From assembly GCF_900120165.1 (NCBI RefSeq), contig NZ_LT635475.1, forward strand, positions 1,550,001 to 1,614,000: 64,000 nucleotides of DNA. Direction: 5' to 3'. The DNA is from Ezakiella massiliensis (GTDB lineage Bacteria; Bacillota; Clostridia; Tissierellales; Peptoniphilaceae). Each line of letters starts with the position of its first letter. Within the stretch, counting starts at the first letter, position 1. The position numbers were made by a program, and so were the translations under genes. Below, one piece after another: positions 1 to 64,000 of this stretch. The notes under the pieces were generated by a model. That model was given only the letters and a program-made list of their open reading frames with translations, was not told the origin of the DNA and did not search any database.

Positions 1-452
1 TGTTTTTGGAAGCAGAAGATCCAAGCAAAGACATTCAATTATATATAAATTCACCTGGCGGGCAGGTTACAAGTGGAATGGCGATTTTGGATACCATGCG
101 CCATATCAAGCCAGATGTAAGCACAATTTGCATGGGCATGGCTGCAAGTATGGGAGCACTTTTACTCACCGCTGGCACCAAGGGAAAGAGATATGCCCTG
201 CCAAATGCAGACGTGATGATCCACCAACCACTTGGTGGTAGCCAAGGCCAAGCTGAAGATATTAGAATTCAAGCAGAAAAAATTCTCGAGACAAGGGAAA
301 GAATTAACAATATCTTGGTTGAATGCACAGGTCAAGACATGGAAACAATCCAACGTGACACTGACAGAGACAAGTATATGACTGCTGAAGAAGCTAAAGA
401 ATACGGACTTATAGACAAGGTTTTATATCCAGAGGTAAAAGGTGGCAAATAA
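1..452 (+). CDS. clpP: ATP-dependent Clp protease proteolytic subunit, 5' end missing
   Basis: Serine protease subunit that forms the double-heptamer chamber degrading proteins fed by ClpX or other Clp ATPases in the cytoplasm. The frame is open to the window edge, so the N-terminus lies upstream. About 148 residues remain, starting in the conserved stretch [11 protein letters not shown]. The catalytic triad is visible: Ser in [11 protein letters not shown], His in VMIHQPLGG and Asp in the [11 protein letters not shown] region. The stop overlaps the GTG start of clpX by 11 bases, the usual clpP-clpX operon. The promoter and any CtsR site lie outside the window. Confidence 0.97.
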
Positions 453-1665
453 AGAACACTGTTCATTTTGCGGCAGGACTCCTGATGAAGTAAATTTTTT
501 CATAAATGGCATTGACGGATCTATTTGTGATGACTGCATCAGATACTGCCAAGATATGATCGATAGCGAAAGAAATTTCTATAAGGGAATAAAAAACGAT
601 CCAATTTTACTGACACCAAAGCAAATCAAGGAGCGGTTGGATGAGTATGTAATTGGCCAAGAGGAAGCTAAAAAAGTTTTGTCAGTGGCAATGTACAACC
701 ACTACAAGCGCGTCTTTAGGCAAGTGGAATCAGATGTTGAACTGGACAAGAGCAATGTGCTTTTGCTGGGACCAACAGGTTCTGGTAAGACTTTACTTGC
801 CAAGGCCATTGCAACTATACTTGAAGTGCCATTTGCAATTGCGGATGCGACAACATTAACTGAGGCTGGCTATGTTGGAGAAGACGTCGAAAATGTAATT
901 TTAAAACTTCTCCAAGCGGCAGATTTTAATATAGAAGCTGCAGAGCGGGGGATAATTTACATCGATGAAATCGACAAGATCGCTCGTAAGAGTGAAAATG
1001 TAAGCATAACTCGTGACGTAAGTGGTGAGGGAGTCCAACAAGCTCTTTTAAAAATAGTTGAAGGCAATGTTTGCTCAGTCCCCATGCAAGGCGGCCGCAA
1101 GCATCCACAACAAGAGATGATTCAAGTGGATACAACAAATATCCTCTTTATAGTTGGTGGGGCCTTTGATGGATTGGAATCCATTATTGAAAAGCGTTTG
1201 GGCAAAAATGTGATCGGTTTTAACCAAGAACATGAGGCCAAAAAAGATAGGAAGACTGGCGAGCTCTTTGAACTCATGGAAGCCCATGACCTGGTTAAGT
1301 TTGGTTTGATACCAGAACTTGTTGGCAGGCTGCCAGTTCACGTTTCTTTAAATGACTTGGACGAGGCGTCTTTAATTAGGATTTTAACTGAACCAAAGAA
1401 CGCTCTTGTCAGCCAATACCAAGAGCTCTTTAGACTGGACGGCTGCGATTTGGAATTTACCGAACGCGCCCTAAAAGCCATTGCCAAAGAAGCCATTGCT
1501 CGCGAAACTGGAGCAAGGGGTCTGAGGTCTATTATGGAAAAGGTAATGCTGCCATATATGTACGACCTGCCGGATAAAGAAAATGTAAAGCATTTATTAA
1601 TTGACTACAAGAATAAAAAATTCGTAGAATCCATAAACGATTCTACTGATACAGATGAAAAATAA
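442..1665 (+). CDS. clpX: ATP-dependent Clp protease ATP-binding subunit ClpX
   Basis: AAA+ unfoldase that recognises tagged substrates and threads them into ClpP. It begins at a GTG codon preceded by AGAGGT. The N-terminal zinc-binding domain has Cys7, Cys10, Cys29 and Cys32. The AAA+ core shows Walker A GPTGSGKT at residues 110-117, Walker B IIYIDEID, the pore loop GYVGED, the ClpP-docking loop around VIGF, and sensor 2 in [10 protein letters not shown]. The length of 407 residues is normal. It is co-transcribed with clpP and ends at a strong terminator. Confidence 0.98.
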
Positions 1666-1670
1666 AATTA

Positions 1671-1699
1671 AGCTCCGGCTTCAACCTGGAGCTTTTTTC
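1671..1699 (+). terminator. Intrinsic terminator of clpP-clpX
   Basis: Stem AGCTCC (1671-1676) pairs with GGAGCT (1688-1693), followed directly by a T-run. It lies just after the clpX stop. The stretch from 1700 to 1900 is AT-rich and I see no gene in it. Confidence 0.85.
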
Positions 1700-1900
1700 T
1701 TTGAAAAATATTTGTTGGGTAGTAAAACACTAAGAGGTATTGTACTGCCTCTTCTATTTGCAAATTATTTGCGAGAATTTTTCTGCAAAAATATTTTTGA
1801 TTATATCTGATAAAATATTTACAAGAAAATTTTGAATTTTTAATTTAGCCTGCACTTGTTATTATTAATTCTAATAATAAGCACAAGATAATTTTTCCAA

Positions 1901-1938
1901 TAAAAAATCCCAAGCCTGGATGACGATTGGCTTGGGAT
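1901..1938 (-). terminator. Intrinsic terminator of the folT-type gene
   Basis: Perfect 10-bp inverted repeat ATCCCAAGCC (1907-1916) / GGCTTGGGAT (1929-1938). On the minus strand it is followed by TTTTTTA, just past the stop of the minus-strand membrane gene. Confidence 0.88.
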
Positions 1939-1943
1939 AAAAT

Positions 1944-2888
1944 TTAAACTTCTTCTCTTGTTTCTTTTACTTTTGTAAAATCGATTTGTGTTTCCACAAC
2001 CTTTTGTGTGTTCATATACAAGAATGCGTATAGTGGAACGTGCCACAATTGTCTGAGTGCTGCAGCTGATGCTGTAGCAACAAATGGATGAGCAAATAGC
2101 ATTTGCCTAAAGAGTGGAACCAGTATAACTGATGTTATAAATTGTCCAAGGGCAAAGGCCATTAATACATACCAGAAATTGTGTTTTAACTTGCTATTTT
2201 CTCCAGGTAAGACATGGATAATAAATGCTGGGATCGCACCTGTAAGTGCACTTGTTAGGATAAATAGTGGGTTAAAAGCATTTGCAGATGGTCTTACCAA
2301 AAAGGCGATTACGTCTGTGATGCCGCCAATGATAAATCCAGAAATAGGTCCTAGGGCCATACCTGAATAGATGATTGGGAAGCCACCAAAGCTTAGTGGG
2401 CCAACACGAAGTGAGTTAACTGCAACGCCAAGTGCGATAAACATTCCAAAATAGGTAATTTTTCTGGCACCTGTGTGAGAGTTTTCGTGCTTGTAGTTGG
2501 CAAGTTTTAGATAGATAAATCTGCCCAAGAATGCAAGTGCAATAGCTCCAAGTACATATAAAATCATATACTTGTTTAAGTTTGCCATGTGTGCATCAAA
2601 CTCAGCTTGTTTTTGTGCAATTTTTTCTGGTGACCATTTCTTACCGATCTTTAGGGTAACATTTGCTGCCCTGTAAAGGATGCCAGCAAGGATTGCTCCT
2701 CCAGAAACCACCCCTCCAACTGCTGCTCCATTTAGAGCCCCGTGGATTGTTGCCAAAAATAGCGCTCCACAGATTCCCATATAGAGGGGATTAGTTGTGT
2801 TTACAACTAAATAAAAACCTGCAATCGCAAATACTATTGCTGCGATTATGTTGGCAGGTTTTGTGTTGAACTTCAATAATTTTTTCAT
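1944..2888 (-). CDS. folT: Folate-type ECF transporter S component with extended N-terminus
   Basis: Membrane substrate-binding (S) subunit of an energy-coupling-factor importer, most likely for folate. The shared EcfA/EcfT motor is not in this window. The C-terminal half, from about residue 143, has the FolT-like core (RVGPLSFGGFPIIYSGMALG, then ITDVIAFLV), a run of five to six hydrophobic helices. The assignment is strongly supported by the tetrahydrofolate riboswitch directly upstream. At 314 residues it is much longer than typical FolT proteins (about 170-200). The extra first 140 residues hold two or three more membrane segments and a charged linker. Start ATG at 2888 follows AAGGAGG on the minus strand. 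It is monocistronic. Confidence 0.85.
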   Translation of the reverse strand: MKKLLKFNTKPANIIAAIVFAIAGFYLVVNTTNPLYMGICGALFLATIHGALNGAAVGGVVSGGAILAGILYRAANVTLKIGKKWSPEKIAQKQAEFDAHMANLNKYMILYVLGAIALAFLGRFIYLKLANYKHENSHTGARKITYFGMFIALGVAVNSLRVGPLSFGGFPIIYSGMALGPISGFIIGGITDVIAFLVRPSANAFNPLFILTSALTGAIPAFIIHVLPGENSKLKHNFWYVLMAFALGQFITSVILVPLFRQMLFAHPFVATASAAALRQLWHVPLYAFLYMNTQKVVETQIDFTKVKETREEV

Positions 2889-2900
2889 ATAAAACCTCCT

Positions 2901-3022
2901 TAATAACAGAAAAGGAAGCTATTTAATATAGCGAACGCGATGTATAAGCCGCGGACTATCCTTCGTTTTAGAGCTACGTCCCATCTCTAAACACTTTACG
3001 CTTTACACCTACTCTGTTATTA
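2901..3022 (-). promoter_or_regulatory. Tetrahydrofolate (THF) riboswitch
   Basis: Read on the minus strand, the leader carries the conserved THF-I riboswitch core: AGAGTAGGTG near the 5' end, GATGGGACGT, AACGAAGGATAGTCCGCGG and a closing CATCGCG. The outer P1 stem is a perfect 9-bp pairing of TAATAACAG (plus-strand 3014-3022) with CTGTTATTA (plus-strand 2901-2909). Its 3' arm touches the ribosome site AAGGAGG. Folding of P1 should therefore hide the ribosome site when folate cofactor is bound, which indicates control at translation. The motif match is from memory, but agreement over the conserved blocks is strong. Confidence 0.93.
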
Positions 3023-3027
3023 CTTTT

Positions 3028-3056
3028 AGTATACTATTAATGAATATGAATGTCAA
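3028..3056 (-). promoter_or_regulatory. Promoter of the THF riboswitch-folT unit
   Basis: On the minus strand: TTGACA (3051-3056), 17-bp spacer, TATACT (3028-3033). Transcription would start a few bases before the riboswitch. Confidence 0.85.
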
Positions 3057-3119
3057 GGAGATCTGTTTTATTAAAGCTATCTTTGTGCTATAATTTACCT
3101 AGCAAAGATTTTTTTAAAT

Positions 3120-3148
3120 TTGAATTATAGAATTTAATCGTGTATAAT
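3120..3148 (+). promoter_or_regulatory. Promoter of the ftsEX operon
   Basis: TTGAAT (3120-3125), 17-bp spacer, TATAAT (3143-3148), 24 bases before the ftsE start. AGGAGAAG precedes the ATG. Confidence 0.75.
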
Positions 3149-3171
3149 AACCTTTAGAATAGGAGAAGAAT

Positions 3172-4062
3172 ATGATTGTCTTAGAGAATATTACTAAAGA
3201 ATACGAGAAGGGGATTGCTGCTTTAGACGATGTTAGTCTAAAGATAGACGATGGCGAATTCGTTTATCTAATGGGCCACTCGGGGGCAGGTAAATCCACT
3301 TTGACCAGATTACTTTTAAAAGAAATCGAACCAACAGAAGGCAAAATTCTTTTAAATGGTAAGGATATAACATATGTGTCTAGACGTCGAGTCCCTTATA
3401 TCAGAAGATATATAGGTACTATATTTCAAGACTTTAGAATTTTGGAGCAAAAGACAGTTTATGAAAACGTGGCCTTTGCTCTGGAAATTTTGGGTGTAAA
3501 GAGAAAGGAAATCAGACGTAGGGTTCCTATTATTTTGAGCCTGGTTGGTCTTAGTGACAAGGCGAAAAATTTTCCAAACGAACTTTCTGGCGGTGAAAAA
3601 CAAAGGGTTGCAATTGCAAGGGCCATTATAAATGAACCCCATATTTTGATTGCAGACGAACCTACCGGGAACTTGGACTTTGAAACCAGTCTTGAAATCA
3701 TGCAAGTCCTAACGGACATCAATAATCGTGGGACGACAATTTTGATGGCAACCCACGCCAAAGATATTGTAAAGCTCTTGCCCCACAGGGTGGTTGTCTT
3801 AAAAGATGGAAAAGTCGTAACAGACACGGCAAACGAAGGTGAAGAGGTTAGCGACATCGACAAGCACGATGTGGATTACGGTAACCAAAAAATTTGCGAA
3901 ATTGATGAGCTTACTGATGAAGACAAGGCTGATTTAAAAGAAGAAGTTTTTTCCAGGACCATAGAAGAAAACGCCGAATCAAAAGCTCCAGAAGAAGAGC
4001 TTGAAGAAGATATGGCCAAGGCTGAAGTGGAAATGATAGACGAGGTGGAAGATGAAATTTAG
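3172..4062 (+). CDS. ftsE: Cell division ATP-binding protein FtsE with acidic C-terminal tail
   Basis: ATPase of the FtsEX complex, which passes ATP-driven conformational change through the membrane to activate peptidoglycan hydrolases at division. Walker A GHSGAGKS is at residues 35-42, the signature LSGGEKQR starts at 138 and Walker B ILIADEP at 158. Family members are usually about 225-230 residues; this one has 296. The extra tail of roughly 70 residues is rich in Glu and Asp and has no motif I recognise. The gene overlaps ftsX by 11 bases and heads a five-gene operon. Confidence 0.95.
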   Translation: MIVLENITKEYEKGIAALDDVSLKIDDGEFVYLMGHSGAGKSTLTRLLLKEIEPTEGKILLNGKDITYVSRRRVPYIRRYIGTIFQDFRILEQKTVYENVAFALEILGVKRKEIRRRVPIILSLVGLSDKAKNFPNELSGGEKQRVAIARAIINEPHILIADEPTGNLDFETSLEIMQVLTDINNRGTTILMATHAKDIVKLLPHRVVVLKDGKVVTDTANEGEEVSDIDKHDVDYGNQKICEIDELTDEDKADLKEEVFSRTIEENAESKAPEEELEEDMAKAEVEMIDEVEDEI

Positions 4063-4957
4063 AGTTTTTGCAAATATGATCAAGCAAGGCTTCCAAGGTC
4101 TAAACCGCAACAGGTCTATGGGTATGGTAAGCATTGTATCAATCGCAATAGTCCTTGTAATACTTGGCTTAATGTTAATAATGGTTTTGTCAATCAATCA
4201 ATTGGTAATGGATACCAACAAAAAGATGGACCAAATTGATATATTTATAGAAGATAAGTTTGATGTGCCCGATATAGAAGCTATGGCAGATCAGATATCA
4301 GCTATTGGTGGCATAAAAAAAATCAGGTTCAAGTCACCAGCAGAGGGCTTAAAAGAACTCAAGAGTTCCTGGGGCGAAAACGCTTGGCTCTTAGATGAGT
4401 ACGAAGACGAAGAAAAGAATCCGATTCCAAAGTCTTTTGAGATCAGGGTCAACAATATCGAAGACGCTGAGGCAGTTGCAAAAAAACTGGGTAAGATGGA
4501 CGGAGTTTGGAAGGTCAATTACTTTTCTAAGGAAATCGAGCAGATGCTTGCTATTTCAAAATACATTCAAATTGGCGGAATTTTTATGGTCGGCTTTTTA
4601 AGTTTGGTTTCAATCTTCTTGATGTCAAACACAATTAGGCTGGCAGTAAATTCCAGACGGACAGAAATTTCCATTATGAAATGGGTTGGGGCAACAGATG
4701 CCTACATCAAAGGACCATTTTTTATCGAAGGTGTCCTTATGGGCTTTATTGGGTCCTTGATTGCATTTTTAATCGTGGCCTTTGGCTATAGGTATTTTTA
4801 CCTGGAGGCCATCAACAATGTAACCGGTCTCCTGTCATCGGCAATAGTACCGCCAAGCTTTTTCTATAGCGATATGGCAGTTATATTTGCCACCTTGGGC
4901 ATTGGCATTGCAGCCCTTGGCTCACTCATTTCCTTGAAGAGATTTTTGAGGGTATAA
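4052..4957 (+). CDS. ftsX: Cell division protein FtsX (permease-like)
   Basis: Membrane partner of FtsE. It has a cytoplasmic N-terminus, a first membrane helix (VLVILGLMLIMVLSI), a large extracellular domain of about 120 residues, then three membrane helices, the standard four-helix FtsX plan at 301 residues. The conserved RTEISIMKWVGAT turn is present. It relays FtsE ATP hydrolysis to an extracellular hydrolase, here almost certainly the coiled-coil M23 protein encoded by the next gene, whose ATG shares a base with the ftsX stop. Confidence 0.95.
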   Translation: MKFRVFANMIKQGFQGLNRNRSMGMVSIVSIAIVLVILGLMLIMVLSINQLVMDTNKKMDQIDIFIEDKFDVPDIEAMADQISAIGGIKKIRFKSPAEGLKELKSSWGENAWLLDEYEDEEKNPIPKSFEIRVNNIEDAEAVAKKLGKMDGVWKVNYFSKEIEQMLAISKYIQIGGIFMVGFLSLVSIFLMSNTIRLAVNSRRTEISIMKWVGATDAYIKGPFFIEGVLMGFIGSLIAFLIVAFGYRYFYLEAINNVTGLLSSAIVPPSFFYSDMAVIFATLGIGIAALGSLISLKRFLRV

Positions 4958-6075
4958 TGAAAAAGAAAATTTGTATACTTTTGGCAATTCTACTTGCATT
5001 TTCATCTGTAAATTTATACGCAGATGATGTTGAGACTTTGAGAAAAAGAAATGCAGAGATCAAAGAAAAATTAAAGGCAAGCAAGGAAAAGCAAAAAGAG
5101 AATAAAGAAGCAATAGCAAATGAAAGTGCAAATTTGGCCCAGCTAAATCGAAATGTTCAAATTCAAGAGGCTAAGCTAAATGAGCTTTATGCAAAAATTG
5201 AGGGGCTTTTGGGAAATATTAACAATACTAGCCAAGAAATTGTTCAGATGGAAGCAAGTATTGAAGAAAAAAATCAAATGTTTGCCAAGAGAATCCGGGC
5301 CATGTATGTCATGGGGGATGTCAATTATCTGTCGGTCCTCTTAAATTCAAAGGACGTTCACGAGGCCTTAACCAACACATCAATGATGCAGATGCTTTTG
5401 GAATCAGACAAGAGGCTTATAAAAGAAATTTCTGATGCCAAACTCGAACTGGAAAGGAAAAAGAGCCAGCTAGAGGATGACAAGAGGGCTCTGGATGATG
5501 AGAAGGCCAAGGAAGAAAATATAAAAGCTCAAGCTGAGGCAGCAGTTGCACAAAAAAATGCTTATATAGCCCAGCTTAAAAATAATGACGCGGCCTTTGA
5601 AAGAGAACAAAAAGAATTGGAAAAGGACAGCCAAAGAGTGGCGGCTCTTATCCAAGCAGCTCAGCAGTATCAAGGTGGGTCTTATACGGGCGGCAGACTT
5701 GGTTGGCCCCTGCCTGGTCACACAAGGATCTCGAGTCCTTTTGGCTACAGGATGCTTTATGGACGCAAGAACTTTCACACGGGCACAGATATACCAGCTC
5801 CAACTGGGACAACTATTATTGCAGCTGAAGAAGGTCGAGTTACACATGCAGGTTGGCTGGGTTCATATGGACAGCTGGTTGTAATTTCTCACGGAAATGG
5901 AATTTCAACAGCATACGCCCACTGCTCAAGCATAAATGTGGGTGTAGGGCAAGTTGTAAGCAAGGGACAGGCCATTGCTCGTGTAGGAAGCACGGGCAAT
6001 TCCACGGGACCTCACTTGCACTTCGAAGTCAGGGTAAATGGTAAGGCTCAAAACGCAATGGGATGGGTGAGATAA
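4957..6075 (+). CDS. FtsEX-associated peptidoglycan hydrolase, coiled coil plus M23 peptidase
   Basis: Secreted cell-wall hydrolase resembling EnvC/PcsB in plan. The signal peptide covers the first 22 residues (cleavage near LYADD). Residues 25-240 form a long charged coiled coil, expected to dock on the FtsX extracellular domain. The C-terminal M23 (LytM) domain carries zinc ligands in FHTGTDI, AYAHCSS and PHLHFEV, so it looks catalytically intact rather than a degenerate activator like EnvC. Translation is coupled to ftsX (overlap at TAATG). The specific name is not assigned because PcsB uses a CHAP domain and EnvC is inactive. Confidence 0.92.
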   Translation: MKKKICILLAILLAFSSVNLYADDVETLRKRNAEIKEKLKASKEKQKENKEAIANESANLAQLNRNVQIQEAKLNELYAKIEGLLGNINNTSQEIVQMEASIEEKNQMFAKRIRAMYVMGDVNYLSVLLNSKDVHEALTNTSMMQMLLESDKRLIKEISDAKLELERKKSQLEDDKRALDDEKAKEENIKAQAEAAVAQKNAYIAQLKNNDAAFEREQKELEKDSQRVAALIQAAQQYQGGSYTGGRLGWPLPGHTRISSPFGYRMLYGRKNFHTGTDIPAPTGTTIIAAEEGRVTHAGWLGSYGQLVVISHGNGISTAYAHCSSINVGVGQVVSKGQAIARVGSTGNSTGPHLHFEVRVNGKAQNAMGWVR

Positions 6076-7301
6076 TGAAAAATGTAAAAAGAATTTTATT
6101 AATAGTAGGCATAGTCCTTGCAATGTTTGGCTCCTATATTTTTGGAGTAAATAGCGCAAGTGATTTAAACGATTATTCAATAGGCAAGGAAAGCTCTAGC
6201 GATGGAGATATCGCCAAGCTAATGGACAAGAAAACAGAAAAAACCTTAAATGAAATAGTAAATACAATTCAAAAAAATTACTATAAGGACATTACAGACC
6301 AAGAGCTCAATGAAGGAATCCTTCGTGGCGTTGTAGAGAGCTTGGACGACCCATATTCGACCTATATGAACCAAGAGGAATATAAAAAGTTTATGGAAAG
6401 CTCCAATGCCGAATATGTTGGAGTTGGCCTGGTTGTATCTCCTGGAAAGGATGGTTATATAACTGTCGTATCACCTGTAAAGGGGAGCCCAGCAGAAAAG
6501 GCTGGCATCAAAACAGATGACAAGATTTTAAAAGTAAACGGCCAAGAGTATTCAGCCGACAAAATGTCAGACGCAGTTAGCGTTATGCGCGGCAAAGAAG
6601 GAGAAAAAGTAACTCTAACTATCGGCAGAAATGAGAAGAATGGCTTTGTCGAAAAAGATTACGATATAATTAGAAAGAAAATTAAATTAGAAACCGTCTT
6701 TGGCCAAATGCTAGATGACAAGATCGGTTATATTGGCATAACTGAGTTTGACAAACCAACTTACACAGACTTTGTGGACCAATACAAAGAATTGAAAAAA
6801 GACGGAATGAAATCTTTGATTTTGGACTTGCGTGGCAACCCAGGCGGACTCCTAGATATCTGTGCTGACCTAGCTGATTTCTTCCTAGACGAAGGAACTA
6901 TAGTCTACACCAAGTATAAAGACGGAGAAAAAGATTATTATTATTCAGACGCTCAAAAAGAAGACATACCTATGGTCGTTCTTGTAAACGGCGGATCTGC
7001 AAGTGCCAGTGAAATCGTAAGCGGTGCCCTCCAAGACAGGGGCCGTGCGAAAATTATCGGCACACAAACCTTTGGAAAGGGCATAGTTCAAAGAATTTTC
7101 AATCTCAATAACGGTCAAGCCCTAAAGGTAACAGTTAGCGAATACTTTACACCAAAGGACAAAAATATCCACGGCATTGGCATTAAACCGGATATCATTG
7201 TAGAGCTTGACGAAGACGTAAAAGGAATTGGCGTTGAATATTTGGATGAAGACCTACAATTGCAAAAGGCAATTGAAGTTTTAAAGAAAGGAAATAAATA
7301 A
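6075..7301 (+). CDS. S41 C-terminal processing peptidase (CtpA/CtpB type)
   Basis: Secreted or membrane-anchored serine peptidase with an N-terminal membrane helix, a PDZ domain (about residues 105-185, SPVKGSPAEKAGIKTDDKI) and an S41 catalytic domain. The Ser/Lys dyad is at Ser310 (SASASE) and Lys335 (FGKGIVQ). I take the ATG at 6075, which overlaps the upstream stop as TAATG; an in-frame ATG at 6063 inside the hydrolase gene would add four residues. Such peptidases trim wall enzymes, so the preceding FtsEX-linked hydrolase is a plausible substrate (inference from position only). Confidence 0.93.
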   Translation: MKNVKRILLIVGIVLAMFGSYIFGVNSASDLNDYSIGKESSSDGDIAKLMDKKTEKTLNEIVNTIQKNYYKDITDQELNEGILRGVVESLDDPYSTYMNQEEYKKFMESSNAEYVGVGLVVSPGKDGYITVVSPVKGSPAEKAGIKTDDKILKVNGQEYSADKMSDAVSVMRGKEGEKVTLTIGRNEKNGFVEKDYDIIRKKIKLETVFGQMLDDKIGYIGITEFDKPTYTDFVDQYKELKKDGMKSLILDLRGNPGGLLDICADLADFFLDEGTIVYTKYKDGEKDYYYSDAQKEDIPMVVLVNGGSASASEIVSGALQDRGRAKIIGTQTFGKGIVQRIFNLNNGQALKVTVSEYFTPKDKNIHGIGIKPDIIVELDEDVKGIGVEYLDEDLQLQKAIEVLKKGNK

Positions 7302-7534
7302 TGGCAGAATTTAAATATGAAGTATTAAATGAACTTGGAGTTTTTGCTGAGGCAAAGAACGGTTGGACCAAGGAAATCAATATTATTTCTTGGAACGAAG
7401 GCCCAGGTAAAATTGACATCAGAACCTGGAACCCAGACCACTCCAGGATGGGCAAGGGCATTTCACTTTCAAAAGAAGAATTCCTCGCCCTCAAAGGACT
7501 CATAAACGAAATAGACGAAAGCGATCTAGACTAG
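7301..7534 (+). CDS. PC4/YdbC-like single-stranded nucleic acid-binding protein
   Basis: Small 77-residue protein with the pattern of the bacterial YdbC/PC4 family: alternating beta strands with WTKEINIISWN, KIDIRTWNP and MGKGISLSKEEF, then a C-terminal helix. Family members bind single-stranded DNA or RNA as dimers; the cellular role is poorly defined. Its ATG overlaps the stop of the S41 peptidase gene (TAATG) and it closes the operon before a terminator. Confidence 0.8.
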   Translation: MAEFKYEVLNELGVFAEAKNGWTKEINIISWNEGPGKIDIRTWNPDHSRMGKGISLSKEEFLALKGLINEIDESDLD

Positions 7535-7560
7535 TCCCCACAAATATAAAATATAAATTC

Positions 7561-7592
7561 AAGCGGTATGAAATCATATCGCTTTTTTATTT
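7561..7592 (+). terminator. Terminator of the ftsE operon
   Basis: Stem AGCGGTATG / CATATCGCT (one G-U pair) with an AAAT loop and a T6 run, shortly after the PC4-like gene. Confidence 0.87.
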
Positions 7593-7960
7593 GTAGAAAC
7601 TTAAAGAAAATAATTTAATTTACTTTTGAATAATATAGCTAAAAATTTTTCACGAGAAAAAACATTATTGAGTAAGTATAAAAATCAAATTTAAAATGAG
7701 AAATAATAAAAGACTATAGGTATTAATAATTTGAAATAAAAAATGTAATGTAATTGTAATATTGCAAGCAAATTTTAAATTTAATACAAGATGTAGTGGC
7801 ATCAAAAAAGCTTAAGCATAGAAGATATCATGAATTTGATAAAAGAAATTAAAAATAGACACTATATCTAGTATATATATATATATGGCACATATAGAAA
7901 TTTTACAAGTATAAGACAAAAACCATAACTTGTAGTATGTGAACGATCTTATGAGTACAA
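7593..7960. other. AT-rich gap without a gene
   Basis: About 370 bases with no open frame carrying a ribosome site and no RNA I recognise. It includes a short (TA)n run near 7872-7886. It probably serves only as upstream DNA for the surface protein gene. Confidence 0.6.
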
Positions 7961-7966
7961 TATATA

Positions 7967-7995
7967 TTGTTTTATTTTTTATTATAAACTATAAT
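7967..7995 (+). promoter_or_regulatory. Promoter of the LPXTG protein-sortase unit
   Basis: TTGTTT (7967-7972), 17-bp spacer, TATAAT (7990-7995), leaving a 5' leader of roughly 57 bases before the ATG at 8060. Confidence 0.65.
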
Positions 7996-8059
7996 GGTGG
8001 CAAAGATTGGACCAGACTAAGCTTTTGGCCATTTAAAAATATAATATAAGGAGTATATT

Positions 8060-11000
8060 ATGAAACACTTACAAAGAGTTATATCTCTGGTGCTTGCAGT
8101 ATTAATGGTTTTCGGCACAGCCATTTCATTAGCAGCTCCAGAAGATGGAAATTTAATTGACGATTTCAATCTAATGAATGACAAGTTAGTAGAAGTCCTC
8201 GTAGAGGGATCTTTAAAAGCCGAATTAGACCAGGCGATTTTAAATCCGCTTGTAAAATCTGACCTTGACGGAGCAAGTATTGATTTGTTTTGGCAAGTTG
8301 AGGAAGAAGGCATTTGGAGAAATACACTTGATGGCGAAGTTTTTGAAGAAGGCAAGGACTATCGCTTGGCTGTTAACGTCCGTGACCTAAAGATTCAAGA
8401 CAAGGAAATAGAAGGTCTAAGACTTGTAAGTGAAAATAATTCTGATCAAGTGATTTTAAGTATTGACCGTGGAAGTTTTTCTGAGAAAGAAGAGCTTAAT
8501 TTTGATGAGAAAAATGCAAAAGATACAAATAAAACTGAAACAACTGAAATAATAGAAGAAACTAAAGAAGAAGCCCAAGAGTCAAAGGACCAATTAATTT
8601 TTGAAACTGAGGAAGAAGATCCAGAATATAAGGGCGATGATCAAACTGATTTAAATACAGATTTGCCAGCAGATGAAAATCAAGGCGAAGAAAATGAAGA
8701 AGTAGCTAACGAAACTATTGATTTACTTGTATCAGACGATCAATCAGAAAATGATTCTGTTACTCAAGAAGAGCCTGTTATTATTGAAGAAACTACAGAT
8801 GAAAATTCAAGTGAAGAAAAAGGCAGTCAAATAGTCGATGAAAAACCAACAGAAATTATCGATGATCAAAAACAAGAAGAAGAGGCAGAAATTGTAGAAA
8901 TTTCTCCAGAAAAAGAAGCTGACAGACAAGCAAGCCCTAAGGCAGAGTCAACAGTTTCCTTTATAGCCTACTCAGCTCCAATGAGAGCTGGCGGCAGTGG
9001 AGAAGGCGTCTACTTAAATGGTGTAAATGGTGACGATAATAATGATGGCTCTAAAGAAAATCCTGTAAAAACATTTGCTAAAGCTAAAGAGCTTTCTGAA
9101 AAGAATAATTCTGACATTATTGTAGAGGGAACTGTAACAATAAATGATAACCGAGAATTATCATTAAAAGATGGCCTTAGAGTCCTTAGGGGAGAAAACT
9201 TTAATAATTACCTATTTGAGATTACAGGCTCAAACGCTAATGTAACTTTAACAAATATTACAATAGATGGAAACTATGAAAAGAATAAGGAGATAGTAGA
9301 ATCATTAATTAAGGTAACAAGTGGTGCAATTTTAAATATAGAAAAAGGAGCTGTCCTTCAAAATAATAAAAATAATAGAATTATTAAGGAAACATATGGT
9401 GGAGCTATTAATACATATATGGCTTCTATAAATATGAATGATGGGATTATTAGAAACAATGAGGCTGTTAATGGAGGAGGGATTTTTCTTTCTCACTCAA
9501 AAATGGAATTTAAAGGTGGAGAAATTTCCTCAAATACAGCATTTTATTTTAAAGATACTGCCAGTCAACACCAAGGTACTGGTGGAGGAATTAATATTTA
9601 CCATGGTTCAGAATTGAAGATGTATACAGGTGCAAAGGTATATAACAATTTTGCGGCAGAATCAGGTGGTGGTATTAGTGTAGGATCACAAGGTGCTTCT
9701 GATGGTCAAAATAAATTTTATATGTATGGTGGGACTATAGATAATAATACATCTGGTGGCACTGGTGGAGGTATATTTATTCAAGCCGGTTTATATGCTT
9801 ATGATCATGGTGTGGCATATATAGAAGCTGGTAATATAACAAATAATAAAATGATTGGAACTGGGAAAACTAAATATGTTTTTGGTGGTGCAGGTATATA
9901 TGTAAATGGTATACAAAAGAATTGGGAAAATGGTGGAAATGTATATCCTGGTTCAAATGGAGAGCTTCATTTAAAAAATGCAATTATAAAAAACAATACA
10001 TCTGAATTAGAAGGAGCAGGTTTAGCGGTATGCCCTATCTCAAAAACAAAAATATACATTACAGATGGAGCTGCGATTTATGATAATTATAGAACTACAC
10101 AGTATAATCCTCAAGTAACTATAAATGATAAATATGACTTTTTTCTTTTATCGGATAGATTTTTTGACAATGGACTACATGCTGGTGAGCCAGAATTAGA
10201 AATTTCTGATAAAATGCTTGGCAGCTTTACATATAATTGGAAAGAATTAGACGGAACAGATGCAGATTTAACAAACTACAATGGAATAATAAGAGTTCCG
10301 GACTACGAACAAAGAACAATACGTCTATATGCTGGTAATTCTATGCCCAATGATGCAGAAGCAGCACTAGGGAAAGTCTTTATTACGGGTAACCACTCGG
10401 TTACACGCGGTGGTGGTATTGGTTCTAATGGTACGGTTATTATTGGAACTGATGATGAGAAGATTGATGTCCTTGTTGAGAAACAGTGGGAAGATGGTAT
10501 AGACCCAGAAGAAGTTAAAGTTGAAGTAGGTATTAAACTAGACGATAAAAACTCTTACGTCTTGAAAACTTTAACTTTAAATAAAGAAAATGGTTATCAA
10601 GAATGGATTAAAGGCTTGCCAGCTACAATCCATGATAAAGATACAAAAGAATTATTATATGTAAAAGAGCTTTCAAATAAGTATAATGTAGAAGTTTCAC
10701 CTATGACTCAAGCTCTAAATCGAAAACTATTATCTTTTATATTGGATAGACCAGATACTGATTATGAGAATAAGACGCCTGCTTACACTAGCTACTTTAT
10801 GAACCATCCAGAGTTGGGGATATTTGATGAAGATACTTTTGAATTTAAAGCATTCGATATAAAGTTTAAATTGCATGACTTAAATGGGAATATAACTGAA
10901 AGAGAAATATCCTTTGATCCAGTTTCATTGGGCTTTCCAACAACAGAAATGACCTTTAGTAACATTGGTCTTGATCCTAATTTTGATAAAATTGATATTC

Positions 11001-12541
11001 AACTTTATACTAAAGAAGATGGGTCTTTATTTGAAAATTATTTGTTAGAGTATGATTTGTATCTAGAAAGAGATCCTGCAAAGGAAGACACTTTAATTCT
11101 TAAGGTTCCTCATATTAAATCTACTTCGGCCAATCCACCCGCAAATATAGAAAATGCATTAGAAATTAGAAAAGAAAAGATGGAGGATGTTCCTAATACT
11201 ACTTCATATAAATTAATCGTTACTAACAAGAAAAAAGACACACCTGAGATCGAGATTTCGGGGACAAAGACATGGAGTGATTTTGGGGCTGAAAACAGGC
11301 CTGAATTTATTACTGTTCGTCTTTTTGCCAATGATGTTGAAGTTGCTGTAAAAGAAGTTCGTGCATCTGATGATTGGAAGTATGATTTTGGTAAGTGGCC
11401 TGCAGTAGATGGGGACGGCAAGGAAATTTCTTATACTATTAAAGAAGATCCAGTTCCTGGTTATTATACAACTATTAATGGATTTGATATTATAAACTCC
11501 AGAGAACCTTATGAGCCTACACCTGAGTATGTAAATATTAGGGTTAACAAGCGTTGGATTGACAATGACAATAGAAATAACACCCGTCCGGGATCTATTA
11601 CCATTGAGCTTTTGGCCGATGGCAGGGTTGTGGATAGGGCTACAATAAATTCAGCCAACGACTGGGGTCTTACTTTCTTTAATATGCCTAAGTACGATGG
11701 AGGACATCTGATTGATTACACGATTAGAGAAGTTCCAGTCGAGGACTACAGGTCAATTTTAACTGGCGATATGCACTATGGTTTCACTTTGACCAATGAG
11801 CTCAAGGGCGAAAAGATAAATATTCCTGTTAGAAAAGTTTGGGAAGGCAAGAAGGGGGCTTTTGCAAATGTAAGTCTCTATGCTGACGGAGAGATTGTCT
11901 ATACTGTTTCTCTGTCTGATGAAAACAATTGGGAATATATTTTTGAAGACTTGGACAGATATGATGCAAATGGAAGGGAAATAGTGTATACTATATCTGA
12001 GGCTTCTATCGAAGGTTATGAAAGTCGGATTGAAGGTGATCAGGATAGGGGTTTTGTTGTAACAAATAAGTCCAAGGAAAGTCCAAAGATTTCAATTCCT
12101 CTTAAGAAGAATTGGGTGGGCAAGAAGGCTGAAAAGGCAATTGTAAATTTATATGCCAATGGCGAAATTGTCTATACTGTAGACTTGTCAGAGGAAAATG
12201 CTTGGTCATTTGTCTTTGAAGATTTGGATAAGCTTGACCAGAATGGAAATGAAATTATATATTCTGTGGAAGAAGTTAATATTGATGGTTACCAAGCAAG
12301 CTTAAGCGGTTCGGCAGCAGAGGGTTTTGTGATCACCAACACTTGGATTCCAGATCGCCCAGATGAGGACACACCAGGAAAGCCTAATAAACCAAAGAAA
12401 CCAGAGCTTCCAAAGACTGGTGATGGCTTAAACAAATCCGTTTATGCGGCTATGGTTGCAATCTTCGGTGGCGTTATGGTCTTGCTTGGACTAAATGAAA
12501 TGAGAAGAGCAAAGAGAGTTTATGAAGAGGAAAAACAATAG
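8060..12541 (+). CDS. Giant LPXTG-anchored surface protein: acidic region, beta-helix, Cna-B repeats
   Basis: Cell-wall-anchored surface protein of 1493 residues. Order: signal peptide (about 1-27); N-terminal domain; strongly acidic Glu/Asp/Gln region (about 140-300); a right-handed beta-helix-like region (about 325-790) full of NNxxxxGGGI turns; a Cna-B-like domain near 800; an unassigned segment; four Cna-B-type repeats starting near 1065, 1158, 1253 and 1346 (xKxW opening strand, closing xVTN); a Pro/Lys-rich linker; the sorting signal LPKTG at 1450; a hydrophobic helix and a basic tail. AAGGAG precedes the ATG. The family suggests adhesion or glycan contact, but no ligand can be named. 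The sortase gene follows with a 20-base overlap. Confidence 0.92.
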   Translation: MKHLQRVISLVLAVLMVFGTAISLAAPEDGNLIDDFNLMNDKLVEVLVEGSLKAELDQAILNPLVKSDLDGASIDLFWQVEEEGIWRNTLDGEVFEEGKDYRLAVNVRDLKIQDKEIEGLRLVSENNSDQVILSIDRGSFSEKEELNFDEKNAKDTNKTETTEIIEETKEEAQESKDQLIFETEEEDPEYKGDDQTDLNTDLPADENQGEENEEVANETIDLLVSDDQSENDSVTQEEPVIIEETTDENSSEEKGSQIVDEKPTEIIDDQKQEEEAEIVEISPEKEADRQASPKAESTVSFIAYSAPMRAGGSGEGVYLNGVNGDDNNDGSKENPVKTFAKAKELSEKNNSDIIVEGTVTINDNRELSLKDGLRVLRGENFNNYLFEITGSNANVTLTNITIDGNYEKNKEIVESLIKVTSGAILNIEKGAVLQNNKNNRIIKETYGGAINTYMASINMNDGIIRNNEAVNGGGIFLSHSKMEFKGGEISSNTAFYFKDTASQHQGTGGGINIYHGSELKMYTGAKVYNNFAAESGGGISVGSQGASDGQNKFYMYGGTIDNNTSGGTGGGIFIQAGLYAYDHGVAYIEAGNITNNKMIGTGKTKYVFGGAGIYVNGIQKNWENGGNVYPGSNGELHLKNAIIKNNTSELEGAGLAVCPISKTKIYITDGAAIYDNYRTTQYNPQVTINDKYDFFLLSDRFFDNGLHAGEPELEISDKMLGSFTYNWKELDGTDADLTNYNGIIRVPDYEQRTIRLYAGNSMPNDAEAALGKVFITGNHSVTRGGGIGSNGTVIIGTDDEKIDVLVEKQWEDGIDPEEVKVEVGIKLDDKNSYVLKTLTLNKENGYQEWIKGLPATIHDKDTKELLYVKELSNKYNVEVSPMTQALNRKLLSFILDRPDTDYENKTPAYTSYFMNHPELGIFDEDTFEFKAFDIKFKLHDLNGNITEREISFDPVSLGFPTTEMTFSNIGLDPNFDKIDIQLYTKEDGSLFENYLLEYDLYLERDPAKEDTLILKVPHIKSTSANPPANIENALEIRKEKMEDVPNTTSYKLIVTNKKKDTPEIEISGTKTWSDFGAENRPEFITVRLFANDVEVAVKEVRASDDWKYDFGKWPAVDGDGKEISYTIKEDPVPGYYTTINGFDIINSREPYEPTPEYVNIRVNKRWIDNDNRNNTRPGSITIELLADGRVVDRATINSANDWGLTFFNMPKYDGGHLIDYTIREVPVEDYRSILTGDMHYGFTLTNELKGEKINIPVRKVWEGKKGAFANVSLYADGEIVYTVSLSDENNWEYIFEDLDRYDANGREIVYTISEASIEGYESRIEGDQDRGFVVTNKSKESPKISIPLKKNWVGKKAEKAIVNLYANGEIVYTVDLSEENAWSFVFEDLDKLDQNGNEIIYSVEEVNIDGYQASLSGSAAEGFVITNTWIPDRPDEDTPGKPNKPKKPELPKTGDGLNKSVYAAMVAIFGGVMVLLGLNEMRRAKRVYEEEKQ

Positions 12542-13193
12542 AGGAAAATTTTATATAATTATAGGTCTGATATTTATCATTGCAGGTATGTCTTTTATCG
12601 GCTACCAAAAGTATAGGCTGTCACAAAGAAACAAGGCGGCCAAAGACTTGGAAGAGCGGATGCAGGCTAGGATGAGTGAAAATAAAAAGCCAGATGTTCT
12701 TGATTTTAATAAAGACGAGCCCAATGAAGAGCCAACAGACACTGAGATTGTTGACGAAGGTGATACAGAACTTTTGGACAAGGAGGATGCCCTGGCTGTT
12801 ATTAGGATTGACAAGCTGGATATTCTCTTGCCCATTTATCCATCAACTAGGGAGAAATATTTGATGGATGGGGTTGGCATAATCGAAACGACCGACAAAC
12901 CGGTGAGTGAAGCTGGGACAACTTGTGCCCTTGCAGGCCACCGCGGTGGTTATAACGAAGAGGATTCTTTTCTCCACATAGATAAGTTGGAGGAGGGCGA
13001 CGAGATTAAAATTACAAGTGCTGAGGAAGTTTTAACTTACAAGGTCTATGAAAAGGAAATTATAAAACCCGATGACTGGTCTAAGTTTAATCGCGAGGAG
13101 GACAAGACCAAGCTGGTTTTAATGACTTGCCATCCATATCCTTACGATTATGAGAGACTTCTTGTCAAGGCCTACTTGGTTGATAAGGAATAG
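12522..13193 (+). CDS. Sortase, probably dedicated to the adjacent LPXTG protein
   Basis: Membrane transpeptidase that cleaves LPXTG-type signals and attaches the protein to the wall. It has an N-terminal membrane helix (residues 9-25), a charged spacer, then the sortase beta-barrel with catalytic His140 (AGHRGG), Cys203 (LMTCHP) and Arg212 (ERLLV). The TC-P-R spacing looks like class C or D enzymes; I see no N-terminal lid motif of class C, and class D is equally possible. The start lies inside the end of the LPXTG gene, so the pair is translationally coupled. Confidence 0.92.
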   Translation: MKRKNNRGKFYIIIGLIFIIAGMSFIGYQKYRLSQRNKAAKDLEERMQARMSENKKPDVLDFNKDEPNEEPTDTEIVDEGDTELLDKEDALAVIRIDKLDILLPIYPSTREKYLMDGVGIIETTDKPVSEAGTTCALAGHRGGYNEEDSFLHIDKLEEGDEIKITSAEEVLTYKVYEKEIIKPDDWSKFNREEDKTKLVLMTCHPYPYDYERLLVKAYLVDKE

Positions 13194-13210
13194 AAAATAA
13201 AATTATAAAG

Positions 13211-13240
13211 TCCGTGAGTTTTTGCTCACGGATTTTTATT
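13211..13240 (+). terminator. Terminator after the sortase gene
   Basis: Perfect 8-bp stem TCCGTGAG / CTCACGGA with a 6-base loop, then TTTTTATT. Confidence 0.9.
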
Positions 13241-13248
13241 GGGCGAGA

Positions 13249-13321
13249 GAGCGAGTGATAATGATGCTAATCGGTCCGTAGAGGCTAACTTTATGTTAGC
13301 CAAAACCGATTAGTATCGCTC
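13249..13321. repeat. Compound inverted repeat (two-tier hairpin)
   Basis: Outer arms GATGCTAATCGGT (13263-13275) and ACCGATTAGTATC (13305-13317) pair over 13 bp with one G-U. Inner arms GGCTAAC (13283-13289) and GTTAGCC (13295-13301) pair over 7 bp. GAGCGA (13249-13254) can pair with TCGCTC (13316-13321) as an alternative outer extension. No T-run follows, so it is not a plain terminator. It could be a small palindromic repeat element, an operator or an RNA hairpin. Confidence 0.75.
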
Positions 13322-13404
13322 AATTGGCAAGAGTCACAAGGAGAATTTCGGACAAAAAATTTTGTTTTATTTATGGGTATAATGTTTGTAGGAGGAAGGT
13401 TTAT

Positions 13405-13617
13405 ATGGGATTATTTGGTGAGAGAAAAACGAAGGAAGAAAAAATACAAGAATTTGTTGACCGCTATAAATTGCAAGATTTGGATAAAAAAGACGTTGAA
13501 ACCTTGTATAAGTTGAAGAAGAGTAACTACCTACAAGCAGTGATAGAGCAAAATTTTATTATAATAAGAGAGCTAAAAGAAATTAACAAGAATTTAGAAG
13601 ATTTAAAAAACAAATAA
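13405..13617 (+). CDS. Small charged protein of unknown function
   Basis: Seventy residues, predicted mostly helical and rich in Lys/Glu (KTKEEKIQEFVDRYKLQDLD, ending in a coiled-coil-like KEINKNLEDLKNK). I choose ATG 13405 because a very strong site, AGGAGGAAGG, lies 6-8 bases upstream; an earlier in-frame start at 13324 has no such site. A TATAAT at 13378-13383 may be its -10 box, but I see no good -35. I do not recognise the family. It is flanked by the compound inverted repeat and a terminator. Confidence 0.7.
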   Translation: MGLFGERKTKEEKIQEFVDRYKLQDLDKKDVETLYKLKKSNYLQAVIEQNFIIIRELKEINKNLEDLKNK

Positions 13618-13633
13618 GAATATGAAAGTCATT

Positions 13634-13668
13634 AAAGCACTTACAAGAATGTATGTGCTTTTTATTTT
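13634..13668 (+). terminator. Terminator after the small charged protein
   Basis: AAAGCAC (13634-13640) pairs with GTGCTTT (13655-13661), extended inward by TACA/TGTA around an AGAA loop. TTTATTTTTC follows. Confidence 0.8.
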
Positions 13669-13729
13669 TCCTTTAATGGGTAATATTAAAATAAGTGAAG
13701 AGATTATTAAAAGATAAGGAGAGATTATT

Positions 13730-14485
13730 ATGAACGACATGATTAAAAAACAATTGGCCCACAGGACAATCAGGGCTTGGAAGGATAAAAAAGTTTCAGA
13801 TTCCGACCTGGAAATTTTTAAGGAAGTTATCCAAAGGACGGCGACATCCACGGGTATGCAAACATATTCTGTAATTCGCGTGGTGGATGCGGACAAGAAA
13901 AAGGCAATTTCAGATATTACAACTCAAGCCTATGTGGGGACTGCACCTGAATTATTTATTTTTATTGTAGACGGTTATAGGAATGCGCAGATTGCCAAAG
14001 AGTTAACTGGCAAGGACTATGCAAACGCTGGCGACATGGAGAGATTTTTCCAAGGCTTTACCGACGCCTGCCTGGCTGCGCAAAATTTGACCAATGCTAT
14101 CGAATCCATGGATATGGGAGCTGTTTATTTGGGGTCGATTTTAAATGACGTGCCAAAGCTAATTGAGATTTTGGATTTGCCAGAATATACTTTCCCAGTC
14201 CTAGGCCTCGCCTTTGGCTATCCTGACCAAGATCCAATGCTAAAGCCAAGAATGAATATGGATTTAAGATTTTTTGAAAATGGCTACAAGAAATTTGACA
14301 ATATGCTTGACGAGATTGCAGATTATGACAAGGAAATGCAAACTTATTATGACACAAGGCAGGCTGACAAGCCGCTGGATTCCTTCTCCAAGCAAGTGGT
14401 GGCCAGACTTGAAAACACAAGTGAAAAAAGACAAAAAATGGTTCAATATATCAAGGACCAAGGATTTGATTTAAAACTAGATTAA
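13730..14485 (+). CDS. NADPH-dependent flavin oxidoreductase, nitroreductase (NfsA/NfrA-like) family
   Basis: FMN-binding nitroreductase-fold enzyme of 251 residues, the usual size for the NfsA/NfrA branch. FMN-contact patterns are visible: HRTIRAW near the N-terminus, the TATSTGMQTYSVIRV segment, GFTDACLAAQNLTNAIESMD and GAVYLGSI. Such enzymes reduce quinones, nitro compounds or flavins using NAD(P)H. The substrate here is unknown. AAGGAG lies upstream. It is monocistronic, ending at a terminator. Confidence 0.9.
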   Translation: MNDMIKKQLAHRTIRAWKDKKVSDSDLEIFKEVIQRTATSTGMQTYSVIRVVDADKKKAISDITTQAYVGTAPELFIFIVDGYRNAQIAKELTGKDYANAGDMERFFQGFTDACLAAQNLTNAIESMDMGAVYLGSILNDVPKLIEILDLPEYTFPVLGLAFGYPDQDPMLKPRMNMDLRFFENGYKKFDNMLDEIADYDKEMQTYYDTRQADKPLDSFSKQVVARLENTSEKRQKMVQYIKDQGFDLKLD

Positions 14486-14489
14486 AATT

Positions 14490-14512
14490 AGCCCTTTTAA
14501 GAGGGCTTTTTT
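14490..14512 (+). terminator. Terminator after the nitroreductase gene
   Basis: AGCCCT (14490-14495) pairs with AGGGCT (14502-14507), followed by T6. Confidence 0.85.
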
Positions 14513-14513
14513 C

Positions 14514-14541
14514 TTGAAATAAAATAGCAATCTGCTATAAT
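14514..14541 (+). promoter_or_regulatory. Promoter of the SLH-CAP gene
   Basis: TTGAAA (14514-14519), 16-bp spacer, extended -10 TGCTATAAT ending at 14541, about 30 bases before the GTG start. Confidence 0.7.
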
Positions 14542-14571
14542 AAAGTTAATATAAAACTAAAGGAGGTTCTT

Positions 14572-15912
14572 GTGAATAGAAAATCATTGTTTAAATTTAT
14601 TGCATTTTTTTCACTTGTAGGTCTTTGTGTATTCGCCTTTGGTCCAGAGCTAAAGGCTTTTACTGATGTGGATTCGACCACAAAAAATGTTGACGCAATT
14701 ATGGACTTGTACAATCGCGGAATTATAAATGGCTATGATGACGGCACTTTTAAGCCAGAAAATTCCATTACTCGTGGCGAAGTTGCCATCATGATTTCAA
14801 AGGCTTTTGCTTATGATGATACGACCGCTATTTTAAATTTTAGGGACGTGCCTGCCGATGCATGGCTTCATCCTTATGTAATGAGGGTTGCCAACGCTCG
14901 CGTCATGGGCAGCGTGGGCTACGATAATTTTGGCCCAATGCAAAATATAACTTACGATGAGATTTTAAAGATTGCAGTATCGATTATGGGCAAGGATGAC
15001 TTGGCCAAGCTAATGGGCGGTTGGCCAAATGGTTATTCGCATACTGCCCAGGCTATGGGACTTGCTGATTTAAAAATTTATGGCTCCAACATGGCTAGTC
15101 GTGCTGATGTATGCCAAGTTATTAGTAATATTTTTAAATACGATTCCTATAAAGATATTAAAGTCGGCTCTGAAAAAATTGAAATTGGCATGGATACAAA
15201 TCTTTTGCCTAGACCAGATGAAACGGCACCTTCAACTTGGAAGGGTACAGACTGGTGGTTTTATAATACCAATAATTACGAAAATTTCTATGCCCTTTTG
15301 GTAAAGGACAATTATGTTTTTGGCCTGGCGGCTATTGGATCTGGCTTTGAATTCAATGGCAAGAAGGCCGGCGATTATGCAAATGACAACCATGGAGTGG
15401 TTCCCTTTGACGTTTTTTATGAAGACAAAAATGATGGAGACAGGGTCCACGGCATGTACACTTATTTCTTGTTGGTGAATAACGAAAAGCAGTATCAAGA
15501 TTTATCTGGCCAAGACAGGGCCATCTACCATTTTACAAATGCCTTTAGGGTTTACCATGGCAAGGCTCCTTTAGAATGGGACGATAGGTTGGCAACAGCA
15601 GCCCGCCTCCACTGCGAAGATATGGGAAAAAATAATTATTTTAACCACACAAGTCTGGATGGAAGAAGTCCGAGTGACCGGGTTAAGGCTCAGGGCCTTT
15701 CCTATGGAGCTGGAGAAAATATTTCGGCTGGTTACGCAGGGGCCTTTGAAGCCTACAATGGCTGGGTTAACTCTGAGGGCCACAGAGACAATATGTTAAA
15801 TGATAGTTATCAGACCCTGGGAGTTGGGTCAGCTTATGTTAATTCAGGTAGCTATCAGACTTTCTTTACGCAAAACTTCTCATTCTCCGATAGAAGGGGT
15901 TATTGGGACTAA
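14572..15912 (+). CDS. SLH-domain surface protein with C-terminal CAP (SCP-like) domain
   Basis: Exported protein of 446 residues starting at GTG with AAAGGAGG upstream. After a signal peptide (about 1-28) come two clear S-layer-homology motifs (FTDVDSTTKNVDAIMDLYNR with GYDDGTFKPEN, and FRDVPADAWLHPYV) and a weaker third, which should hold it on wall polymers. After an unassigned middle, residues about 315-440 are a CAP domain: AFRVYHGKAPLEWDDRLATA, NHTSLDGRSPSDRV, AGENISAG and GHRDNML carry the conserved His/Glu positions. Bacterial CAP proteins are secreted; their activity is mostly unknown. Confidence 0.92.
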   Translation: MNRKSLFKFIAFFSLVGLCVFAFGPELKAFTDVDSTTKNVDAIMDLYNRGIINGYDDGTFKPENSITRGEVAIMISKAFAYDDTTAILNFRDVPADAWLHPYVMRVANARVMGSVGYDNFGPMQNITYDEILKIAVSIMGKDDLAKLMGGWPNGYSHTAQAMGLADLKIYGSNMASRADVCQVISNIFKYDSYKDIKVGSEKIEIGMDTNLLPRPDETAPSTWKGTDWWFYNTNNYENFYALLVKDNYVFGLAAIGSGFEFNGKKAGDYANDNHGVVPFDVFYEDKNDGDRVHGMYTYFLLVNNEKQYQDLSGQDRAIYHFTNAFRVYHGKAPLEWDDRLATAARLHCEDMGKNNYFNHTSLDGRSPSDRVKAQGLSYGAGENISAGYAGAFEAYNGWVNSEGHRDNMLNDSYQTLGVGSAYVNSGSYQTFFTQNFSFSDRRGYWD

Positions 15913-15922
15913 AAAATATTTG

Positions 15923-15951
15923 CCTGCAGGAAAATTCTTGCAGGTTTTTTT
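15923..15951 (+). terminator. Terminator after the SLH-CAP gene
   Basis: CCTGCAGG pairs with CTTGCAGG (one G-U), then a T7 run. Confidence 0.85.
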
Positions 15952-16038
15952 ATTGGAAAGGAAATTAATTTTAGAATTTTTCTGGCAAAAATTTTGAAGA
16001 ATTACAGTTTGCAAGAAATTTTAAAAAGAAAATATAAA

Positions 16039-16068
16039 TTGTTTAAAAGCATGAGGACTGGGTATAAT
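16039..16068 (+). promoter_or_regulatory. Promoter of the dnaJ-type gene and clpB
   Basis: TTGTTT (16039-16044), 18-bp spacer, TATAAT (16063-16068), about 46 bases before the ATG at 16114. A CtsR-like operator covers the expected transcription start. Confidence 0.7.
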
Positions 16069-16075
16069 AATTGTA

Positions 16076-16092
16076 GGTCAAGAAAGGTCAAA
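16076..16092 (+). promoter_or_regulatory. CtsR-type heat-shock operator
   Basis: Tandem heptads GGTCAAG (16076-16082), spacer AAA, GGTCAAA (16086-16092), against the known CtsR site RGTCAAA-NAN-RGTCAAA: one mismatch in 17 bases including the spacer. It sits just downstream of the -10 box, where a bound repressor would block initiation. CtsR controls clp genes in many Bacillota, and clpB is the second gene of this unit. Confidence 0.8.
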
Positions 16093-16113
16093 GACAAAAA
16101 AGGAAGTGAATTT

Positions 16114-17013
16114 ATGGAGTATAAAGATTATTATAAAATTTTAGGCGTGGATAAGAATGCCACAGCTGATGAAATAAAATCCAGTTTTAGAAAGCTGGCA
16201 AAAAAATATCATCCGGATTTAAATCCGGACAATGCGGAAGCAGAACAAAAATTTAAGGAGATCAATGAGGCTTACGAAGTTTTAAGTGATGAAAAGAAGC
16301 GTAAGACTTACGACCGATTTGGTACGACAAATAATTTTACCGGCGGACAAAATTTCGATCCGAACGCTTACGGCTACAGTGGCTTTAGTGGATCGGGCAA
16401 TGCAGACTTCAGCGATTTCTTTAATATGTTCTTTGGCGGCGGAGGCGGCTCAAGGACTTATACATCCTCTGGCTCTGGCTTTGGTTTTGAAGACTTGTTT
16501 GGCGGCGGCAGGCGGTCAAGTCGGGGTCCACAAAATTATGAGATGGACCTGGACGTCACCCTTTATGAAGCCATGACTGGGACGACTAAGAGACTCAGCC
16601 TAGATGTTGGCGGTCAAGTTAAAAATATCGAAGTAAAGGTTCCACGCGGCATCACTGACGGCAAAAAGATCCGTGTCCGCGGCAACAAGTGGGGCATAGA
16701 CAAGGATATTTTATTTAAAATTAAGGTAAATTCTTATCCTTACGAGTTAAAGGGCTTGGATATTTACAAGGACATTGAACTTTACCCTTGGGAGGCTTAT
16801 TTTGGCGTGGAAAAAGAAATTGATATTTTGGGAACCAAGATTAAATTAAAGACTCCGCCTAATATGCAAACTGGCAAAAAGATTAAGCTAAAGGGCAAGG
16901 GTTTTATTGATTTAAAGAAAAACACGGGCGACTTTTACGCCGTAGTAAATATTGTAAATCCGACTAATCTTTCCAAAGAAAAGGAGGATTTGTTAAGAAA
17001 GTTGGGTGAATAA
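16114..17013 (+). CDS. DnaJ-family chaperone without zinc finger (CbpA/type II)
   Basis: Co-chaperone stimulating DnaK. The J domain is at residues 1-70 with the HPD motif (KKYHPDLNP), followed by a Gly/Phe-rich stretch (about 75-130) and C-terminal substrate-binding domains. The CxxCxGxG zinc repeats of classical DnaJ are absent, so this is the CbpA-like class at 299 residues. The ATG at 16114 is chosen because AGGAAGTGA precedes it and the J domain begins at once; an upstream extension from 15994 would run through the promoter. clpB starts directly after the stop, so both chaperones are made together. Confidence 0.92.
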
Positions 17014-17014
17014 G

Positions 17015-19588
17015 ATGAATATGAACGACAAGATGACTATTAAAACCATCGAGGCCATCAATAAATCCGTCGAATATCAAAAGGACTATAAAAATCCTGA
17101 GATTTCGACCTGGCATTTACTATTGGCAATGCTAAATGGCGACTCGGTGGTAAATTTAATTTTTAATAAACTGGATGTAGACGCAAGGGCTTTGGAGGCA
17201 GATGTCAAGGCGGAGATTATGAAACTCCCACAGGCTTCAGAGGTTAACGCCTACATGTCAAAAGAGATGTCAGATGTTTTGGGTCAGGCCGACAATATCA
17301 GGTCGGACTTTAGGGATTCCTATTTGAGCCTGGAACATATTTTGCTGGCGATGGTTGAAAAATCTCCAGACATAAAAAAGATTTTAAGTAAATATAATGT
17401 AGATAAAAATAAGATTTTGGAGGTGCTTATGGATATTAGAGGAAATCAAAATATAAATACAGATAATCCCGAATCAACCATGGATGCCCTTCAAAGATTT
17501 GGCAGAGATCTGGTTGAAGAGGCAAAATCCGGTAAGATGGATCCTGTAATTGGCCGTGATGATGAGATTAGAGACGTAATTAGAATCCTTTCAAGAAGGA
17601 CCAAGAACAATCCTGTTTTGATTGGCGAACCTGGTGTAGGTAAAACTGCAATTATCGAAGGCCTGGCCCAAAGGATTGTTAAAAACGACGTGCCAACAGG
17701 TTTGAGGGATAAGACAATTTATGAGCTCGATATGGGGGCACTCATTGCAGGTGCTAAGTATCGGGGCGAATTTGAAGAAAGATTAAAGACCGTTTTAAAT
17801 GAAGTTGAAAAATCAGACGGTCAAATTATTTTGTTTGTGGACGAAATCCACACTATAGTTGGCGCTGGCAAGACCGAAGGGTCAATGGATGCCGGCAATA
17901 TGTTAAAGCCGCTCCTCGCTCGTGGTCAGCTCCACATGATTGGCGCCACGACTTTGGATGAGTACAGGCAATATATAGAAAAAGATCCAGCCCTTGAAAG
18001 GCGTTTCCAAAAAGTTTACGTTGGAGAGCCGACGGTTGAAGATACGATTTCAATTTTAAGGGGAATCAAGGAAAAATATGAAGTTCACCATGGGATTAGA
18101 ATTTCAGACGGGGCAGTAATTGCTGCTGCCACTATGAGTAACCGCTATATTACGGACAGGTTTTTACCAGACAAGGCCATTGACCTTATGGACGAAGCCT
18201 GCGCCATGGTTAGGACGCAAATCGATTCGAGTCCAGTGGAAATTGATGAGCTGGAAAGAAAAATTTTACAATTGGAAATCGAAGCTCAAGCTTTGAAAAA
18301 AGAAACAGACGACAAGAGCAAGAAGCGTCTTGAAATTTTGGAAGGTGAGTTGAAGGCTGACAAGGAAAAACACCAAGTCCTAAGAGACAAGTGGGAAGCA
18401 GAGAAGGCTGAGATTGAAAAGTCCAAAGAGCTTAAGGCCAAGATCGACCAAGTCAAAACTGAAATCGAACGCGAAGAAAGAAATTATAATCTAGAAAAGA
18501 TTTCAGAGTTAAAATACGGTGAACTCCCAAGACTTGAACAAGAGTTAAAGGAATTAAATGAGAAAGAATCTGGTGACCTCATGCTAAATGTCGAAGTCAC
18601 TGAAAACGAAATTGCAAAAGTTGTAAACGAATGGACGGGCATACCTGTTAGCAAGCTTTCGCAAACCGACAAGGATAAGCTTTTGAACTTAGGTGACGAA
18701 CTCCACAAGAGGGTTATCGGTCAAGACAAGGCAGTAGATGCAATTGTCGATGCAATTTTAAGGTCGCGGGCAGGATTGCAAAATCAAAATCGTCCTGTGG
18801 GTTCTTTTATCTTCCTCGGTCCAACTGGTGTTGGTAAGACGGAACTTTCAAAGGCCCTCACAGAATATCTTTTCGATGATGAAAAGAATATGGTCCGTAT
18901 CGATATGAGTGAGTATATGGAAAAGTTTTCAGTATCCCGTCTAATTGGTGCGCCTCCAGGATATGTTGGCTACGAAGAAGGCGGCCAACTCACAGAGGCT
19001 GTTCGCAGGAGACCATACTCAGTCGTTTTGTTTGACGAAATTGAAAAGGCCCATCCGGATGTTTTCAATCTGCTCTTGCAAGTTCTTGACGACGGCAGGT
19101 TAACTGATAACCGTGGCCGTGTGGTCGACTTTACCAATACGATTTTGATTATGACTTCAAATATTGGGTCCAGATATTTGCTAGACGGCATTGACGAGAG
19201 TGGCGAAATTTCAAAAGAAGCCGAAGACCAAGTAAACGATGCTCTAAAAGCTTCCTTTAGGCCAGAGTTTTTAAACAGAATTGACGATATTGTAATGTTT
19301 AAGCCACTTACAAGAGACAATATGAAGGCCATTATTGACCTTGAACTTGCAAGCATCAATTCACGCCTAAAGGATAGAAATATCACACTTGAAATCACCG
19401 ATGCATGTGAAGATTTCATTATCGAATCTGCCTACGACCCAGCTTATGGGGCAAGGCCGATAAAGAGATTTATGAATCAAAATCTGGAATCCGCACTTGC
19501 TAAGGCCATTATCAAGGGCGACATCTTGGAAAACACCAAGGTTGTAATCGATGTAGAAAATGATGAATTGAAATTCATCAGCCAATAA
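17015..19588 (+). CDS. clpB: ATP-dependent chaperone ClpB (disaggregase)
   Basis: Hexameric Hsp100 protein that extracts polypeptides from aggregates together with DnaK/DnaJ. Order: Clp_N repeats (1-145), first AAA+ domain with GEPGVGKT, a long coiled-coil middle domain (about 400-530, the ClpB hallmark), second AAA+ with GPTGVGKT and the pore motif GYVGYEEGG, and the C-terminal domain. It has 857 residues from the ATG at 17015; a GTG at 17006 overlapping the dnaJ-type stop is also possible. The site before the ATG is weak, suggesting translational coupling to the J-protein gene. Stress regulation is inferred from the CtsR-like operator upstream. Confidence 0.97.
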
Positions 19589-19610
19589 AATTTAAAATTT
19601 TTAATTGATA

Positions 19611-19638
19611 AGAGGAGATTTTTATCTCCTCTTTTTTA
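19611..19638 (+). terminator. Terminator after clpB
   Basis: Perfect 9-bp stem AGAGGAGAT (19611-19619) / ATCTCCTCT (19624-19632), then T6. Confidence 0.92.
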
Positions 19639-19672
19639 TTGGTAAAATCCATGGAGTTTTGTCTAGCAAAAC

Positions 19673-19701
19673 TTGAAAAAAATGCCTGATTTGTATATAC
19701 T
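19673..19701 (+). promoter_or_regulatory. Promoter of the stalk-glucosaminidase and following genes
   Basis: TTGAAA (19673-19678), 17-bp spacer, TATACT (19696-19701). AAAGGAG precedes the ATG at 19736. Confidence 0.75.
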
Positions 19702-19735
19702 ATAAGGAGATGTATTTACATGAAAGGAGAATACT

Positions 19736-21763
19736 ATGAAGAGATTTTTTTCAGGATTAATGCTTGTATTTGCAGTAATTATTTTGACCACCAACGCCCA
19801 TGCACGCAAGCTCACAATCCTAGTTAATGAACAAGATATATCAGATAAAAGCCAGAGCCTAATTGTAAACGACAGGGTAATGGTTCCAATTAGATTTGTT
19901 TCTGAAGCCTTGGGCAAAGAAGTAACTTATAACGAAGCTTTAAAAGAAGTTGTTATTTCAGAAGGTGAGAAAAAAGTAAAGCTTAGAATAAATAGCTCCC
20001 TCATTGAAAAATCAAATGGAGAATTTATTATTTCAGATGTTAAGGCTATTGCAAAAAACGATAGGACTTACGTGCCTGTCCGTGCAGTTGCAGAGGCCTT
20101 TGACCTATTTGTTGGCTACGATTTTCCAACTAACACAGTCACGATAAAAAACGGCAGTCAAAACCCAGCCGATAAGTATTCTGTTAATGGCCTTACCGAC
20201 CAAGTGACTGATGCGATCACATTAACTGCAGAGGCTGGATCAAATTTGGCTCCAAGAATTAAGACCACAAAATTATTTGTAATCGATCCCATTACTAGAA
20301 AGGGATTGGTTAACGACATTTCAAATACTATGACTGTAAAATATTTGCCATGGGAGACTTCGTCTTTTAAAATCTTAGCCCTTGTAAGCTATGATGCCAA
20401 CGGAAATATTGTTGCGGGCAGGGGAAAGAAAGTCCAAACCAAAATTATGCCCCGTGTTCAAATTACAGGGCCAGGAGAAGGCAGCGACAACAACGACTAT
20501 GTTGAAATCACTCCTAGCATAAACTTTGTGGCAAAGACAGTTTCATATACGGTGACTGATCTCGCTACAAATGTTGCTACAACCTATGACGATAGAGATC
20601 CTTATGCTTCATGGGCACTCACACTAAATGGTGGAGAGTCCAAGAGCGTTATGGTAACTATGAATGCTGTGGACATGGCTGGCAACAATTATTTATCAAA
20701 TTCAATTTCCTTTAATCTGACCACGCCAAAAAAACTTAGCTTAACTGGTATCAAGGCTGGTCAAAAGATTGACAGGACTTTTAATGTAAATGTAAACAGA
20801 AATTTTGATGTAAAATCTACCAGATATTATCTGGGTAATGGTGCAGGAGAGACTCTCTTGGAAGAAAAGCCATACGGAGCCCATATTTTTAACCCTGCAG
20901 CTGACTTAGGCGGCTCTTATTATCTGCGTGCAGAAGTTGATTTGCCAGACGGTACTACAATGTCAACTGATAAAATAAATGTAAATATAATTCCAGGGTC
21001 TAGATTGCTCCTCCAAGGTCTTGGACCAAATGCTGTAATCTCAGAGCCAATCGAATTAAAATATGACAGCAACATCGACCACTCTGCAGTGAGATATGTA
21101 TTTTATGGACCTGAAAATTTCGTTGTAGACGGAATTTTAAAGGGCAAAATTGACTTTAATCCTGCTGGCAAAAAAGATGGCCAGTACAAGGTCTACGCAG
21201 AGGTTGATACAGCAGGAGGCAAGGTTAAGAGCGAAGCTGTGAATGTTAAAATTCACAATGCAAAGACCTTTGGACCACGCCCAGTTGTTCAAAAAGACGA
21301 ATTTATAAATGTCTTTTCAAAGATGGCTGTGGATACTTTTAACAAATACAATATGGCAGCCTCTATACAAATGGCCCAAGGAATCTTGGAGACAGGTTGG
21401 GGACAATATGTGCCAGTTGACAAATACACAGGCAAACTTTCCAGAAACCTCTTTGGTATCAAGGGCAAGTCCTCAAATGGATCTGTTCTTTCAAATACTT
21501 GGGAGGAATACAACGGTGTTAAATACAGGATTGATGATAACTTTAGGGCCTACAATACTCTAAATGAATCATGGAATGACCACAACGATTTACTTTTAAA
21601 GAAAGAACGCTATCAAATATTTAGAGATGTTATGTACGACCCAATCAGGGGTGCGTGGGCAATTAGGCGTGCAGGTTATGCAACCGACTCCAAGTACCCA
21701 GGCAAGTTAATTAACATTATAGAAAAACAAAATTTGAGGAGATTTGACGAGGTAGATTTTTAA
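19736..21763 (+). CDS. Secreted glucosaminidase (GH73-like) with copper-amine-oxidase-type stalk domain
   Basis: Exported wall hydrolase of 675 residues. After the signal peptide (1-23, NAHA cleavage) comes a stalk domain (about 25-145: NDRVMVPIRFVSEALG and NDRTYVPVRAVAEAF), a module found on many surface proteins of anaerobic Bacillota and not itself an oxidase. The middle holds beta-rich repeats of about 90 residues. The C-terminal 150 residues are a FlgJ/LytD-type endo-N-acetylglucosaminidase domain with catalytic Glu in QGILETGWGQ and the NLFGIKG motif. It cleaves the glycan strand of peptidoglycan. It is followed after one base by tsaC. Confidence 0.9.
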   Translation: MKRFFSGLMLVFAVIILTTNAHARKLTILVNEQDISDKSQSLIVNDRVMVPIRFVSEALGKEVTYNEALKEVVISEGEKKVKLRINSSLIEKSNGEFIISDVKAIAKNDRTYVPVRAVAEAFDLFVGYDFPTNTVTIKNGSQNPADKYSVNGLTDQVTDAITLTAEAGSNLAPRIKTTKLFVIDPITRKGLVNDISNTMTVKYLPWETSSFKILALVSYDANGNIVAGRGKKVQTKIMPRVQITGPGEGSDNNDYVEITPSINFVAKTVSYTVTDLATNVATTYDDRDPYASWALTLNGGESKSVMVTMNAVDMAGNNYLSNSISFNLTTPKKLSLTGIKAGQKIDRTFNVNVNRNFDVKSTRYYLGNGAGETLLEEKPYGAHIFNPAADLGGSYYLRAEVDLPDGTTMSTDKINVNIIPGSRLLLQGLGPNAVISEPIELKYDSNIDHSAVRYVFYGPENFVVDGILKGKIDFNPAGKKDGQYKVYAEVDTAGGKVKSEAVNVKIHNAKTFGPRPVVQKDEFINVFSKMAVDTFNKYNMAASIQMAQGILETGWGQYVPVDKYTGKLSRNLFGIKGKSSNGSVLSNTWEEYNGVKYRIDDNFRAYNTLNESWNDHNDLLLKKERYQIFRDVMYDPIRGAWAIRRAGYATDSKYPGKLINIIEKQNLRRFDEVDF

Positions 21764-21764
21764 G

Positions 21765-22772
21765 ATGTCTATTATTACAAATGACGAAGAGGGGATAAAA
21801 AAGGCTGGCAGGCTCTTGCGTGAAGGCAGACTTGTGGCCTTTCCAACCGAAACTGTTTACGGCCTGGGCGCCAACGGCTTAAATGAAGAAGCGGTAAAAA
21901 ACATTTTTATAACTAAGGGCAGGCCTCAGGATAATCCGCTGATCTTGCACATAGCAGATAAATCTTGGCTGACTGATATAGCTGAAGAGATCCCCGAATA
22001 TGTAAATGAATTGATGGATGCATTTTGGCCAGGGCCTATGAGTATAATCTTAAAGGCCAAGGCTGAAATTCCACGGACTACAACAGCTGGCCTGGATACA
22101 GTTGCAATTAGATTTCCAAATCACAAAATTGCCCAGGCAATAATTGCCGAAGCTGGGGTTCCTATTGCGGCTCCATCGGCAAATTTATCTGGCCGGCCAA
22201 GTCCAACCAATTTTCGCGACTGCTACAATGACTTAAAGGACAAGGATGTCTATGTCTTTGAAGGCGGAGAAACAGATATTGGTATAGAAAGCACGGTTAT
22301 ACTTTGCACTTCATATCCGCCACAAATTTTAAGACCTGGCAAGATTGATGCAGACGCTATCAAACGCGTGGTCGGTGATGTGATTGTGGGGGCGGTCGAC
22401 AAGACTGTTGTAAGGAGCCCGGGGCAAAAGTATGGACATTATATGGCCAAGAAGCCGACCCTTTTACTGGATATGAAGCCAGAGGATGCAGACCAGCTTT
22501 TGGAAAAAATAAAACCCAATGCGATTTTTATATCAGCAGAGGAAAATAAATATCAAGCCAAAGAGAATATAGTAATTGGTTCATATTTTGATCCAGACCA
22601 GGCAGCCAAACATTATTTTAAATCACTGAGGGACGCCGACATGATGGATGGAGATATGATTGTTATACAAGGATTTTCGAAGGAAGGCATTGGCGAGGCT
22701 TTGTTCAACAGAATGAAAAAGTCAGCCTCAGGAAAAGTTATGGAGGACAAGGATGAAGATTGGATTTGCTAG
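21765..22772 (+). CDS. tsaC: L-threonylcarbamoyladenylate synthase (TsaC/Sua5)
   Basis: Makes threonylcarbamoyl-AMP from threonine, bicarbonate and ATP, the first step of t6A modification of ANN-decoding tRNAs. The YrdC core spans residues 1-200 (FPTETVYGLGANGLN, KGRPQDNPL, SANLSGRPSPT). The extra C-terminal Sua5 domain (about 215-335) makes it the long Sua5 form at 335 residues. It overlaps rpiB by 20 bases. The order sua5-rpiB-upp-mnaA resembles the conserved block upstream of the atp operon in Bacillus. Confidence 0.95.
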   Translation: MSIITNDEEGIKKAGRLLREGRLVAFPTETVYGLGANGLNEEAVKNIFITKGRPQDNPLILHIADKSWLTDIAEEIPEYVNELMDAFWPGPMSIILKAKAEIPRTTTAGLDTVAIRFPNHKIAQAIIAEAGVPIAAPSANLSGRPSPTNFRDCYNDLKDKDVYVFEGGETDIGIESTVILCTSYPPQILRPGKIDADAIKRVVGDVIVGAVDKTVVRSPGQKYGHYMAKKPTLLLDMKPEDADQLLEKIKPNAIFISAEENKYQAKENIVIGSYFDPDQAAKHYFKSLRDADMMDGDMIVIQGFSKEGIGEALFNRMKKSASGKVMEDKDEDWIC

Positions 22773-23193
22773 CGATCACGGTGGATACGAGCTCAAAAAA
22801 GAAGTTATGAAAGCCGTGGCAGACATGGGATACGAATGCTTTGACTATGGGTGTTTCGAAGGCGAAAGGGTTGATTATCCCGATTACGCCAAGAAGGCCT
22901 GTGAGGCTATAGTGGCAGGAGATGTGGACCTGGGCATGTTATTTTGTGGAACAGGCATCGGCATCTCTATTGCAGCCAACAAGGTAAAGGGCATTAGGTG
23001 TGCACTTTTGACTGAGGGCTACTCAGCCAAGATGGCCAAGGAACACAACAACGCCAACTGCATAGCCATGGGTGGCAGGACCATTGGACCAAACCTAGCA
23101 ATTGATATAGTAAAGAGCTTTTTACAAGCAGAATTCCAAGGAGACCGCCATCAAAAGCGTCTTGATAAAATTTCAAAAATGGAGGAAAGATAA
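22753..23193 (+). CDS. rpiB: Ribose-5-phosphate isomerase B
   Basis: Interconverts ribose-5-phosphate and ribulose-5-phosphate in the pentose phosphate pathway. At 146 residues it is typical of the RpiB/LacAB family: SDHGGYELK at the N-terminus, the [13 protein letters not shown] active-site loop and [26 protein letters not shown] precedes the ATG. It lies between tsaC and upp; ribose-5-phosphate feeds PRPP, the substrate of the next gene product. Confidence 0.96.
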
Positions 23194-23822
23194 TGGGCAG
23201 AGTTATAGAGTGCAATCATCCGCTAGTTCAACACAAGCTAGCTATACTTAGAAATGTAAACACAGGTGCCAAAGATTTTAGAGAATTGGTTACTGAAATT
23301 ACCATGCTTATGGGTTACGAGGTAACACGTGATTTGCCACTGGAAAAAAGGACGATCAAAACTCCAATGGGAGATGCTGAAGTCAATATGATTTCTGGCA
23401 AAAAAATTGGCATAGTTCCAATTTTAAGAGCTGGTCTTGGCATGGTAGATGGATTTTTAAATTTAATCCCAGCTGCAAAGGTTGGTCACATTGGAATGTA
23501 CAGGGACCCAGAAACTTTTAAGCCTGTTACTTATTATTGCAAGATGCCAGAGGACGTAACCAAGAGACAAATTATTGTTATAGACCCAATGCTTGCAACA
23601 GGCGGCTCTGCAATTGATGCTATAAATGAGCTTAAAGAAATGGGTGTTAAGTCCATCAAGCTTGCAAATATTATTGCAGCTCCAGAGGGCATTGAAGCTG
23701 TACAAAAAGCTCACCCTGACGTAGATATTTTTGTAGCTTCAATTGACGAAAGATTAAATGACCACAAGTATATTATACCTGGACTTGGAGACGCAGGAGA
23801 TAGGCTCTTCGGTACAAAATAA
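23193..23822 (+). CDS. upp: Uracil phosphoribosyltransferase
   Basis: Salvages uracil to UMP using PRPP. At 209 residues it is normal size, with the PRPP-binding motif [16 protein letters not shown] and the uracil-binding C-terminus [16 protein letters not shown]. Its ATG overlaps the rpiB stop (TAATG) and its stop overlaps the next ATG, so translation is tightly coupled. Confidence 0.97.
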
Positions 23823-24853
23823 TGAGTGATTTTTACATTTTATTAGTGGCGGCACTAACATCTTTTGTTTTACTGCCATTTAATATTTATGCCTCAAAAA
23901 AATTTGGCCTGGTGGATGTGCCCAAGGACAATCGTAGGATGCACAAGGATGCTGTGCCAACAGTGGGTGGGATAAGTATCTTTATCTCCCTTATGGCAGT
24001 GACATTGATCTTTGTTCCCATGTCTAGAAAACTCGCCTTTATGCTCGCGGGAGCGACTGTAATTGCTGTAACAGGTCTTATAGATGATATAAAAAATATA
24101 AAACCCTTACACAAGATGTTGGGACAAATAATTGCCGCTGGTCTTGCTCTTTATGGGGGCATTAGCATTAATATGATTTCAAATCCCTTCCATGCAGGTC
24201 AGATAATCAATATGGGAATTGTTGGTCCAATTCTTACAATGTTTTGGATAGTTGGAGTTACCAATGCCCTTAACTTTGTAGATGGGTTAGACGGTTTGTG
24301 CGCAGGTCTTTCTGCTATATCAGCCTTGACCTTTTACTTTGCATCGGAAACTGTTTCTTTCGTACCGCAAGTTGCCTTGGCTTTGGCTGGGGCTGCCCTT
24401 GGATTTTTGCCCTACAATTTTAATCCAGCAAAAATTTTTATGGGAGACACAGGGGCCCTCTTGCTTGGTTACATGCTAGCATGTATATCGGTAGAGGGGG
24501 TTGTCAAATCGGTAGCCGCCATGAGTATAATAATTCCAATATTTATTTTGGCCCTACCAGTTTTTGATACGCTTTTTGCAATTGTAAGGCGGATGGCAAA
24601 CAATCAAAAAATAATGACAGCCGACAAGGGCCATCTTCACCATAGGCTAGTTCAAAAGGGTTTTTCCGTCAGGCAAACCGTTTTGATTTTATATGTGATT
24701 AGCATTTTGTTTTCAATCCTCGGCTTCGTTATATCTGAGGTTGAACCATCGATGGCAATTATAATTGCAGTTTTAGCCTTTGTAATTGTATTGCTATTTG
24801 GTTTCCTCTTTGGATTTTTTAAAGGGGACAAGGATAGGCACAAAGGAGAATAA
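23822..24853 (+). CDS. tagO: Undecaprenyl-phosphate GlcNAc-1-phosphate transferase (TagO/WecA/MraY family)
   Basis: Membrane enzyme transferring GlcNAc-1-phosphate from UDP-GlcNAc to undecaprenyl phosphate, the first step of teichoic acid or other wall glycopolymers. It has 343 residues with about ten membrane helices. Catalytic motifs are GLIDDIKNI, NFVDGLDGL, the FMGDTGALLLG loop and the cytoplasmic HLHHRLVQKG motif that separates WecA/TagO enzymes from MraY. The neighbouring UDP-GlcNAc 2-epimerase would supply ManNAc for a linkage unit. Confidence 0.92.
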   Translation: MSDFYILLVAALTSFVLLPFNIYASKKFGLVDVPKDNRRMHKDAVPTVGGISIFISLMAVTLIFVPMSRKLAFMLAGATVIAVTGLIDDIKNIKPLHKMLGQIIAAGLALYGGISINMISNPFHAGQIINMGIVGPILTMFWIVGVTNALNFVDGLDGLCAGLSAISALTFYFASETVSFVPQVALALAGAALGFLPYNFNPAKIFMGDTGALLLGYMLACISVEGVVKSVAAMSIIIPIFILALPVFDTLFAIVRRMANNQKIMTADKGHLHHRLVQKGFSVRQTVLILYVISILFSILGFVISEVEPSMAIIIAVLAFVIVLLFGFLFGFFKGDKDRHKGE

Positions 24854-24854
24854 T

Positions 24855-25952
24855 TTGATAAAAGTTTTGATGATAATCGGCACAAGGCCGGAGATAATTA
24901 AATGCTTCCCAGTTATTAAAGCTCTCAGAGAAGACGAGGACTTTGATGTGCGCGTGGTCTTTACTGGTCAGCACAGGGAGCTTTTGGATATGATGATCGA
25001 AGATATTGGCATTGACGATTATATAAATTTAAGGATTTTTGAAGACGGGCAGAGCCTTTCAAAAATTACATCCCACGCTTTGGAAGCGCTTGATACTTTG
25101 GAGGAACGCGACTTTGACTACTGCTTAGTCCAAGGCGACACCACAACTGTCTTTGCAGGTGCTTTGTGGGCCTTCTACAACAAGATTAAGGTGGGTCACA
25201 TTGAAGCAGGTTTAAGGTCTGAAAATATTTACAGCCCTTATCCAGAAGAGGCAAACCGCAAGATGGTTAGTCAAATTGCCCACTTAAATTTCGCACCAAC
25301 TGAAGCAGCCAGGGAAAATTTAATTCACGATGGCATAGATGAGAATTCTATATTTGTAACGGGTAATACTGTAATAGATGCCCTTAAACTAAGCTACCGT
25401 GAAGACTATAAATTTAAAAATGAATTTTTAAACAATCTGCCAGCTGGCAAAAAAGTTTTGATGACAGCCCATCGCAGGGAAAATCAAGATAATTTAGAAG
25501 AAATTTTTACGGCGATTAGAGACGCTGCTGTAAAAAATGATGCCCATGTGATCTTTCCTATGCACTTGACACCAAGGATCAGGGAGGCTGCAGACAAATA
25601 TTTGGCCCCGAGCGACAACTTTACTTTGATTGAACCAATCAGCTACTACGACATGGTTCACCTGATAAATCAAGTGGATATGGTTGTTACTGACTCAGGT
25701 GGTCTCCAAGAAGAGGCGCCGGGCTTTGGCAAACCGGTCCTGGTTATCAGGAGGGAAACAGAAAGGCCAGAGGGCATTGAAGCTGGCACTTGTAAGCTGG
25801 TGGGCAATGAATACAAGGCAATTTATGAAAATTTAGACGAGCTCCTGCAAATGGGTAGCGAGTACGAGAAGATGAGCCACGCAGTCAATCCATACGGAGA
25901 CGGCAAGGCATCACTTAGAATTAGAGACATATTAAAAGGAGATAAAAGATAA
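24855..25952 (+). CDS. mnaA: UDP-N-acetylglucosamine 2-epimerase (non-hydrolysing)
   Basis: Interconverts UDP-GlcNAc and UDP-ManNAc for wall polymer synthesis. It has 365 residues of GT-B fold: VLMIIGTRPEIIK at the start, GHIEAGLRS, TAHRRENQ and VTDSGGLQEEAP with the family's conserved His and Glu residues. I take TTG 24855 as start because AAAGGAG lies 6-8 bases upstream and the family's N-terminus begins there; the longer in-frame ATG at 24786 lies deep inside tagO. Coupled to tagO. Confidence 0.95.
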   Translation: MIKVLMIIGTRPEIIKCFPVIKALREDEDFDVRVVFTGQHRELLDMMIEDIGIDDYINLRIFEDGQSLSKITSHALEALDTLEERDFDYCLVQGDTTTVFAGALWAFYNKIKVGHIEAGLRSENIYSPYPEEANRKMVSQIAHLNFAPTEAARENLIHDGIDENSIFVTGNTVIDALKLSYREDYKFKNEFLNNLPAGKKVLMTAHRRENQDNLEEIFTAIRDAAVKNDAHVIFPMHLTPRIREAADKYLAPSDNFTLIEPISYYDMVHLINQVDMVVTDSGGLQEEAPGFGKPVLVIRRETERPEGIEAGTCKLVGNEYKAIYENLDELLQMGSEYEKMSHAVNPYGDGKASLRIRDILKGDKR

Positions 25953-27262
25953 TGGACCCAGGATCGAGTACGGGGTATTTGATTTCACTATTTGTTATCC
26001 TAGTGCTTTCAATAATCACTAGGATGTTAAGAACAGCGGTTATGACTTCGGATTCTACTAAGTTAGATGAGAGACTTCAGTACCAAATTAAGAACAGAGA
26101 AAATGTAATCTCTAAACTTCAGCTCAATTACGAGCTTTTAAAGATAATTTTTGTTATGGTTTTTACAGCCCTAGTAATTAGAAATTTGGACAAGGCTGAT
26201 TTTGATAGGGCAATTGATATTTCAATTTTTATTTGCTCAACCATAGCCGCCATGTTTATATATAATTTAATTACAATTGAATTTGCAGATAGGTATGGGG
26301 CTTATAAGCCAAACCAAAGCTTGAGAACCTTGCAATTTTTCTTGGCTATAAAGATGATTATTATGGAGCCAATTCACAAGCTCCATGTGACTTTGAGCAA
26401 TTTCTTTGCCAAGATAATTGGCCTGCCTAAGGTTACTAGCAAGGTTACCATTGACCAGATAAAAGTTCTGGTTGAAATTGGTGAGAAGCAAGGAATTATA
26501 AATACTGCTGAGAAGGAAATGATAGAAGGGGTTATGGAATTTAACGAAACCGTAGCCGAAGAAATTATGACTCCTCGTACAGAAGTCTTTATGATCGATA
26601 TTAATGCAGAGCCAGAAGAATATCTGGATGACTTGGTCAACCACAGGTATTCAAGGATTCCCGTCTATGATGAAGACATAGATAATATTGTGGGGGTTCT
26701 TTACTTGAAAGACTTTTTGGCCATGGCTTACAAAAAGGGTTTTGACAATATTGATTTAAAACGCCTGATTAAACCTGCCTATTTTATGCCAGAGAGAAAA
26801 AATATTCACATTTTATTCCAAGAAATGCAAAGGTCCAATAAACATATGGCGGTTTTGATGGATGAATATGGTGGATTTTCGGGTATACTTACAATGGAAG
26901 ATTTAACTGAGGAAATTATGGGTGAGATTGATGACGAGTTTGACGATGACGAACCAGACTGGTACGAGCTCACGCAAAATACAGCGGTTATCCAAGGAAC
27001 TACAAGTATAAAGGATGTAAACGATATGCTGGGGATAAATCTCCCGGACGATACGGACGACTACGACACAATTGCGGGCTTTATTATCAGCAGGCTTGGC
27101 TTTATACCTGAAGACAACAAGGTCGATATGATTGACTATGACGGAATAAGAATTAAAATTTTGGAAGTTGAAGACAGGCGGATAAAAAAGGTCAAGATTT
27201 TTATGACCAAGCCCAAGCAAGTTTTAGATGGAAAACAAGAGGAGGAAAAGGATGAGGCTTAG
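25952..27262 (+). CDS. CNNM/CorC (hemolysin-family) membrane protein with CBS domains
   Basis: Inner-membrane protein of 436 residues: CNNM (DUF21) transmembrane domain (about 1-180), a CBS pair (about 205-330, EEIMTPRTEVFMID and HMAVLMDEYGGFSGILTMEDL) and a C-terminal CorC_HlyC domain (about 350-425). Relatives are implicated in magnesium or cobalt export and resistance; hemolysin is a historical label. The ATG overlaps the mnaA stop. Confidence 0.92.
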   Translation: MDPGSSTGYLISLFVILVLSIITRMLRTAVMTSDSTKLDERLQYQIKNRENVISKLQLNYELLKIIFVMVFTALVIRNLDKADFDRAIDISIFICSTIAAMFIYNLITIEFADRYGAYKPNQSLRTLQFFLAIKMIIMEPIHKLHVTLSNFFAKIIGLPKVTSKVTIDQIKVLVEIGEKQGIINTAEKEMIEGVMEFNETVAEEIMTPRTEVFMIDINAEPEEYLDDLVNHRYSRIPVYDEDIDNIVGVLYLKDFLAMAYKKGFDNIDLKRLIKPAYFMPERKNIHILFQEMQRSNKHMAVLMDEYGGFSGILTMEDLTEEIMGEIDDEFDDDEPDWYELTQNTAVIQGTTSIKDVNDMLGINLPDDTDDYDTIAGFIISRLGFIPEDNKVDMIDYDGIRIKILEVEDRRIKKVKIFMTKPKQVLDGKQEEEKDEA

Positions 27263-28175
27263 AAAAGAAGTTTATTTGGTATTGGCAGTAATTTTAATAC
27301 TAGCCCTATTTATTATTTTTAGACCAAAGACAAAGTCAGATTTAGATTCTACTAACCTAGACGGAATTGAAATTAACACGGACACAGCTGACAGCTATAT
27401 AAAGTTTGCTGATAATGACAGGGTTGGACTCTCTAATCCAGCTCCTATGTTTCTTATTGTAAATGGGTCTGTAATTAAAAATCCAGACATCAAAGCTATT
27501 GACGGTTCGGCTATGATACCTGCCGAAAAGTTTGCAGAAATCGTTGGTGCAAAACTTGTGGTTTCTGAAAAAAATGGCGACGAATTTAATTTAAAAGCTG
27601 ACAAGAAAAAAGGCCTACCAGGAGTGACCTTTAGGCTGAATGATGGAAGCTATGAAATCAATGCTAAATCAGAATTTATGGCTGGTAAACCTGTTCGTGA
27701 TGGCAGAACCGTTTACCTTCCTGTAAAGTCATTTTTTGAAGCCTATGGCTATACAGTAACCTATACAAATGGCAAGAAGGTTAAGGTTGATGAATTCCCA
27801 GTAATTCCACTTTACCAACAGCTAATGGTTTACAAGTATGACACAAATAAGAAAGCTCTTACAAAAGAAGAGGCCATCAAAAAAGTTCAAGAGGAGTTAA
27901 AAGTTGCCTACAAGGCCAACTTCAACAAAAAATACAAGGCTCCAGATGATAGCATCGATAGGATGAATCCAAGCCGTGAAGATGAATGGAGAATTAAAAT
28001 CAACGAAGGCCTAGAAGTCAAAGCTGAAAATGATAGATATTATGTAATCCCTGTTGTCTATGATTTTTATGTAGACAAGTACACAGGAGAAATTTATTCT
28101 TTCTATCAAGGACAAACCTTTGTATACAAAAAGTTTGATCCAAAGGCACCAGGCTCACTCGCTTTTCCGGGATAA
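27252..28175 (+). CDS. Membrane-anchored protein with stalk-type domain
   Basis: Protein of 307 residues with an N-terminal signal anchor (VYLVLAVILILALFIIF) and an extracytoplasmic part. Residues about 60-185 resemble the copper-amine-oxidase-type stalk fold (LIVNGSVIKNP, GSAMIPAEKFAEIVGA, GRTVYLPVKSFFEAYG). The remaining 120 residues resemble no enzyme I know. ATG 27252 is preferred over 27228 because GAGGAAAAGG lies immediately before it. It overlaps the CNNM gene by 11 bases and ends the long operon. Confidence 0.8.
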   Translation: MRLRKEVYLVLAVILILALFIIFRPKTKSDLDSTNLDGIEINTDTADSYIKFADNDRVGLSNPAPMFLIVNGSVIKNPDIKAIDGSAMIPAEKFAEIVGAKLVVSEKNGDEFNLKADKKKGLPGVTFRLNDGSYEINAKSEFMAGKPVRDGRTVYLPVKSFFEAYGYTVTYTNGKKVKVDEFPVIPLYQQLMVYKYDTNKKALTKEEAIKKVQEELKVAYKANFNKKYKAPDDSIDRMNPSREDEWRIKINEGLEVKAENDRYYVIPVVYDFYVDKYTGEIYSFYQGQTFVYKKFDPKAPGSLAFPG

Positions 28176-28218
28176 AATTTCATATAATTTAATCTAAGTG
28201 ATTAAAGAAAATATATTT

Positions 28219-28256
28219 AGCACTTGCTCTTTTATAGATGCAGGTGCTTTTTCTTT
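28219..28256 (+). terminator. Terminator of the 19.7-28.2 kb operon
   Basis: AGCACTTGC (28219-28227) pairs with GCAGGTGCT (28240-28248) with one G-U, followed by TTTTCTTTT. Confidence 0.85.
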
Positions 28257-28325
28257 TCAAAAAAATTTTTGCCGCTACTGTTAAAATTCCCTCAGATGTA
28301 GTATAATATAGTCGAGGTGAACATT

Positions 28326-28892
28326 ATGGATAAGAAACAGCTAAGAGAATCTTTTTTGAAAAAAAGAGACCAACTTGATTCTGAATATAAGTTTGAAGCT
28401 GATGAGAAAATTTTAGACAAGTTACTCAGTTTAAAATCCTACATGCATGCAAATACAATTTGTTCATTTGTAAGCTTTAGGTCGGAAGTTGACACTCATG
28501 ACTTTATAGAGGAGTCACTCAGACGGGGCAAGAGAGTTTTGGTGCCAGTTGTAGATAAAGCTACAAACACCTTGGTCCTTTGCGAAATAAGGAGTTTTTT
28601 GGAACTCAAAGAGGGCTACATGGGCATATTGGAACCAGAAGTTAAAGAGGAAAATATTGTTGGCCCAGAGGCAATTGATCTTTGCATTGTTCCTGGAGCT
28701 GTTTTTGATGATTTTGGTTATAGGATTGGCTATGGTGGCGGTTATTACGATAGGCTGCTTCCTGAGCTTAGGTCTGATGCTAAAACAGTTGGTATCTGTT
28801 ATGATATTCAACGCACTGAGAAGTTAGCACCAGATGAATATGATCAAAAAGTGCAAACCATAGTTACCGAAACAAAGGTACTAGATATATAA
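28326..28892 (+). CDS. 5-formyltetrahydrofolate cyclo-ligase
   Basis: Converts 5-formyl-THF to 5,10-methenyl-THF with ATP, recycling a storage or by-product folate. It has 188 residues with RESFLKKRDQL at the start, FVSFRSEVDTHDFI, and the signature IVPGAVFDDFGYRIGYGGGYYDR. ATG 28326 is chosen over a GTG at 28317, which lies inside the ribosome site GAGGTGA. A TATAAT at 28302-28307 is a probable -10 box. It is followed after 10 bases by a CofE-like gene. Confidence 0.95.
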   Translation: MDKKQLRESFLKKRDQLDSEYKFEADEKILDKLLSLKSYMHANTICSFVSFRSEVDTHDFIEESLRRGKRVLVPVVDKATNTLVLCEIRSFLELKEGYMGILEPEVKEENIVGPEAIDLCIVPGAVFDDFGYRIGYGGGYYDRLLPELRSDAKTVGICYDIQRTEKLAPDEYDQKVQTIVTETKVLDI

Positions 28893-28902
28893 GGAGGATA
28901 TT

Positions 28903-30093
28903 ATGTCAAGATTTGTTGGAACTGTCTCAAGAGGAATTAGGACTAAAATTATTAAACAAGGCGATGACCTGGTTAATATTGTATTAAACTCAGTAATGGA
29001 TGCTGTTGCTGCTGATAATATCCCCTTGCACGATAGAGATATAGTAGGTGTAACCGAAGCAGTACTTGCTAGGAGCCAAGGCAACTATGCAACTACCGAT
29101 CAAATTGGCAAGGATGTTAGAAATAAATTTGGCGGTGGCCACATTGGTCTTATCCATCCAATTTTAAGTAGAAATAGGTTTTCAGTTTGTTTGAAGGGCA
29201 TAGCCAAGGGCGTGGACAAGATTACTCTCATGCTATCATATCCTGCAGACGAAGTTGGCAACCATTTGCTATCATATGAGCAATTGGAAAAGGCTGGAAT
29301 TTATGATTATAGTCAGCTCTTTACCGAAGAAGAATACACCAAGCTCTTTGGTAGGAGCAAACACCCATTTACAAATGTCGACTACATTCAATTCTATCAC
29401 GACTTAATTGAAGCTGAAGGTTGTGAATGTGAAATTATTTTCTCCAATAAACCAACCGATATTTTAAAATATACAAATAATGTTTTGACTGCAGATATCC
29501 ATTCTAGAAAGAGGACTAAGAAAGCTCTAGAAGTTGAAGGAGCAAATGTATTATCAATTGCAGATATTTTAAATGAAAGCGTTGACGGCAGCGGTTATAA
29601 TGAAGAATATGGTCTACTTGGTGCAAACATGGCCACAGAAGACAAGGTTAAACTCTTCCCGCGTGAATCATTTAAATTTGCTAACGACTTGCAAGCAGCC
29701 TTCAAAGAAATAACAGGCAAAAATATTGAATGCTTGATTTATGGCGATGGTGCTTTCAAGGATTCTGTTGGACAAATTTGGGAGCTAGCTGACCCAGTTG
29801 TAAGCCCTGGCTACACCAAGGGTTTGGAAGGCGTTCCTAATGAATTGAAATTAAAATACTTGGCTGACAATGATTTCAAAGATTTAAGGGGCGATGATTT
29901 AAGTCACGCAATCGTAGATGCAATCAAGCACAAGGAAGCCCAAGCCCTAGATGAAAACGCTAGACTTGGTACAACACCAAGAAAGCTTACGGACTTAATC
30001 GGCAGCCTTTGCGATCTAACAAGTGGATCTGGAGACAAGGGCACACCAATTATTTTAATCCAAGGATATTTCGACAGCTTAGCTGCTGAATAA
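28903..30093 (+). CDS. CofE-like (coenzyme F420-0:L-glutamate ligase family) protein
   Basis: Protein of 396 residues with the COG1478-type fold: RTKIIKQGDDLVNIVLNSV, HDRDIVGVTEAVLARSQGNY, the LSRNRFSVCLKGIAKG segment and the YGDGAFKDSVGQIWELADP metal/nucleotide region. True CofE adds gamma-linked glutamates to F420, but there is no sign of F420 genes here, and this type of bacterium is not expected to make F420. The co-transcribed 5-formyl-THF cyclo-ligase instead suggests a gamma-glutamyl ligase acting on folate (inference). It ends at a long terminator. Confidence 0.85.
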   Translation: MSRFVGTVSRGIRTKIIKQGDDLVNIVLNSVMDAVAADNIPLHDRDIVGVTEAVLARSQGNYATTDQIGKDVRNKFGGGHIGLIHPILSRNRFSVCLKGIAKGVDKITLMLSYPADEVGNHLLSYEQLEKAGIYDYSQLFTEEEYTKLFGRSKHPFTNVDYIQFYHDLIEAEGCECEIIFSNKPTDILKYTNNVLTADIHSRKRTKKALEVEGANVLSIADILNESVDGSGYNEEYGLLGANMATEDKVKLFPRESFKFANDLQAAFKEITGKNIECLIYGDGAFKDSVGQIWELADPVVSPGYTKGLEGVPNELKLKYLADNDFKDLRGDDLSHAIVDAIKHKEAQALDENARLGTTPRKLTDLIGSLCDLTSGSGDKGTPIILIQGYFDSLAAE

Positions 30094-30107
30094 TTATAAA
30101 AATATTT

Positions 30108-30158
30108 TCCACAGGCAGACTTATGTAATTTATAAGTCTTTCCTGTGGATTTTTATTT
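30108..30158 (+). terminator. Terminator after the CofE-like gene
   Basis: TCCACAGG (30108-30115) pairs with CCTGTGGA (30142-30149), with an inner AGACTTAT / ATAAGTCT stem and then TTTTTATTTT. Confidence 0.9.
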
Positions 30159-30169
30159 TGCAAATTATC

Positions 30170-30198
30170 TTGATATTATTATACGTATATGGTATATT
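30170..30198 (+). promoter_or_regulatory. Promoter of the MBOAT-SGNH pair
   Basis: TTGATA (30170-30175), 17-bp spacer, TATATT (30193-30198), leaving a 5' leader of about 130 bases in which I see no known motif. Confidence 0.65.
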
Positions 30199-30333
30199 GA
30201 AACTGAATTTAAATGTACCTCTTTAATAAGATGATTCATTTTAAAAGGATTTATAATAATGTATTCTTAAATTAAGGATTTACATTTGGAAAAATAAATT
30301 TTCGTAATTATAAAATATTTAAGGAGATTATTT

Positions 30334-31770
30334 ATGCAGTTTAATTCAATTTTATATATTGTTTTTTTCACAATTGTATGCTTGGTATATTTTTTGTTGG
30401 CGGACAAGTTTAAAAGGCCATTTTTATTAGCTGCGAGCTATTTCTTTTACTCTTGCTGGAATTTTAAATATTCACTCTTAATGCTTTTTAGCACGGTGGT
30501 GACTTTTTTTACTGGAAAATTTATGGCAAGAGAAAATTCAATCAAGAGAAAAAAATTTCTCCTTGGTCTATGTTTTTTTATAAATCTTTCTATACTTTAT
30601 ATTTTTAAGTATTTTACATTTTCAGTAAATTTTTTAAATAAAATTCTTGGCCTATTAAATTTAAATTTAGATATTGGCCCACTTAACTTGTTGCTTCCTG
30701 TAGGGATTTCTTTTTATACTTTTCAGGCGCTTGGATACATAATAGATATTTATAGGGGAGATATAGAGGTCGAGAAAAATTTTGTTAATTATGCCCTCTT
30801 TGTCTCTTTTTTTCCACAATTAGTTGCTGGTCCAATTGAGAGGTCAAAAAATCTCTTGAGGCAAATCGACAGCCTTGGAAACAGAAGATACGAGAATTTA
30901 TCCAAGGGATTTCTATATATCCTATGGGGATTTTTCTTAAAACTTGTTATCGCAGATAGGTCAGCAATTTTTGTAAACCAAATATATAGCGGATACCAAG
31001 CCTATTCCTATATTTATTTAATATTGGCTGCAGTTTTATTTTCCTTTCAAATTTACTGCGATTTTTACTCTTATTCAATTATCGCCAAGGGGTCGGCAAA
31101 AATTTTAGGCTATGATTTGATGGATAATTTTCAGGCTCCATATCTTTCAAAATCCATTACAGAATTTTGGAGACGATGGCATATTTCCCTTTCAACCTGG
31201 TTTAAAGATTATCTTTATATACCCTTGGGTGGCAATAGGAGAGGATCTTTGAGGAAGCATTTTAATGTTCTTGTAGTATTTTTGGTAAGTGGACTTTGGC
31301 ATGGAGCAAATTGGACCTTTGTTTTATGGGGACTAATCCATGGTTTTTTCAATATTTTAGAAGACAGTTTGAAAACTTTTACAAAACAATTTAGAAATAA
31401 TTTTATCTACAGGAACCTTAGAAGGCTGATTACTTTTATTATAGCTATTATAAGTTTTGTTATATTTAGGAGCAATAATATTGGCCAAGCAGGGGAATTT
31501 CTTCTTGGAATTCTAAGGAGGCAGGGATCTACAATCGATATTGACAAAGCCCTCTATCTCAAAGATGCCGGAGTTTTGCTTTGTGCACTGGCAGTATTAC
31601 TCTTTGTAGATATATTTACTTATAATAAAATCAAACTTGTAGATATAATAGAAAAACAGGCCTTGTATATAAGGTGGATAATATATCTTGCTTTAATAGT
31701 AGTAACTGTAATTTTTGGCGTATATGGACCTGGATATAGTGAAATACAATTCATTTATTTTCAATTCTAG
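30334..31770 (+). CDS. MBOAT-family O-acyltransferase (AlgI/DltB-like)
   Basis: Multi-spanning membrane acyltransferase of 478 residues. It has the MBOAT core: LLLPVGISFYTFQALGYIID, FFPQLVAGPIERSKNLL, SITEFWRRWHISLSTWFKDY, and the catalytic His in VFLVSGLWHGANWTF. Family members move acetyl or alanyl groups across the membrane for transfer to extracellular polymers. There are no dltA/dltC genes nearby, and the next gene is an SGNH-like extracellular protein, so polysaccharide or teichoic acid O-acetylation is more likely than D-alanylation (inference). Confidence 0.93.
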   Translation: MQFNSILYIVFFTIVCLVYFLLADKFKRPFLLAASYFFYSCWNFKYSLLMLFSTVVTFFTGKFMARENSIKRKKFLLGLCFFINLSILYIFKYFTFSVNFLNKILGLLNLNLDIGPLNLLLPVGISFYTFQALGYIIDIYRGDIEVEKNFVNYALFVSFFPQLVAGPIERSKNLLRQIDSLGNRRYENLSKGFLYILWGFFLKLVIADRSAIFVNQIYSGYQAYSYIYLILAAVLFSFQIYCDFYSYSIIAKGSAKILGYDLMDNFQAPYLSKSITEFWRRWHISLSTWFKDYLYIPLGGNRRGSLRKHFNVLVVFLVSGLWHGANWTFVLWGLIHGFFNILEDSLKTFTKQFRNNFIYRNLRRLITFIIAIISFVIFRSNNIGQAGEFLLGILRRQGSTIDIDKALYLKDAGVLLCALAVLLFVDIFTYNKIKLVDIIEKQALYIRWIIYLALIVVTVIFGVYGPGYSEIQFIYFQF

Positions 31771-31782
31771 GCAGGTGAAGAG

Positions 31783-32733
31783 ATGAAAAAAGGAAAAAGA
31801 ATTTTAAAAGTAATAGGTTTTTTATTTATACTTGGCCTGATTTTTGCAAGGCTGAATCTAATATTTATCAGGAAAGCCAATGTCAAGCCCATGGATATGA
31901 TGAATAAAATTGTAGGATATTTTAATGAAAAAGAAAAGCACGATGTCCTATTTTTTGGAACTTCTCAGGCCTATACTTCTTTTGACACGGAGTTTTTAGC
32001 CGAAAAGGGTCTATCATCATATGTGCTAGCTACTCAGCAGCAACCTATAGAGGCGAGTTATTATATAAGGGAGGCCATAAAAAGATCCAGTCCCAAGCTT
32101 ATTTATATAGATGTTTTGGATGTCCTTACATTTAATCAGGTAGATGAGGGAATATCACATTCTTATACGGATTATTTTCCTATGTCTGTAAATAAACTCC
32201 TGATGATAAAACAAACTCTACCCAAAGATCAATGGGCAGAGCACCTAATGCCGCTTATTAAATACCATTCAAGATGGAAGGAGCTTGATAGGACTGATAT
32301 TTTTGCTAAGTGGAAAGATTATCATGACGATTTAAATGGATTTGTAAAATTGACAAATGATAAAAATGGAGTCAAAGATGATCCTGAGCTCAATGAAATT
32401 TTGGCTACTGCAGTTTCAAAAGCTGGGGACAATAATTTTAGACAAGAAAAATATGAAGTATTAAAGAAAATATATGATTATGGAAATAAAAAGGGAGTAA
32501 AAGTGGTTTTTCTAAAAACTCCTGTATACCTGGAGGATTTATATGACAAAAATATAGGCCCACTTGATGACTACCTACAAAGTATAGGATCAAAATTACT
32601 CGATCTCACAAAAGTTTCTAAAGAAATTGATTTTGAAGGAAAAGATTATTTTGATGTTTTGCATTTATCTGGCAGTGGGGCCAGAAAGTTCACAGAATAC
32701 TTCTATGAAAACTATATAGTTAATGATTTATAA
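31783..32733 (+). CDS. Membrane-anchored SGNH-hydrolase-like protein, MBOAT partner
   Basis: Protein of 316 residues with an N-terminal signal anchor (VIGFLFILGLIFARLNLIFI) and an extracellular domain resembling DltD/AlgX-type SGNH proteins. The nucleophile block is VLFFGTSQAYTSF (Ser in GTS) and the C-terminal Asp/His block is YFDVLHLSGSGARKFTEY. It probably completes acyl transfer onto a surface polymer using groups delivered by the preceding MBOAT protein. GGTGAAGAG precedes the ATG, 12 bases after the MBOAT stop. Confidence 0.87.
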   Translation: MKKGKRILKVIGFLFILGLIFARLNLIFIRKANVKPMDMMNKIVGYFNEKEKHDVLFFGTSQAYTSFDTEFLAEKGLSSYVLATQQQPIEASYYIREAIKRSSPKLIYIDVLDVLTFNQVDEGISHSYTDYFPMSVNKLLMIKQTLPKDQWAEHLMPLIKYHSRWKELDRTDIFAKWKDYHDDLNGFVKLTNDKNGVKDDPELNEILATAVSKAGDNNFRQEKYEVLKKIYDYGNKKGVKVVFLKTPVYLEDLYDKNIGPLDDYLQSIGSKLLDLTKVSKEIDFEGKDYFDVLHLSGSGARKFTEYFYENYIVNDL

Positions 32734-32775
32734 TTTTTGCATTTAACCCTAGTAAAATTGGACAGATAATATTTC

Positions 32776-32821
32776 TCACAGGTAGATTTATATAAATTAA
32801 ATTTTTACCTGTGATTTTTTA
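32776..32821 (+). terminator. Terminator after the SGNH-like gene
   Basis: Perfect 9-bp stem TCACAGGTA (32776-32784) / TACCTGTGA (32806-32814), then T6. Confidence 0.9.
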
Positions 32822-32890
32822 TGTAAAGATAATTAAAGGTAAATTCTTAAAAAAAATATACAAAATAACTTTTTATTTGTTAAAAATTTG

Positions 32891-32919
32891 TTGATTTTTT
32901 TAAGCAAATGTGTTAAAGT
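32891..32919 (+). promoter_or_regulatory. Probable promoter of gltS-hutD
   Basis: TTGATT (32891-32896), 17-bp spacer, TAAAGT (32914-32919). The -10 box is imperfect. Confidence 0.5.
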
Positions 32920-32985
32920 AAAGTTGTAGATAAAAATACTGGGTCCATACACTTGGGCTTGGTAAAATTAAAGGGAGGGAAAGAT

Positions 32986-34233
32986 ATGACTATTGAAAGA
33001 ATAGACGGCATTTTAAACTTTAATGCGGACATGACAATGACAGCGGCTATGGCAGCTCTGCTATTGGTTTTCGGCTATTTTGTAAGGGACAAGGTCAAAT
33101 TCCTAAAAAAATATTGTATCCCAGCACCTGTTGTTGGCGGATTCATATTTATGTTTGTAACAATGATTGGTCACTTGACTAGTACATTTTACTTCAACTT
33201 TGACACAACCCTACAAAGCTTTTTTATGCTTGCATTCTTTACAACAGTTGGACTTGGAGCAAGTTTAGCTATCCTTAAGAAGGGCGGAATTTTATTAATC
33301 ATTTATTGGTTGGTTGCAGGCGTAGTTTCCATTTTCCAAAACACAATTGGAATTGGAGTTGGTAAACTAATTGGACTTGAAGCTCCATATGCACTTTTAA
33401 CTAGTGCTATACCACTTATCGGTGGACACGGAGCAGCCCTTAGCTATGGGAATACCTTTGCTGGCATGGGTTATGAAGCAGCCCCACTAGTTGGTGCAGC
33501 AGCAGCAACCTTTGGTTTAATTATAGCAGTTATGGTTGGTGGACCTACTGCTCGTAGACTGATTGTTAAAAACAATTTAAAACCAGACGAATCTGAAAAC
33601 GCTGGCGATATTGATGAAAGTATCGCAAACATCAACGCCTCAACTGGACAAAAGTTATCAAGTCTTGACGTTACTAAAAACGTAACAGCTATCCTATTTT
33701 GTATGGCTCTAGGAACTGTACTTTCAAAGAAATTTGGACAACTTATTAACATGGACTTCCCAACATACGTTGGTGCTATGTTCGTTGCAGTTATCTTGAG
33801 AAACTTAAATGAAAAATTCAAATTCTATAAATTCGACTTCGGTTTAGTTGATGGAATTGGCGATGTAGCTTTAGGTTTATACCTATCCATGGCTATGATG
33901 TCCTTGATGTTATGGCAACTATTTGGCGTAGCAGGCAAGATGTTTGTAGTCCTATTTGTTCAAGTAATTTTCTTGGTACTATTTGCTTACTTTGTAGTAT
34001 TCAGAATACTTGGCAAAAACTACGACGCAGCAGTTATGTGTGCAGGTTTACTTGGACACGCACTTGGAGCTACTCCAACAGCTATAGTTAACTTAACAGC
34101 AGTTAATGAACAATACGGTATGAGTAGAAAGGCTATGATGATTGTACCAATCGTTGGTGCTTTCCTTGTAGATATTATTTACCAACCTCAAACGATTTGG
34201 TTTATCAAAACATTCGTGGAGAAAATAAACTAA
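32986..34233 (+). CDS. gltS: Sodium/glutamate symporter
   Basis: Membrane carrier importing glutamate with sodium. It has 415 residues and about ten helices in two inverted halves. Family motifs are present: CIPAPVVGGF, the re-entrant loop IPLIGGHGAALSYG and its partner GLLGHALGATPTAIVN. ATG 32986 is chosen because AAAGGGAGGG lies 7-9 bases upstream; a start at 32953 would add eleven non-conserved residues. Only one base separates it from the hutD-like gene. Glutamate is a main fermentation substrate in related anaerobic cocci. Confidence 0.95.
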   Translation: MTIERIDGILNFNADMTMTAAMAALLLVFGYFVRDKVKFLKKYCIPAPVVGGFIFMFVTMIGHLTSTFYFNFDTTLQSFFMLAFFTTVGLGASLAILKKGGILLIIYWLVAGVVSIFQNTIGIGVGKLIGLEAPYALLTSAIPLIGGHGAALSYGNTFAGMGYEAAPLVGAAAATFGLIIAVMVGGPTARRLIVKNNLKPDESENAGDIDESIANINASTGQKLSSLDVTKNVTAILFCMALGTVLSKKFGQLINMDFPTYVGAMFVAVILRNLNEKFKFYKFDFGLVDGIGDVALGLYLSMAMMSLMLWQLFGVAGKMFVVLFVQVIFLVLFAYFVVFRILGKNYDAAVMCAGLLGHALGATPTAIVNLTAVNEQYGMSRKAMMIVPIVGAFLVDIIYQPQTIWFIKTFVEKIN

Positions 34234-34234
34234 T

Positions 34235-34777
34235 ATGAGAGAAATTAAAAAGACTGATTTTAAAGTGACAGAATGGTCGGGTGGCAAGACTACCCAACTA
34301 TACATCTTGCCAGAGGGAGCCGATTTTTCAAAGAGAGATTTTGATTTTAGGATATCCTCTGCAAGTTTTACAGACACCAGCTCAAACTTTTCAGATTTTT
34401 CTGGTTACCAAAGGTATATACTCCCACTACAAGGCTTTATTGACGTCGAGTACGAGGGCTTATACGACCGCCACCTAGAACCTTTTGAAGTAGAATACTT
34501 CGATGGTAGGTGGAAAACTTATTCAGAAAATTCCCTGGACACCCTTGACTATAACTTCATAGTTAGAAATGGATCAAATGCGACCATGGAAATTGTAAGA
34601 GAGGCCAAGGAGGTTAAGGCTGATGGCTATAAGCTATATGTATTTTCACCGGAGGCCTACAAGGCTGAAATAAATGACGAGTCAAAGGAAATGAACGCCT
34701 GGAGCCTGTATATAATTGAGGAAGATTTTAAAATAACAGACTTGAAAAAGCCTATTATAATATGTAAATATAAGTAG
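34235..34777 (+). CDS. hutD: HutD/Ves-family cupin protein
   Basis: Protein of 180 residues matching the HutD family: VTEWSGGKTTQLYILPEGAD, FDFRISSASF, FSDFSGYQRYILPLQG. HutD accompanies histidine-utilisation genes in many bacteria and is thought to limit the pathway by binding a small metabolite; its biochemistry is not settled. Here no other hut gene is in view, and it is co-transcribed with gltS. Because histidine degradation ends in glutamate, the pairing suggests a sensor or binder in glutamate/histidine metabolism (inference). Confidence 0.88.
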   Translation: MREIKKTDFKVTEWSGGKTTQLYILPEGADFSKRDFDFRISSASFTDTSSNFSDFSGYQRYILPLQGFIDVEYEGLYDRHLEPFEVEYFDGRWKTYSENSLDTLDYNFIVRNGSNATMEIVREAKEVKADGYKLYVFSPEAYKAEINDESKEMNAWSLYIIEEDFKITDLKKPIIICKYK

Positions 34778-34786
34778 GAAATTAGA

Positions 34787-34821
34787 AACTGCTTAGTCCT
34801 TAAAGGATGGGCAGTTTTTTA
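34787..34821 (+). terminator. Terminator after hutD
   Basis: AACTGC (34787-34792) pairs with GCAGTT (34811-34816), with an inner GTCC / GGAT pairing and a T6 run. Confidence 0.82.
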
Positions 34822-35050
34822 TTGGCTGAAAAATTAAAAATAAAAGATCTTTTAAGTTGATTTTTAAAAATAAAAGGCAAAAATAAAAAAATTTCTAAAA
34901 ATATTTTTTATTTTTTAAAATAAATTTAAAAACTCATAAACATTGAAACAACTGGGATTGGAGAATTTAAAATACGATTTAACTTTATAAAATAATTAAT
35001 TTATTTAAAAAATACTTTAATGTAGTGTTTAAAATAAAAATATGGGGGTA
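34822..35050. other. AT-rich spacer upstream of the structured RNA
   Basis: About 230 bases of very AT-rich sequence (many AAAATAAA and TTTAAAA runs) without a frame carrying a ribosome site. I see no gene here. Confidence 0.6.
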
Positions 35051-35056
35051 TATAAT
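35051..35056 (+). promoter_or_regulatory. Possible -10 box for the structured RNA
   Basis: TATAAT at 35051-35056, about 115 bases before the outer stem of the RNA. No good -35 at 16-18 bp (TTTAAA at best), so the true start is uncertain. The leader between has several AAAGATA repeats. Confidence 0.35.
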
Positions 35057-35169
35057 AACCACAAGGAAGAAGATTTTATAGAAAAAACTTATCCAATCTA
35101 AAAGATACAATCAAAAGATAGAATCTAAAAGATATAAAGAAAAATATAAAATCTACCTTGATCACATAG

Positions 35170-35487
35170 TTCGTAGCAACTAAAAGAAAAAACAATAAAT
35201 TCCCGAAAGATTAAAAATATGGTGGCAGCGCAAACCAAAAGGTTAACGCACACAAACTTAAAGAAGAGTTAAAGATTAAGAGAAAAGGGAATGGAAAGAC
35301 TTGAACTTTAAAAATTTAATAAGAAGGTAAGCGATGGATTTATCAGAACTGAAAGGAGCTGGTAATATGACAAGAAAGTTTATAATTAACAATAGAGAAA
35401 TTAAGGAGGCTAGGAGATGAGACCAAATAAAAACGACCGTTGCTACGAATAAAACCCCACTAAGTAGAGATATTTAGTGGGGTTTTT
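35170..35487 (+). ncRNA. Large structured noncoding RNA with own terminator (raiA-type candidate)
   Basis: No frame with a ribosome site covers this stretch, yet it is strongly structured. A perfect 11-bp outer stem joins TTCGTAGCAAC (35170-35180) to GTTGCTACGAA (35439-35449) across 258 bases. Inside are ATTCCC/GGGAAT (35199-35204 with 35287-35292), a hairpin GCG..AACC-AAAA-GGTT..CGC (35228-35249), AACT/AGTT and TAATT/AATTA hairpins, and unpaired purine-rich stretches typical of conserved RNAs. A terminator follows two bases after the stem. The size, closing stem, adjacent terminator and GGTGGCAGCGC / GGGAATGG blocks remind me of the raiA RNA class of anaerobic Bacillota. That identity is from memory and unverified. 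Confidence 0.72.
35451..35487 (+). terminator. Terminator of the structured RNA
   Basis: CCCCACTAA (35455-35463) pairs perfectly with TTAGTGGGG (35474-35482), flanked by AAAA and TTTTT. Confidence 0.93.
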
Positions 35488-35800
35488 AGATTGCAAAATT
35501 ACTTTCATTTAAACTCTTGACAGGGATAATATAATTTTTTTGAGAAAAGCTGTTTAAATTAAGGCAAAAGTAATTAAAATATTTTATGGTTTATATTAAC
35601 AAAGACTATATTATTTTGAATATGAATATTAAAGTATAAATAATATTACTAGTTTTAAAATAAAGATAAGCCAAAGACCTGCAATCACAAGCTTGAGACT
35701 TTTACAAAAACTTTGCTCTCATATAGATAACAATTGCTTTTATTAAAATCTAGCTAGATATAGATATAATTTTATTAAGCTATAGATAAAATATTTTTGA
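35488..35800. other. AT-rich spacer without a gene
   Basis: Between the RNA terminator and the promoter of the ABC operon. No ribosome site plus frame, and no clear fold beyond short AT hairpins. A TTGACA at 35517-35522 is too close to the next TATAAT to make a promoter. Confidence 0.6.
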
Positions 35801-35807
35801 AAAAGTA

Positions 35808-35836
35808 TTTACAAAATTATTTCAATGTGCTATAAT
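35808..35836 (+). promoter_or_regulatory. Promoter of the DUF3798 ABC operon
   Basis: TTTACA (35808-35813), 17-bp spacer, extended -10 TGCTATAAT with TATAAT at 35831-35836. Transcription would start near 35843, giving a leader of about 260 bases. A weaker second promoter, TTGTTG (36052-36057) 17 bp before TATAAT (36075-36080), would give a short leader. Confidence 0.8.
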
Positions 35837-35842
35837 GTATTT

Positions 35843-36060
35843 AGTTAATTAAAGCAAGACTTTTATAAAAGGAAATCTAATATTGTTGTTAGAGTGAACC
35901 TGATCAAGGCTTTATAAAAATATAAAATATATAAGTGGTCTAGCTTTAATTAAAGATTATTTTTAGCAGGTGGTTCCGATGGGATTTTAAAAACAGATGA
36001 TTTTTCATCTTGCGTACTTAAAGATTACAGGCACAAAAATATGGAGTTTATTTGTTGCCA
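35843..36060 (+). promoter_or_regulatory. Structured 5' leader of the DUF3798 ABC operon, riboswitch candidate
   Basis: A perfect 11-bp stem joins TTAATTAAAGC (35845-35855) and GCTTTAATTAA (35943-35953), followed inward by GAC/GTC. A second stem TTTTATAAA (35861-35869) / TTTATAAAA (35911-35919) encloses about 40 bases that look aptamer-like (GGAAATCT...GAGTGAACCTGATCAAGGC). Downstream are AGATGA/TCATCT (35995-36010) and a GGCACAAA/TTTGTTGCC hairpin. It does not match any riboswitch I know. AGCAGGTGGTTCCG (35965-35978) recalls a T-box core but differs at the conserved ACC. Mechanism unknown. Confidence 0.6.
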
Positions 36061-36103
36061 TCAATTTGACAACTTATAATAAATAAAACACTAGGAGGAT
36101 ATT

Positions 36104-37366
36104 ATGAAAAAGTTATTAGCAATTTTATTAGCTATGGCTATGGTATTTTCATTAGCAGCTTGTGGCAAAAAGCCAGCTGGCGATGCTAACACAGAAAATA
36201 CCGCAAAAACAGACGGTGAAGAAGCACCATTCCACATCGGAATCTGCACCGGTACAGTCTCTCAATCAGAAGACGAACAAAGGGGTGCTGAATCTATGCT
36301 AACCAAATATGGTGATTCAAAAGATGGCGGATTTATAACACTTAAAAACTACCCAGATAACTATATGGCTGAACAAGAAACAACAATTCAACAAATCGTT
36401 TCTTTCGCTGACGATCCAAAGATGAAGGTCGTTGTAGTTAACCAAGGCCCTCCAGGAACAGCAGCTGCATTTAAGCAAATTAAGGAAAAAAGACCTGATA
36501 TCCTTTGCTTTGTAGCTAACTCCCAAGAAGACCCTAACTTAATCGAAGGTATTGCTGACCTAGTAGTTGACCCTGACCAAATTAACAGGGGATACTTGAT
36601 TCCACTTGCTGCTCAAAAGATGGGCGCAAAGAAATTTGTTCACGTTACATTCCCAAGACACATGTCAATTGAACTTTTAAGTTTACGTAAAGATATTATG
36701 GAAGCTACATGTGATAAGATTGGTATGGAATTTATTATGGAAACTGCACCAGACCCAATGAGTGATATTGGTATTCCAGGAGCACAAAACTTTATCCTTG
36801 AACAAATGCCAGCATGGGTTAAACAATATGGTAAAGAAACAGCTTTCTTTGCTACAAACGACTCTCACACAGAACCAATGCTATTAAGAGTTGCTGAACT
36901 CGGCGCATACTTTGTAGAACAAGACTTACCATCACCTATCCTTGGATACACAGGAGCTCTTTCAGTTGATGTTAAAGACGCTGCAGGTGACTGGCCAGAA
37001 ATCCTAAAGAGAGTTGAAGAAAAAGCAGTAGAAATGGGGGCTGAAGGCCGCATGGGTCTATGGGCATTCTCATTTGGCTTCTCAACAACACAAGCTTTAG
37101 CTGAAATTGGTAAGAGAACTGTTGAAGGAACAGCTGACTACAAGAAACCAGAAGACTTCAAAAAAGTTCTAGAAGAATTCACACCAGGAGCAGTATGGGG
37201 TGTTACAACTTATGTTGATAGAGTTTCTCGTGAAGAAAAGAAAAACCACTATCTAACACTTCAAGACACATACGTACTTGGCAAAGGCTATCTAGGAATG
37301 ACCGATGTTGAAGTTCCAGATGTATATAAGCTACTAGACGAATATGAAGCAAAGAAAAACAAATAA
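36104..37366 (+). CDS. DUF3798-type solute-binding lipoprotein
   Basis: Exported lipoprotein of 420 residues. The signal peptide ends in a lipobox (SLAACGKK, Cys20). The mature part has a periplasmic-binding-protein plan: HIGICTGTVSQSEDEQRGAE at the first strand, KMKVVVVNQGPPGTAAAFKQI, AAQKMGAKKFVHVTFPRHMS and AFFATNDSHTEP. It resembles the DUF3798 family, whose ligand is not established; the fold and gene order recall nucleoside- or sugar-binding BMP/RbsB proteins. AGGAGG precedes the ATG. It heads a four-gene importer operon behind a long structured leader. Confidence 0.85.
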   Translation: MKKLLAILLAMAMVFSLAACGKKPAGDANTENTAKTDGEEAPFHIGICTGTVSQSEDEQRGAESMLTKYGDSKDGGFITLKNYPDNYMAEQETTIQQIVSFADDPKMKVVVVNQGPPGTAAAFKQIKEKRPDILCFVANSQEDPNLIEGIADLVVDPDQINRGYLIPLAAQKMGAKKFVHVTFPRHMSIELLSLRKDIMEATCDKIGMEFIMETAPDPMSDIGIPGAQNFILEQMPAWVKQYGKETAFFATNDSHTEPMLLRVAELGAYFVEQDLPSPILGYTGALSVDVKDAAGDWPEILKRVEEKAVEMGAEGRMGLWAFSFGFSTTQALAEIGKRTVEGTADYKKPEDFKKVLEEFTPGAVWGVTTYVDRVSREEKKNHYLTLQDTYVLGKGYLGMTDVEVPDVYKLLDEYEAKKNK

Positions 37367-37404
37367 TTAGTAGGCTTCTAAAAACAAGTAATTAATTTGG
37401 ACCC

Positions 37405-37445
37405 AAGGCTGACCTCACAAATAAAGTGCTGGGTCAGCCTTTACT
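37405..37445 (+). terminator. Attenuating hairpin between binding protein and ATPase genes
   Basis: Perfect 10-bp stem AAGGCTGACC (37405-37414) / GGTCAGCCTT (37432-37441) followed only by a short TTTACT tract. Such partial terminators often keep the binding protein more abundant than the membrane subunits. It may also protect the 3' end of a processed first-gene message. Confidence 0.7.
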
Positions 37446-37462
37446 ATATTTAAGGTGATTAT

Positions 37463-39052
37463 ATGAAACAGGTTTTAGAATTTAGACATGTTGGAAAAAG
37501 TTTCTCAGGTAATCACGTTTTAAAAGATGTTAACTTCACATTAAATGAAGGTGAAATCCTCGGCCTTGTAGGCGAAAATGGTGCTGGTAAGTCAACCATG
37601 ATGAATATTCTATTTGGTATGAGCTTTATCCATGAAACCGGTGGCTACGAGGGAGAAGTTTTAATAGATGAAGAGGTTGTAAACTTCAAAGATCCATACG
37701 ATGCTCTAAAGGCAGGTCTAGGTATGGTTCACCAAGAATTTTCACTTATTCCAGGTTTTACAGCCACAGAAAACATTCTTTTAAACCGTGAAATTACAAA
37801 GCCAAACTTTTTTAGTAAAATGTTTGGTAAGAAGTTGGAAACTTTGAAACGTGATTCTATGAACGAAAGTGCCAAAAAGGCCATCGATATGCTTGGACTT
37901 GAAATTCCAGTAGAATCCAAGGTTATGGATATGCCTGTCGGCCACAAGCAATTTATAGAAATTGCCAGAGAGCTTTCCAAGGACAATGTTAAGCTGATTA
38001 TAATGGACGAACCAACTGCAGTTCTAACAGAAAGCGAAGCAGATATACTTATAAAGGCTATGAAAAAATTGGCTGCCAGGGGTATTGCTATTATATTTAT
38101 CTCCCACAGGCTTCGCGAAGTTGTAGATGTATGTGATAAGATCGTCGTACTCCGTGACGGCGAAATCGTAAAGGATACACCTAACAAAGATTTAAATATC
38201 GTAGACATTGCCAGTTGGATGGTTGGTCGTGATATGTCTAGCAAGAAGGAACAAAGGACTTACCGGGATATTAAAGACAATGCGGTTATGACTGTTAAAA
38301 ATCTTTATGTAGATATGCCTGGTGAAACCGTTCGTAATGTTAGCTTTGAAGTTAAAAAAGGAGAAATCCTAGGATTCTGTGGTCTGGCTGGCCAAGGCAA
38401 GCTGGGTATTCCAAATGGCATTATGGGCTTGTATCCATCAGGTGGTGAAGTAGTTTATAATGGCGAACCACTGGATTTAAAAGATACTCGGGCAACCCTC
38501 AAAAAGCATATTGCTTTTGTAAGTGAAGATAGGCGTGGAATGGGACTTCTTTTGGATGAAGGCATCGATTGGAATATTGGCTTTGACGCCATGCAAGTCC
38601 ACGATAAGTTCACCAAAAAAATTGGTCCAGTTGTATTTAGAGATGACAAGGCACTAAAAGATGTTGCTAACCAATACATTGAAAATCTAGAAATCAGGAC
38701 CCAAGGCCCACACGAAAAGGCTAGAAACCTAAGTGGTGGTAACCAACAAAAAGTTTGCTTGGCCAAGGCCTTTGCAGTTGAACCAGAATTTTTGTTCGTC
38801 AGTGAACCGACCAGGGGTATTGACGTTGGGGCCAAGAAATTAGTTTTGGATGCCCTGCGCGGTTACAACGAAGACTACGGAACTACAATTTGCATTGTAA
38901 GTAGTGAACTTGAAGAGCTCAGGAGTATAGCAGATAGGATCCTAGTAATATTTGAAGGCAAGGTCTTTGGTGAATTAAAACCAAACGACCCAGTAGAATA
39001 TTTTGGACTTATGATGGCGGGAACAAATCCGAAGGAGGTTATTGATGCGTAA
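37463..39052 (+). CDS. ABC importer ATPase with two nucleotide-binding domains (RbsA/NupA-like)
   Basis: Fused double ATPase of 529 residues, as used by ribose, galactoside and nucleoside importers. The first domain has Walker A GENGAGKST and Walker B LIIMDEPT; its signature is degenerate (DMPVGHKQFIEIARELS). The second domain has a degenerate Walker A (CGLAGQGKLGI) and a canonical signature NLSGGNQQKV, the usual asymmetry of the group. It energises the two permeases that follow. AAGGTG precedes the ATG. Confidence 0.93.
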   Translation: MKQVLEFRHVGKSFSGNHVLKDVNFTLNEGEILGLVGENGAGKSTMMNILFGMSFIHETGGYEGEVLIDEEVVNFKDPYDALKAGLGMVHQEFSLIPGFTATENILLNREITKPNFFSKMFGKKLETLKRDSMNESAKKAIDMLGLEIPVESKVMDMPVGHKQFIEIARELSKDNVKLIIMDEPTAVLTESEADILIKAMKKLAARGIAIIFISHRLREVVDVCDKIVVLRDGEIVKDTPNKDLNIVDIASWMVGRDMSSKKEQRTYRDIKDNAVMTVKNLYVDMPGETVRNVSFEVKKGEILGFCGLAGQGKLGIPNGIMGLYPSGGEVVYNGEPLDLKDTRATLKKHIAFVSEDRRGMGLLLDEGIDWNIGFDAMQVHDKFTKKIGPVVFRDDKALKDVANQYIENLEIRTQGPHEKARNLSGGNQQKVCLAKAFAVEPEFLFVSEPTRGIDVGAKKLVLDALRGYNEDYGTTICIVSSELEELRSIADRILVIFEGKVFGELKPNDPVEYFGLMMAGTNPKEVIDA

Positions 39053-40091
39053 TTTTATTAAAGAATTTGGCCTTCCAAGATTAATAATTCTGCTATTTAT
39101 ATTGGCACTATTTGTGATTGGAGGCTTTATAGGAGTAAATCTTACAGATGCATTTATAAATGTTATTAATAGGTTTGGTATGAATGCCGTATTTGTTCTG
39201 GCAATGATCCCTATGATTCAATCAGGCTGCGGACTAAACTTTGGTTTACCGGTTGGTCTTATAGGAGGAATGCTGGGAGCTACAATATCCATACAACTTG
39301 AATTGCAAGGATTTGCAGGAGTTGTATTTGCCCTGTTTGTTGGCATGATATTTGGTGCTATATTTGGTTTCCTATATAGTCTTATATTAAACAGAGTAAA
39401 AGGCGACGAAATGATTGTTGCAACCTATGTAGGTTTTTCTTTCATTGCATTTATGAATATAATGTGGGTAATACTTCCTTTCACTAACTCTGAAATGGTT
39501 ATGGGTTATGAAGGAAAGGGACTAAGGACAACAATATCCCTACAAAATTACTGGGATAAAGCTATTTCAAAAATCTTAGGCTTTCAAGTTACATCAGATG
39601 CAGAGCTAGGAACCAAAACCCTTGTACCTATCGGTATGTTTATAGTCTTTGCCTTATTTGCTTATCTTGTATACCTTTACTTTAAAACCAAAAAAGGATC
39701 AGCAATTACAGCTGTTGGGTCAAACCCAAGATACGCAAAAGCAGCAGGCATTGATGTTAATAAGCACAGAACAATTTCTGTTATCCTATCTTGTGCATTG
39801 GGCGCAGCAGGAATGGTTATTTATCAGCAAGCTTACGGCTTTGTCCAACTTTACAATGCACCACAATTTTTCGCTTTCCCAAGTGTAGCTGCAATATTAC
39901 TTGGTGGTGCATCCATTAACAAGGCAAATGTTAAAAACGTAATTATCGGTACACTTTTGTTCCAAGCAATTTTAACTATGACACCAATTGTTATTAACCA
40001 AGCCATTAAAGTTGATATATCAGAAGTTCTCAGACTTATCATATCAAACGGACTTATTGTATACGCTCTGACCAGGAAGGAGGTTAAATAA
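39045..40091 (+). CDS. ABC importer permease 1 (ribose/branched-chain type)
   Basis: Membrane subunit of 348 residues with eight to ten helices and the BPD_transp_2 pattern TAVGSNPRYAKAAGIDVNKHR (the coupling-helix region) followed by GAAGMVIYQQAYGFVQ. Start ATG 39045 follows GAAGGAGG; it lies inside the end of the ATPase gene (8-base overlap). A TTG at 39042 is not needed. Confidence 0.92.
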   Translation: MRNFIKEFGLPRLIILLFILALFVIGGFIGVNLTDAFINVINRFGMNAVFVLAMIPMIQSGCGLNFGLPVGLIGGMLGATISIQLELQGFAGVVFALFVGMIFGAIFGFLYSLILNRVKGDEMIVATYVGFSFIAFMNIMWVILPFTNSEMVMGYEGKGLRTTISLQNYWDKAISKILGFQVTSDAELGTKTLVPIGMFIVFALFAYLVYLYFKTKKGSAITAVGSNPRYAKAAGIDVNKHRTISVILSCALGAAGMVIYQQAYGFVQLYNAPQFFAFPSVAAILLGGASINKANVKNVIIGTLLFQAILTMTPIVINQAIKVDISEVLRLIISNGLIVYALTRKEVK

Positions 40092-41218
40092 TGAAAGAAA
40101 AGAAAAAATTTAGCCTTATCAATGACTTTACAGTCCCTGTTATGTTTATAATAATCTGTGCCATCGCCATCTATTTCAGTGGCTTTACCGCACAGTTTTT
40201 GGTCGGACAAGTACTGACTAGATTTGCCAGAAACGCATTTCTAGTATTATCACTACTCCTACCTATTATGGCTGGACTCGGTATTAACTTCGGTATGACC
40301 CTGGGAGCCATGGCAGGACAAATTGCAATCATCTTTATCCAAGACTGGGGCATGACAGGACTACCAGCAATCTTACTTGCTGCTGTAATCTCCACACCAA
40401 TCGCCTGGTTACTCGGAATGTTTGCAGGGTCAGTATTAAATAAAGCAAAAGATAGAGAAATGATTACATCTATGATGCTCGGTTTCTTTATGACAGGTGT
40501 TTACCAATTTATAGTTCTATATATATTTGGTGGAATTATACCTTTTAAAGATCCGAACATTATAATATCTCGTGGATATGGGGTTAGAAACGCGATAGAC
40601 CTGACCTGTCAAAAGGGAACAGACTATTTCTTCGATAGGATTTTGGGTACAGACATTTCTATAATGGGCATACAAATTCCAATCCTAACACTCATAATAA
40701 TTGCACTAGCATGTCTATTTATAGTTTGGTTTAGAAAAACTAAACTAGGCCAAGACATGAAAGCCGTTGGCCAAGACATGAAAGTAGCAGAAGACGCAGG
40801 TATTAACGTAGATAAAACCAGAAAGAAAGCAGTCGTTATGTCGACAGTTATGGCAGCTTTTGGACAAATCATCTACCTACAAAATATCGGTAACTTAAAC
40901 ACCTACAACGGTGCTGACCAAGTTGCCCTATATTCAGCAGCAGCTCTATTAATCGGTGGTGCAAGTGTATCCAAGGCAACAATTACAAACGCCTTAACAG
41001 GTACAATCCTCTTCCACCTAATGTTTATAGTAATGCCTACTGCAGGGGCAAATATCACAGGATCTGCAATGATCGGTGAATATCTAAGAACATTCGTATC
41101 ATACGCAGTTGTTACAATAACACTTATCTTGCACTCCGTCAGAAGACAAAAAGAAAGAGACGCAGCTATGGAAACCTTAAGAACTGGTCCAGCTGTTGCT
41201 CCTCCAAAAGAAAAATAA
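40091..41218 (+). CDS. ABC importer permease 2 (ribose/branched-chain type)
   Basis: Second permease of 375 residues, again BPD_transp_2-like, with the coupling region MKAVGQDMKVAEDAGINVDKTR. It presumably forms a heterodimer with permease 1. Two different permeases with one fused ATPase are typical of the nucleoside (NupNOPQ-like) subgroup, which weakly hints at the substrate. The ATG overlaps the stop of permease 1 (TAATG). It ends at a bidirectional terminator. Confidence 0.92.
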   Translation: MKEKKKFSLINDFTVPVMFIIICAIAIYFSGFTAQFLVGQVLTRFARNAFLVLSLLLPIMAGLGINFGMTLGAMAGQIAIIFIQDWGMTGLPAILLAAVISTPIAWLLGMFAGSVLNKAKDREMITSMMLGFFMTGVYQFIVLYIFGGIIPFKDPNIIISRGYGVRNAIDLTCQKGTDYFFDRILGTDISIMGIQIPILTLIIIALACLFIVWFRKTKLGQDMKAVGQDMKVAEDAGINVDKTRKKAVVMSTVMAAFGQIIYLQNIGNLNTYNGADQVALYSAAALLIGGASVSKATITNALTGTILFHLMFIVMPTAGANITGSAMIGEYLRTFVSYAVVTITLILHSVRRQKERDAAMETLRTGPAVAPPKEK

Positions 41219-41222
41219 ACAC

Positions 41223-41256
41223 AAAAAATGCAGGGGCACATGCTCCTGCATTTTTG
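41223..41256. terminator. Bidirectional terminator between convergent operons
   Basis: ATGCAGGGGC pairs with GCTCCTGCAT (one G-U), flanked by A6 on the left and T5 on the right, so it can stop transcription of both the ABC operon (+) and the peptide-binding protein gene (-). Confidence 0.88.
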
Positions 41257-41276
41257 TATATTGATTAAATATAAAT

Positions 41277-43286
41277 TTATTTTTCGCTTACAAGTGGATC
41301 TAGGTCTGCTTGAAGTGGGGCATAACCTACACCGATTTTCCATTCTTTTGTGATTAAGTGAACTCTATCTGAGTACATTCTTGCACTCTCTGATTGATAC
41401 ATAGGCGCAAATGGTACATTGTCTAATAACAATTTTTCCATTTGTGCAAGGGCATCAATTTTTTCTTCGCCTTTAAAAATTAAGTCGCCTTTGTTTGTGC
41501 GTTCGAATAATTCGTCAAACTCATCTGAATAGAATTGGTCAATCTTTGATCCGAAGTATGATGTGTAAGTGTCCATTCCTTGCCATGGATTAAAGATTCC
41601 GCCTGACCATGCGCCAAAGCCCATGTCATAGTCTTTTTGCATGAATTTTTGGAAAACACTATTTGGAGGTACAGCTCTGAGTTGAACTTCGATTTTATCA
41701 TCTCCAAATAATTTTTCATATTCAGCCTTTAAGAATTCAGCAACACTCTTAAGCTGTTCGCTTGATTCAAAATACATAAGCTCAACAACCATCTTTTTGC
41801 CAAATTTTTCATAGGCTTTTTCAAAATATTCTTTTGCTTTTTCAGGATCATAGCCATTGTTTTCAGGATAGTTAGCTTTTCCTTGAGGAGTATCCCTGAA
41901 TGTGATTCCTTTTTCAAGATCTACAGTTCTTGTGCTTGCGACAGCACCTGCTTGTGGAATTGCAGTTTTAATAATATCCTTAGCAATTGTTTCTCTATCC
42001 ATCCCGTAGTACATAGCTTTTCTATAATTTAAATCTGTTAAGAAAGCTTTTTCAGGGTCTTCAGTTGTCATGTTCATAAACATTTGTACAACAGCATCCG
42101 ATTTTGTAAAGACAAGACGTGGGTCTTCGCTGTACTTATCTAGGTTAGGTCCGCTAATGCCGACAACATCAATTTCACCATTTTCAAAAAGTTGCATAGC
42201 AGTGTTGTCGTCTTCAACAACTCTTTCTGTAATTCTTTGTGGTGTAAAGAGGTCTTTTAATGGTGAGTTTTCGTTCTTTACATATTCTCTCATTAAATTT
42301 CTGTCCCACTTTGTCATAACGTATGGACCACAGAAATCTATTTTTTCAAGGGCAGTACCATAATCTGTTTCAGTACGAGTTTCATTCATACCAGCTTCGT
42401 ATAAATCTTTTCTAACTAGAGATGTAGCTCCACCTGAAGCAAATTTTGTCCAATAGTTGGAAGCAGGAATTGGATAATCCAAAGTCATTTCGATTGTATA
42501 ATCATCAATAGCCTTGATACCAACCTCATCCCAATCTGCTCCACCTTCTGCTAAGTCTTCATCACTAACATCGATGTAATTGGCTTGAAGAGCGCCCATT
42601 CTATTTTGGTATTCTTCTAATTTTTTATTTTTTTCTTCGCCATCTTCCATTTTTTCGATTTCTTCATTTAGTGCTGCAAGGGCTTTTTCTTCTTCTTTTT
42701 GAGCAAGTAATTTTTCATTGTCTTCAGCATAACCAATCCAGTATTTTCTTGCATTTAAAACTGAAACATCACCAGTAAAAAATGCTTCTGGAGCAACACG
42801 GTTTTTTAGCTTAGGATCAAGCAACATCTTCCATGAATATACAAAATCGTTAGAAGTAATCTTTGTACCATCTGGCCATTTTAAATCTTCTCTGATTTTC
42901 CAAGTCCATGTTTTACCGTCTTCGCTCATTGTTGGGAGCTCAGCTGCTAAATTTGGTGTGAAATCAAAGCTATCTTTATCCTTGCTGTAAGTTATTGTTA
43001 GCAAGTTACCTAAGATGTACTCAAGAGCAACACCTTCTGGAGAAGTTGAAGAGATATGTGGGTTTAAAGTACTTAGTCTCATGCCAGTGGTTCTATAAAC
43101 CAATTCACCTTCTGCTTCCTTAGAATCCTTGGATTCTTCATTCTTGTCTTCATTCTTGTCTTCGCTTTTTTCAGCTTGATCGTTTGGCTTAACATCAGTT
43201 GTGGCTGAGTCTTGCTTTTTGCATCCAACAAAAAACGCAGCAAGCATAGATAAGCATAAGAAAATTGCTAGAATTTTTCTGTTCAT
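41277..43286 (-). CDS. Oligopeptide-binding lipoprotein (SBP family 5), orphan
   Basis: Exported lipoprotein of 669 residues of the OppA/DppA type. The signal peptide ends at the lipobox AAFFVGCKK; an acidic Lys/Glu linker follows. Family 5 patterns: YILGNLLTITYSKD, EDLKWPDGTKITSNDFVYSW, FAPMYQSESARMYS. At about residues 200-245 there is a highly charged coiled-coil-like insert (LAQKEEEKALAALNEEIEKM). No permease or ATPase genes adjoin it, so it must use a transporter encoded elsewhere. ATG 43286 is chosen because AAAAGGAGGAAAG precedes it; an upstream in-frame start adds ten unlikely residues. Confidence 0.92.
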   Translation of the reverse strand: MNRKILAIFLCLSMLAAFFVGCKKQDSATTDVKPNDQAEKSEDKNEDKNEESKDSKEAEGELVYRTTGMRLSTLNPHISSTSPEGVALEYILGNLLTITYSKDKDSFDFTPNLAAELPTMSEDGKTWTWKIREDLKWPDGTKITSNDFVYSWKMLLDPKLKNRVAPEAFFTGDVSVLNARKYWIGYAEDNEKLLAQKEEEKALAALNEEIEKMEDGEEKNKKLEEYQNRMGALQANYIDVSDEDLAEGGADWDEVGIKAIDDYTIEMTLDYPIPASNYWTKFASGGATSLVRKDLYEAGMNETRTETDYGTALEKIDFCGPYVMTKWDRNLMREYVKNENSPLKDLFTPQRITERVVEDDNTAMQLFENGEIDVVGISGPNLDKYSEDPRLVFTKSDAVVQMFMNMTTEDPEKAFLTDLNYRKAMYYGMDRETIAKDIIKTAIPQAGAVASTRTVDLEKGITFRDTPQGKANYPENNGYDPEKAKEYFEKAYEKFGKKMVVELMYFESSEQLKSVAEFLKAEYEKLFGDDKIEVQLRAVPPNSVFQKFMQKDYDMGFGAWSGGIFNPWQGMDTYTSYFGSKIDQFYSDEFDELFERTNKGDLIFKGEEKIDALAQMEKLLLDNVPFAPMYQSESARMYSDRVHLITKEWKIGVGYAPLQADLDPLVSEK

Positions 43287-43328
43287 TTCTTTCCTCCTTT
43301 TAAATAAAGTGGGCAATGCTTTATTACA

Positions 43329-43352
43329 GTGCGCACAAAAAATATTATAGCA
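43329..43352 (-). promoter_or_regulatory. -10 region and palindrome before the peptide-binding protein gene
   Basis: On the minus strand an extended -10 TGCTATAAT (TATAAT at 43344-43349), without a clear -35. Just downstream is the perfect palindrome GTGCGCAC (43329-43336), a possible operator. Confidence 0.5.
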
Positions 43353-43452
43353 TTAAGATTCAATTAATACGATTAAAAAAAGTTTACAGAATATCATTAT
43401 AGATAGAATTAATAATAAAAGGAATAATATAGATATTTTCAATTGGATTTTA

Positions 43453-43494
43453 TATAATTTATTATGTTAAAATTTTTATGTTAGGCAAACTAAC
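43453..43494 (+). promoter_or_regulatory. -10 box and short inverted repeat before the LRR-SLH gene
   Basis: TATAAT at 43453-43458 without a convincing -35, and the inverted repeat GTTAG-GCAAA-CTAAC at 43480-43494 between it and the ribosome site. Possible operator; weak evidence. Confidence 0.4.
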
Positions 43495-43515
43495 AATTAT
43501 TTTAAGGAGGTTTTT

Positions 43516-46500
43516 ATGAGAAAATCAATATCACTTGTATTATCGATACTCATGGTAATAACAATACTGCCATTGAATGTCATTAATGCAGAAGGAGAGA
43601 ATTCTGTCAACATTGTTGCAGAAGGGGATGTTGCTAAAGTATATAAAGAAATTTTTAATCAGTATAGCAGATATGATAAATCATATAAAAATTTAACGGA
43701 TGAAGGAAATGCTTTAGCGAAATTAAAAGGACCTTTGATCAAAGGTGATGTAATAAAAGCTGAAGATATGAAATATTTAAAAGTTTTCAGTATCTTGGAC
43801 AAAGATGTAAATGATGAGTTGATGGCACCACTTGAATTTGCAGATAATCTAGAAGAATTTAAAGTTACACAAAATGATAAGAGTCTAAAAAGAGAGGTTT
43901 TGGATTTTTCTTTTATTAAGAACTGTAAAAATTTGAAGGTATTTTATTATCAAAATCAAGATATTAATGGAAAAACTGAAAATGTTCAAAAACAATTTGC
44001 GGAAACACTTTTTAGTCCTTTAAAATCTTTAAAAAATATAAAAGATATAAGGATAAACTCTGTTGAATTAAAAAATTTAAATTCATTTAAGGACCTGGAT
44101 TTAGAAACATTATCTCTACAAGAGAATGATATTAACGACATAATTGCAATAAATGATATAAATATTAGTGATAGGCTAGATCTTGATAACAATAATATTT
44201 CAGATATTTCCAGCCTTTCTCACTTAAATGAGCTGGTTACCCTATATCTACTAGGAAATCCAATTGAAGATATTTCAGCCTTACCTAATCTAAGAAAGTT
44301 AGAAGCTTTGCACTTAAGAGGAACAAAGGTAAAGGATATATCACCATTAAAAAACTTGTCAAATCTCCATAGACTATATATTGATAAATGTGAAGATTTA
44401 AAATCAGATTATATGAGTGTTGTAAAAGAATTATCTGGTATTAATACATTATATTTACCAAAAATTAATTTAGGTGATTTTGAATGGCTAAAGAAATTTG
44501 CTATAAGAGGAGCTGTTGATGCAAAGTATGGCGAAGATAAAGTAAGAATTTTTAATTTTGATGAATTGCAAATAGAATTAGAAGCTAACCCTGAAGAAGT
44601 TATAGATGGAAAATTTATATTTGATAATCCTATAAGGGATTGGGATAATTATGCTGTAATTTCTGCTGAAGAGATCTCCAATCCAAATGTGGAATTCAAA
44701 GATGATAAAATTGCAGTGAAATTGTCTAATGATAATTATGAATTTTCATATCCCGTTTATATAGAGAATTACGAGTACACTTTTGGTGATTATGGTCAGC
44801 CAGCAACAATCAGTGGCAATGTTAAGATTATCATTAGTGTCAAAGAGGAAACTAAAGAACCACTAACAATTATTGTGAAAAAGGGTAATGATGTATTTAC
44901 TGAAAGTCTAACTTTAGAAATTTTTGATGGTGATAATCTTGTAGAAACAGTTGAACCTAACCAAGGTATGGGAGCTGTCACAAAATATGAAGTTGGCAAG
45001 ACTTATACTGTTAAGCTAAAAGATAACGATAAATATGAACTTGTTACTGGATTTATGAAAGTTGTAGAAGCAGATGGAATGGTTGGCGCTCATTTCTTAG
45101 AAAGTGAAGACGAAGAAGCAACAGATGATAATGGTATTGTTGTAAAAATTAAAGATAAAGAAGTAGAACCAGAACAACCTAAAGATCCATTACAAGTAAT
45201 GGTAATGAAAGATAATATGCCAATACTTGAAGGCCTAACTTTAGAGTTTATGGATGGAGATAATATTGTAGATACAGTTAGTGTAGCCAATAGTCAAGCT
45301 GCTATTACAAAATATGAAGTTGGTAAGACTTATACTCTAAGACTTAAAGATAACGATAAGTATGAAGTTTTAACAAAATTCATGAAAGTTGTTGAAGAAA
45401 GTGGAATGGTATTGCCTCACTTCCTTGAAACTACAGATGAAGAACCTTCAATGGATAATCTTGGTACTCTTAAGCTTAAAGATAAAGAATCCTCTGAGCC
45501 ATCAGAACCAGAAGAACCAACAGTAGAAACTCTTGATGAGCTTACAATTAAGGTTAAAGTTGACGATGAATTTAAAGAAGGAATTCAACTAAGAGTTAAT
45601 CTTTGGGATGGATTAAATATTCCAACTATAAGTAGTCAACCAAAAACAGACTCCAATGGCGAAGTTGTTTTAAAAGAATTAAAAGCAAATGTAAAATATA
45701 GCATTACAGTTGGATCAAGGGGATACACTTTTAACCCTGATACTATTGAAGTTCTAACAGACGTGGACGGAAAGATTAAAACTGTTAATGGAAAAGCAGC
45801 TACAGAATACAAAGATGGCTTAGTGATAGAAGGTCACAGCAAGGTCACAGAACCTACAACAACAGTAAATGTTCCTATCAAGACTGTTGATAAGGAAACT
45901 GGCAAGCCAGTTGCTGGCGTTGAAATTACAGCTAATATTATCAATCCATTAAGTTCATTTAAGAACTTCACATCAGATGAAGAAGGTAATGTAAATCTTG
46001 AACTTGAAGGCACACAAGAAGGCAGAGTTTATGCTCTAACAATTTCAAAGAATGATCAATTTAATTGGGATTTTGAACCTGAATTAATCGAAGTAATAGT
46101 CCTTGAAGACTCCTATCAAATTTTGAAATCAAAGGGCAATGAAAATTCTGAAAATATTTTCAGAGTAACAAAGAATGATAGGAATCATTTAAGAAATGAC
46201 TTGAAAGAACTTATCGAAAAAGCAGAAGCTTTAATTGCAAGTGGCAAATATACTAATGAATCACTTGCAGGTTTAAAAGAAGCTGTTCAAGGCGGAAAAG
46301 CAGAATTAGCTAAGGATGAAACCATTCCTTACTATGTTGAAGGTCATATTGATAAGATCAACAAGGCTATTGAAAAATTAGTTTTGATTGATCAACCAGA
46401 ACAACCTGACCAACCTGAAGAGCCTGAAAAGCCTGTTGAACCAACTCCACAGCCTACACCAGAGCCAGAATACAATCCAGGTCATCGTTTTGAACCTAGC

Positions 46501-47211
46501 CCAGATTATCTAAGGGATTATAGTAGAAGAGATGAAAAGCCTGTTGAAAGAAAAGAAGAAGTTAAGGAAGAAAAGAAAGAAGAAGTAAAAGCAAAGCAAG
46601 AAGAAAAACAAGAAAATGCTATACAAGAAACTGTAAAGCCAATTTCAGTAATGGCTCCAAGCCTTCCTGTAACTTTAACAGATATTCCAGCAGGTGAAAG
46701 TGGAAATGCAATTAACAACATGGTTGCACGTGGAGTCCTAAAGGGCACAGGTGAAGACAAGTTTGAACCCGAAACGACTATTACAAGGGCTATGGTAACA
46801 GAAGTGTTCATGAGAATATCAACAGACCAAAATATTGATAGCACATTAGAATTTACAGACGTAAAAGCCAATGACTGGTACAACAATTCAGTAAAATGGG
46901 CAGCAAGTAAAAATATAATCAAAGGATTTGAAGACGGAAGCTTCAAACCAGGACAAAAAGTTACAGCCCAAGAATTTGCAGTAATGGTTGAAAGAATGTT
47001 CACAGAATACAATATCAACCTGCCATTTATAAAGATAATTGATACAAGTAAATACCAAAACTTGCAAGACTGGAGCAAGGAAGCAGTAATTAAAATCCTA
47101 TCACAAGGCTTGATCAGCGAAAGTGATGAACCAATCGAAAACCGTGAAATCACAAGAGCAGAACTTGCAAAAGCACTTGATATGATTATAAAATTTATTG
47201 AAGCAAATTAA
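43516..47211 (+). CDS. SLH-anchored surface protein with leucine-rich repeats and beta-sandwich repeats
   Basis: Exported protein of 1231 residues. Order: signal peptide (1-25); helical N-terminal domain; leucine-rich repeats of about 22 residues (about 190-300, NNNISDISSLSHLNELVTLYL type); two nearly identical 105-residue beta repeats (about 447-545 and 558-655, each with AxTKYEVGKTYT and KDNDKYE); two Cna-B-like domains (about 674-880); a helical FIVAR-like segment (890-960); a Pro/Glu linker and a Lys/Glu stretch; three SLH motifs (about 1050-1231, with GFEDGSFKPGQKVT). Probably an adhesin held on wall polymer. TAAGGAGG precedes the ATG. Confidence 0.9.
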   Translation: MRKSISLVLSILMVITILPLNVINAEGENSVNIVAEGDVAKVYKEIFNQYSRYDKSYKNLTDEGNALAKLKGPLIKGDVIKAEDMKYLKVFSILDKDVNDELMAPLEFADNLEEFKVTQNDKSLKREVLDFSFIKNCKNLKVFYYQNQDINGKTENVQKQFAETLFSPLKSLKNIKDIRINSVELKNLNSFKDLDLETLSLQENDINDIIAINDINISDRLDLDNNNISDISSLSHLNELVTLYLLGNPIEDISALPNLRKLEALHLRGTKVKDISPLKNLSNLHRLYIDKCEDLKSDYMSVVKELSGINTLYLPKINLGDFEWLKKFAIRGAVDAKYGEDKVRIFNFDELQIELEANPEEVIDGKFIFDNPIRDWDNYAVISAEEISNPNVEFKDDKIAVKLSNDNYEFSYPVYIENYEYTFGDYGQPATISGNVKIIISVKEETKEPLTIIVKKGNDVFTESLTLEIFDGDNLVETVEPNQGMGAVTKYEVGKTYTVKLKDNDKYELVTGFMKVVEADGMVGAHFLESEDEEATDDNGIVVKIKDKEVEPEQPKDPLQVMVMKDNMPILEGLTLEFMDGDNIVDTVSVANSQAAITKYEVGKTYTLRLKDNDKYEVLTKFMKVVEESGMVLPHFLETTDEEPSMDNLGTLKLKDKESSEPSEPEEPTVETLDELTIKVKVDDEFKEGIQLRVNLWDGLNIPTISSQPKTDSNGEVVLKELKANVKYSITVGSRGYTFNPDTIEVLTDVDGKIKTVNGKAATEYKDGLVIEGHSKVTEPTTTVNVPIKTVDKETGKPVAGVEITANIINPLSSFKNFTSDEEGNVNLELEGTQEGRVYALTISKNDQFNWDFEPELIEVIVLEDSYQILKSKGNENSENIFRVTKNDRNHLRNDLKELIEKAEALIASGKYTNESLAGLKEAVQGGKAELAKDETIPYYVEGHIDKINKAIEKLVLIDQPEQPDQPEEPEKPVEPTPQPTPEPEYNPGHRFEPSPDYLRDYSRRDEKPVERKEEVKEEKKEEVKAKQEEKQENAIQETVKPISVMAPSLPVTLTDIPAGESGNAINNMVARGVLKGTGEDKFEPETTITRAMVTEVFMRISTDQNIDSTLEFTDVKANDWYNNSVKWAASKNIIKGFEDGSFKPGQKVTAQEFAVMVERMFTEYNINLPFIKIIDTSKYQNLQDWSKEAVIKILSQGLISESDEPIENREITRAELAKALDMIIKFIEAN

Positions 47212-47229
47212 TTTTTCTTCAAAAAGAAA

Positions 47230-47258
47230 AATTGTGGTGGAAACATCACAATTTTTTT
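47230..47258 (+). terminator. Terminator after the LRR-SLH gene
   Basis: AATTGTGGTG (47230-47239) pairs with CATCACAATT (47244-47253) with one G-U around a GAAA loop, followed by T5. Confidence 0.88.
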
Positions 47259-47268
47259 GTGAAAAAAT

Positions 47269-47297
47269 TTGACAAAAAGAGCCCTGTGTTGTATTAT
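47269..47297 (+). promoter_or_regulatory. Promoter of the TPP riboswitch-thiT unit
   Basis: TTGACA (47269-47274), 17-bp spacer, TATTAT (47292-47297). Transcription should start right at the riboswitch. Confidence 0.85.
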
Positions 47298-47302
47298 ATA
47301 TT

Positions 47303-47378
47303 TGCACTAGGGGTGCCCGATTGGGCTGAGATTAAACCCTAAACCTGATCCAGGTAATGCTGGCGGAGGGAAGTTGTA
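47303..47378 (+). promoter_or_regulatory. Thiamine pyrophosphate (TPP) riboswitch
   Basis: Contains all conserved TPP aptamer blocks in order: GGGGTGCCC (47310-47318), GGGCTGAGAT, ACCCT, AACCTGATCCAGGTAATGCTGG and CGGAGGGAAG. Downstream, TACCTC (47388-47393) pairs with GAGGTA (47410-47415), which contains most of the ribosome site AAGGAGG and is followed by a T7 run. That hairpin can act either as a terminator or as a ribosome-site sequester when TPP is bound. Confidence 0.97.
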
Positions 47379-47422
47379 TTTTTATTGTACCTCTTAAGCA
47401 TGTGTGAAGGAGGTATTTTTTT

Positions 47423-47968
47423 ATGAATAGAAGTTGGAACACAAGAACACTAGTTGAAGCAGGTTTGTGCTTGGCACTTGCCTTTGTACTTGGCAGGATT
47501 AAGTTATTTTCAATGCCACAAGGCGGCAGCGTTACAGCTGGACAAATGATTCCTTTAATTTTCTTTGCTATACGTCATGGAGCAGGCAAGGGAATTATCG
47601 TGGGTATTGCTTACGGGCTTTTGGATATGGCCATTGGCGGAAGCATTTATCATCCAGTTCAAGCTATCCTAGACTACCCAGCAGCCTTTGGATTCTTAGG
47701 TCTAGCAGGATTATTTTCCAAGAAATTTTTTGAAGAAAACGATGTTATGCCTGTAGTTTATGGGACAGTTTTGGGAGTTTTTGCAAGATTTATTTGCCAC
47801 ACTCTAACAGGGGTAATTTTCTTTGGCTCTTATGCACCAGAAGGACAAAATGTTTGGGCATACTCAGCCGGTTACAATGGGACATTTTTAGCTGTTGAAC
47901 TAGCCATCACAATCGTTTTAATTTTCTTACTCAGAAATGTTTTAACCAAAGATTTAAAAAATATGTAG
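47423..47968 (+). CDS. thiT: Thiamine ECF transporter S component
   Basis: Membrane thiamine-binding subunit of an ECF importer, using a shared EcfA/EcfT module not in this window. Its 181 residues form about six helices. ThiT features are clear: MPQGGSVTAGQMIPLI, the YGLLDMAIGGSIYHPVQAILDYPAAF loop that forms much of the thiamine site, and YSAGYNGTF near the end. It is controlled by the TPP riboswitch directly upstream and is monocistronic. Confidence 0.96.
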   Translation: MNRSWNTRTLVEAGLCLALAFVLGRIKLFSMPQGGSVTAGQMIPLIFFAIRHGAGKGIIVGIAYGLLDMAIGGSIYHPVQAILDYPAAFGFLGLAGLFSKKFFEENDVMPVVYGTVLGVFARFICHTLTGVIFFGSYAPEGQNVWAYSAGYNGTFLAVELAITIVLIFLLRNVLTKDLKNM

Positions 47969-48003
47969 GCTGACACCAGTCAAATAGTCATAATTCATTA
48001 GAA

Positions 48004-48034
48004 ATCTCGCCTGAATTGGCGGGATTTTTTATTT
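48004..48034 (+). terminator. Terminator after thiT
   Basis: ATCTCGCC (48004-48011) pairs with GGCGGGAT (48018-48025), one G-U, then TTTTTATTTT. Confidence 0.87.
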
Positions 48035-48051
48035 TCAAATAAAAATCAAAT

Positions 48052-48104
48052 CTATTGTTCCGCAAATGGCAAAACATTATTCCGATAGCCTTGCTATTGT
48101 TCCG
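48052..48104 (+). repeat. Direct repeat CTATTGTTCCG upstream of the Fic gene
   Basis: Two exact 11-base copies at 48052-48062 and 48094-48104, 42 bases apart, with a third TTCCG between. Function unknown; they may be part of the regulatory region of the Fic gene. Confidence 0.6.
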
Positions 48105-48124
48105 GTAAAAATAATAGAAAAATT

Positions 48125-48225
48125 ATCTCGCCATTTTTATTTTATCTACGCCAAATATTTAAAAATGGCGAGATTAATCTCGCCAGTCTTGAATTATCTA
48201 CGCCATTTATGGTATAATGGCGAGA
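48125..48225. promoter_or_regulatory. Palindrome cluster and promoter of the Fic gene
   Basis: The motif TGGCGAGAT recurs in both orientations. ATCTCGCCATTTTT (48125-48138) is inverted at 48161-48174. A perfect 20-bp palindrome lies at 48166-48185 (TGGCGAGATT mirrored). GCCATT (48202-48207) and AATGGC (48216-48221) bracket the -10 box. The promoter is TTGAAT (48189-48194), 18-bp spacer, TATAAT (48213-48218). Operators overlapping the promoter suggest repression, possibly by the Fic protein's own C-terminal winged helix. Confidence 0.78.
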
Positions 48226-48237
48226 AAGGAGGAATAC

Positions 48238-49281
48238 ATGAGGGAATTTTCTTATAAAAAGTTAATGGATTTAAATTTATCTACGAACATCTATCAGCTG
48301 ATAGCAGGTATATATGAATTTAAAGGTAAGCAAGAATTATATGTAGTTAATTTTTCTGATATCCTAGAAAAAATGGTTGAAGTCGCAAAGATTCAATCCA
48401 CTAAGTCTTCTAATGCCATAGAAGGTATTTCTACCAATGACACAAGGCTTGAAGAGCTGATGAACAAAAAAAGTCAGCCAAGAAATAGGAATGAAGAAGA
48501 AATATATGGCTATAGACAAGTTTTAGATCTAATTCATGATAATTATGAAAATATAGATTTTACAAGAAACAATATTTTAACCTTGCACAATAAGCTCTAT
48601 TCTTATTCCGGAGAAAGCCACAAGGGGAAATTTAAGACTATGGATAACAGCATAGTTGAGACAAATGCCTTTGGTGAGAAAAAAGTTAGATTTCAACCTG
48701 TGTCTGCTTTTGAAACAGAGAAATATATAGATGCAATGATTGAAGCGTATAATGAGGCGGTTGAAATGCAAGTACCTCCTTTATTGTTAATTCCAACTGT
48801 AATCCATGACTTCCTATGTATTCATCCATTCTCAGATGGCAATGGAAGAATGTCCAGACTTCTTACATTATTGCTTTTATATCAACATGGATTTTTTGTA
48901 GGCAAATATATATCCTTGGAAATGATTATCGAGGAAAGTAAGGATATCTATTATGATGAATTACAGGCTTCGAGTAAGGGTTGGCATGAGGGAACAAATG
49001 ATGAAATCCCTTTTATTAGATATATGCTTTTGGTTATTTATAAGGCCTATAGCGAGTGCGATCAAAGATTTAAGCTTATTGGAGAAAGAACATTGACATC
49101 TGCAGAAAGGGTTATGAAGGTCTTTGAAAACTCTTTAGAGCCCCTATCAAAATCAGATATAGTAATTTTATGTCCAGATATTTCGCAAAGAACAATTGAA
49201 AGAGCACTCAAAGAATTAAAAGATAAAGGATTAATCCAACAGATAGGAGATGGTAGGGCAACTAAATATAAGAAGCGGTGA
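48238..49281 (+). CDS. Fic-domain protein with C-terminal winged-helix domain
   Basis: Fic enzymes transfer AMP (or another nucleotide part) to protein hydroxyls. The catalytic motif HPFSDGNGR starts at His196. An inhibitory-helix motif of the (S/T)xxxEG type is present near the N-terminus (Ser58 to Glu62-Gly63, SNAIEG), so the enzyme should be self-inhibited. The last 65 residues look like a winged helix (LSKSDIVILCPDISQRTIER, LKDKGLIQQIGDGRATKYKK). It has 347 residues from ATG 48238, which follows AAAGGAGG. It stands alone, with palindromes upstream and a terminator downstream. The target is unknown. Confidence 0.9.
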   Translation: MREFSYKKLMDLNLSTNIYQLIAGIYEFKGKQELYVVNFSDILEKMVEVAKIQSTKSSNAIEGISTNDTRLEELMNKKSQPRNRNEEEIYGYRQVLDLIHDNYENIDFTRNNILTLHNKLYSYSGESHKGKFKTMDNSIVETNAFGEKKVRFQPVSAFETEKYIDAMIEAYNEAVEMQVPPLLLIPTVIHDFLCIHPFSDGNGRMSRLLTLLLLYQHGFFVGKYISLEMIIEESKDIYYDELQASSKGWHEGTNDEIPFIRYMLLVIYKAYSECDQRFKLIGERTLTSAERVMKVFENSLEPLSKSDIVILCPDISQRTIERALKELKDKGLIQQIGDGRATKYKKR

Positions 49282-49350
49282 TTAGATTGAGCTTAGTTTC
49301 CGCAACTTATATTTTTATATTTAAGTTACATTTAAATATGATTTAAATTT

Positions 49351-49382
49351 TTAAAATGTACCCAAAAGGGTATGTTTTTTTA
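49351..49382 (+). terminator. Terminator after the Fic gene
   Basis: AAATGTACCC pairs with GGGTATGTTT (two G-U pairs) around an AAAA loop, then T-rich sequence. Confidence 0.7.
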
Positions 49383-49441
49383 TTGTTTTATTATATACTC
49401 TATATATAGAAAGCGATTAGTTCGAACTTAGGAGTGGTATT

Positions 49442-50089
49442 TTGAAAAAGAAAAAGCTTTACGGAAATATAAATATTATTGCAAAGACCGATAGGCTGAT
49501 AGATTTATTTTACGATTATATTTTGTCTGAGGCCAAAGGCTATGAGGCTGATATTCCAGAAGACTTTGATATATTTTTGTACTCAAGAGACCTGATTACT
49601 GAGGATGAGATAAAGAAATTCTTTGCTTCTTACAAGGACAAGAAGAATTTACTAGTAATAAGCCTGGATTATGAACCCAGATTAAATCTGCTTTGCAAGT
49701 ATTACAAGACCACAAAATACCTCTGGCTTTCAAAGCTCAAGGGCAATTTATTTGCTGGAATTAAGAACACTTTGGAGGAAGTGTCTGATGATAGGAATGA
49801 GCCTTTGGTTAAGATTAACAAGGCCGAATACAAAATTATTATCAGATATATACGCGGAGAGAGCTTGGAGAAAATAGCCGAGGACCTTGGTTATTCCAAG
49901 CATACTATTAAAAAATATATGGCAAAAATTTATGAAAAAATTGGTGTAAGCAATAATCGTCAGCTTATTCAATTCGCCATAAACCTTGGCCTTGTTGACT
50001 ATATGTTTTACGAGGACGGTTGCAGCAATCAAATGCTATGTGACGCCTGCCATATAAAAAGGTGTCCAAAAAATGAGGAGGATCTATGA
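49442..50089 (+). CDS. LuxR-type HTH regulator with C-terminal cysteine cluster
   Basis: Protein of 215 residues starting at TTG with GGAGTGG upstream. Residues 1-115 form an alpha/beta domain without the phospho-acceptor pattern of a response regulator that I can recognise. Residues about 120-185 are a LuxR-type helix-turn-helix (EKIAEDLGYSKHTIKKYMAKIYEKIGVSNNRQ). The last 25 residues carry four cysteines spaced C-x5-C-x2-C-x4-C, which could bind a metal or Fe-S cluster, or act as a thiol switch. Its stop overlaps the start of the ABC ATPase gene by four bases, so it probably controls that transporter. Confidence 0.85.
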   Translation: MKKKKLYGNINIIAKTDRLIDLFYDYILSEAKGYEADIPEDFDIFLYSRDLITEDEIKKFFASYKDKKNLLVISLDYEPRLNLLCKYYKTTKYLWLSKLKGNLFAGIKNTLEEVSDDRNEPLVKINKAEYKIIIRYIRGESLEKIAEDLGYSKHTIKKYMAKIYEKIGVSNNRQLIQFAINLGLVDYMFYEDGCSNQMLCDACHIKRCPKNEEDL

Positions 50090-50766
50090 AATTAATCGTT
50101 AAAAATTTAAAAAAATCCTTTGGAGATAAGGAAGTACTTAAAGATATTGATTACACTTTTGACAAGGGCTTTATATACAGTGTAATCGGCAGGAACGGGA
50201 CGGGCAAGACAACTCTCTTTAACTGCATTAGTTTTCAAGAAAAAATTGATGGTGGGGAAATTTTGGTGGATGCCAGTGGAAGTCTTCGTCCGATTTCTCA
50301 TGACGATGTATACCTGGTTTCGGCCGCTCCAGTCTTGCCAGAATTTTTAACTGGCTATGAATTTATCAGGGCTTTTGTGGATTTTAATAAGGTAAAAGAT
50401 TTTGATATAGACGAATTGTTTGGGCGTTTTAACTTTGATCAGGCGGACAAACACAGATTAATCAAAGAATATTCTTTTGGTATGAAAAACAAGATCCAAA
50501 TGATGTGTGCCTTTATCAAAAAGCCGCTTATTATCTTACTTGACGAACCGCTTAGCTCTCTTGATATCATCGTTAGCCACGATATAAAAGAGATGATGAT
50601 AGCTATGAAGAGCGACCATATTATTATAATGTCAACTCATATAGTCCAGCTGGCTACTGATGTTAGCGACGAAGTTGCGATTTTAAAAGACGGTATACTA
50701 AACAAGTGCAGGAATGATTTCAATTCGCCGATTGAATTTGAAAAGTACTTAATGGAAGTGATCTAA
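50086..50766 (+). CDS. ABC transporter ATP-binding protein
   Basis: Single ATPase domain of 226 residues of the exporter/drug-resistance type. Walker A is GRNGTGKTT, Walker B LIILLDEPLSSLD. The signature is atypical (KEYSFGMKNKIQMMCAF instead of LSGGxxQR), as often seen in bacitracin/antimicrobial-peptide-type ABC-2 systems. GAGGATCT precedes the ATG. It is translationally coupled to the regulator before it and the permease after it. Confidence 0.92.
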   Translation: MKLIVKNLKKSFGDKEVLKDIDYTFDKGFIYSVIGRNGTGKTTLFNCISFQEKIDGGEILVDASGSLRPISHDDVYLVSAAPVLPEFLTGYEFIRAFVDFNKVKDFDIDELFGRFNFDQADKHRLIKEYSFGMKNKIQMMCAFIKKPLIILLDEPLSSLDIIVSHDIKEMMIAMKSDHIIIMSTHIVQLATDVSDEVAILKDGILNKCRNDFNSPIEFEKYLMEVI

Positions 50767-52334
50767 TGGCTATAAAATTTTCAAAATTAATGTCCATTAT
50801 AAATTTCAATGCTTTTTTGTATATACTTTCTAGGATTCCTGGCCTCAAGCATCTAGGCTTTAAGAAGTTAATTGCCAAGGAAAATTTAAAGTCAAAGCTA
50901 AGTTTCCTGGGAGCGTTAATTCATTTTGCCTTTTCCTTATTTTTAAGGATGATAATGCCTTATTATGTAATCGTAGTTGGGATAAATAAATTCTTAGGAG
51001 TTGACGACATAAGCTTTATGTATGACCTGAGGGTCCTTGTTTATCTGATAATCTTTTGTCTGACCCAGGCTTTTGCCAATCCATCCTTTTTGTCTGACGC
51101 GAAAAACGCCTATATGTTTATGGGAATAATGGGGGTAGATCCAAGGATTTTTTATCGGCAAAAGATTAGGGAAGGCATCATAATGGAAAACCTGGTCCAC
51201 CTTATAATCTCTTATTTGATTTTTAAAAATTACCTGGTCGCCATTAGCATTTTTATATTTATGACGGCCTGCTCTTATATTTCAAATCTAATAAATATAT
51301 CCTATCTTTTAAAGCACGATAAATTGATAAAAAAGCTGATAAGGACGATTTATAAGCTTGGACTTTATGTTATAGCCTTCTTGCTGGTATATTTTAAACT
51401 GGAAATTAAGCTGACCAATAATTTTTATTACATTTTGTCTCTTGCATCTTTAATAATTTCACTTGTAGGGATAATTTACTTTTACAAATTTAAATCCTAC
51501 AACCAAATAAAAACCCTGATAGGCTCGTCCAATATTTTTTCGGTTGGCTTTGTAATCACCAATAGTATGAGTGAAGACTACAGAGAGCTCGCTGGCATAA
51601 GTCCAGAGGATAATATTAAATTTTTAGAGGAAAATGAGGACTTGCCTTCACAAGCTTACATTGAAAAGGCCTTTGAGACAAGATTTAAAGATATTTTAAA
51701 GAAACAGTTTTTCTCCAAGACCAATGGAATGATTTTTACAGCCCTGCTTTATATTGTACTCTTTAAACTGGGTATATCTGCTGGCAACAAGGGCTTTGCG
51801 GGCCTGCAAACTTTTGGCATTGTAATGGTCCTGTCTTCTGCAATGGCAGGGACCTATTTGCAGATGTGTTTTAGAAACATTGACATGCCGCTTATGTACC
51901 ACAATCTTTATGATAGCGAGGCCATAAAAAAATCCATCTCAAGACGGTTAAGATATATTGCCAAGATGGTTTTACCAAATTTCTTGCTGGCCATAGTCTT
52001 TGTTGGCTTGATCGGACTGGTAAATAAGGTTGATTTTGATTTCAAACAAATCCCCCTAACACTCGGAGTCTATGCGATGATTCTGTTAACTAGGGAGCTT
52101 ATGGAGATAATTATTTATTATGTACTCTGCCCATATAGCTCGGATCTGTCAAATAAAAGCCCTGTTTACAAGGCAATTCAAGGTATTATGATGACAATAA
52201 TTGGTATATCCTTTATGTCTTCAATGAATATGGCCAAGGTTATTTATCCAGTTGGGGTAATTTTTATTCTAACCCTCTTAACATTTATAGTTTTAAGGAA
52301 AAAATTCCATAAGACTTTTAGGATTAGATACTAG
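50766..52334 (+). CDS. ABC exporter membrane subunit, large
   Basis: Membrane protein of 522 residues with about twelve predicted helices and a cytoplasmic stretch around residues 270-320. I do not recognise a specific family; size and partner ATPase suggest an ABC-2-type exporter of a peptide, lipid or drug. The ATG overlaps the ATPase stop (TAATG). The 3' end is unusual: the last bases plus the terminator recur twice downstream as part of direct repeats. Confidence 0.85.
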   Translation: MAIKFSKLMSIINFNAFLYILSRIPGLKHLGFKKLIAKENLKSKLSFLGALIHFAFSLFLRMIMPYYVIVVGINKFLGVDDISFMYDLRVLVYLIIFCLTQAFANPSFLSDAKNAYMFMGIMGVDPRIFYRQKIREGIIMENLVHLIISYLIFKNYLVAISIFIFMTACSYISNLINISYLLKHDKLIKKLIRTIYKLGLYVIAFLLVYFKLEIKLTNNFYYILSLASLIISLVGIIYFYKFKSYNQIKTLIGSSNIFSVGFVITNSMSEDYRELAGISPEDNIKFLEENEDLPSQAYIEKAFETRFKDILKKQFFSKTNGMIFTALLYIVLFKLGISAGNKGFAGLQTFGIVMVLSSAMAGTYLQMCFRNIDMPLMYHNLYDSEAIKKSISRRLRYIAKMVLPNFLLAIVFVGLIGLVNKVDFDFKQIPLTLGVYAMILLTRELMEIIIYYVLCPYSSDLSNKSPVYKAIQGIMMTIIGISFMSSMNMAKVIYPVGVIFILTLLTFIVLRKKFHKTFRIRY

Positions 52335-52360
52335 CTCGATTTTAATCGGGCTTTTTTCTT
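52283..52360 (+). repeat. Direct repeat copy A (3' end of ABC permease gene and terminator)
   Basis: Positions 52311-52360 are identical over 50 bp to copy C (53876-53925). From 52283 the sequence also matches copy B (53016-53082). Copy A is the functional one, because it holds the last codons of the permease gene. Confidence 0.9.
52333..52358 (+). terminator. Terminator of the LuxR-ABC operon
   Basis: AGCTCGATT (52333-52341) pairs with AATCGGGCT (52344-52352), one G-U, then T6. The hairpin lies inside repeat copy A. Confidence 0.87.
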
Positions 52361-52380
52361 TGAAAACAAAAATCTTCTGA

Positions 52381-52869
52381 TTATGAGCAAGGATTTGCTT
52401 GTGATTCATTATCAAATTGTATTTGTAATTTTTGTCGATAAGATTTGTTTTTAAAATAAGTGAAAATAAGGAACTCAAACAAATAGGCGGTGAATAAATA
52501 TATTTGAATATCATTGGGCCAGCCGAGACCTTTTGTGAAATATAAATAATGAGAAAAAAACAAGATAATGCAATGAATGACGAAATATCCGTTTGGAATA
52601 TAGGTCTTATAGAAGAGAAGGTTTAAAATTATGAGATCAAAAAAACCTGGAAAATAAATTAAAAATTGGAAGTAAAAGATCCAATTACAAATGCCCTCCA
52701 TACCATCATAATACCAGGATATTTCTTTATTATAAGGGTTAAAATTAAGTTCATACCAAAAAACGGAGAGGAACAGAGTATAATGATTAATAAATATAAA
52801 CATTATTAGTCTTAAGCAATCCTTTAGGCTTCTTTTGGAATCGTTTTTAAAATGATTAAGTAGATGCAA
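52381..52869 (-). CDS. Small membrane protein of unknown function
   Basis: Protein of 162 residues, very rich in Phe, Ile and Tyr, with four probable membrane helices (ILNLLFYK and IHCIILFFSHYLYF among them) and a charged C-terminus. The start is TTG at 52869, with GGAGTG eight bases upstream on the minus strand. A good promoter lies further upstream, which argues that the gene is real. It is lower in GC than its neighbours and lies in the repeat-bounded island. No family recognised. Confidence 0.65.
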   Translation of the reverse strand: MHLLNHFKNDSKRSLKDCLRLIMFIFINHYTLFLSVFWYELNFNPYNKEISWYYDGMEGICNWIFYFQFLIYFPGFFDLIILNLLFYKTYIPNGYFVIHCIILFFSHYLYFTKGLGWPNDIQIYLFTAYLFEFLIFTYFKNKSYRQKLQIQFDNESQANPCS

Positions 52870-52952
52870 GATAAATCACTCCTTTTTGCTAAAAACTATA
52901 TAGGTTCTTTGTTATTCTTCAAGTGTAAAAAAATTTATAATTGTGTAAACAT

Positions 52953-52996
52953 ATTATACTAAAATACGGAGAGCCTTGCAAATGCAAAGGCTCTCC
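52953..52996 (-). promoter_or_regulatory. Promoter overlapping a strong hairpin, upstream of the membrane protein gene
   Basis: On the minus strand: TTGCAA (52976-52981), 17-bp spacer, TATAAT (52953-52958). The -35 sits in the loop end of a hairpin formed by GGAGAGCC (52968-52975) and GGCTCTCC (52989-52996), extended by TTGCA/TGCAA. The hairpin may be an operator or the end signal of an unseen transcript. Confidence 0.6.
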
Positions 52997-53015
52997 ACAA
53001 TATTTATTTAAGAAA

Positions 53016-53082
53016 TTTATAGTTTTAAGGAAAAACTTTTATAAGACTTTTAGGATTAGGTATTAGCTCGATTTTATTAGGG
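53016..53082 (+). repeat. Direct repeat copy B, degenerate
   Basis: About 67 bp similar to 52284-52351 in copy A, including ATTTATAGTTTTAAGGAAAA and the AAGACTTTTAGGATTAG block, with several substitutions. The terminator arm is damaged (ATTAGGG instead of AATCGGGC), so it is a decayed copy. Confidence 0.85.
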
Positions 53083-53149
53083 ATAAAGATGGGTTCAAAG
53101 GAAGTATTAAAGAAAATCATATAAAAGCTGAAATATTTATTCAAAACTA

Positions 53150-53203
53150 TTGACAAGTTTACTTGGCAGATGTTATAATAAAAATACCAAGTAAACTTGG
53201 CAA
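53150..53203 (+). promoter_or_regulatory. Promoter and operators of the small membrane protein-XRE module
   Basis: Consensus promoter TTGACA (53150-53155), 18-bp spacer, TATAAT (53174-53179). AGTTTACTTGG just after the -35 is inverted as CCAAGTAAACT (from 53188) after the -10. These paired sites flanking the -10 look like binding sites for the XRE repressor encoded two genes downstream. Confidence 0.82.
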
Positions 53204-53224
53204 AAATTAGAAAGGAGAATGAAT

Positions 53225-53542
53225 ATGAACAGAGATGAAGTTCTAGCAAGAAGTCGTGAGGAGTATAAACATAACGATGAGATGATGGTTGATATTTTAC
53301 AAAAAGCGGGCGAAGTTTCTAGCCAAATTGGTTTAGCTGTTGCCGCCATTTTATTTGGAGTTGAGGCCTTTTTCTTCAATTCCTATAATTATGGAATACT
53401 AAGTATTTATTTTAGTATTGAAGCAACTAAAGAACTTGTAAAATATGCAAAATTGAAAGAAAAAAAGCAGCTGTTAATGGGCATGCTTATGTCAATCATA
53501 GGGATTGCCTTATTTGCAGCTAACCTTATAACATTGAAGTAG
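53225..53542 (+). CDS. Small membrane protein (DUF6442-like) paired with XRE regulator
   Basis: Protein of 105 residues: charged N-terminus MNRDEVLARSREEYKHNDE, then three hydrophobic segments (IGLAVAAILFGVEAFFF, YGILSIYFSIEAT, LLMGMLMSIIGIALFAANLI). The pattern recalls the DUF6442 small membrane proteins that travel with XRE regulators (from memory). ATG 53225 is seven bases after AAAGGAG; the ATG at 53219 is too close to that site. Function unknown. Transcribed with the XRE gene nine bases later. Confidence 0.75.
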   Translation: MNRDEVLARSREEYKHNDEMMVDILQKAGEVSSQIGLAVAAILFGVEAFFFNSYNYGILSIYFSIEATKELVKYAKLKEKKQLLMGMLMSIIGIALFAANLITLK

Positions 53543-53551
53543 TGATAAATC

Positions 53552-53758
53552 ATGGATGATAAACTAGTTCTCAAAAATTATTTGAAGGAAGTTAGAAAAG
53601 AGAAAGGCTATTCACAACAGCAGTTAGCTGACGAGGTGGGCGTTTCAAGAAATACAATTAGTTCAATAGAAACCGGTCAATTTAACCCAACCGCTAAGTT
53701 AGCTTTGATACTTTGTATTGCTTTAGAAAAGAAATTTGAGGATATTTTCTATTTTTAG
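53552..53758 (+). CDS. XRE-family HTH transcriptional regulator, short
   Basis: DNA-binding protein of 68 residues that is almost entirely one Cro/CI-type helix-turn-helix: LKEVRKEKGYSQQQLADEVG followed by VSRNTISSIETGQFNPTAKL and a closing EDIFYF. This is the compact YozG/SinR-like class that represses its own operon. It probably binds the inverted AGTTTACTTGG sites at the promoter upstream. Confidence 0.93.
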   Translation: MDDKLVLKNYLKEVRKEKGYSQQQLADEVGVSRNTISSIETGQFNPTAKLALILCIALEKKFEDIFYF

Positions 53759-53875
53759 ACAAATGTAGTTAAACTAACAATCTCCCTAAAGTAGACAATA
53801 TAGTTTATTGATGGGAGATTTTGCATTTAAGCGATAGAATATGAAATTATCATAAAAATAGCGAGATAATCTCAC

Positions 53876-53925
53876 AAGACTTTTAGGATTAGATACTAGC
53901 TCGATTTTAATCGGGCTTTTTTCTT
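53876..53925 (+). repeat. Direct repeat copy C, identical to copy A
   Basis: Exactly 50 bp identical to 52311-52360, including the full terminator hairpin AGCTCGATT/AATCGGGCT and T6. It ends the repeat-bounded island; sequence on either side differs from copy A. Here it can terminate transcripts of the XRE module. Confidence 0.93.
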
Positions 53926-53952
53926 GGCAAGTTTTTTTATCTATGCTATAAT
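53924..53952 (+). promoter_or_regulatory. Promoter of the stalk-thioredoxin gene
   Basis: TTGGCA (53924-53929), 17-bp spacer, extended -10 TGCTATAAT with TATAAT at 53947-53952. The first two bases of the -35 are the last two bases of repeat C. Confidence 0.75.
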
Positions 53953-53969
53953 AATGGTAGGAGGATTTT

Positions 53970-55055
53970 ATGAAAAAGAGATTTATTATTCTAATCGCTT
54001 GTTTAATTATTTTTTCGGCTAATATTTTTGCTGAAAATGTGACGGGCGAGAGGACTTTTCAAAAGGTTTTGTTGAACGGCCAAGAGGTCAAGGTCGGTTC
54101 TTATCTTATAAATGAAAGAAATTATGTTAAATTAAGGGACATGGCAGCCCTTTTAAACGGAACTGGTTCACAGTTTAATGTTGACTGGGACGAGGCAACT
54201 GGTAATGTAATTGTGATGACTGGCAGCCCTTATAGTAAGCTTGCCGGAGATTTATCTCCACTTACGGGAGGTAAGATCACTGGGCAAAAGGGCAATATTA
54301 ATTTACTTTTAAATGGTCAAGCTAAGCAAATTGAAACTGTTCTGATAAATGAAAACAATTATTTGCAGCTCAGGCAATTGGGCAGTTTAATTGGCCTTGG
54401 TGTTGATTGGGACGAAGCTACTGGGGCAATTTTACTGGCAACTGGGTCAGGAGAAAATATTGACCTACTTGTAGATGATAACAAAGATCAAAAGTCTATT
54501 ATAAATGACGGCAATGATAGCAAAGATAAAAATTATATATCCCTTGCTGGAGATTTAATTAGCCCTAGCGAAGGCTCATTCAATTTTGCCAGCAACTTTG
54601 CAATCGGTTCTACCATGCCAAAGTTTACTGTAGATATGATTGACGGGTCAGAAAATAATATCAGTCTTGGCAGGCTTATAAAGGACAAGATTCAAATTTA
54701 TAATTTTTTCCAAAGCTCATGCTCATATTGTGTAAGCGAAATGTCAGACTTGGCTGAGGCAAACAAGAGGGCAGACGTGGACGTGATTGCAGTTTCATTG
54801 GACCAAGATTTATCTGAGGTCAAGAGGCTATTCGACGCAAATGGCTGGAAGCTCCCAGTTTTTAAGGCGACTTCAGGCTATGATATAGTTGCGGCTTATA
54901 GTGTAAAGACCGTTCCTCATTCAGTTTTCACAAAAAATGGCCAGGCTCTTGGCGTTTTCAAGGGGGCTTTGACAAAGTCACAAATTGATTTTATTGTAAA
55001 TGAATTATCTGCTGGGAAAAATTTCCCAAGTGATAATGAAATTCAAAATCATTAA
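53970..55055 (+). CDS. Exported stalk-domain protein with TlpA-like thioredoxin domain
   Basis: Secreted protein of 361 residues. The signal peptide is 1-21. Two stalk-type copies follow (about 25-90 and 105-165: NERNYVKLRDMAALLNGTG and NENNYLQLRQLGSLIGLGVD, each with VDWDEATG). The C-terminal thioredoxin fold (about 210-350) has a CSYC redox motif (Cys251, Cys254) and the cis-proline in VKTVPHS. It probably acts as an extracytoplasmic thiol-disulfide oxidoreductase. GGAGG precedes the ATG. Confidence 0.9.
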   Translation: MKKRFIILIACLIIFSANIFAENVTGERTFQKVLLNGQEVKVGSYLINERNYVKLRDMAALLNGTGSQFNVDWDEATGNVIVMTGSPYSKLAGDLSPLTGGKITGQKGNINLLLNGQAKQIETVLINENNYLQLRQLGSLIGLGVDWDEATGAILLATGSGENIDLLVDDNKDQKSIINDGNDSKDKNYISLAGDLISPSEGSFNFASNFAIGSTMPKFTVDMIDGSENNISLGRLIKDKIQIYNFFQSSCSYCVSEMSDLAEANKRADVDVIAVSLDQDLSEVKRLFDANGWKLPVFKATSGYDIVAAYSVKTVPHSVFTKNGQALGVFKGALTKSQIDFIVNELSAGKNFPSDNEIQNH

Positions 55056-55062
55056 TAATTTT

Positions 55063-55090
55063 AGGCGGCTAAATTTTAGTCGTCTTTTTT
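55063..55090 (+). terminator. Terminator after the stalk-thioredoxin gene
   Basis: AGGCGGCT (55063-55070) pairs with AGTCGTCT (55078-55085), two G-U pairs, then T6. Confidence 0.8.
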
Positions 55091-55121
55091 ATTTTAAAAG
55101 TCTTGCAAAGTCCTTGATTCA

Positions 55122-55150
55122 TTGACTTTTAACGGCATATGTTGTACAAT
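55122..55150 (+). promoter_or_regulatory. Promoter of the S1-tilS-hpt-ftsH operon
   Basis: TTGACT (55122-55127), 17-bp spacer, TACAAT (55145-55150), about 24 bases before the ATG. Confidence 0.78.
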
Positions 55151-55173
55151 AAGCCTGATAAACGGGAGGAATT

Positions 55174-55554
55174 ATGGTATTAAAAGTAGGAGACATTATT
55201 GAGGGTAAGGTAAACGGGGTTTCAAACTTCGGTTGCTTTGTAGATTTGGAGGGTGATGAAAGTGGCTTGGTTCACATATCTGAGCTGTCAAATGAATTTG
55301 TTGAAAACATAAACGACTTTGTCAAGGTTGGAGACCTGGTCAAGGCCAAGGTTATCAGCAATGAAGACGGCAAGATTGCACTTTCTATGAAGGCCTTGGA
55401 AGAACCATCGGCACCGAAATTTATTGAAAAGGGCCCCGAGGATTCTGCCTTTGAAAAACTAATGTCTAAGTTTGTCAAGGAATCAAATGAAAAAATTCAA
55501 TTCATTAATCAAAGAACATCCAGACGAAGAGGTTCTGGTAAACCGAAAAAATAA
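55174..55554 (+). CDS. S1 RNA-binding domain protein (YabR-like)
   Basis: Protein of 126 residues with one S1 domain at residues 1-72 (VGDIIEGKVNGVSNFGCFVD, GLVHISELS, VGDLVKAKVI, GKIALSMKAL) and a charged tail. Such proteins bind RNA or ribosomes; in Bacillus the homologue yabR also lies close to tilS-hprT-ftsH. The tail overlaps the tilS start by 68 bases. GGGAGG precedes the ATG. Confidence 0.92.
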   Translation: MVLKVGDIIEGKVNGVSNFGCFVDLEGDESGLVHISELSNEFVENINDFVKVGDLVKAKVISNEDGKIALSMKALEEPSAPKFIEKGPEDSAFEKLMSKFVKESNEKIQFINQRTSRRRGSGKPKK

Positions 55555-56845
55555 TATAGGAGAATATTTCACTTGCTTTTGTCAAGATGAGATCTTCAAA
55601 AATGAAAAGAAAGTCTTGGTTGCCCTGTCGGGTGGCCCTGACTCTATTTTTGTTTTAAAAGTCTTGAAGGCCTTGCAGGCTGATTTTCATTTTGAAATTC
55701 ACGCCTATCATTTAAACCACCAGCTGCGTGAAAGTGCTGACCACGACGAAAACTTTGTCAAAGGCCTCTGTGCAGACAATGACATCATCCTCCATCTGGA
55801 GACTGCAGATATTGCCACAACTGCAAAAGAGAAAGGCCTTGGCACTGAAGAAGCTGGCAGGGTCAAAAGATATGGAGACCTAAAAAAACTGGCCGAGGAA
55901 ATCGGCACGACAACAGTTATAACCGGCCACCATTTGGACGACGACATTGAAACCGTCCTTATGAACTTTGAAAGAGGAGCTGGTTTAAATGGTCTTGCAG
56001 GTATAAAAGTCCGAGACGGGATATTTTTTAGGCCACTTTTAAATATAAGCAAAGACGAAATTTTAAAATATTTGGATGACCATGAAATTCCCTACTGCAT
56101 TGATGAGACCAATTTTATAGATGACGTCTCCAGAAATAACATGCGGATAAATAAAATTCCTCAGCTTGAGGAAATCTTGCTCGATTTTAAGGACAGGGCA
56201 GAGCTTGCGATTGCAAACTTAAAAGCCTCCAGGCTTTTGATAGAGGGTCTGGTTGAATATTTTTTGAAGGATGCGGATGTTAGTGATAATGCAATCAGCA
56301 TTTCCATTTCAAAGATGCTAGAGCTTTTTCCACATACACGGGCTGATCTTTACATGGCCATAATAAAAAAACTAAACCCAAACCAGCAGGACATCTACTC
56401 TTATCATTTAAGGGAGATTGACCAGATAATTTTTAGCGATGGCGAAAAGCGAACCAGTTTTTCTGACATCTATATTATAAAATCCTATGATAATTTAATT
56501 TTCACTTTGAATGAAGACTATGATTGCGAATGCAAATTCGAGCTGACAAAAGATTTTGACGAAGATAATCTTGCCCTCGATGTAGATAAAGTACAAGGAC
56601 AAATTAAATTTAGAAAACGCTTGCCCGGTGATGTCTTTGAGACCAGGGGTGGGCGGACCAAAAAGCTCAAGGAAATATTAATTGATGAAAAAATTCCCAA
56701 GTATAAGCGTGACTCCCTGGTCATTGCTTGTGATGAGGCGGGAATTATATATGTTCAAGACCTGTGGCTATCTAAACGCGTGGCCACTGATGATCATACA
56801 AAAAACACAATTTACTTAAGGAGGTATTATGAACAAGGCGATTAA
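55487..56845 (+). CDS. tilS: tRNA(Ile)-lysidine synthase
   Basis: Modifies C34 of the CAU-anticodon tRNA to lysidine so that it is charged with isoleucine and reads AUA. The N-terminal PP-loop ATPase has VALSGGPDS, GHHLDDDIETVLMNFERG and RPLL; a C-terminal TilS domain follows, for 452 residues. ATG 55487 is preceded by AAGGA and lies inside the S1 gene; an upstream TTG at 55472 is less likely. It overlaps hpt by 17 bases. Confidence 0.95.
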   Translation: MKKFNSLIKEHPDEEVLVNRKNNIGEYFTCFCQDEIFKNEKKVLVALSGGPDSIFVLKVLKALQADFHFEIHAYHLNHQLRESADHDENFVKGLCADNDIILHLETADIATTAKEKGLGTEEAGRVKRYGDLKKLAEEIGTTTVITGHHLDDDIETVLMNFERGAGLNGLAGIKVRDGIFFRPLLNISKDEILKYLDDHEIPYCIDETNFIDDVSRNNMRINKIPQLEEILLDFKDRAELAIANLKASRLLIEGLVEYFLKDADVSDNAISISISKMLELFPHTRADLYMAIIKKLNPNQQDIYSYHLREIDQIIFSDGEKRTSFSDIYIIKSYDNLIFTLNEDYDCECKFELTKDFDEDNLALDVDKVQGQIKFRKRLPGDVFETRGGRTKKLKEILIDEKIPKYKRDSLVIACDEAGIIYVQDLWLSKRVATDDHTKNTIYLRRYYEQGD

Positions 56846-57368
56846 AGAAATGCTCTTTACTGAAGAAGAAATTTCAAAAAAAGTAAAAGAAATGGGATCA
56901 GAAATTACCCACGACTTTATGGATAAAGATTTAATGGTAATCGGCATTTTAAAAGGCTCTTTTATCTTTATGGCAGACCTAGTCAGACAAATTAATTTGC
57001 CAGTCTTGGTTGATTTTATGAGCTTATCAAGTTATGGGGCAAGTTCTAAGTCGACTGGTGAAGTTAGGATTTTAAAAGACCTGGACTTTTCAGTTGAAGG
57101 CAGGGACGTACTTGTAGTCGAAGACATTGTAGACACTGGCTACACTTTAAAATACTTGCAAGACAATTTGTCCAGGCGTGGGGCAAATTCAGTTAAGTTT
57201 GCAACCTTTTTGGATAAAAAAGAAGCAAGAAAAACTGACGTCCAGCTGGATTATGTTGGCTTCATTGCGCCAAATGATTTCATAGTTGGCTATGGACTTG
57301 ATTATGCGGAGAGCTATAGAAATCTCCCATATATAGCCAGCTTAAAGGAGGAGATTTATAAAATATGA
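56829..57368 (+). CDS. hpt: Hypoxanthine phosphoribosyltransferase
   Basis: Salvages hypoxanthine and guanine to IMP and GMP with PRPP. Its 179 residues carry the PRPP motif VLVVEDIVDTGYTLKYL, GILKGSFIFMADL, and the purine-contact segment DYVGFIAPNDFIVGYGLDY. AAGGAGG precedes the ATG, which lies inside tilS. The order tilS-hpt-ftsH is conserved widely in Bacillota. Confidence 0.97.
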   Translation: MNKAIKEMLFTEEEISKKVKEMGSEITHDFMDKDLMVIGILKGSFIFMADLVRQINLPVLVDFMSLSSYGASSKSTGEVRILKDLDFSVEGRDVLVVEDIVDTGYTLKYLQDNLSRRGANSVKFATFLDKKEARKTDVQLDYVGFIAPNDFIVGYGLDYAESYRNLPYIASLKEEIYKI

Positions 57369-59215
57369 GGAGATTAAGACTATCGCCATTTTTTATAATA
57401 ATAATGACTGTGTTCATTCTCTCCAGCCTCTGGCCACTTTTAATGGGCAAAAACCAAGAGAAGATTGAGCTGACCAAGGCAGGCGAACTTTTGGACGCGG
57501 GCCAGGTCAAAGTCGCAACTATAAGTGGTGATAAATTAACTTTGACTGACAAGGAAGACAAGGCCTATGGGGCGATTTTACCGGCAACCTTGCAGGCGGA
57601 CTTTTACAATAAACATATAGGTCCACAAGTCGATGCAAAAAATACGGTCTTCGATGCCCACAGCGTTCAAGAATCGGGTCTACTGGCATCCATAGTTCCC
57701 TATATTATAATGATGGTTGGATTTATATTTATCTTTAATCTAATCTTCAAACAGATTGGCAGCCAAAACAAAGACGCCCAGCAATTTGCAAAGTCAAGGG
57801 CCAAAAGATTTGAGCCAACTAATTCTAAGCCAGTTACCTTTAAAGACGTGGCTGGTCTGGAAGAAGAAAAGACAGAGCTATATGAAATTGTGGATTATTT
57901 ACAAAACCCAGGCAAGTTTGCCAAGGTCGGAGCTAGGATTCCCAAGGGCGTTTTGTTAGTCGGCCCACCAGGAACAGGTAAGACTTACATTTCAAGGGCT
58001 GTTGCAGGCGAAGCGGGAGTTCCATTCTTTACCATAAGTGGGTCGGAGTTTTTGGAAATGTTTGTCGGCGTGGGCGCCAGCCGTGTCCGCGACCTCTTTA
58101 ATGAGGCCAAGGCAAACGCCCCTTGCATAATTTTTATTGACGAGATTGATGCTGTGGGCAGGAAGCGTGGGACAGGCCTTGGCGGTGGCCATGACGAACG
58201 CGAACAAACTTTGAACCAGCTCCTAGTTGAGATGGACGGTTTTGAAAAGAACGAAAGCATTATTATAATGGCAGCAACCAACCGGCCAGATATTTTGGAC
58301 GACGCACTCTTAAGGCCGGGCAGATTTGACCGCAAGATTACAATCGGTCTACCAGACCTAAGGGGTCGGGAGGAAATTTTAAAAATTCACTCCAAGGACA
58401 AGCCCATGGGCGAGGACGTTGATTTAAACAATATAGCCAGGAGGACTTCAGGTTTTTCACCTGCAGACCTGGAAAATCTTATAAATGAAGCGGCTCTTTT
58501 ATCTGCCAGACTAGGGCGTACAACTATCAATAAAGATATGTTAGAAGAAGCAAGTGTAAAGGTACTAGCAGGACCAGAAAAGAAATCGGCTGTTGTGACT
58601 GAAGAAGAAAAGAAATTAGTTTCTTATCATGAAGCAGGTCACGCAATTATTGGTCGGACCTTAAAGCACACCGACCCTGTTCACATGGTTACAATTGTAC
58701 CGCGTGGTGACGCAGGTGGCTTTACCTACACAGTGCCTGACGAAGAGACCAGCTTTTACACCAGGTCCAAGATGATCGACATGATGATCATGCTCCTGGG
58801 TGGACGGGCTGCAGAAGACTTGAAGCTAAACGACATTTCAACTGGCGCTTCAAACGATATAGAAAGAGTTACAAAAATTGCCCATGCCATGGTTGCAAAA
58901 TACGGCATGAGCCAAAAGATTGGGACCCTCAATTATTCAGATGACGAAGGTCAATCTTTCATAGGAAACACTATTGGTCACACCAAGGCGTATTCCGAAG
59001 AAATTTTAAAAGACATCGACACTGAAATGCGGGCCATAGTTAATTATTGTTACGATAAGGCCAAAGAGATCTTGAGAGACCACGACGATGCGCTCGAAAG
59101 ACTTGCAGGCGCCCTTATCGACAAGGAAACAGTATACAAGAATGAATTCGAAGCAATTTACAGCGGGAACTATGATCCCAAGGACTTCGAAGACGAAAAA
59201 TTAGAAGTATTTTAG
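57365..59215 (+). CDS. ftsH: ATP-dependent zinc metalloprotease FtsH
   Basis: Membrane-bound AAA+ protease for quality control of membrane and regulatory proteins. It has two N-terminal membrane helices (about 8-24 and 103-123) around a short extracytoplasmic domain, an AAA+ core with GPPGTGKT and the second-region-of-homology arginines (RPGRFDRK), and an M41 protease domain with the zinc site HEAGH. The length of 616 residues is normal. The ATG overlaps the hpt stop; GGAGG lies upstream. Confidence 0.97.
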
Positions 59216-59226
59216 GAGTTTAAATT

Positions 59227-59949
59227 ATGAATAACACAAAAAAACTGGTTGTATCCGCAATCCTCTTAGCATGGATTTTGGTTCTCGGAATGACACAGTT
59301 AGGTTTTATACCATTTGGACCAATTAGAGCAACGACCCTACACATCCCAGTAATTATTGGGGCTATCCTTTACGGACCTTATGTTGGTACATTTTTAGGC
59401 CTGTCCTTTGGGCTTTACTCCCTCTGGACCAATTATACCAAGCCAACGGTTTTGAGCTTTGCTTTTCAAAACCCACTCATAAGCGTTCTACCAAGGATAA
59501 TTTTTCCACTAATCGCTTATTTTCTTTACAAGGCTTTGAAGGAAAAATCTCACAAGCAAATGATTAGGATCACTAGCATTATCAGTTCAGTTTTACTAAT
59601 CGAAATTATCTACTCGCTTGTAAAGGCTTTTAAAGATGGGAAGACTTTGGGAATTGTAATTGGATTAATTTCGCTAGTACTGATTGTAATGATTTGGATT
59701 ATGACAATCAAAAAGGAAAATATAATTACACCGGGCTTCGTCTCGGCGGTCATCGCTACAATTTGCCACACGGCAATGGTCATGGGCTCAATCTATTTGA
59801 TCTACTCAGATAAGATGATGGGCATCAAAAACATGGACCGCAAGGGGGTCTTGTACTATATACTTTCGGTGGTATTTTTAAATGGTATACCTGAGGCAAT
59901 CATTGCCGGACTAATTACAGGGGGAATTTTAAGTAGAAAACAATCATGA
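59227..59949 (+). CDS. ECF transporter S component, probably pantothenate (PanT-like)
   Basis: Membrane substrate-binding subunit of 240 residues with about six or more helices. The N-terminal half has the ECF S-component pattern seen in PanT-like proteins: LGFIPFGPIRATTLHIPVII, ILYGPYVGTFLGLSFGLYSLW, FAFQNPLISVLPRI. A stretch at about 95-175 with an extra helix separates it from the last part (NGIPEAIIAGLITGGIL). It overlaps coaX by four bases; coaX phosphorylates pantothenate, so import and trapping of pantothenate is the likely joint role (inference from context). TAGGAG lies 8-10 bases before the ATG. Confidence 0.82.
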   Translation: MNNTKKLVVSAILLAWILVLGMTQLGFIPFGPIRATTLHIPVIIGAILYGPYVGTFLGLSFGLYSLWTNYTKPTVLSFAFQNPLISVLPRIIFPLIAYFLYKALKEKSHKQMIRITSIISSVLLIEIIYSLVKAFKDGKTLGIVIGLISLVLIVMIWIMTIKKENIITPGFVSAVIATICHTAMVMGSIYLIYSDKMMGIKNMDRKGVLYYILSVVFLNGIPEAIIAGLITGGILSRKQS

Positions 59950-60722
59950 TTTTAACAATAGATATAGGTAACACAAATACAGTTTTAGGAATATACGAAG
60001 GCTACGACCTAAAGGTTAGCATCAGGATCTCATCTGACAGTAAAAAAACTGTGGATGAGATTGCACTTTTCATTGACCAGATCTTTACTCTTAGGGGCGT
60101 GGACGTGACGAAAATCCAAGGGGCGATCTTGTCTTCAGTTGTGCCCATGGTGACTGACAATATGATCGAGGCCGTTAAAATGCTAACAGGCCTTGAGCCG
60201 ATTGTAGTTGGCCCAGGGACAAAAACTGGACTCAATGTCCTCTACGATGACCCAAAAGAAGTTGGGGCAGACAGGATTGTAAATGCAGTTGGTGGAATCG
60301 ACAAATATGGTGCGCCGCTTATTATTATCGACTTCGGAACGGCGACCACCTATTGCGTGGTGGATGAAAAATCCAATTACCTGGGCGGCATTATAAGCCC
60401 GGGCATAGGCATAAGTGCGGAGGCGCTTTTTATGAAGGCTGCCAAGCTGCCAAAAGTTGACCTAACTGTGCCAGAAAGTTTTTTAAATAGAAATACAGTT
60501 GACGCCATCAGGGCGGGCCTTATGTACGGGGCTATTGGCCAGGTTGATTATATAGTTAAGCACTTAAAGGCCGAAGAAAATATAGATGCTAAGGTAATTG
60601 CAACTGGAGGCTTGGCCAAGGTCATTGCCTCAAAGACTGAGGTAATTGATTTAGTCGACGACGAGCTGACCCTATGGGGCCTAAGGAAGATCTATGACAA
60701 GAACGCTAAGCATAGGGGATAG
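59946..60722 (+). CDS. coaX: Type III pantothenate kinase
   Basis: Phosphorylates pantothenate, the first step of coenzyme A synthesis; the type III form is acetyl-CoA insensitive and needs a monovalent cation. Its 258 residues have the ASKHA fold: LTIDIGNTNTVLGIYEG (phosphate loop), GADRIVNAVGGIDKYG, IIDFGTATTYCVVD, GGIISPGIGIS and ATGGLAKVIA. It overlaps the ECF S component gene before it and the dusB gene after it. Confidence 0.96.
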   Translation: MILTIDIGNTNTVLGIYEGYDLKVSIRISSDSKKTVDEIALFIDQIFTLRGVDVTKIQGAILSSVVPMVTDNMIEAVKMLTGLEPIVVGPGTKTGLNVLYDDPKEVGADRIVNAVGGIDKYGAPLIIIDFGTATTYCVVDEKSNYLGGIISPGIGISAEALFMKAAKLPKVDLTVPESFLNRNTVDAIRAGLMYGAIGQVDYIVKHLKAEENIDAKVIATGGLAKVIASKTEVIDLVDDELTLWGLRKIYDKNAKHRG

Positions 60723-61662
60723 GCTGCCAGTTTTTCTGGCGCCCATGGCCGGATATACTGACTTTCCCTTTAGGAAAATCGCTTTTGAACTCAGCCTCCC
60801 ATACGCGGTAACGGAAATGGTAAGCGCCAAGGCCTTGTATTATGATAGCCAGAGGACCATTGAGATTTCAAAGTCAGTAGGCAGGACCGGCATCCAACTC
60901 TTTGGCCACGAGCCAGAGGCCTTTCAAATTGCAATCGAGAGATATTTAAACCCAAGGGAAGATTTTCTCTGGATTGATTTAAACTTCGGTTGCCCAGCGC
61001 CCAAGATTTTTAAAAATCAAGACGGGTCTGCATTATTAAATGACCTGGACACCTTGGCGGCTATAATTAAGACTTGCAAAAAATATTCCAACAAGCCAGT
61101 TTCTGCCAAGATGCGTTTGGGGGTAAACGATTCATCCAATGCAATCGAAATCGCCCAGCGGATTGAAGATGCAGGAGCGGATTTCTTGACAGTCCACGGT
61201 CGGACACGCGACATGCACTACACTGGCCAGGCCGATTGGGAAAAGATATTTGAAATCAGGGACAAGCTCAATATTCCCGTAATTGGAAACGGCGACATAG
61301 ATTCCTTTGAAAGGGCGATAGAGCTACTGGAGTCGGATGATATTGACGGCATTTCCATTGGACGTTTTGCCATTGGAAATCCCTTTATTTTTGCAGATAT
61401 TCACAATTATTTTTCCACAGACAAGATTAATTACGATAAATATGATATAATAAAGAAACATTTTAAATACATGACGGAAGATTTTTCCGAACGAGTTGCT
61501 TTGAACGATTTTAAAAAGCATTTGATAAAATATTTGAACAATCGCCCAGAGGCAACCAAGATAAGAAAAAGTCTATCTGAGATTAACAGTATCGACAAGA
61601 TGAACGAGACTATAGACAGACTTTTTAAAAATATAGAAAAAGAGGTTAGAAAAAATGACTAA
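60694..61662 (+). CDS. dusB: tRNA-dihydrouridine synthase
   Basis: FMN enzyme reducing uridines in the tRNA D-loop. Its 322 residues form a TIM barrel with LAPMAGYTDFPFRKIAFEL, the catalytic cysteine in DLNFGCPAPKI, SAKMRLGVND, TVHGRTRDMHYTG, IGNGDIDS and GISIGRFAIGNP. The start overlaps coaX by 29 bases and the end overlaps greA by eight. The name dusB reflects the usual Bacillota homologue; the exact target uridine cannot be read from sequence. Confidence 0.94.
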   Translation: MTRTLSIGDRLPVFLAPMAGYTDFPFRKIAFELSLPYAVTEMVSAKALYYDSQRTIEISKSVGRTGIQLFGHEPEAFQIAIERYLNPREDFLWIDLNFGCPAPKIFKNQDGSALLNDLDTLAAIIKTCKKYSNKPVSAKMRLGVNDSSNAIEIAQRIEDAGADFLTVHGRTRDMHYTGQADWEKIFEIRDKLNIPVIGNGDIDSFERAIELLESDDIDGISIGRFAIGNPFIFADIHNYFSTDKINYDKYDIIKKHFKYMTEDFSERVALNDFKKHLIKYLNNRPEATKIRKSLSEINSIDKMNETIDRLFKNIEKEVRKND

Positions 61663-62134
61663 AAAAGAAGTATTTTTAACAAAAGATGGATTGACCAAGC
61701 TTGAAGAAGAGCTCGAAGAATTAAAAACAGTTGGCCGCAAGGAAGTTTCAGCCAGGATCAAAGTTGCACTTGGCTTTGGAGACCTAAGTGAAAACGCTGA
61801 ATACGACCAAGCCAAAAACGAACAAGCCCAACTGGAAGAGCGTATAGTTAAGCTGGAAAATTTAATCAGAGAAGCTGTTGTAGTAGAAGATCATGAAATC
61901 ACAACCGAAAAAGTAAATGTTGGTACAACGGTAACCATAATCGAAGAAGGCGAAGACGAAGAAGAAATCTACACCATTGTTGGTTCAGCAGAAAGCGATC
62001 CGCTTAATGGTAAAATTTCAAACGAGAGTCCACTTGGAGCAGCCCTTCTTGGCAAGAGAAGAAAAGATATAGTAGAAGTTCACGCTCCAGACGGAATTAT
62101 TAAATACACTATCAAAAGCATCAAAAAATCATAG
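61655..62134 (+). CDS. greA: Transcription elongation factor GreA
   Basis: Rescues backtracked RNA polymerase by stimulating transcript cleavage. Its 159 residues have the N-terminal coiled coil with the conserved acidic tip ([20 protein letters not shown]) and the C-terminal FKBP-like domain ([20 protein letters not shown]). It overlaps dusB by eight bases and lies nine bases before lysS, a common greA-lysS order. Confidence 0.97.
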
Positions 62135-62142
62135 GAGGTATC

Positions 62143-64000
62143 ATGGAACAAGAATTAAACGAAATGCTTCAGATGAGGCGGGAAAAATTACAGAAACTAA
62201 AAGACATGTATAAAAATCCATACGAAATTACAAATTACGACAGGACCCACTTTGCCAAAGATATCTTAGATAATTTTGATGACTATGAAGGTAAATACGT
62301 ATCAATCGCCGGCAGGGTAATGGGCAAGCGTGGTCACGGAAAAGTCACTTTCCTTGACATCCTAGATTCAACTGGGACAATCCAATCCTTTGTAAGCCAA
62401 AATAATTTGGGAGACGATTATGAAGAAGTAAAACTCCTTGACATCGGTGACATCATAGGCATCAAGGGCGAAGTTTTCAAGACCAAGATGGGAGAAATTT
62501 CCGTACGCTGCGAAGAATTTGTTATTTTGACAAAATCCTTGCAAATCCTACCGGAAAAATTCCACGGCCTCAAGGACCCAGACCTCAGATACCGTCAAAG
62601 ATATGTGGATTTGATTGTAAATCCAGAAATCAAAGAGACCTTTATCAAGAGAAATAAAATCTTAAAAGAAATAAGAAAATATTTGGACGATAGAGACTTC
62701 CTAGAAGTTGAAACTCCAACCCTAAATACAATCGCAGGTGGTGCAAATGCAAGACCATTTATCACCCACCACAACACACTTGACATCGATATGTATTTGA
62801 GAATTGCCAACGAGCTCTATCTAAAGAGATTGATCGTCGGTGGTTTTGACCGCGTATATGAAATGGGCAAGATGTTTAGAAACGAAGGTATGGACCAAAC
62901 CCACAACCCAGAGTACACAGCTATCGAACTATACGCTGCATACGCAGATTACAAGGACATGATGGACATCACAGAAAATATGGTCTCCACCATTGCACAA
63001 AATGTTTTGGGCACACAAATCCTTGAATTCGATGGACTAAAACTTGATGTAACTCCACCATGGAGGAGAATTACAATGGTTGAAGCCATCAAAGAATATG
63101 CTGGCGTTGACTTTGAAGAAATAAAAACAGACGAAGAAGCAATTGCAATTGCCAAGGAAAAAGGCCTAGAGCTTGAACCATCCAAGATGGATAGGGGCAA
63201 TATCATCAACGAATTCTTTGAAGAATTCTGCGAAGACCACATGATCCAACCAACCTTTGTCACCCACCATCCAGTAGAGGTAAGTCCGCTGGCTAAACGC
63301 GACCCAGCAGACCCACGCTACACACAAAGGTTTGAAGCATTTATGGCCACCAAGGAAATTGCAAACGCCTTTACAGAATTAAACGACCCAATCGACCAAC
63401 GCGCCAGATTTACAGCGCAAATGGAAGCCAAGAATCTTGGCGATGACGAAGCTCATCCAATGGATGAAGACTTCTTAAACGCAATTGAAGTTGGCCTCCC
63501 ACCAACAGGAGGACTGGGCATCGGTGTCGATAGACTTATCATGTTCTTAACTGGCGAAGTTTCAATTAGGGACGTAATCTTGTTTCCGACAATGAAGCCA
63601 ATAGGCTTAGAAAAGGCAAGCACAGAAGCCATCAAGGCAGAAAAACTCGACCTATCAAAAGTAAAAGTCGAACCACTCTTTGAAGATATGGTTGACTTTG
63701 AAAAATTCTCTGAATCAGATTTCAGAGTTGTAAAGGTCAAGGCTTGCGAAGAAGTTCCAAAGTCCAATAAATTATTGCAATTTACCCTTGATGATGGATC
63801 AGGCACTGACAGGACAATCCTATCAGGCATCAAAAACTTCTACTCCGCCGACGAACTTGTGGGCAAGACCCTTCTTGCAATTACAAACCTCCCACCAAGA
63901 AAAATGATGGGCGTAGAATCATGCGGCATGCTCCTATCAGCAGTCTGCGACTACGACGGAGAAGAAAAACTAAATTTGATCATGCTAGATGAAAACATCC
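62143..64000 (+). CDS. lysS: Lysyl-tRNA synthetase (class II) with C-terminal tRNA-binding domain, 3' end missing
   Basis: Charges tRNA(Lys). The frame is open from ATG 62143 (AGGAGGT upstream) to the window end, 619 codons without a stop. The OB-fold anticodon domain covers about residues 50-150, and the catalytic core carries motif 2 ([11 protein letters not shown]) and motif 3 ([13 protein letters not shown], near 460). Ordinary LysRS ends around residue 490. This one continues through a linker into a MetRS-C/EMAPII-like tRNA-binding domain from about residue 520 ([48 protein letters not shown]). Confidence 0.95.

Follow-up and report, generated by a model that had tools for sequence, protein, structure and literature searches.

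The genus Ezakiella comprises human-associated anaerobes, and the 64-kb window analysed here (the whole stretch of DNA under study) raises the question of which kind of RNA is encoded in one of its intergenic gaps. The gap measures 1326 nt (34778-36103). It is bounded upstream of the RNA candidate by hutD (34235-34777, Pfam HutD) and downstream by a gene for a DUF3798 protein, which starts at 36104, precedes ABC transporter genes and lies on the same strand as the candidate. The longest frame wholly inside the gap has 42 codons and is on the minus strand. A preliminary description had placed a large structured RNA in this gap and had labelled it raiA-type. The presence of such an RNA is supported by the anatomy and the folding statistics reported below: positions 35062-35487 appear to constitute a stand-alone structured RNA gene on the plus strand, restricted to one lineage and regulatory, a reading to which a probability of roughly 0.55 is assigned. 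The raiA label, by contrast, is not supported, and on our best reading the element is an orphan structured RNA candidate confined to a single lineage.

Anatomy of the element

The coordinates of the features are collected in Table 1. The core of the element, domain II, has a G+C content of 0.33, against 0.18 in the part of the gap upstream and 0.23 in the part downstream, and a purine fraction of 0.68 on the plus strand. It is closed by the long-range stem P1, which had been described as a perfect 11-bp stem with arms 258 bases apart, and inspection of the sequence bore this out (11 bp, 258 nt between the arms). The significance of P1 was assessed by dinucleotide shuffling of the gap 34778-36103. 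In 4 of 2000 shuffles there was an 11-mer inverted repeat that contained five or more G/C and had its arms 30-400 nt apart, the G/C condition having been chosen after the stem had been seen; without that condition, such a repeat was present in 1369 of 2000 shuffles. P1 is thus unusual by its composition and not by its length alone. The window contains two repeats of the P1 type, P1 itself and another one at 19075-19353.

A perfect terminator had been placed two bases beyond P1. A terminator does exist there: its stem begins 1-2 nt past P1 and all 16 of its 16 positions are paired, but one of the pairs is G-U, and the stem is therefore not strictly perfect. A scan with a simple terminator pattern listed the interval 35451-35487 on the minus strand only, because on the plus strand four of the five T residues sit within the stem.

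At the other end of the element, a promoter-like site was found by consensus scanning. Sites of this kind numbered 14 on the two strands of 34700-36150, compared with 9.2 +/- 2.4 in shuffled sequences, a background against which a single site is weak evidence. The site and the fold nevertheless agree on the position of the 5' end, since domain I begins 6 nt past the -10 box. Domain I, a 5' terminal hairpin absent from the preliminary description, consists of an outer stem (CAAGG/CCTTG), a 10-bp stem (35071-35080 / 35145-35154) and an inner part that consists of repeats resembling AATCTAAAAGATA. Folded alone, 35060-35169 reached -17.0 kcal/mol (z -4.49, 0 of 300 shuffles at least as good), and the pair probabilities of the two outer stems were 0.84-1.0. 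The AATCTAAAAGATA unit is not enriched in the genome, where it occurs at 26 places with at most one mismatch, compared with 25 for the reversed control.

Table 1. Features of the RNA candidate, in window coordinates
Feature	Position	Strand	Details
Promoter-like site	35028-35056	+	TTTAAA-17-TATAAT; consensus scan; transcription would start at about 35062-35064
Domain I, 5' terminal hairpin	35062-35160	+	From fold, pair probabilities and tandem repeats
Domain II	35170-35449	+	Closed by P1; 12th pair G35169-T35450 as G-U
P1 arms	35170-35180 / 35439-35449	+	TTCGTAGCAAC / GTTGCTACGAA
P2 subdomain	35199-35292	+	ATTCCC/GGGAAT; encloses hairpin GTG-GCG-AACC/GGTT-CGC-CAC and a small hairpin
Possible micro-ORF A	35334-35420	+	28 codons, or 17 from internal ATG 35367 with AAAGGAG upstream
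Local hairpin	35340-35365	+	TTATCAG/CTGGTAA; from pair probabilities; occupies the spacer between the first Shine-Dalgarno and ATG 35367
Possible micro-ORF B	35417-35452	+	11 codons; AAGGAGG upstream; read from sequence
Intrinsic terminator	35451-35487	+	Stem 35451-35466 / 35471-35486; loop GAGA; T run 35483-35487

Folding statistics and choice of strand

The fold of 35060-35490 had an energy of -88.3 kcal/mol, compared with -53.9 +/- 4.4 for its shuffles (z -7.84, 0 of 100 at least as good), an excess that comes mostly from the terminator, P1 and domain I. Several nested helices had been attributed to the region closed by P1, and this claim stood for one part of it. The P2 subdomain folded better than its shuffles (z -3.19, 1 of 300 at least as good), with pair probabilities of 0.79-1.0, whereas 35293-35438 folded no better than shuffled sequence (z +0.11, 158 of 300 at least as good) and the P1 interior as a whole (35181-35438) was not significant (z -1.35, 30 of 300 at least as good).

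Both orientations of 35160-35500 folded well, with z -6.28 on the plus strand and z -4.17 on the minus strand (0 of 100 shuffles at least as good for the latter), which is what a stem plus a terminator would give either way. As the minus strand also beats its shuffles, folding alone leaves the strand undecided. Three other features favour the plus strand: its purine bias, the promoter-like site and the 5' hairpin that agrees with this site.

Distribution among relatives

Only one homologue was found, in genome G001, where the sequence is identical to the element over 280 of 280 columns. This genome is most likely Ezakiella peruensis, as judged from the contig of strain M6.X2, the closest named relative encountered, in which the 3326 nt of the G001 locus recur without a single change. 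The available text of PMC5834339 presents E. peruensis M6.X2 as a human gut anaerobic coccus. Since the sole homologue is identical, there is no variation by which covariation or coding constraint could be displayed.

Searches by blastn of 130 genomes of the family returned a full-length match in the source genome and G001 only; some match at E<=0.001 was present in 26 of the 130, these two counted. In a set of 61 relatives that included the source genome, the matches other than those two were short. Beyond G001, none of the matches listed was longer than 79 nt, the best E values being 5.2e-5 in the 61 relatives and 6.5e-6 in the 130 family genomes, and these short AT-rich matches were treated as chance. 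Plain blastn recovered simulated copies in 9-10 of 10 cases at identities of at least 70%, in 6 of 10 at 65% and in 1 of 10 at 60%. Given this drop below 70% identity, homologues of greater age may have escaped the search.

R1, a covariance model for domain II, was constructed from the two identical sequences with a structure assigned by the analyst, and was run over several genome samples that overlap, those of more than 40 genomes being searched with stricter filters. Three of the samples covered the order (249 genomes), the class (391) and near relatives (40); in these the source genome and G001 scored 345 bits and all others at most 26.5 bits. Over 398 genomes of the phylum, a sample from which G001 was absent, presumably because it was not drawn, the model recovered the source genome, with all others at or below 25.3 bits. 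Weak matches ranged from 18.8 to 26.5 bits elsewhere in genomes and reached up to 16.6 bits elsewhere in the window. Of these matches, L221 (26.5 bits) falls within an open frame of 264 codons and L222 (24 bits) within one of 1045 codons; a third, L210 (25.3 bits), aligns at the start of a gene that we take to be divIVA.

Exact words from the element were also traced. The 17-mer TGGTGGCAGCGCAAACC was found in 55 stretches of genome contigs and its inner 16-mer in 42 viral stretches, and among these 97 loci only that of E. peruensis (L107, the M6.X2 contig) continues like the element, as judged by eye from the printed contexts. A search of plasmids with the gap gave no match. A phage origin was rejected: the 1326-nt query gave two matches, at E 0.03, and neither covers the RNA, each lying downstream of it. 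Inspection by eye of 600-1500 nt upstream of the DUF3798 gene in the loci of eight relatives (L072-L079), taken from 30 fetched among 41 genomes with a DUF3798 match, revealed no equivalent RNA, and none of the papers found to mention both Ezakiella and noncoding RNA looked relevant.

Divergence from E. peruensis

Comparison with E. peruensis revealed no differences over 34963-35623 (0/661), in noncoding surroundings that carry 7/184 differences before this RNA block and 28/480 after it (35624-36103). At the level of the alignment, the block looks like a product of constraint. Recent DNA exchange or recombination could also explain its identity, because the DUF3798 gene shows no differences either (0/1263).

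Divergence from E. peruensis is mosaic over 26769-37439 of the window, amounting to about 8% in 26769-30154, 3.0% in gltS and 4.4% in hutD, a pattern that suggests DNA exchange between lineages. The segment 35624-36103 was the most divergent of seven regions counted and is flanked by two stretches with 0 differences. Within this segment, the DUF3798 ABC operon has a strong promoter-like site of its own (TTTACA-17-TATAAT, 35808-35836) and a leader of roughly 265 nt, in which a long-range inverted pair, TTAATTAAAGC/GCTTTAATTAA, was noticed by eye near 35843-35953. The leaders of the DUF3798 operons at five loci from the genus or family (L072-L076) seemingly start with a stem directly behind the -10 box, also by eye, with sequences unlike one another. 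Regulation of the DUF3798 transporter through its leader is possible on these grounds.

Possible micro-ORFs within the closed domain

The preliminary description had denied that any coding frame of the region has a ribosome site, which proved wrong. The arrangement AGGAG-8 nt-ATG occurs twice, at ATG 35367 and ATG 35417, and both sites fall within 35293-35438. The start of ORF B overlaps the stop of ORF A (ATGA), and its frame runs through the 3' arm of P1 to stop at the terminator. Two or more Shine-Dalgarno/ATG sites were present in 31 of 3000 shuffles, in a test set up after the sites had been seen. An 18-mer at the first Shine-Dalgarno site is also found in one viral contig, where it precedes the ATG of an unrelated-looking frame.

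These sites lead to a different view of the locus, namely that it produces mainly a message for micro-proteins, comparable to small-protein or type I toxin messages, in which ORF A and ORF B would be the translated parts and the untranslated ends, consisting of domain I, P1 and the terminator, would stabilise the message. Two strong Shine-Dalgarno/ATG pairs within 431 nt, at the shuffle frequency just given, together with the stop-start overlap, argue for it, and the half of the domain that holds both ORFs is not structured beyond chance. However, the putative peptides are tiny (28 or 17 residues for A and 11 for B), hydrophilic and, by eye, not toxin-like. The ORF A peptide had no Pfam match at E<=1 and, by tblastn, no match in phages and a single one in plasmids, at E=10. 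The spacer of the first Shine-Dalgarno is predicted to be paired in the local hairpin, and the two genomes, identical here, show no difference that would bear on coding. Translation as the main function of the locus is, in our judgement, rather unlikely, and this view overlaps with a dual-function form of the structured RNA gene favoured here.

Other explanations of the locus

The locus might also hold no functional RNA at all, being a decayed or chance AT-rich gap beside an ordinary terminator. Half of the interior does fold like shuffled sequence, conservation is seen only at one identical locus, and the good folding of both strands is what any terminator with an inverted repeat would yield. 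Against this, the z-scores of the whole unit (-7.84) and of domain I (-4.49) and the 4/2000 frequency of P1 are jointly hard to explain by decay, and absence of function is considered unlikely.

An attenuator would link the element to its downstream neighbour: a ribosome ending ORF B at 35452 would cover the terminator's 5' arm, so that polymerase could continue towards the DUF3798 ABC operon. The stop codon of ORF B overlaps the first terminator pairs and the operon lies on the same strand, but the operon starts about 615 nt past the terminator, behind a better promoter-like site of its own, and the fold shows no pairing in competition with the terminator, which leaves attenuation with a very small chance of being correct.

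Similarly slight is the case for a miniature mobile element, or a remnant of one, with the 11-bp arms of P1 as terminal inverted repeats. The perfection of this repeat and the patchy occurrence of the element would fit, but the genome has no exact copy of the arm beyond these two and blastn finds no second copy of the element; no clear target duplication was seen by eye, and the phage and plasmid collections searched yielded no relative of the RNA. With its arms unrepeated and the RNA single-copy in the genome, this explanation was rejected.

Relation to raiA RNAs

A scan of the window against Rfam returned only the TPP and THF riboswitches above gathering scores, and neither tRNA nor tmRNA was found in the 64 kb. 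The TPP riboswitch lies at 47299-47388 on the plus strand and the THF riboswitch at 2927-3018 on the minus strand. The preliminary description had proposed a search with the Rfam covariance model of raiA and had counted the lack of a hit as the first half of the evidence that would speak against it; the second half concerned the stem arms in relatives, and in the one relative found the arms are unchanged. This search was carried out and gave no match: a permissive scan of 34780-36100 contained no raiA at E<=10, and six of its seven weak matches fell over the terminator hairpin. With the gathering score of RF03072 (101.3 bits) as criterion, none of six genomes of the genus exceeded the cut-off, a count to be read alongside 14 control genomes that also gave 0 and thus provided no positive control. 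The sole RF03072 match at E<=10 in the genus scored 9.1 bits and is located at a different place, in genome G001. Wide conservation across Bacillota and Actinomycetota, as in raiA, was not observed either, the element being present in two genomes only among those searched. Although a large RNA with a terminator in a member of the anaerobic Bacillota recalls raiA (ModT), these scans and the two-genome occurrence make it barely conceivable that the element is a raiA RNA or a close relative.

Proposed mode of action

P1, domain I, the P2 subdomain, the terminator, the promoter-like site, the Shine-Dalgarno/ATG pairs and the two-genome occurrence were all obtained by computation, and a working model of the stand-alone structured RNA gene can be formulated from them. 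RNA polymerase would start near 35062 and stop at about 35487, on the plus strand, to produce a transcript of about 425 nt whose 5' end may be protected by the hairpin of domain I. P1, of 11-12 bp, would close the domain, and the adjacent terminator would protect the 3' end. The closed domain would then combine a folded 5' half with an open, purine-rich 3' half, and the latter may act by pairing with or binding a partner, or it may encode one or two micro-peptides, as in a dual-function RNA. We regard the RNA as probably regulatory.

Candidate targets were sought among 52 longer frames of the window, a small part of the genome, by computing the energy of duplexes with the beginning of each frame, and no convincing one emerged from this set. 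The best duplexes had z -2.95 at 57365 (0 of 60 shuffles) and z -2.29 at 3761 (3 of 60), and the neighbouring genes gave values of -0.51 to +1.31. A bolder proposal, quite improbable in our estimation, would be a new class of dual-function structured RNA, of which the element is the first member, confined to the E. peruensis lineage, in which translation of the two micro-ORFs opens and closes P1 and ribosomes set the fold.

If transcribed, the element would give a poorly studied group of human-associated anaerobes an orphan structured RNA gene, and it would caution against annotating each large intergenic RNA of anaerobic Bacillota as raiA. The anatomy described here predicts transcript ends near 35062 and 35487, plus translation within the closed domain.

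Comparison with known systems

RNAIII of Staphylococcus aureus is a dual-function, structured RNA of several hundred nucleotides, with a small reading frame, a long-range closing helix and a terminator. The candidate resembles it in all these respects, namely size, structure, small frame, closing helix and terminator, whereas a relation in sequence is not expected and the translation of the element is only putative. The OLE, ROOL and GOLLD classes have Rfam models, and the element differs from them in having no match to any Rfam family at gathering score. In the available text of PMC12286853 these classes appear as large ornate bacterial RNAs, and the element shares with them the character of a structured bacterial RNA bigger than ordinary sRNAs (PMC12286853).

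Bacterial sRNAs rarely occur outside their own genus or family, according to the accessible text of PMC11706538. A promoter-like site of its own, a terminator and a narrow distribution liken the element to such species-specific regulatory sRNAs (PMC11706538), from which it differs by its greater length and by a 280-nt domain under one long-range helix.

The same source, in the text available, describes raiA/ModT as an RNA with eight helices, two pseudoknots and a consensus length of about 215 nt, conserved in >2,500 species and with an abundance that rivals that of ribosomal RNA (PMC11706538). The element differs from it in its 280-nt domain organised by P1 and P2 and in its occurrence in two genomes. 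What the element has in common with raiA/ModT is the character of a structured intergenic RNA of anaerobic Bacillota, and for raiA, too, terminators are predicted near the 3' end in some clostridia (PMC11706538).
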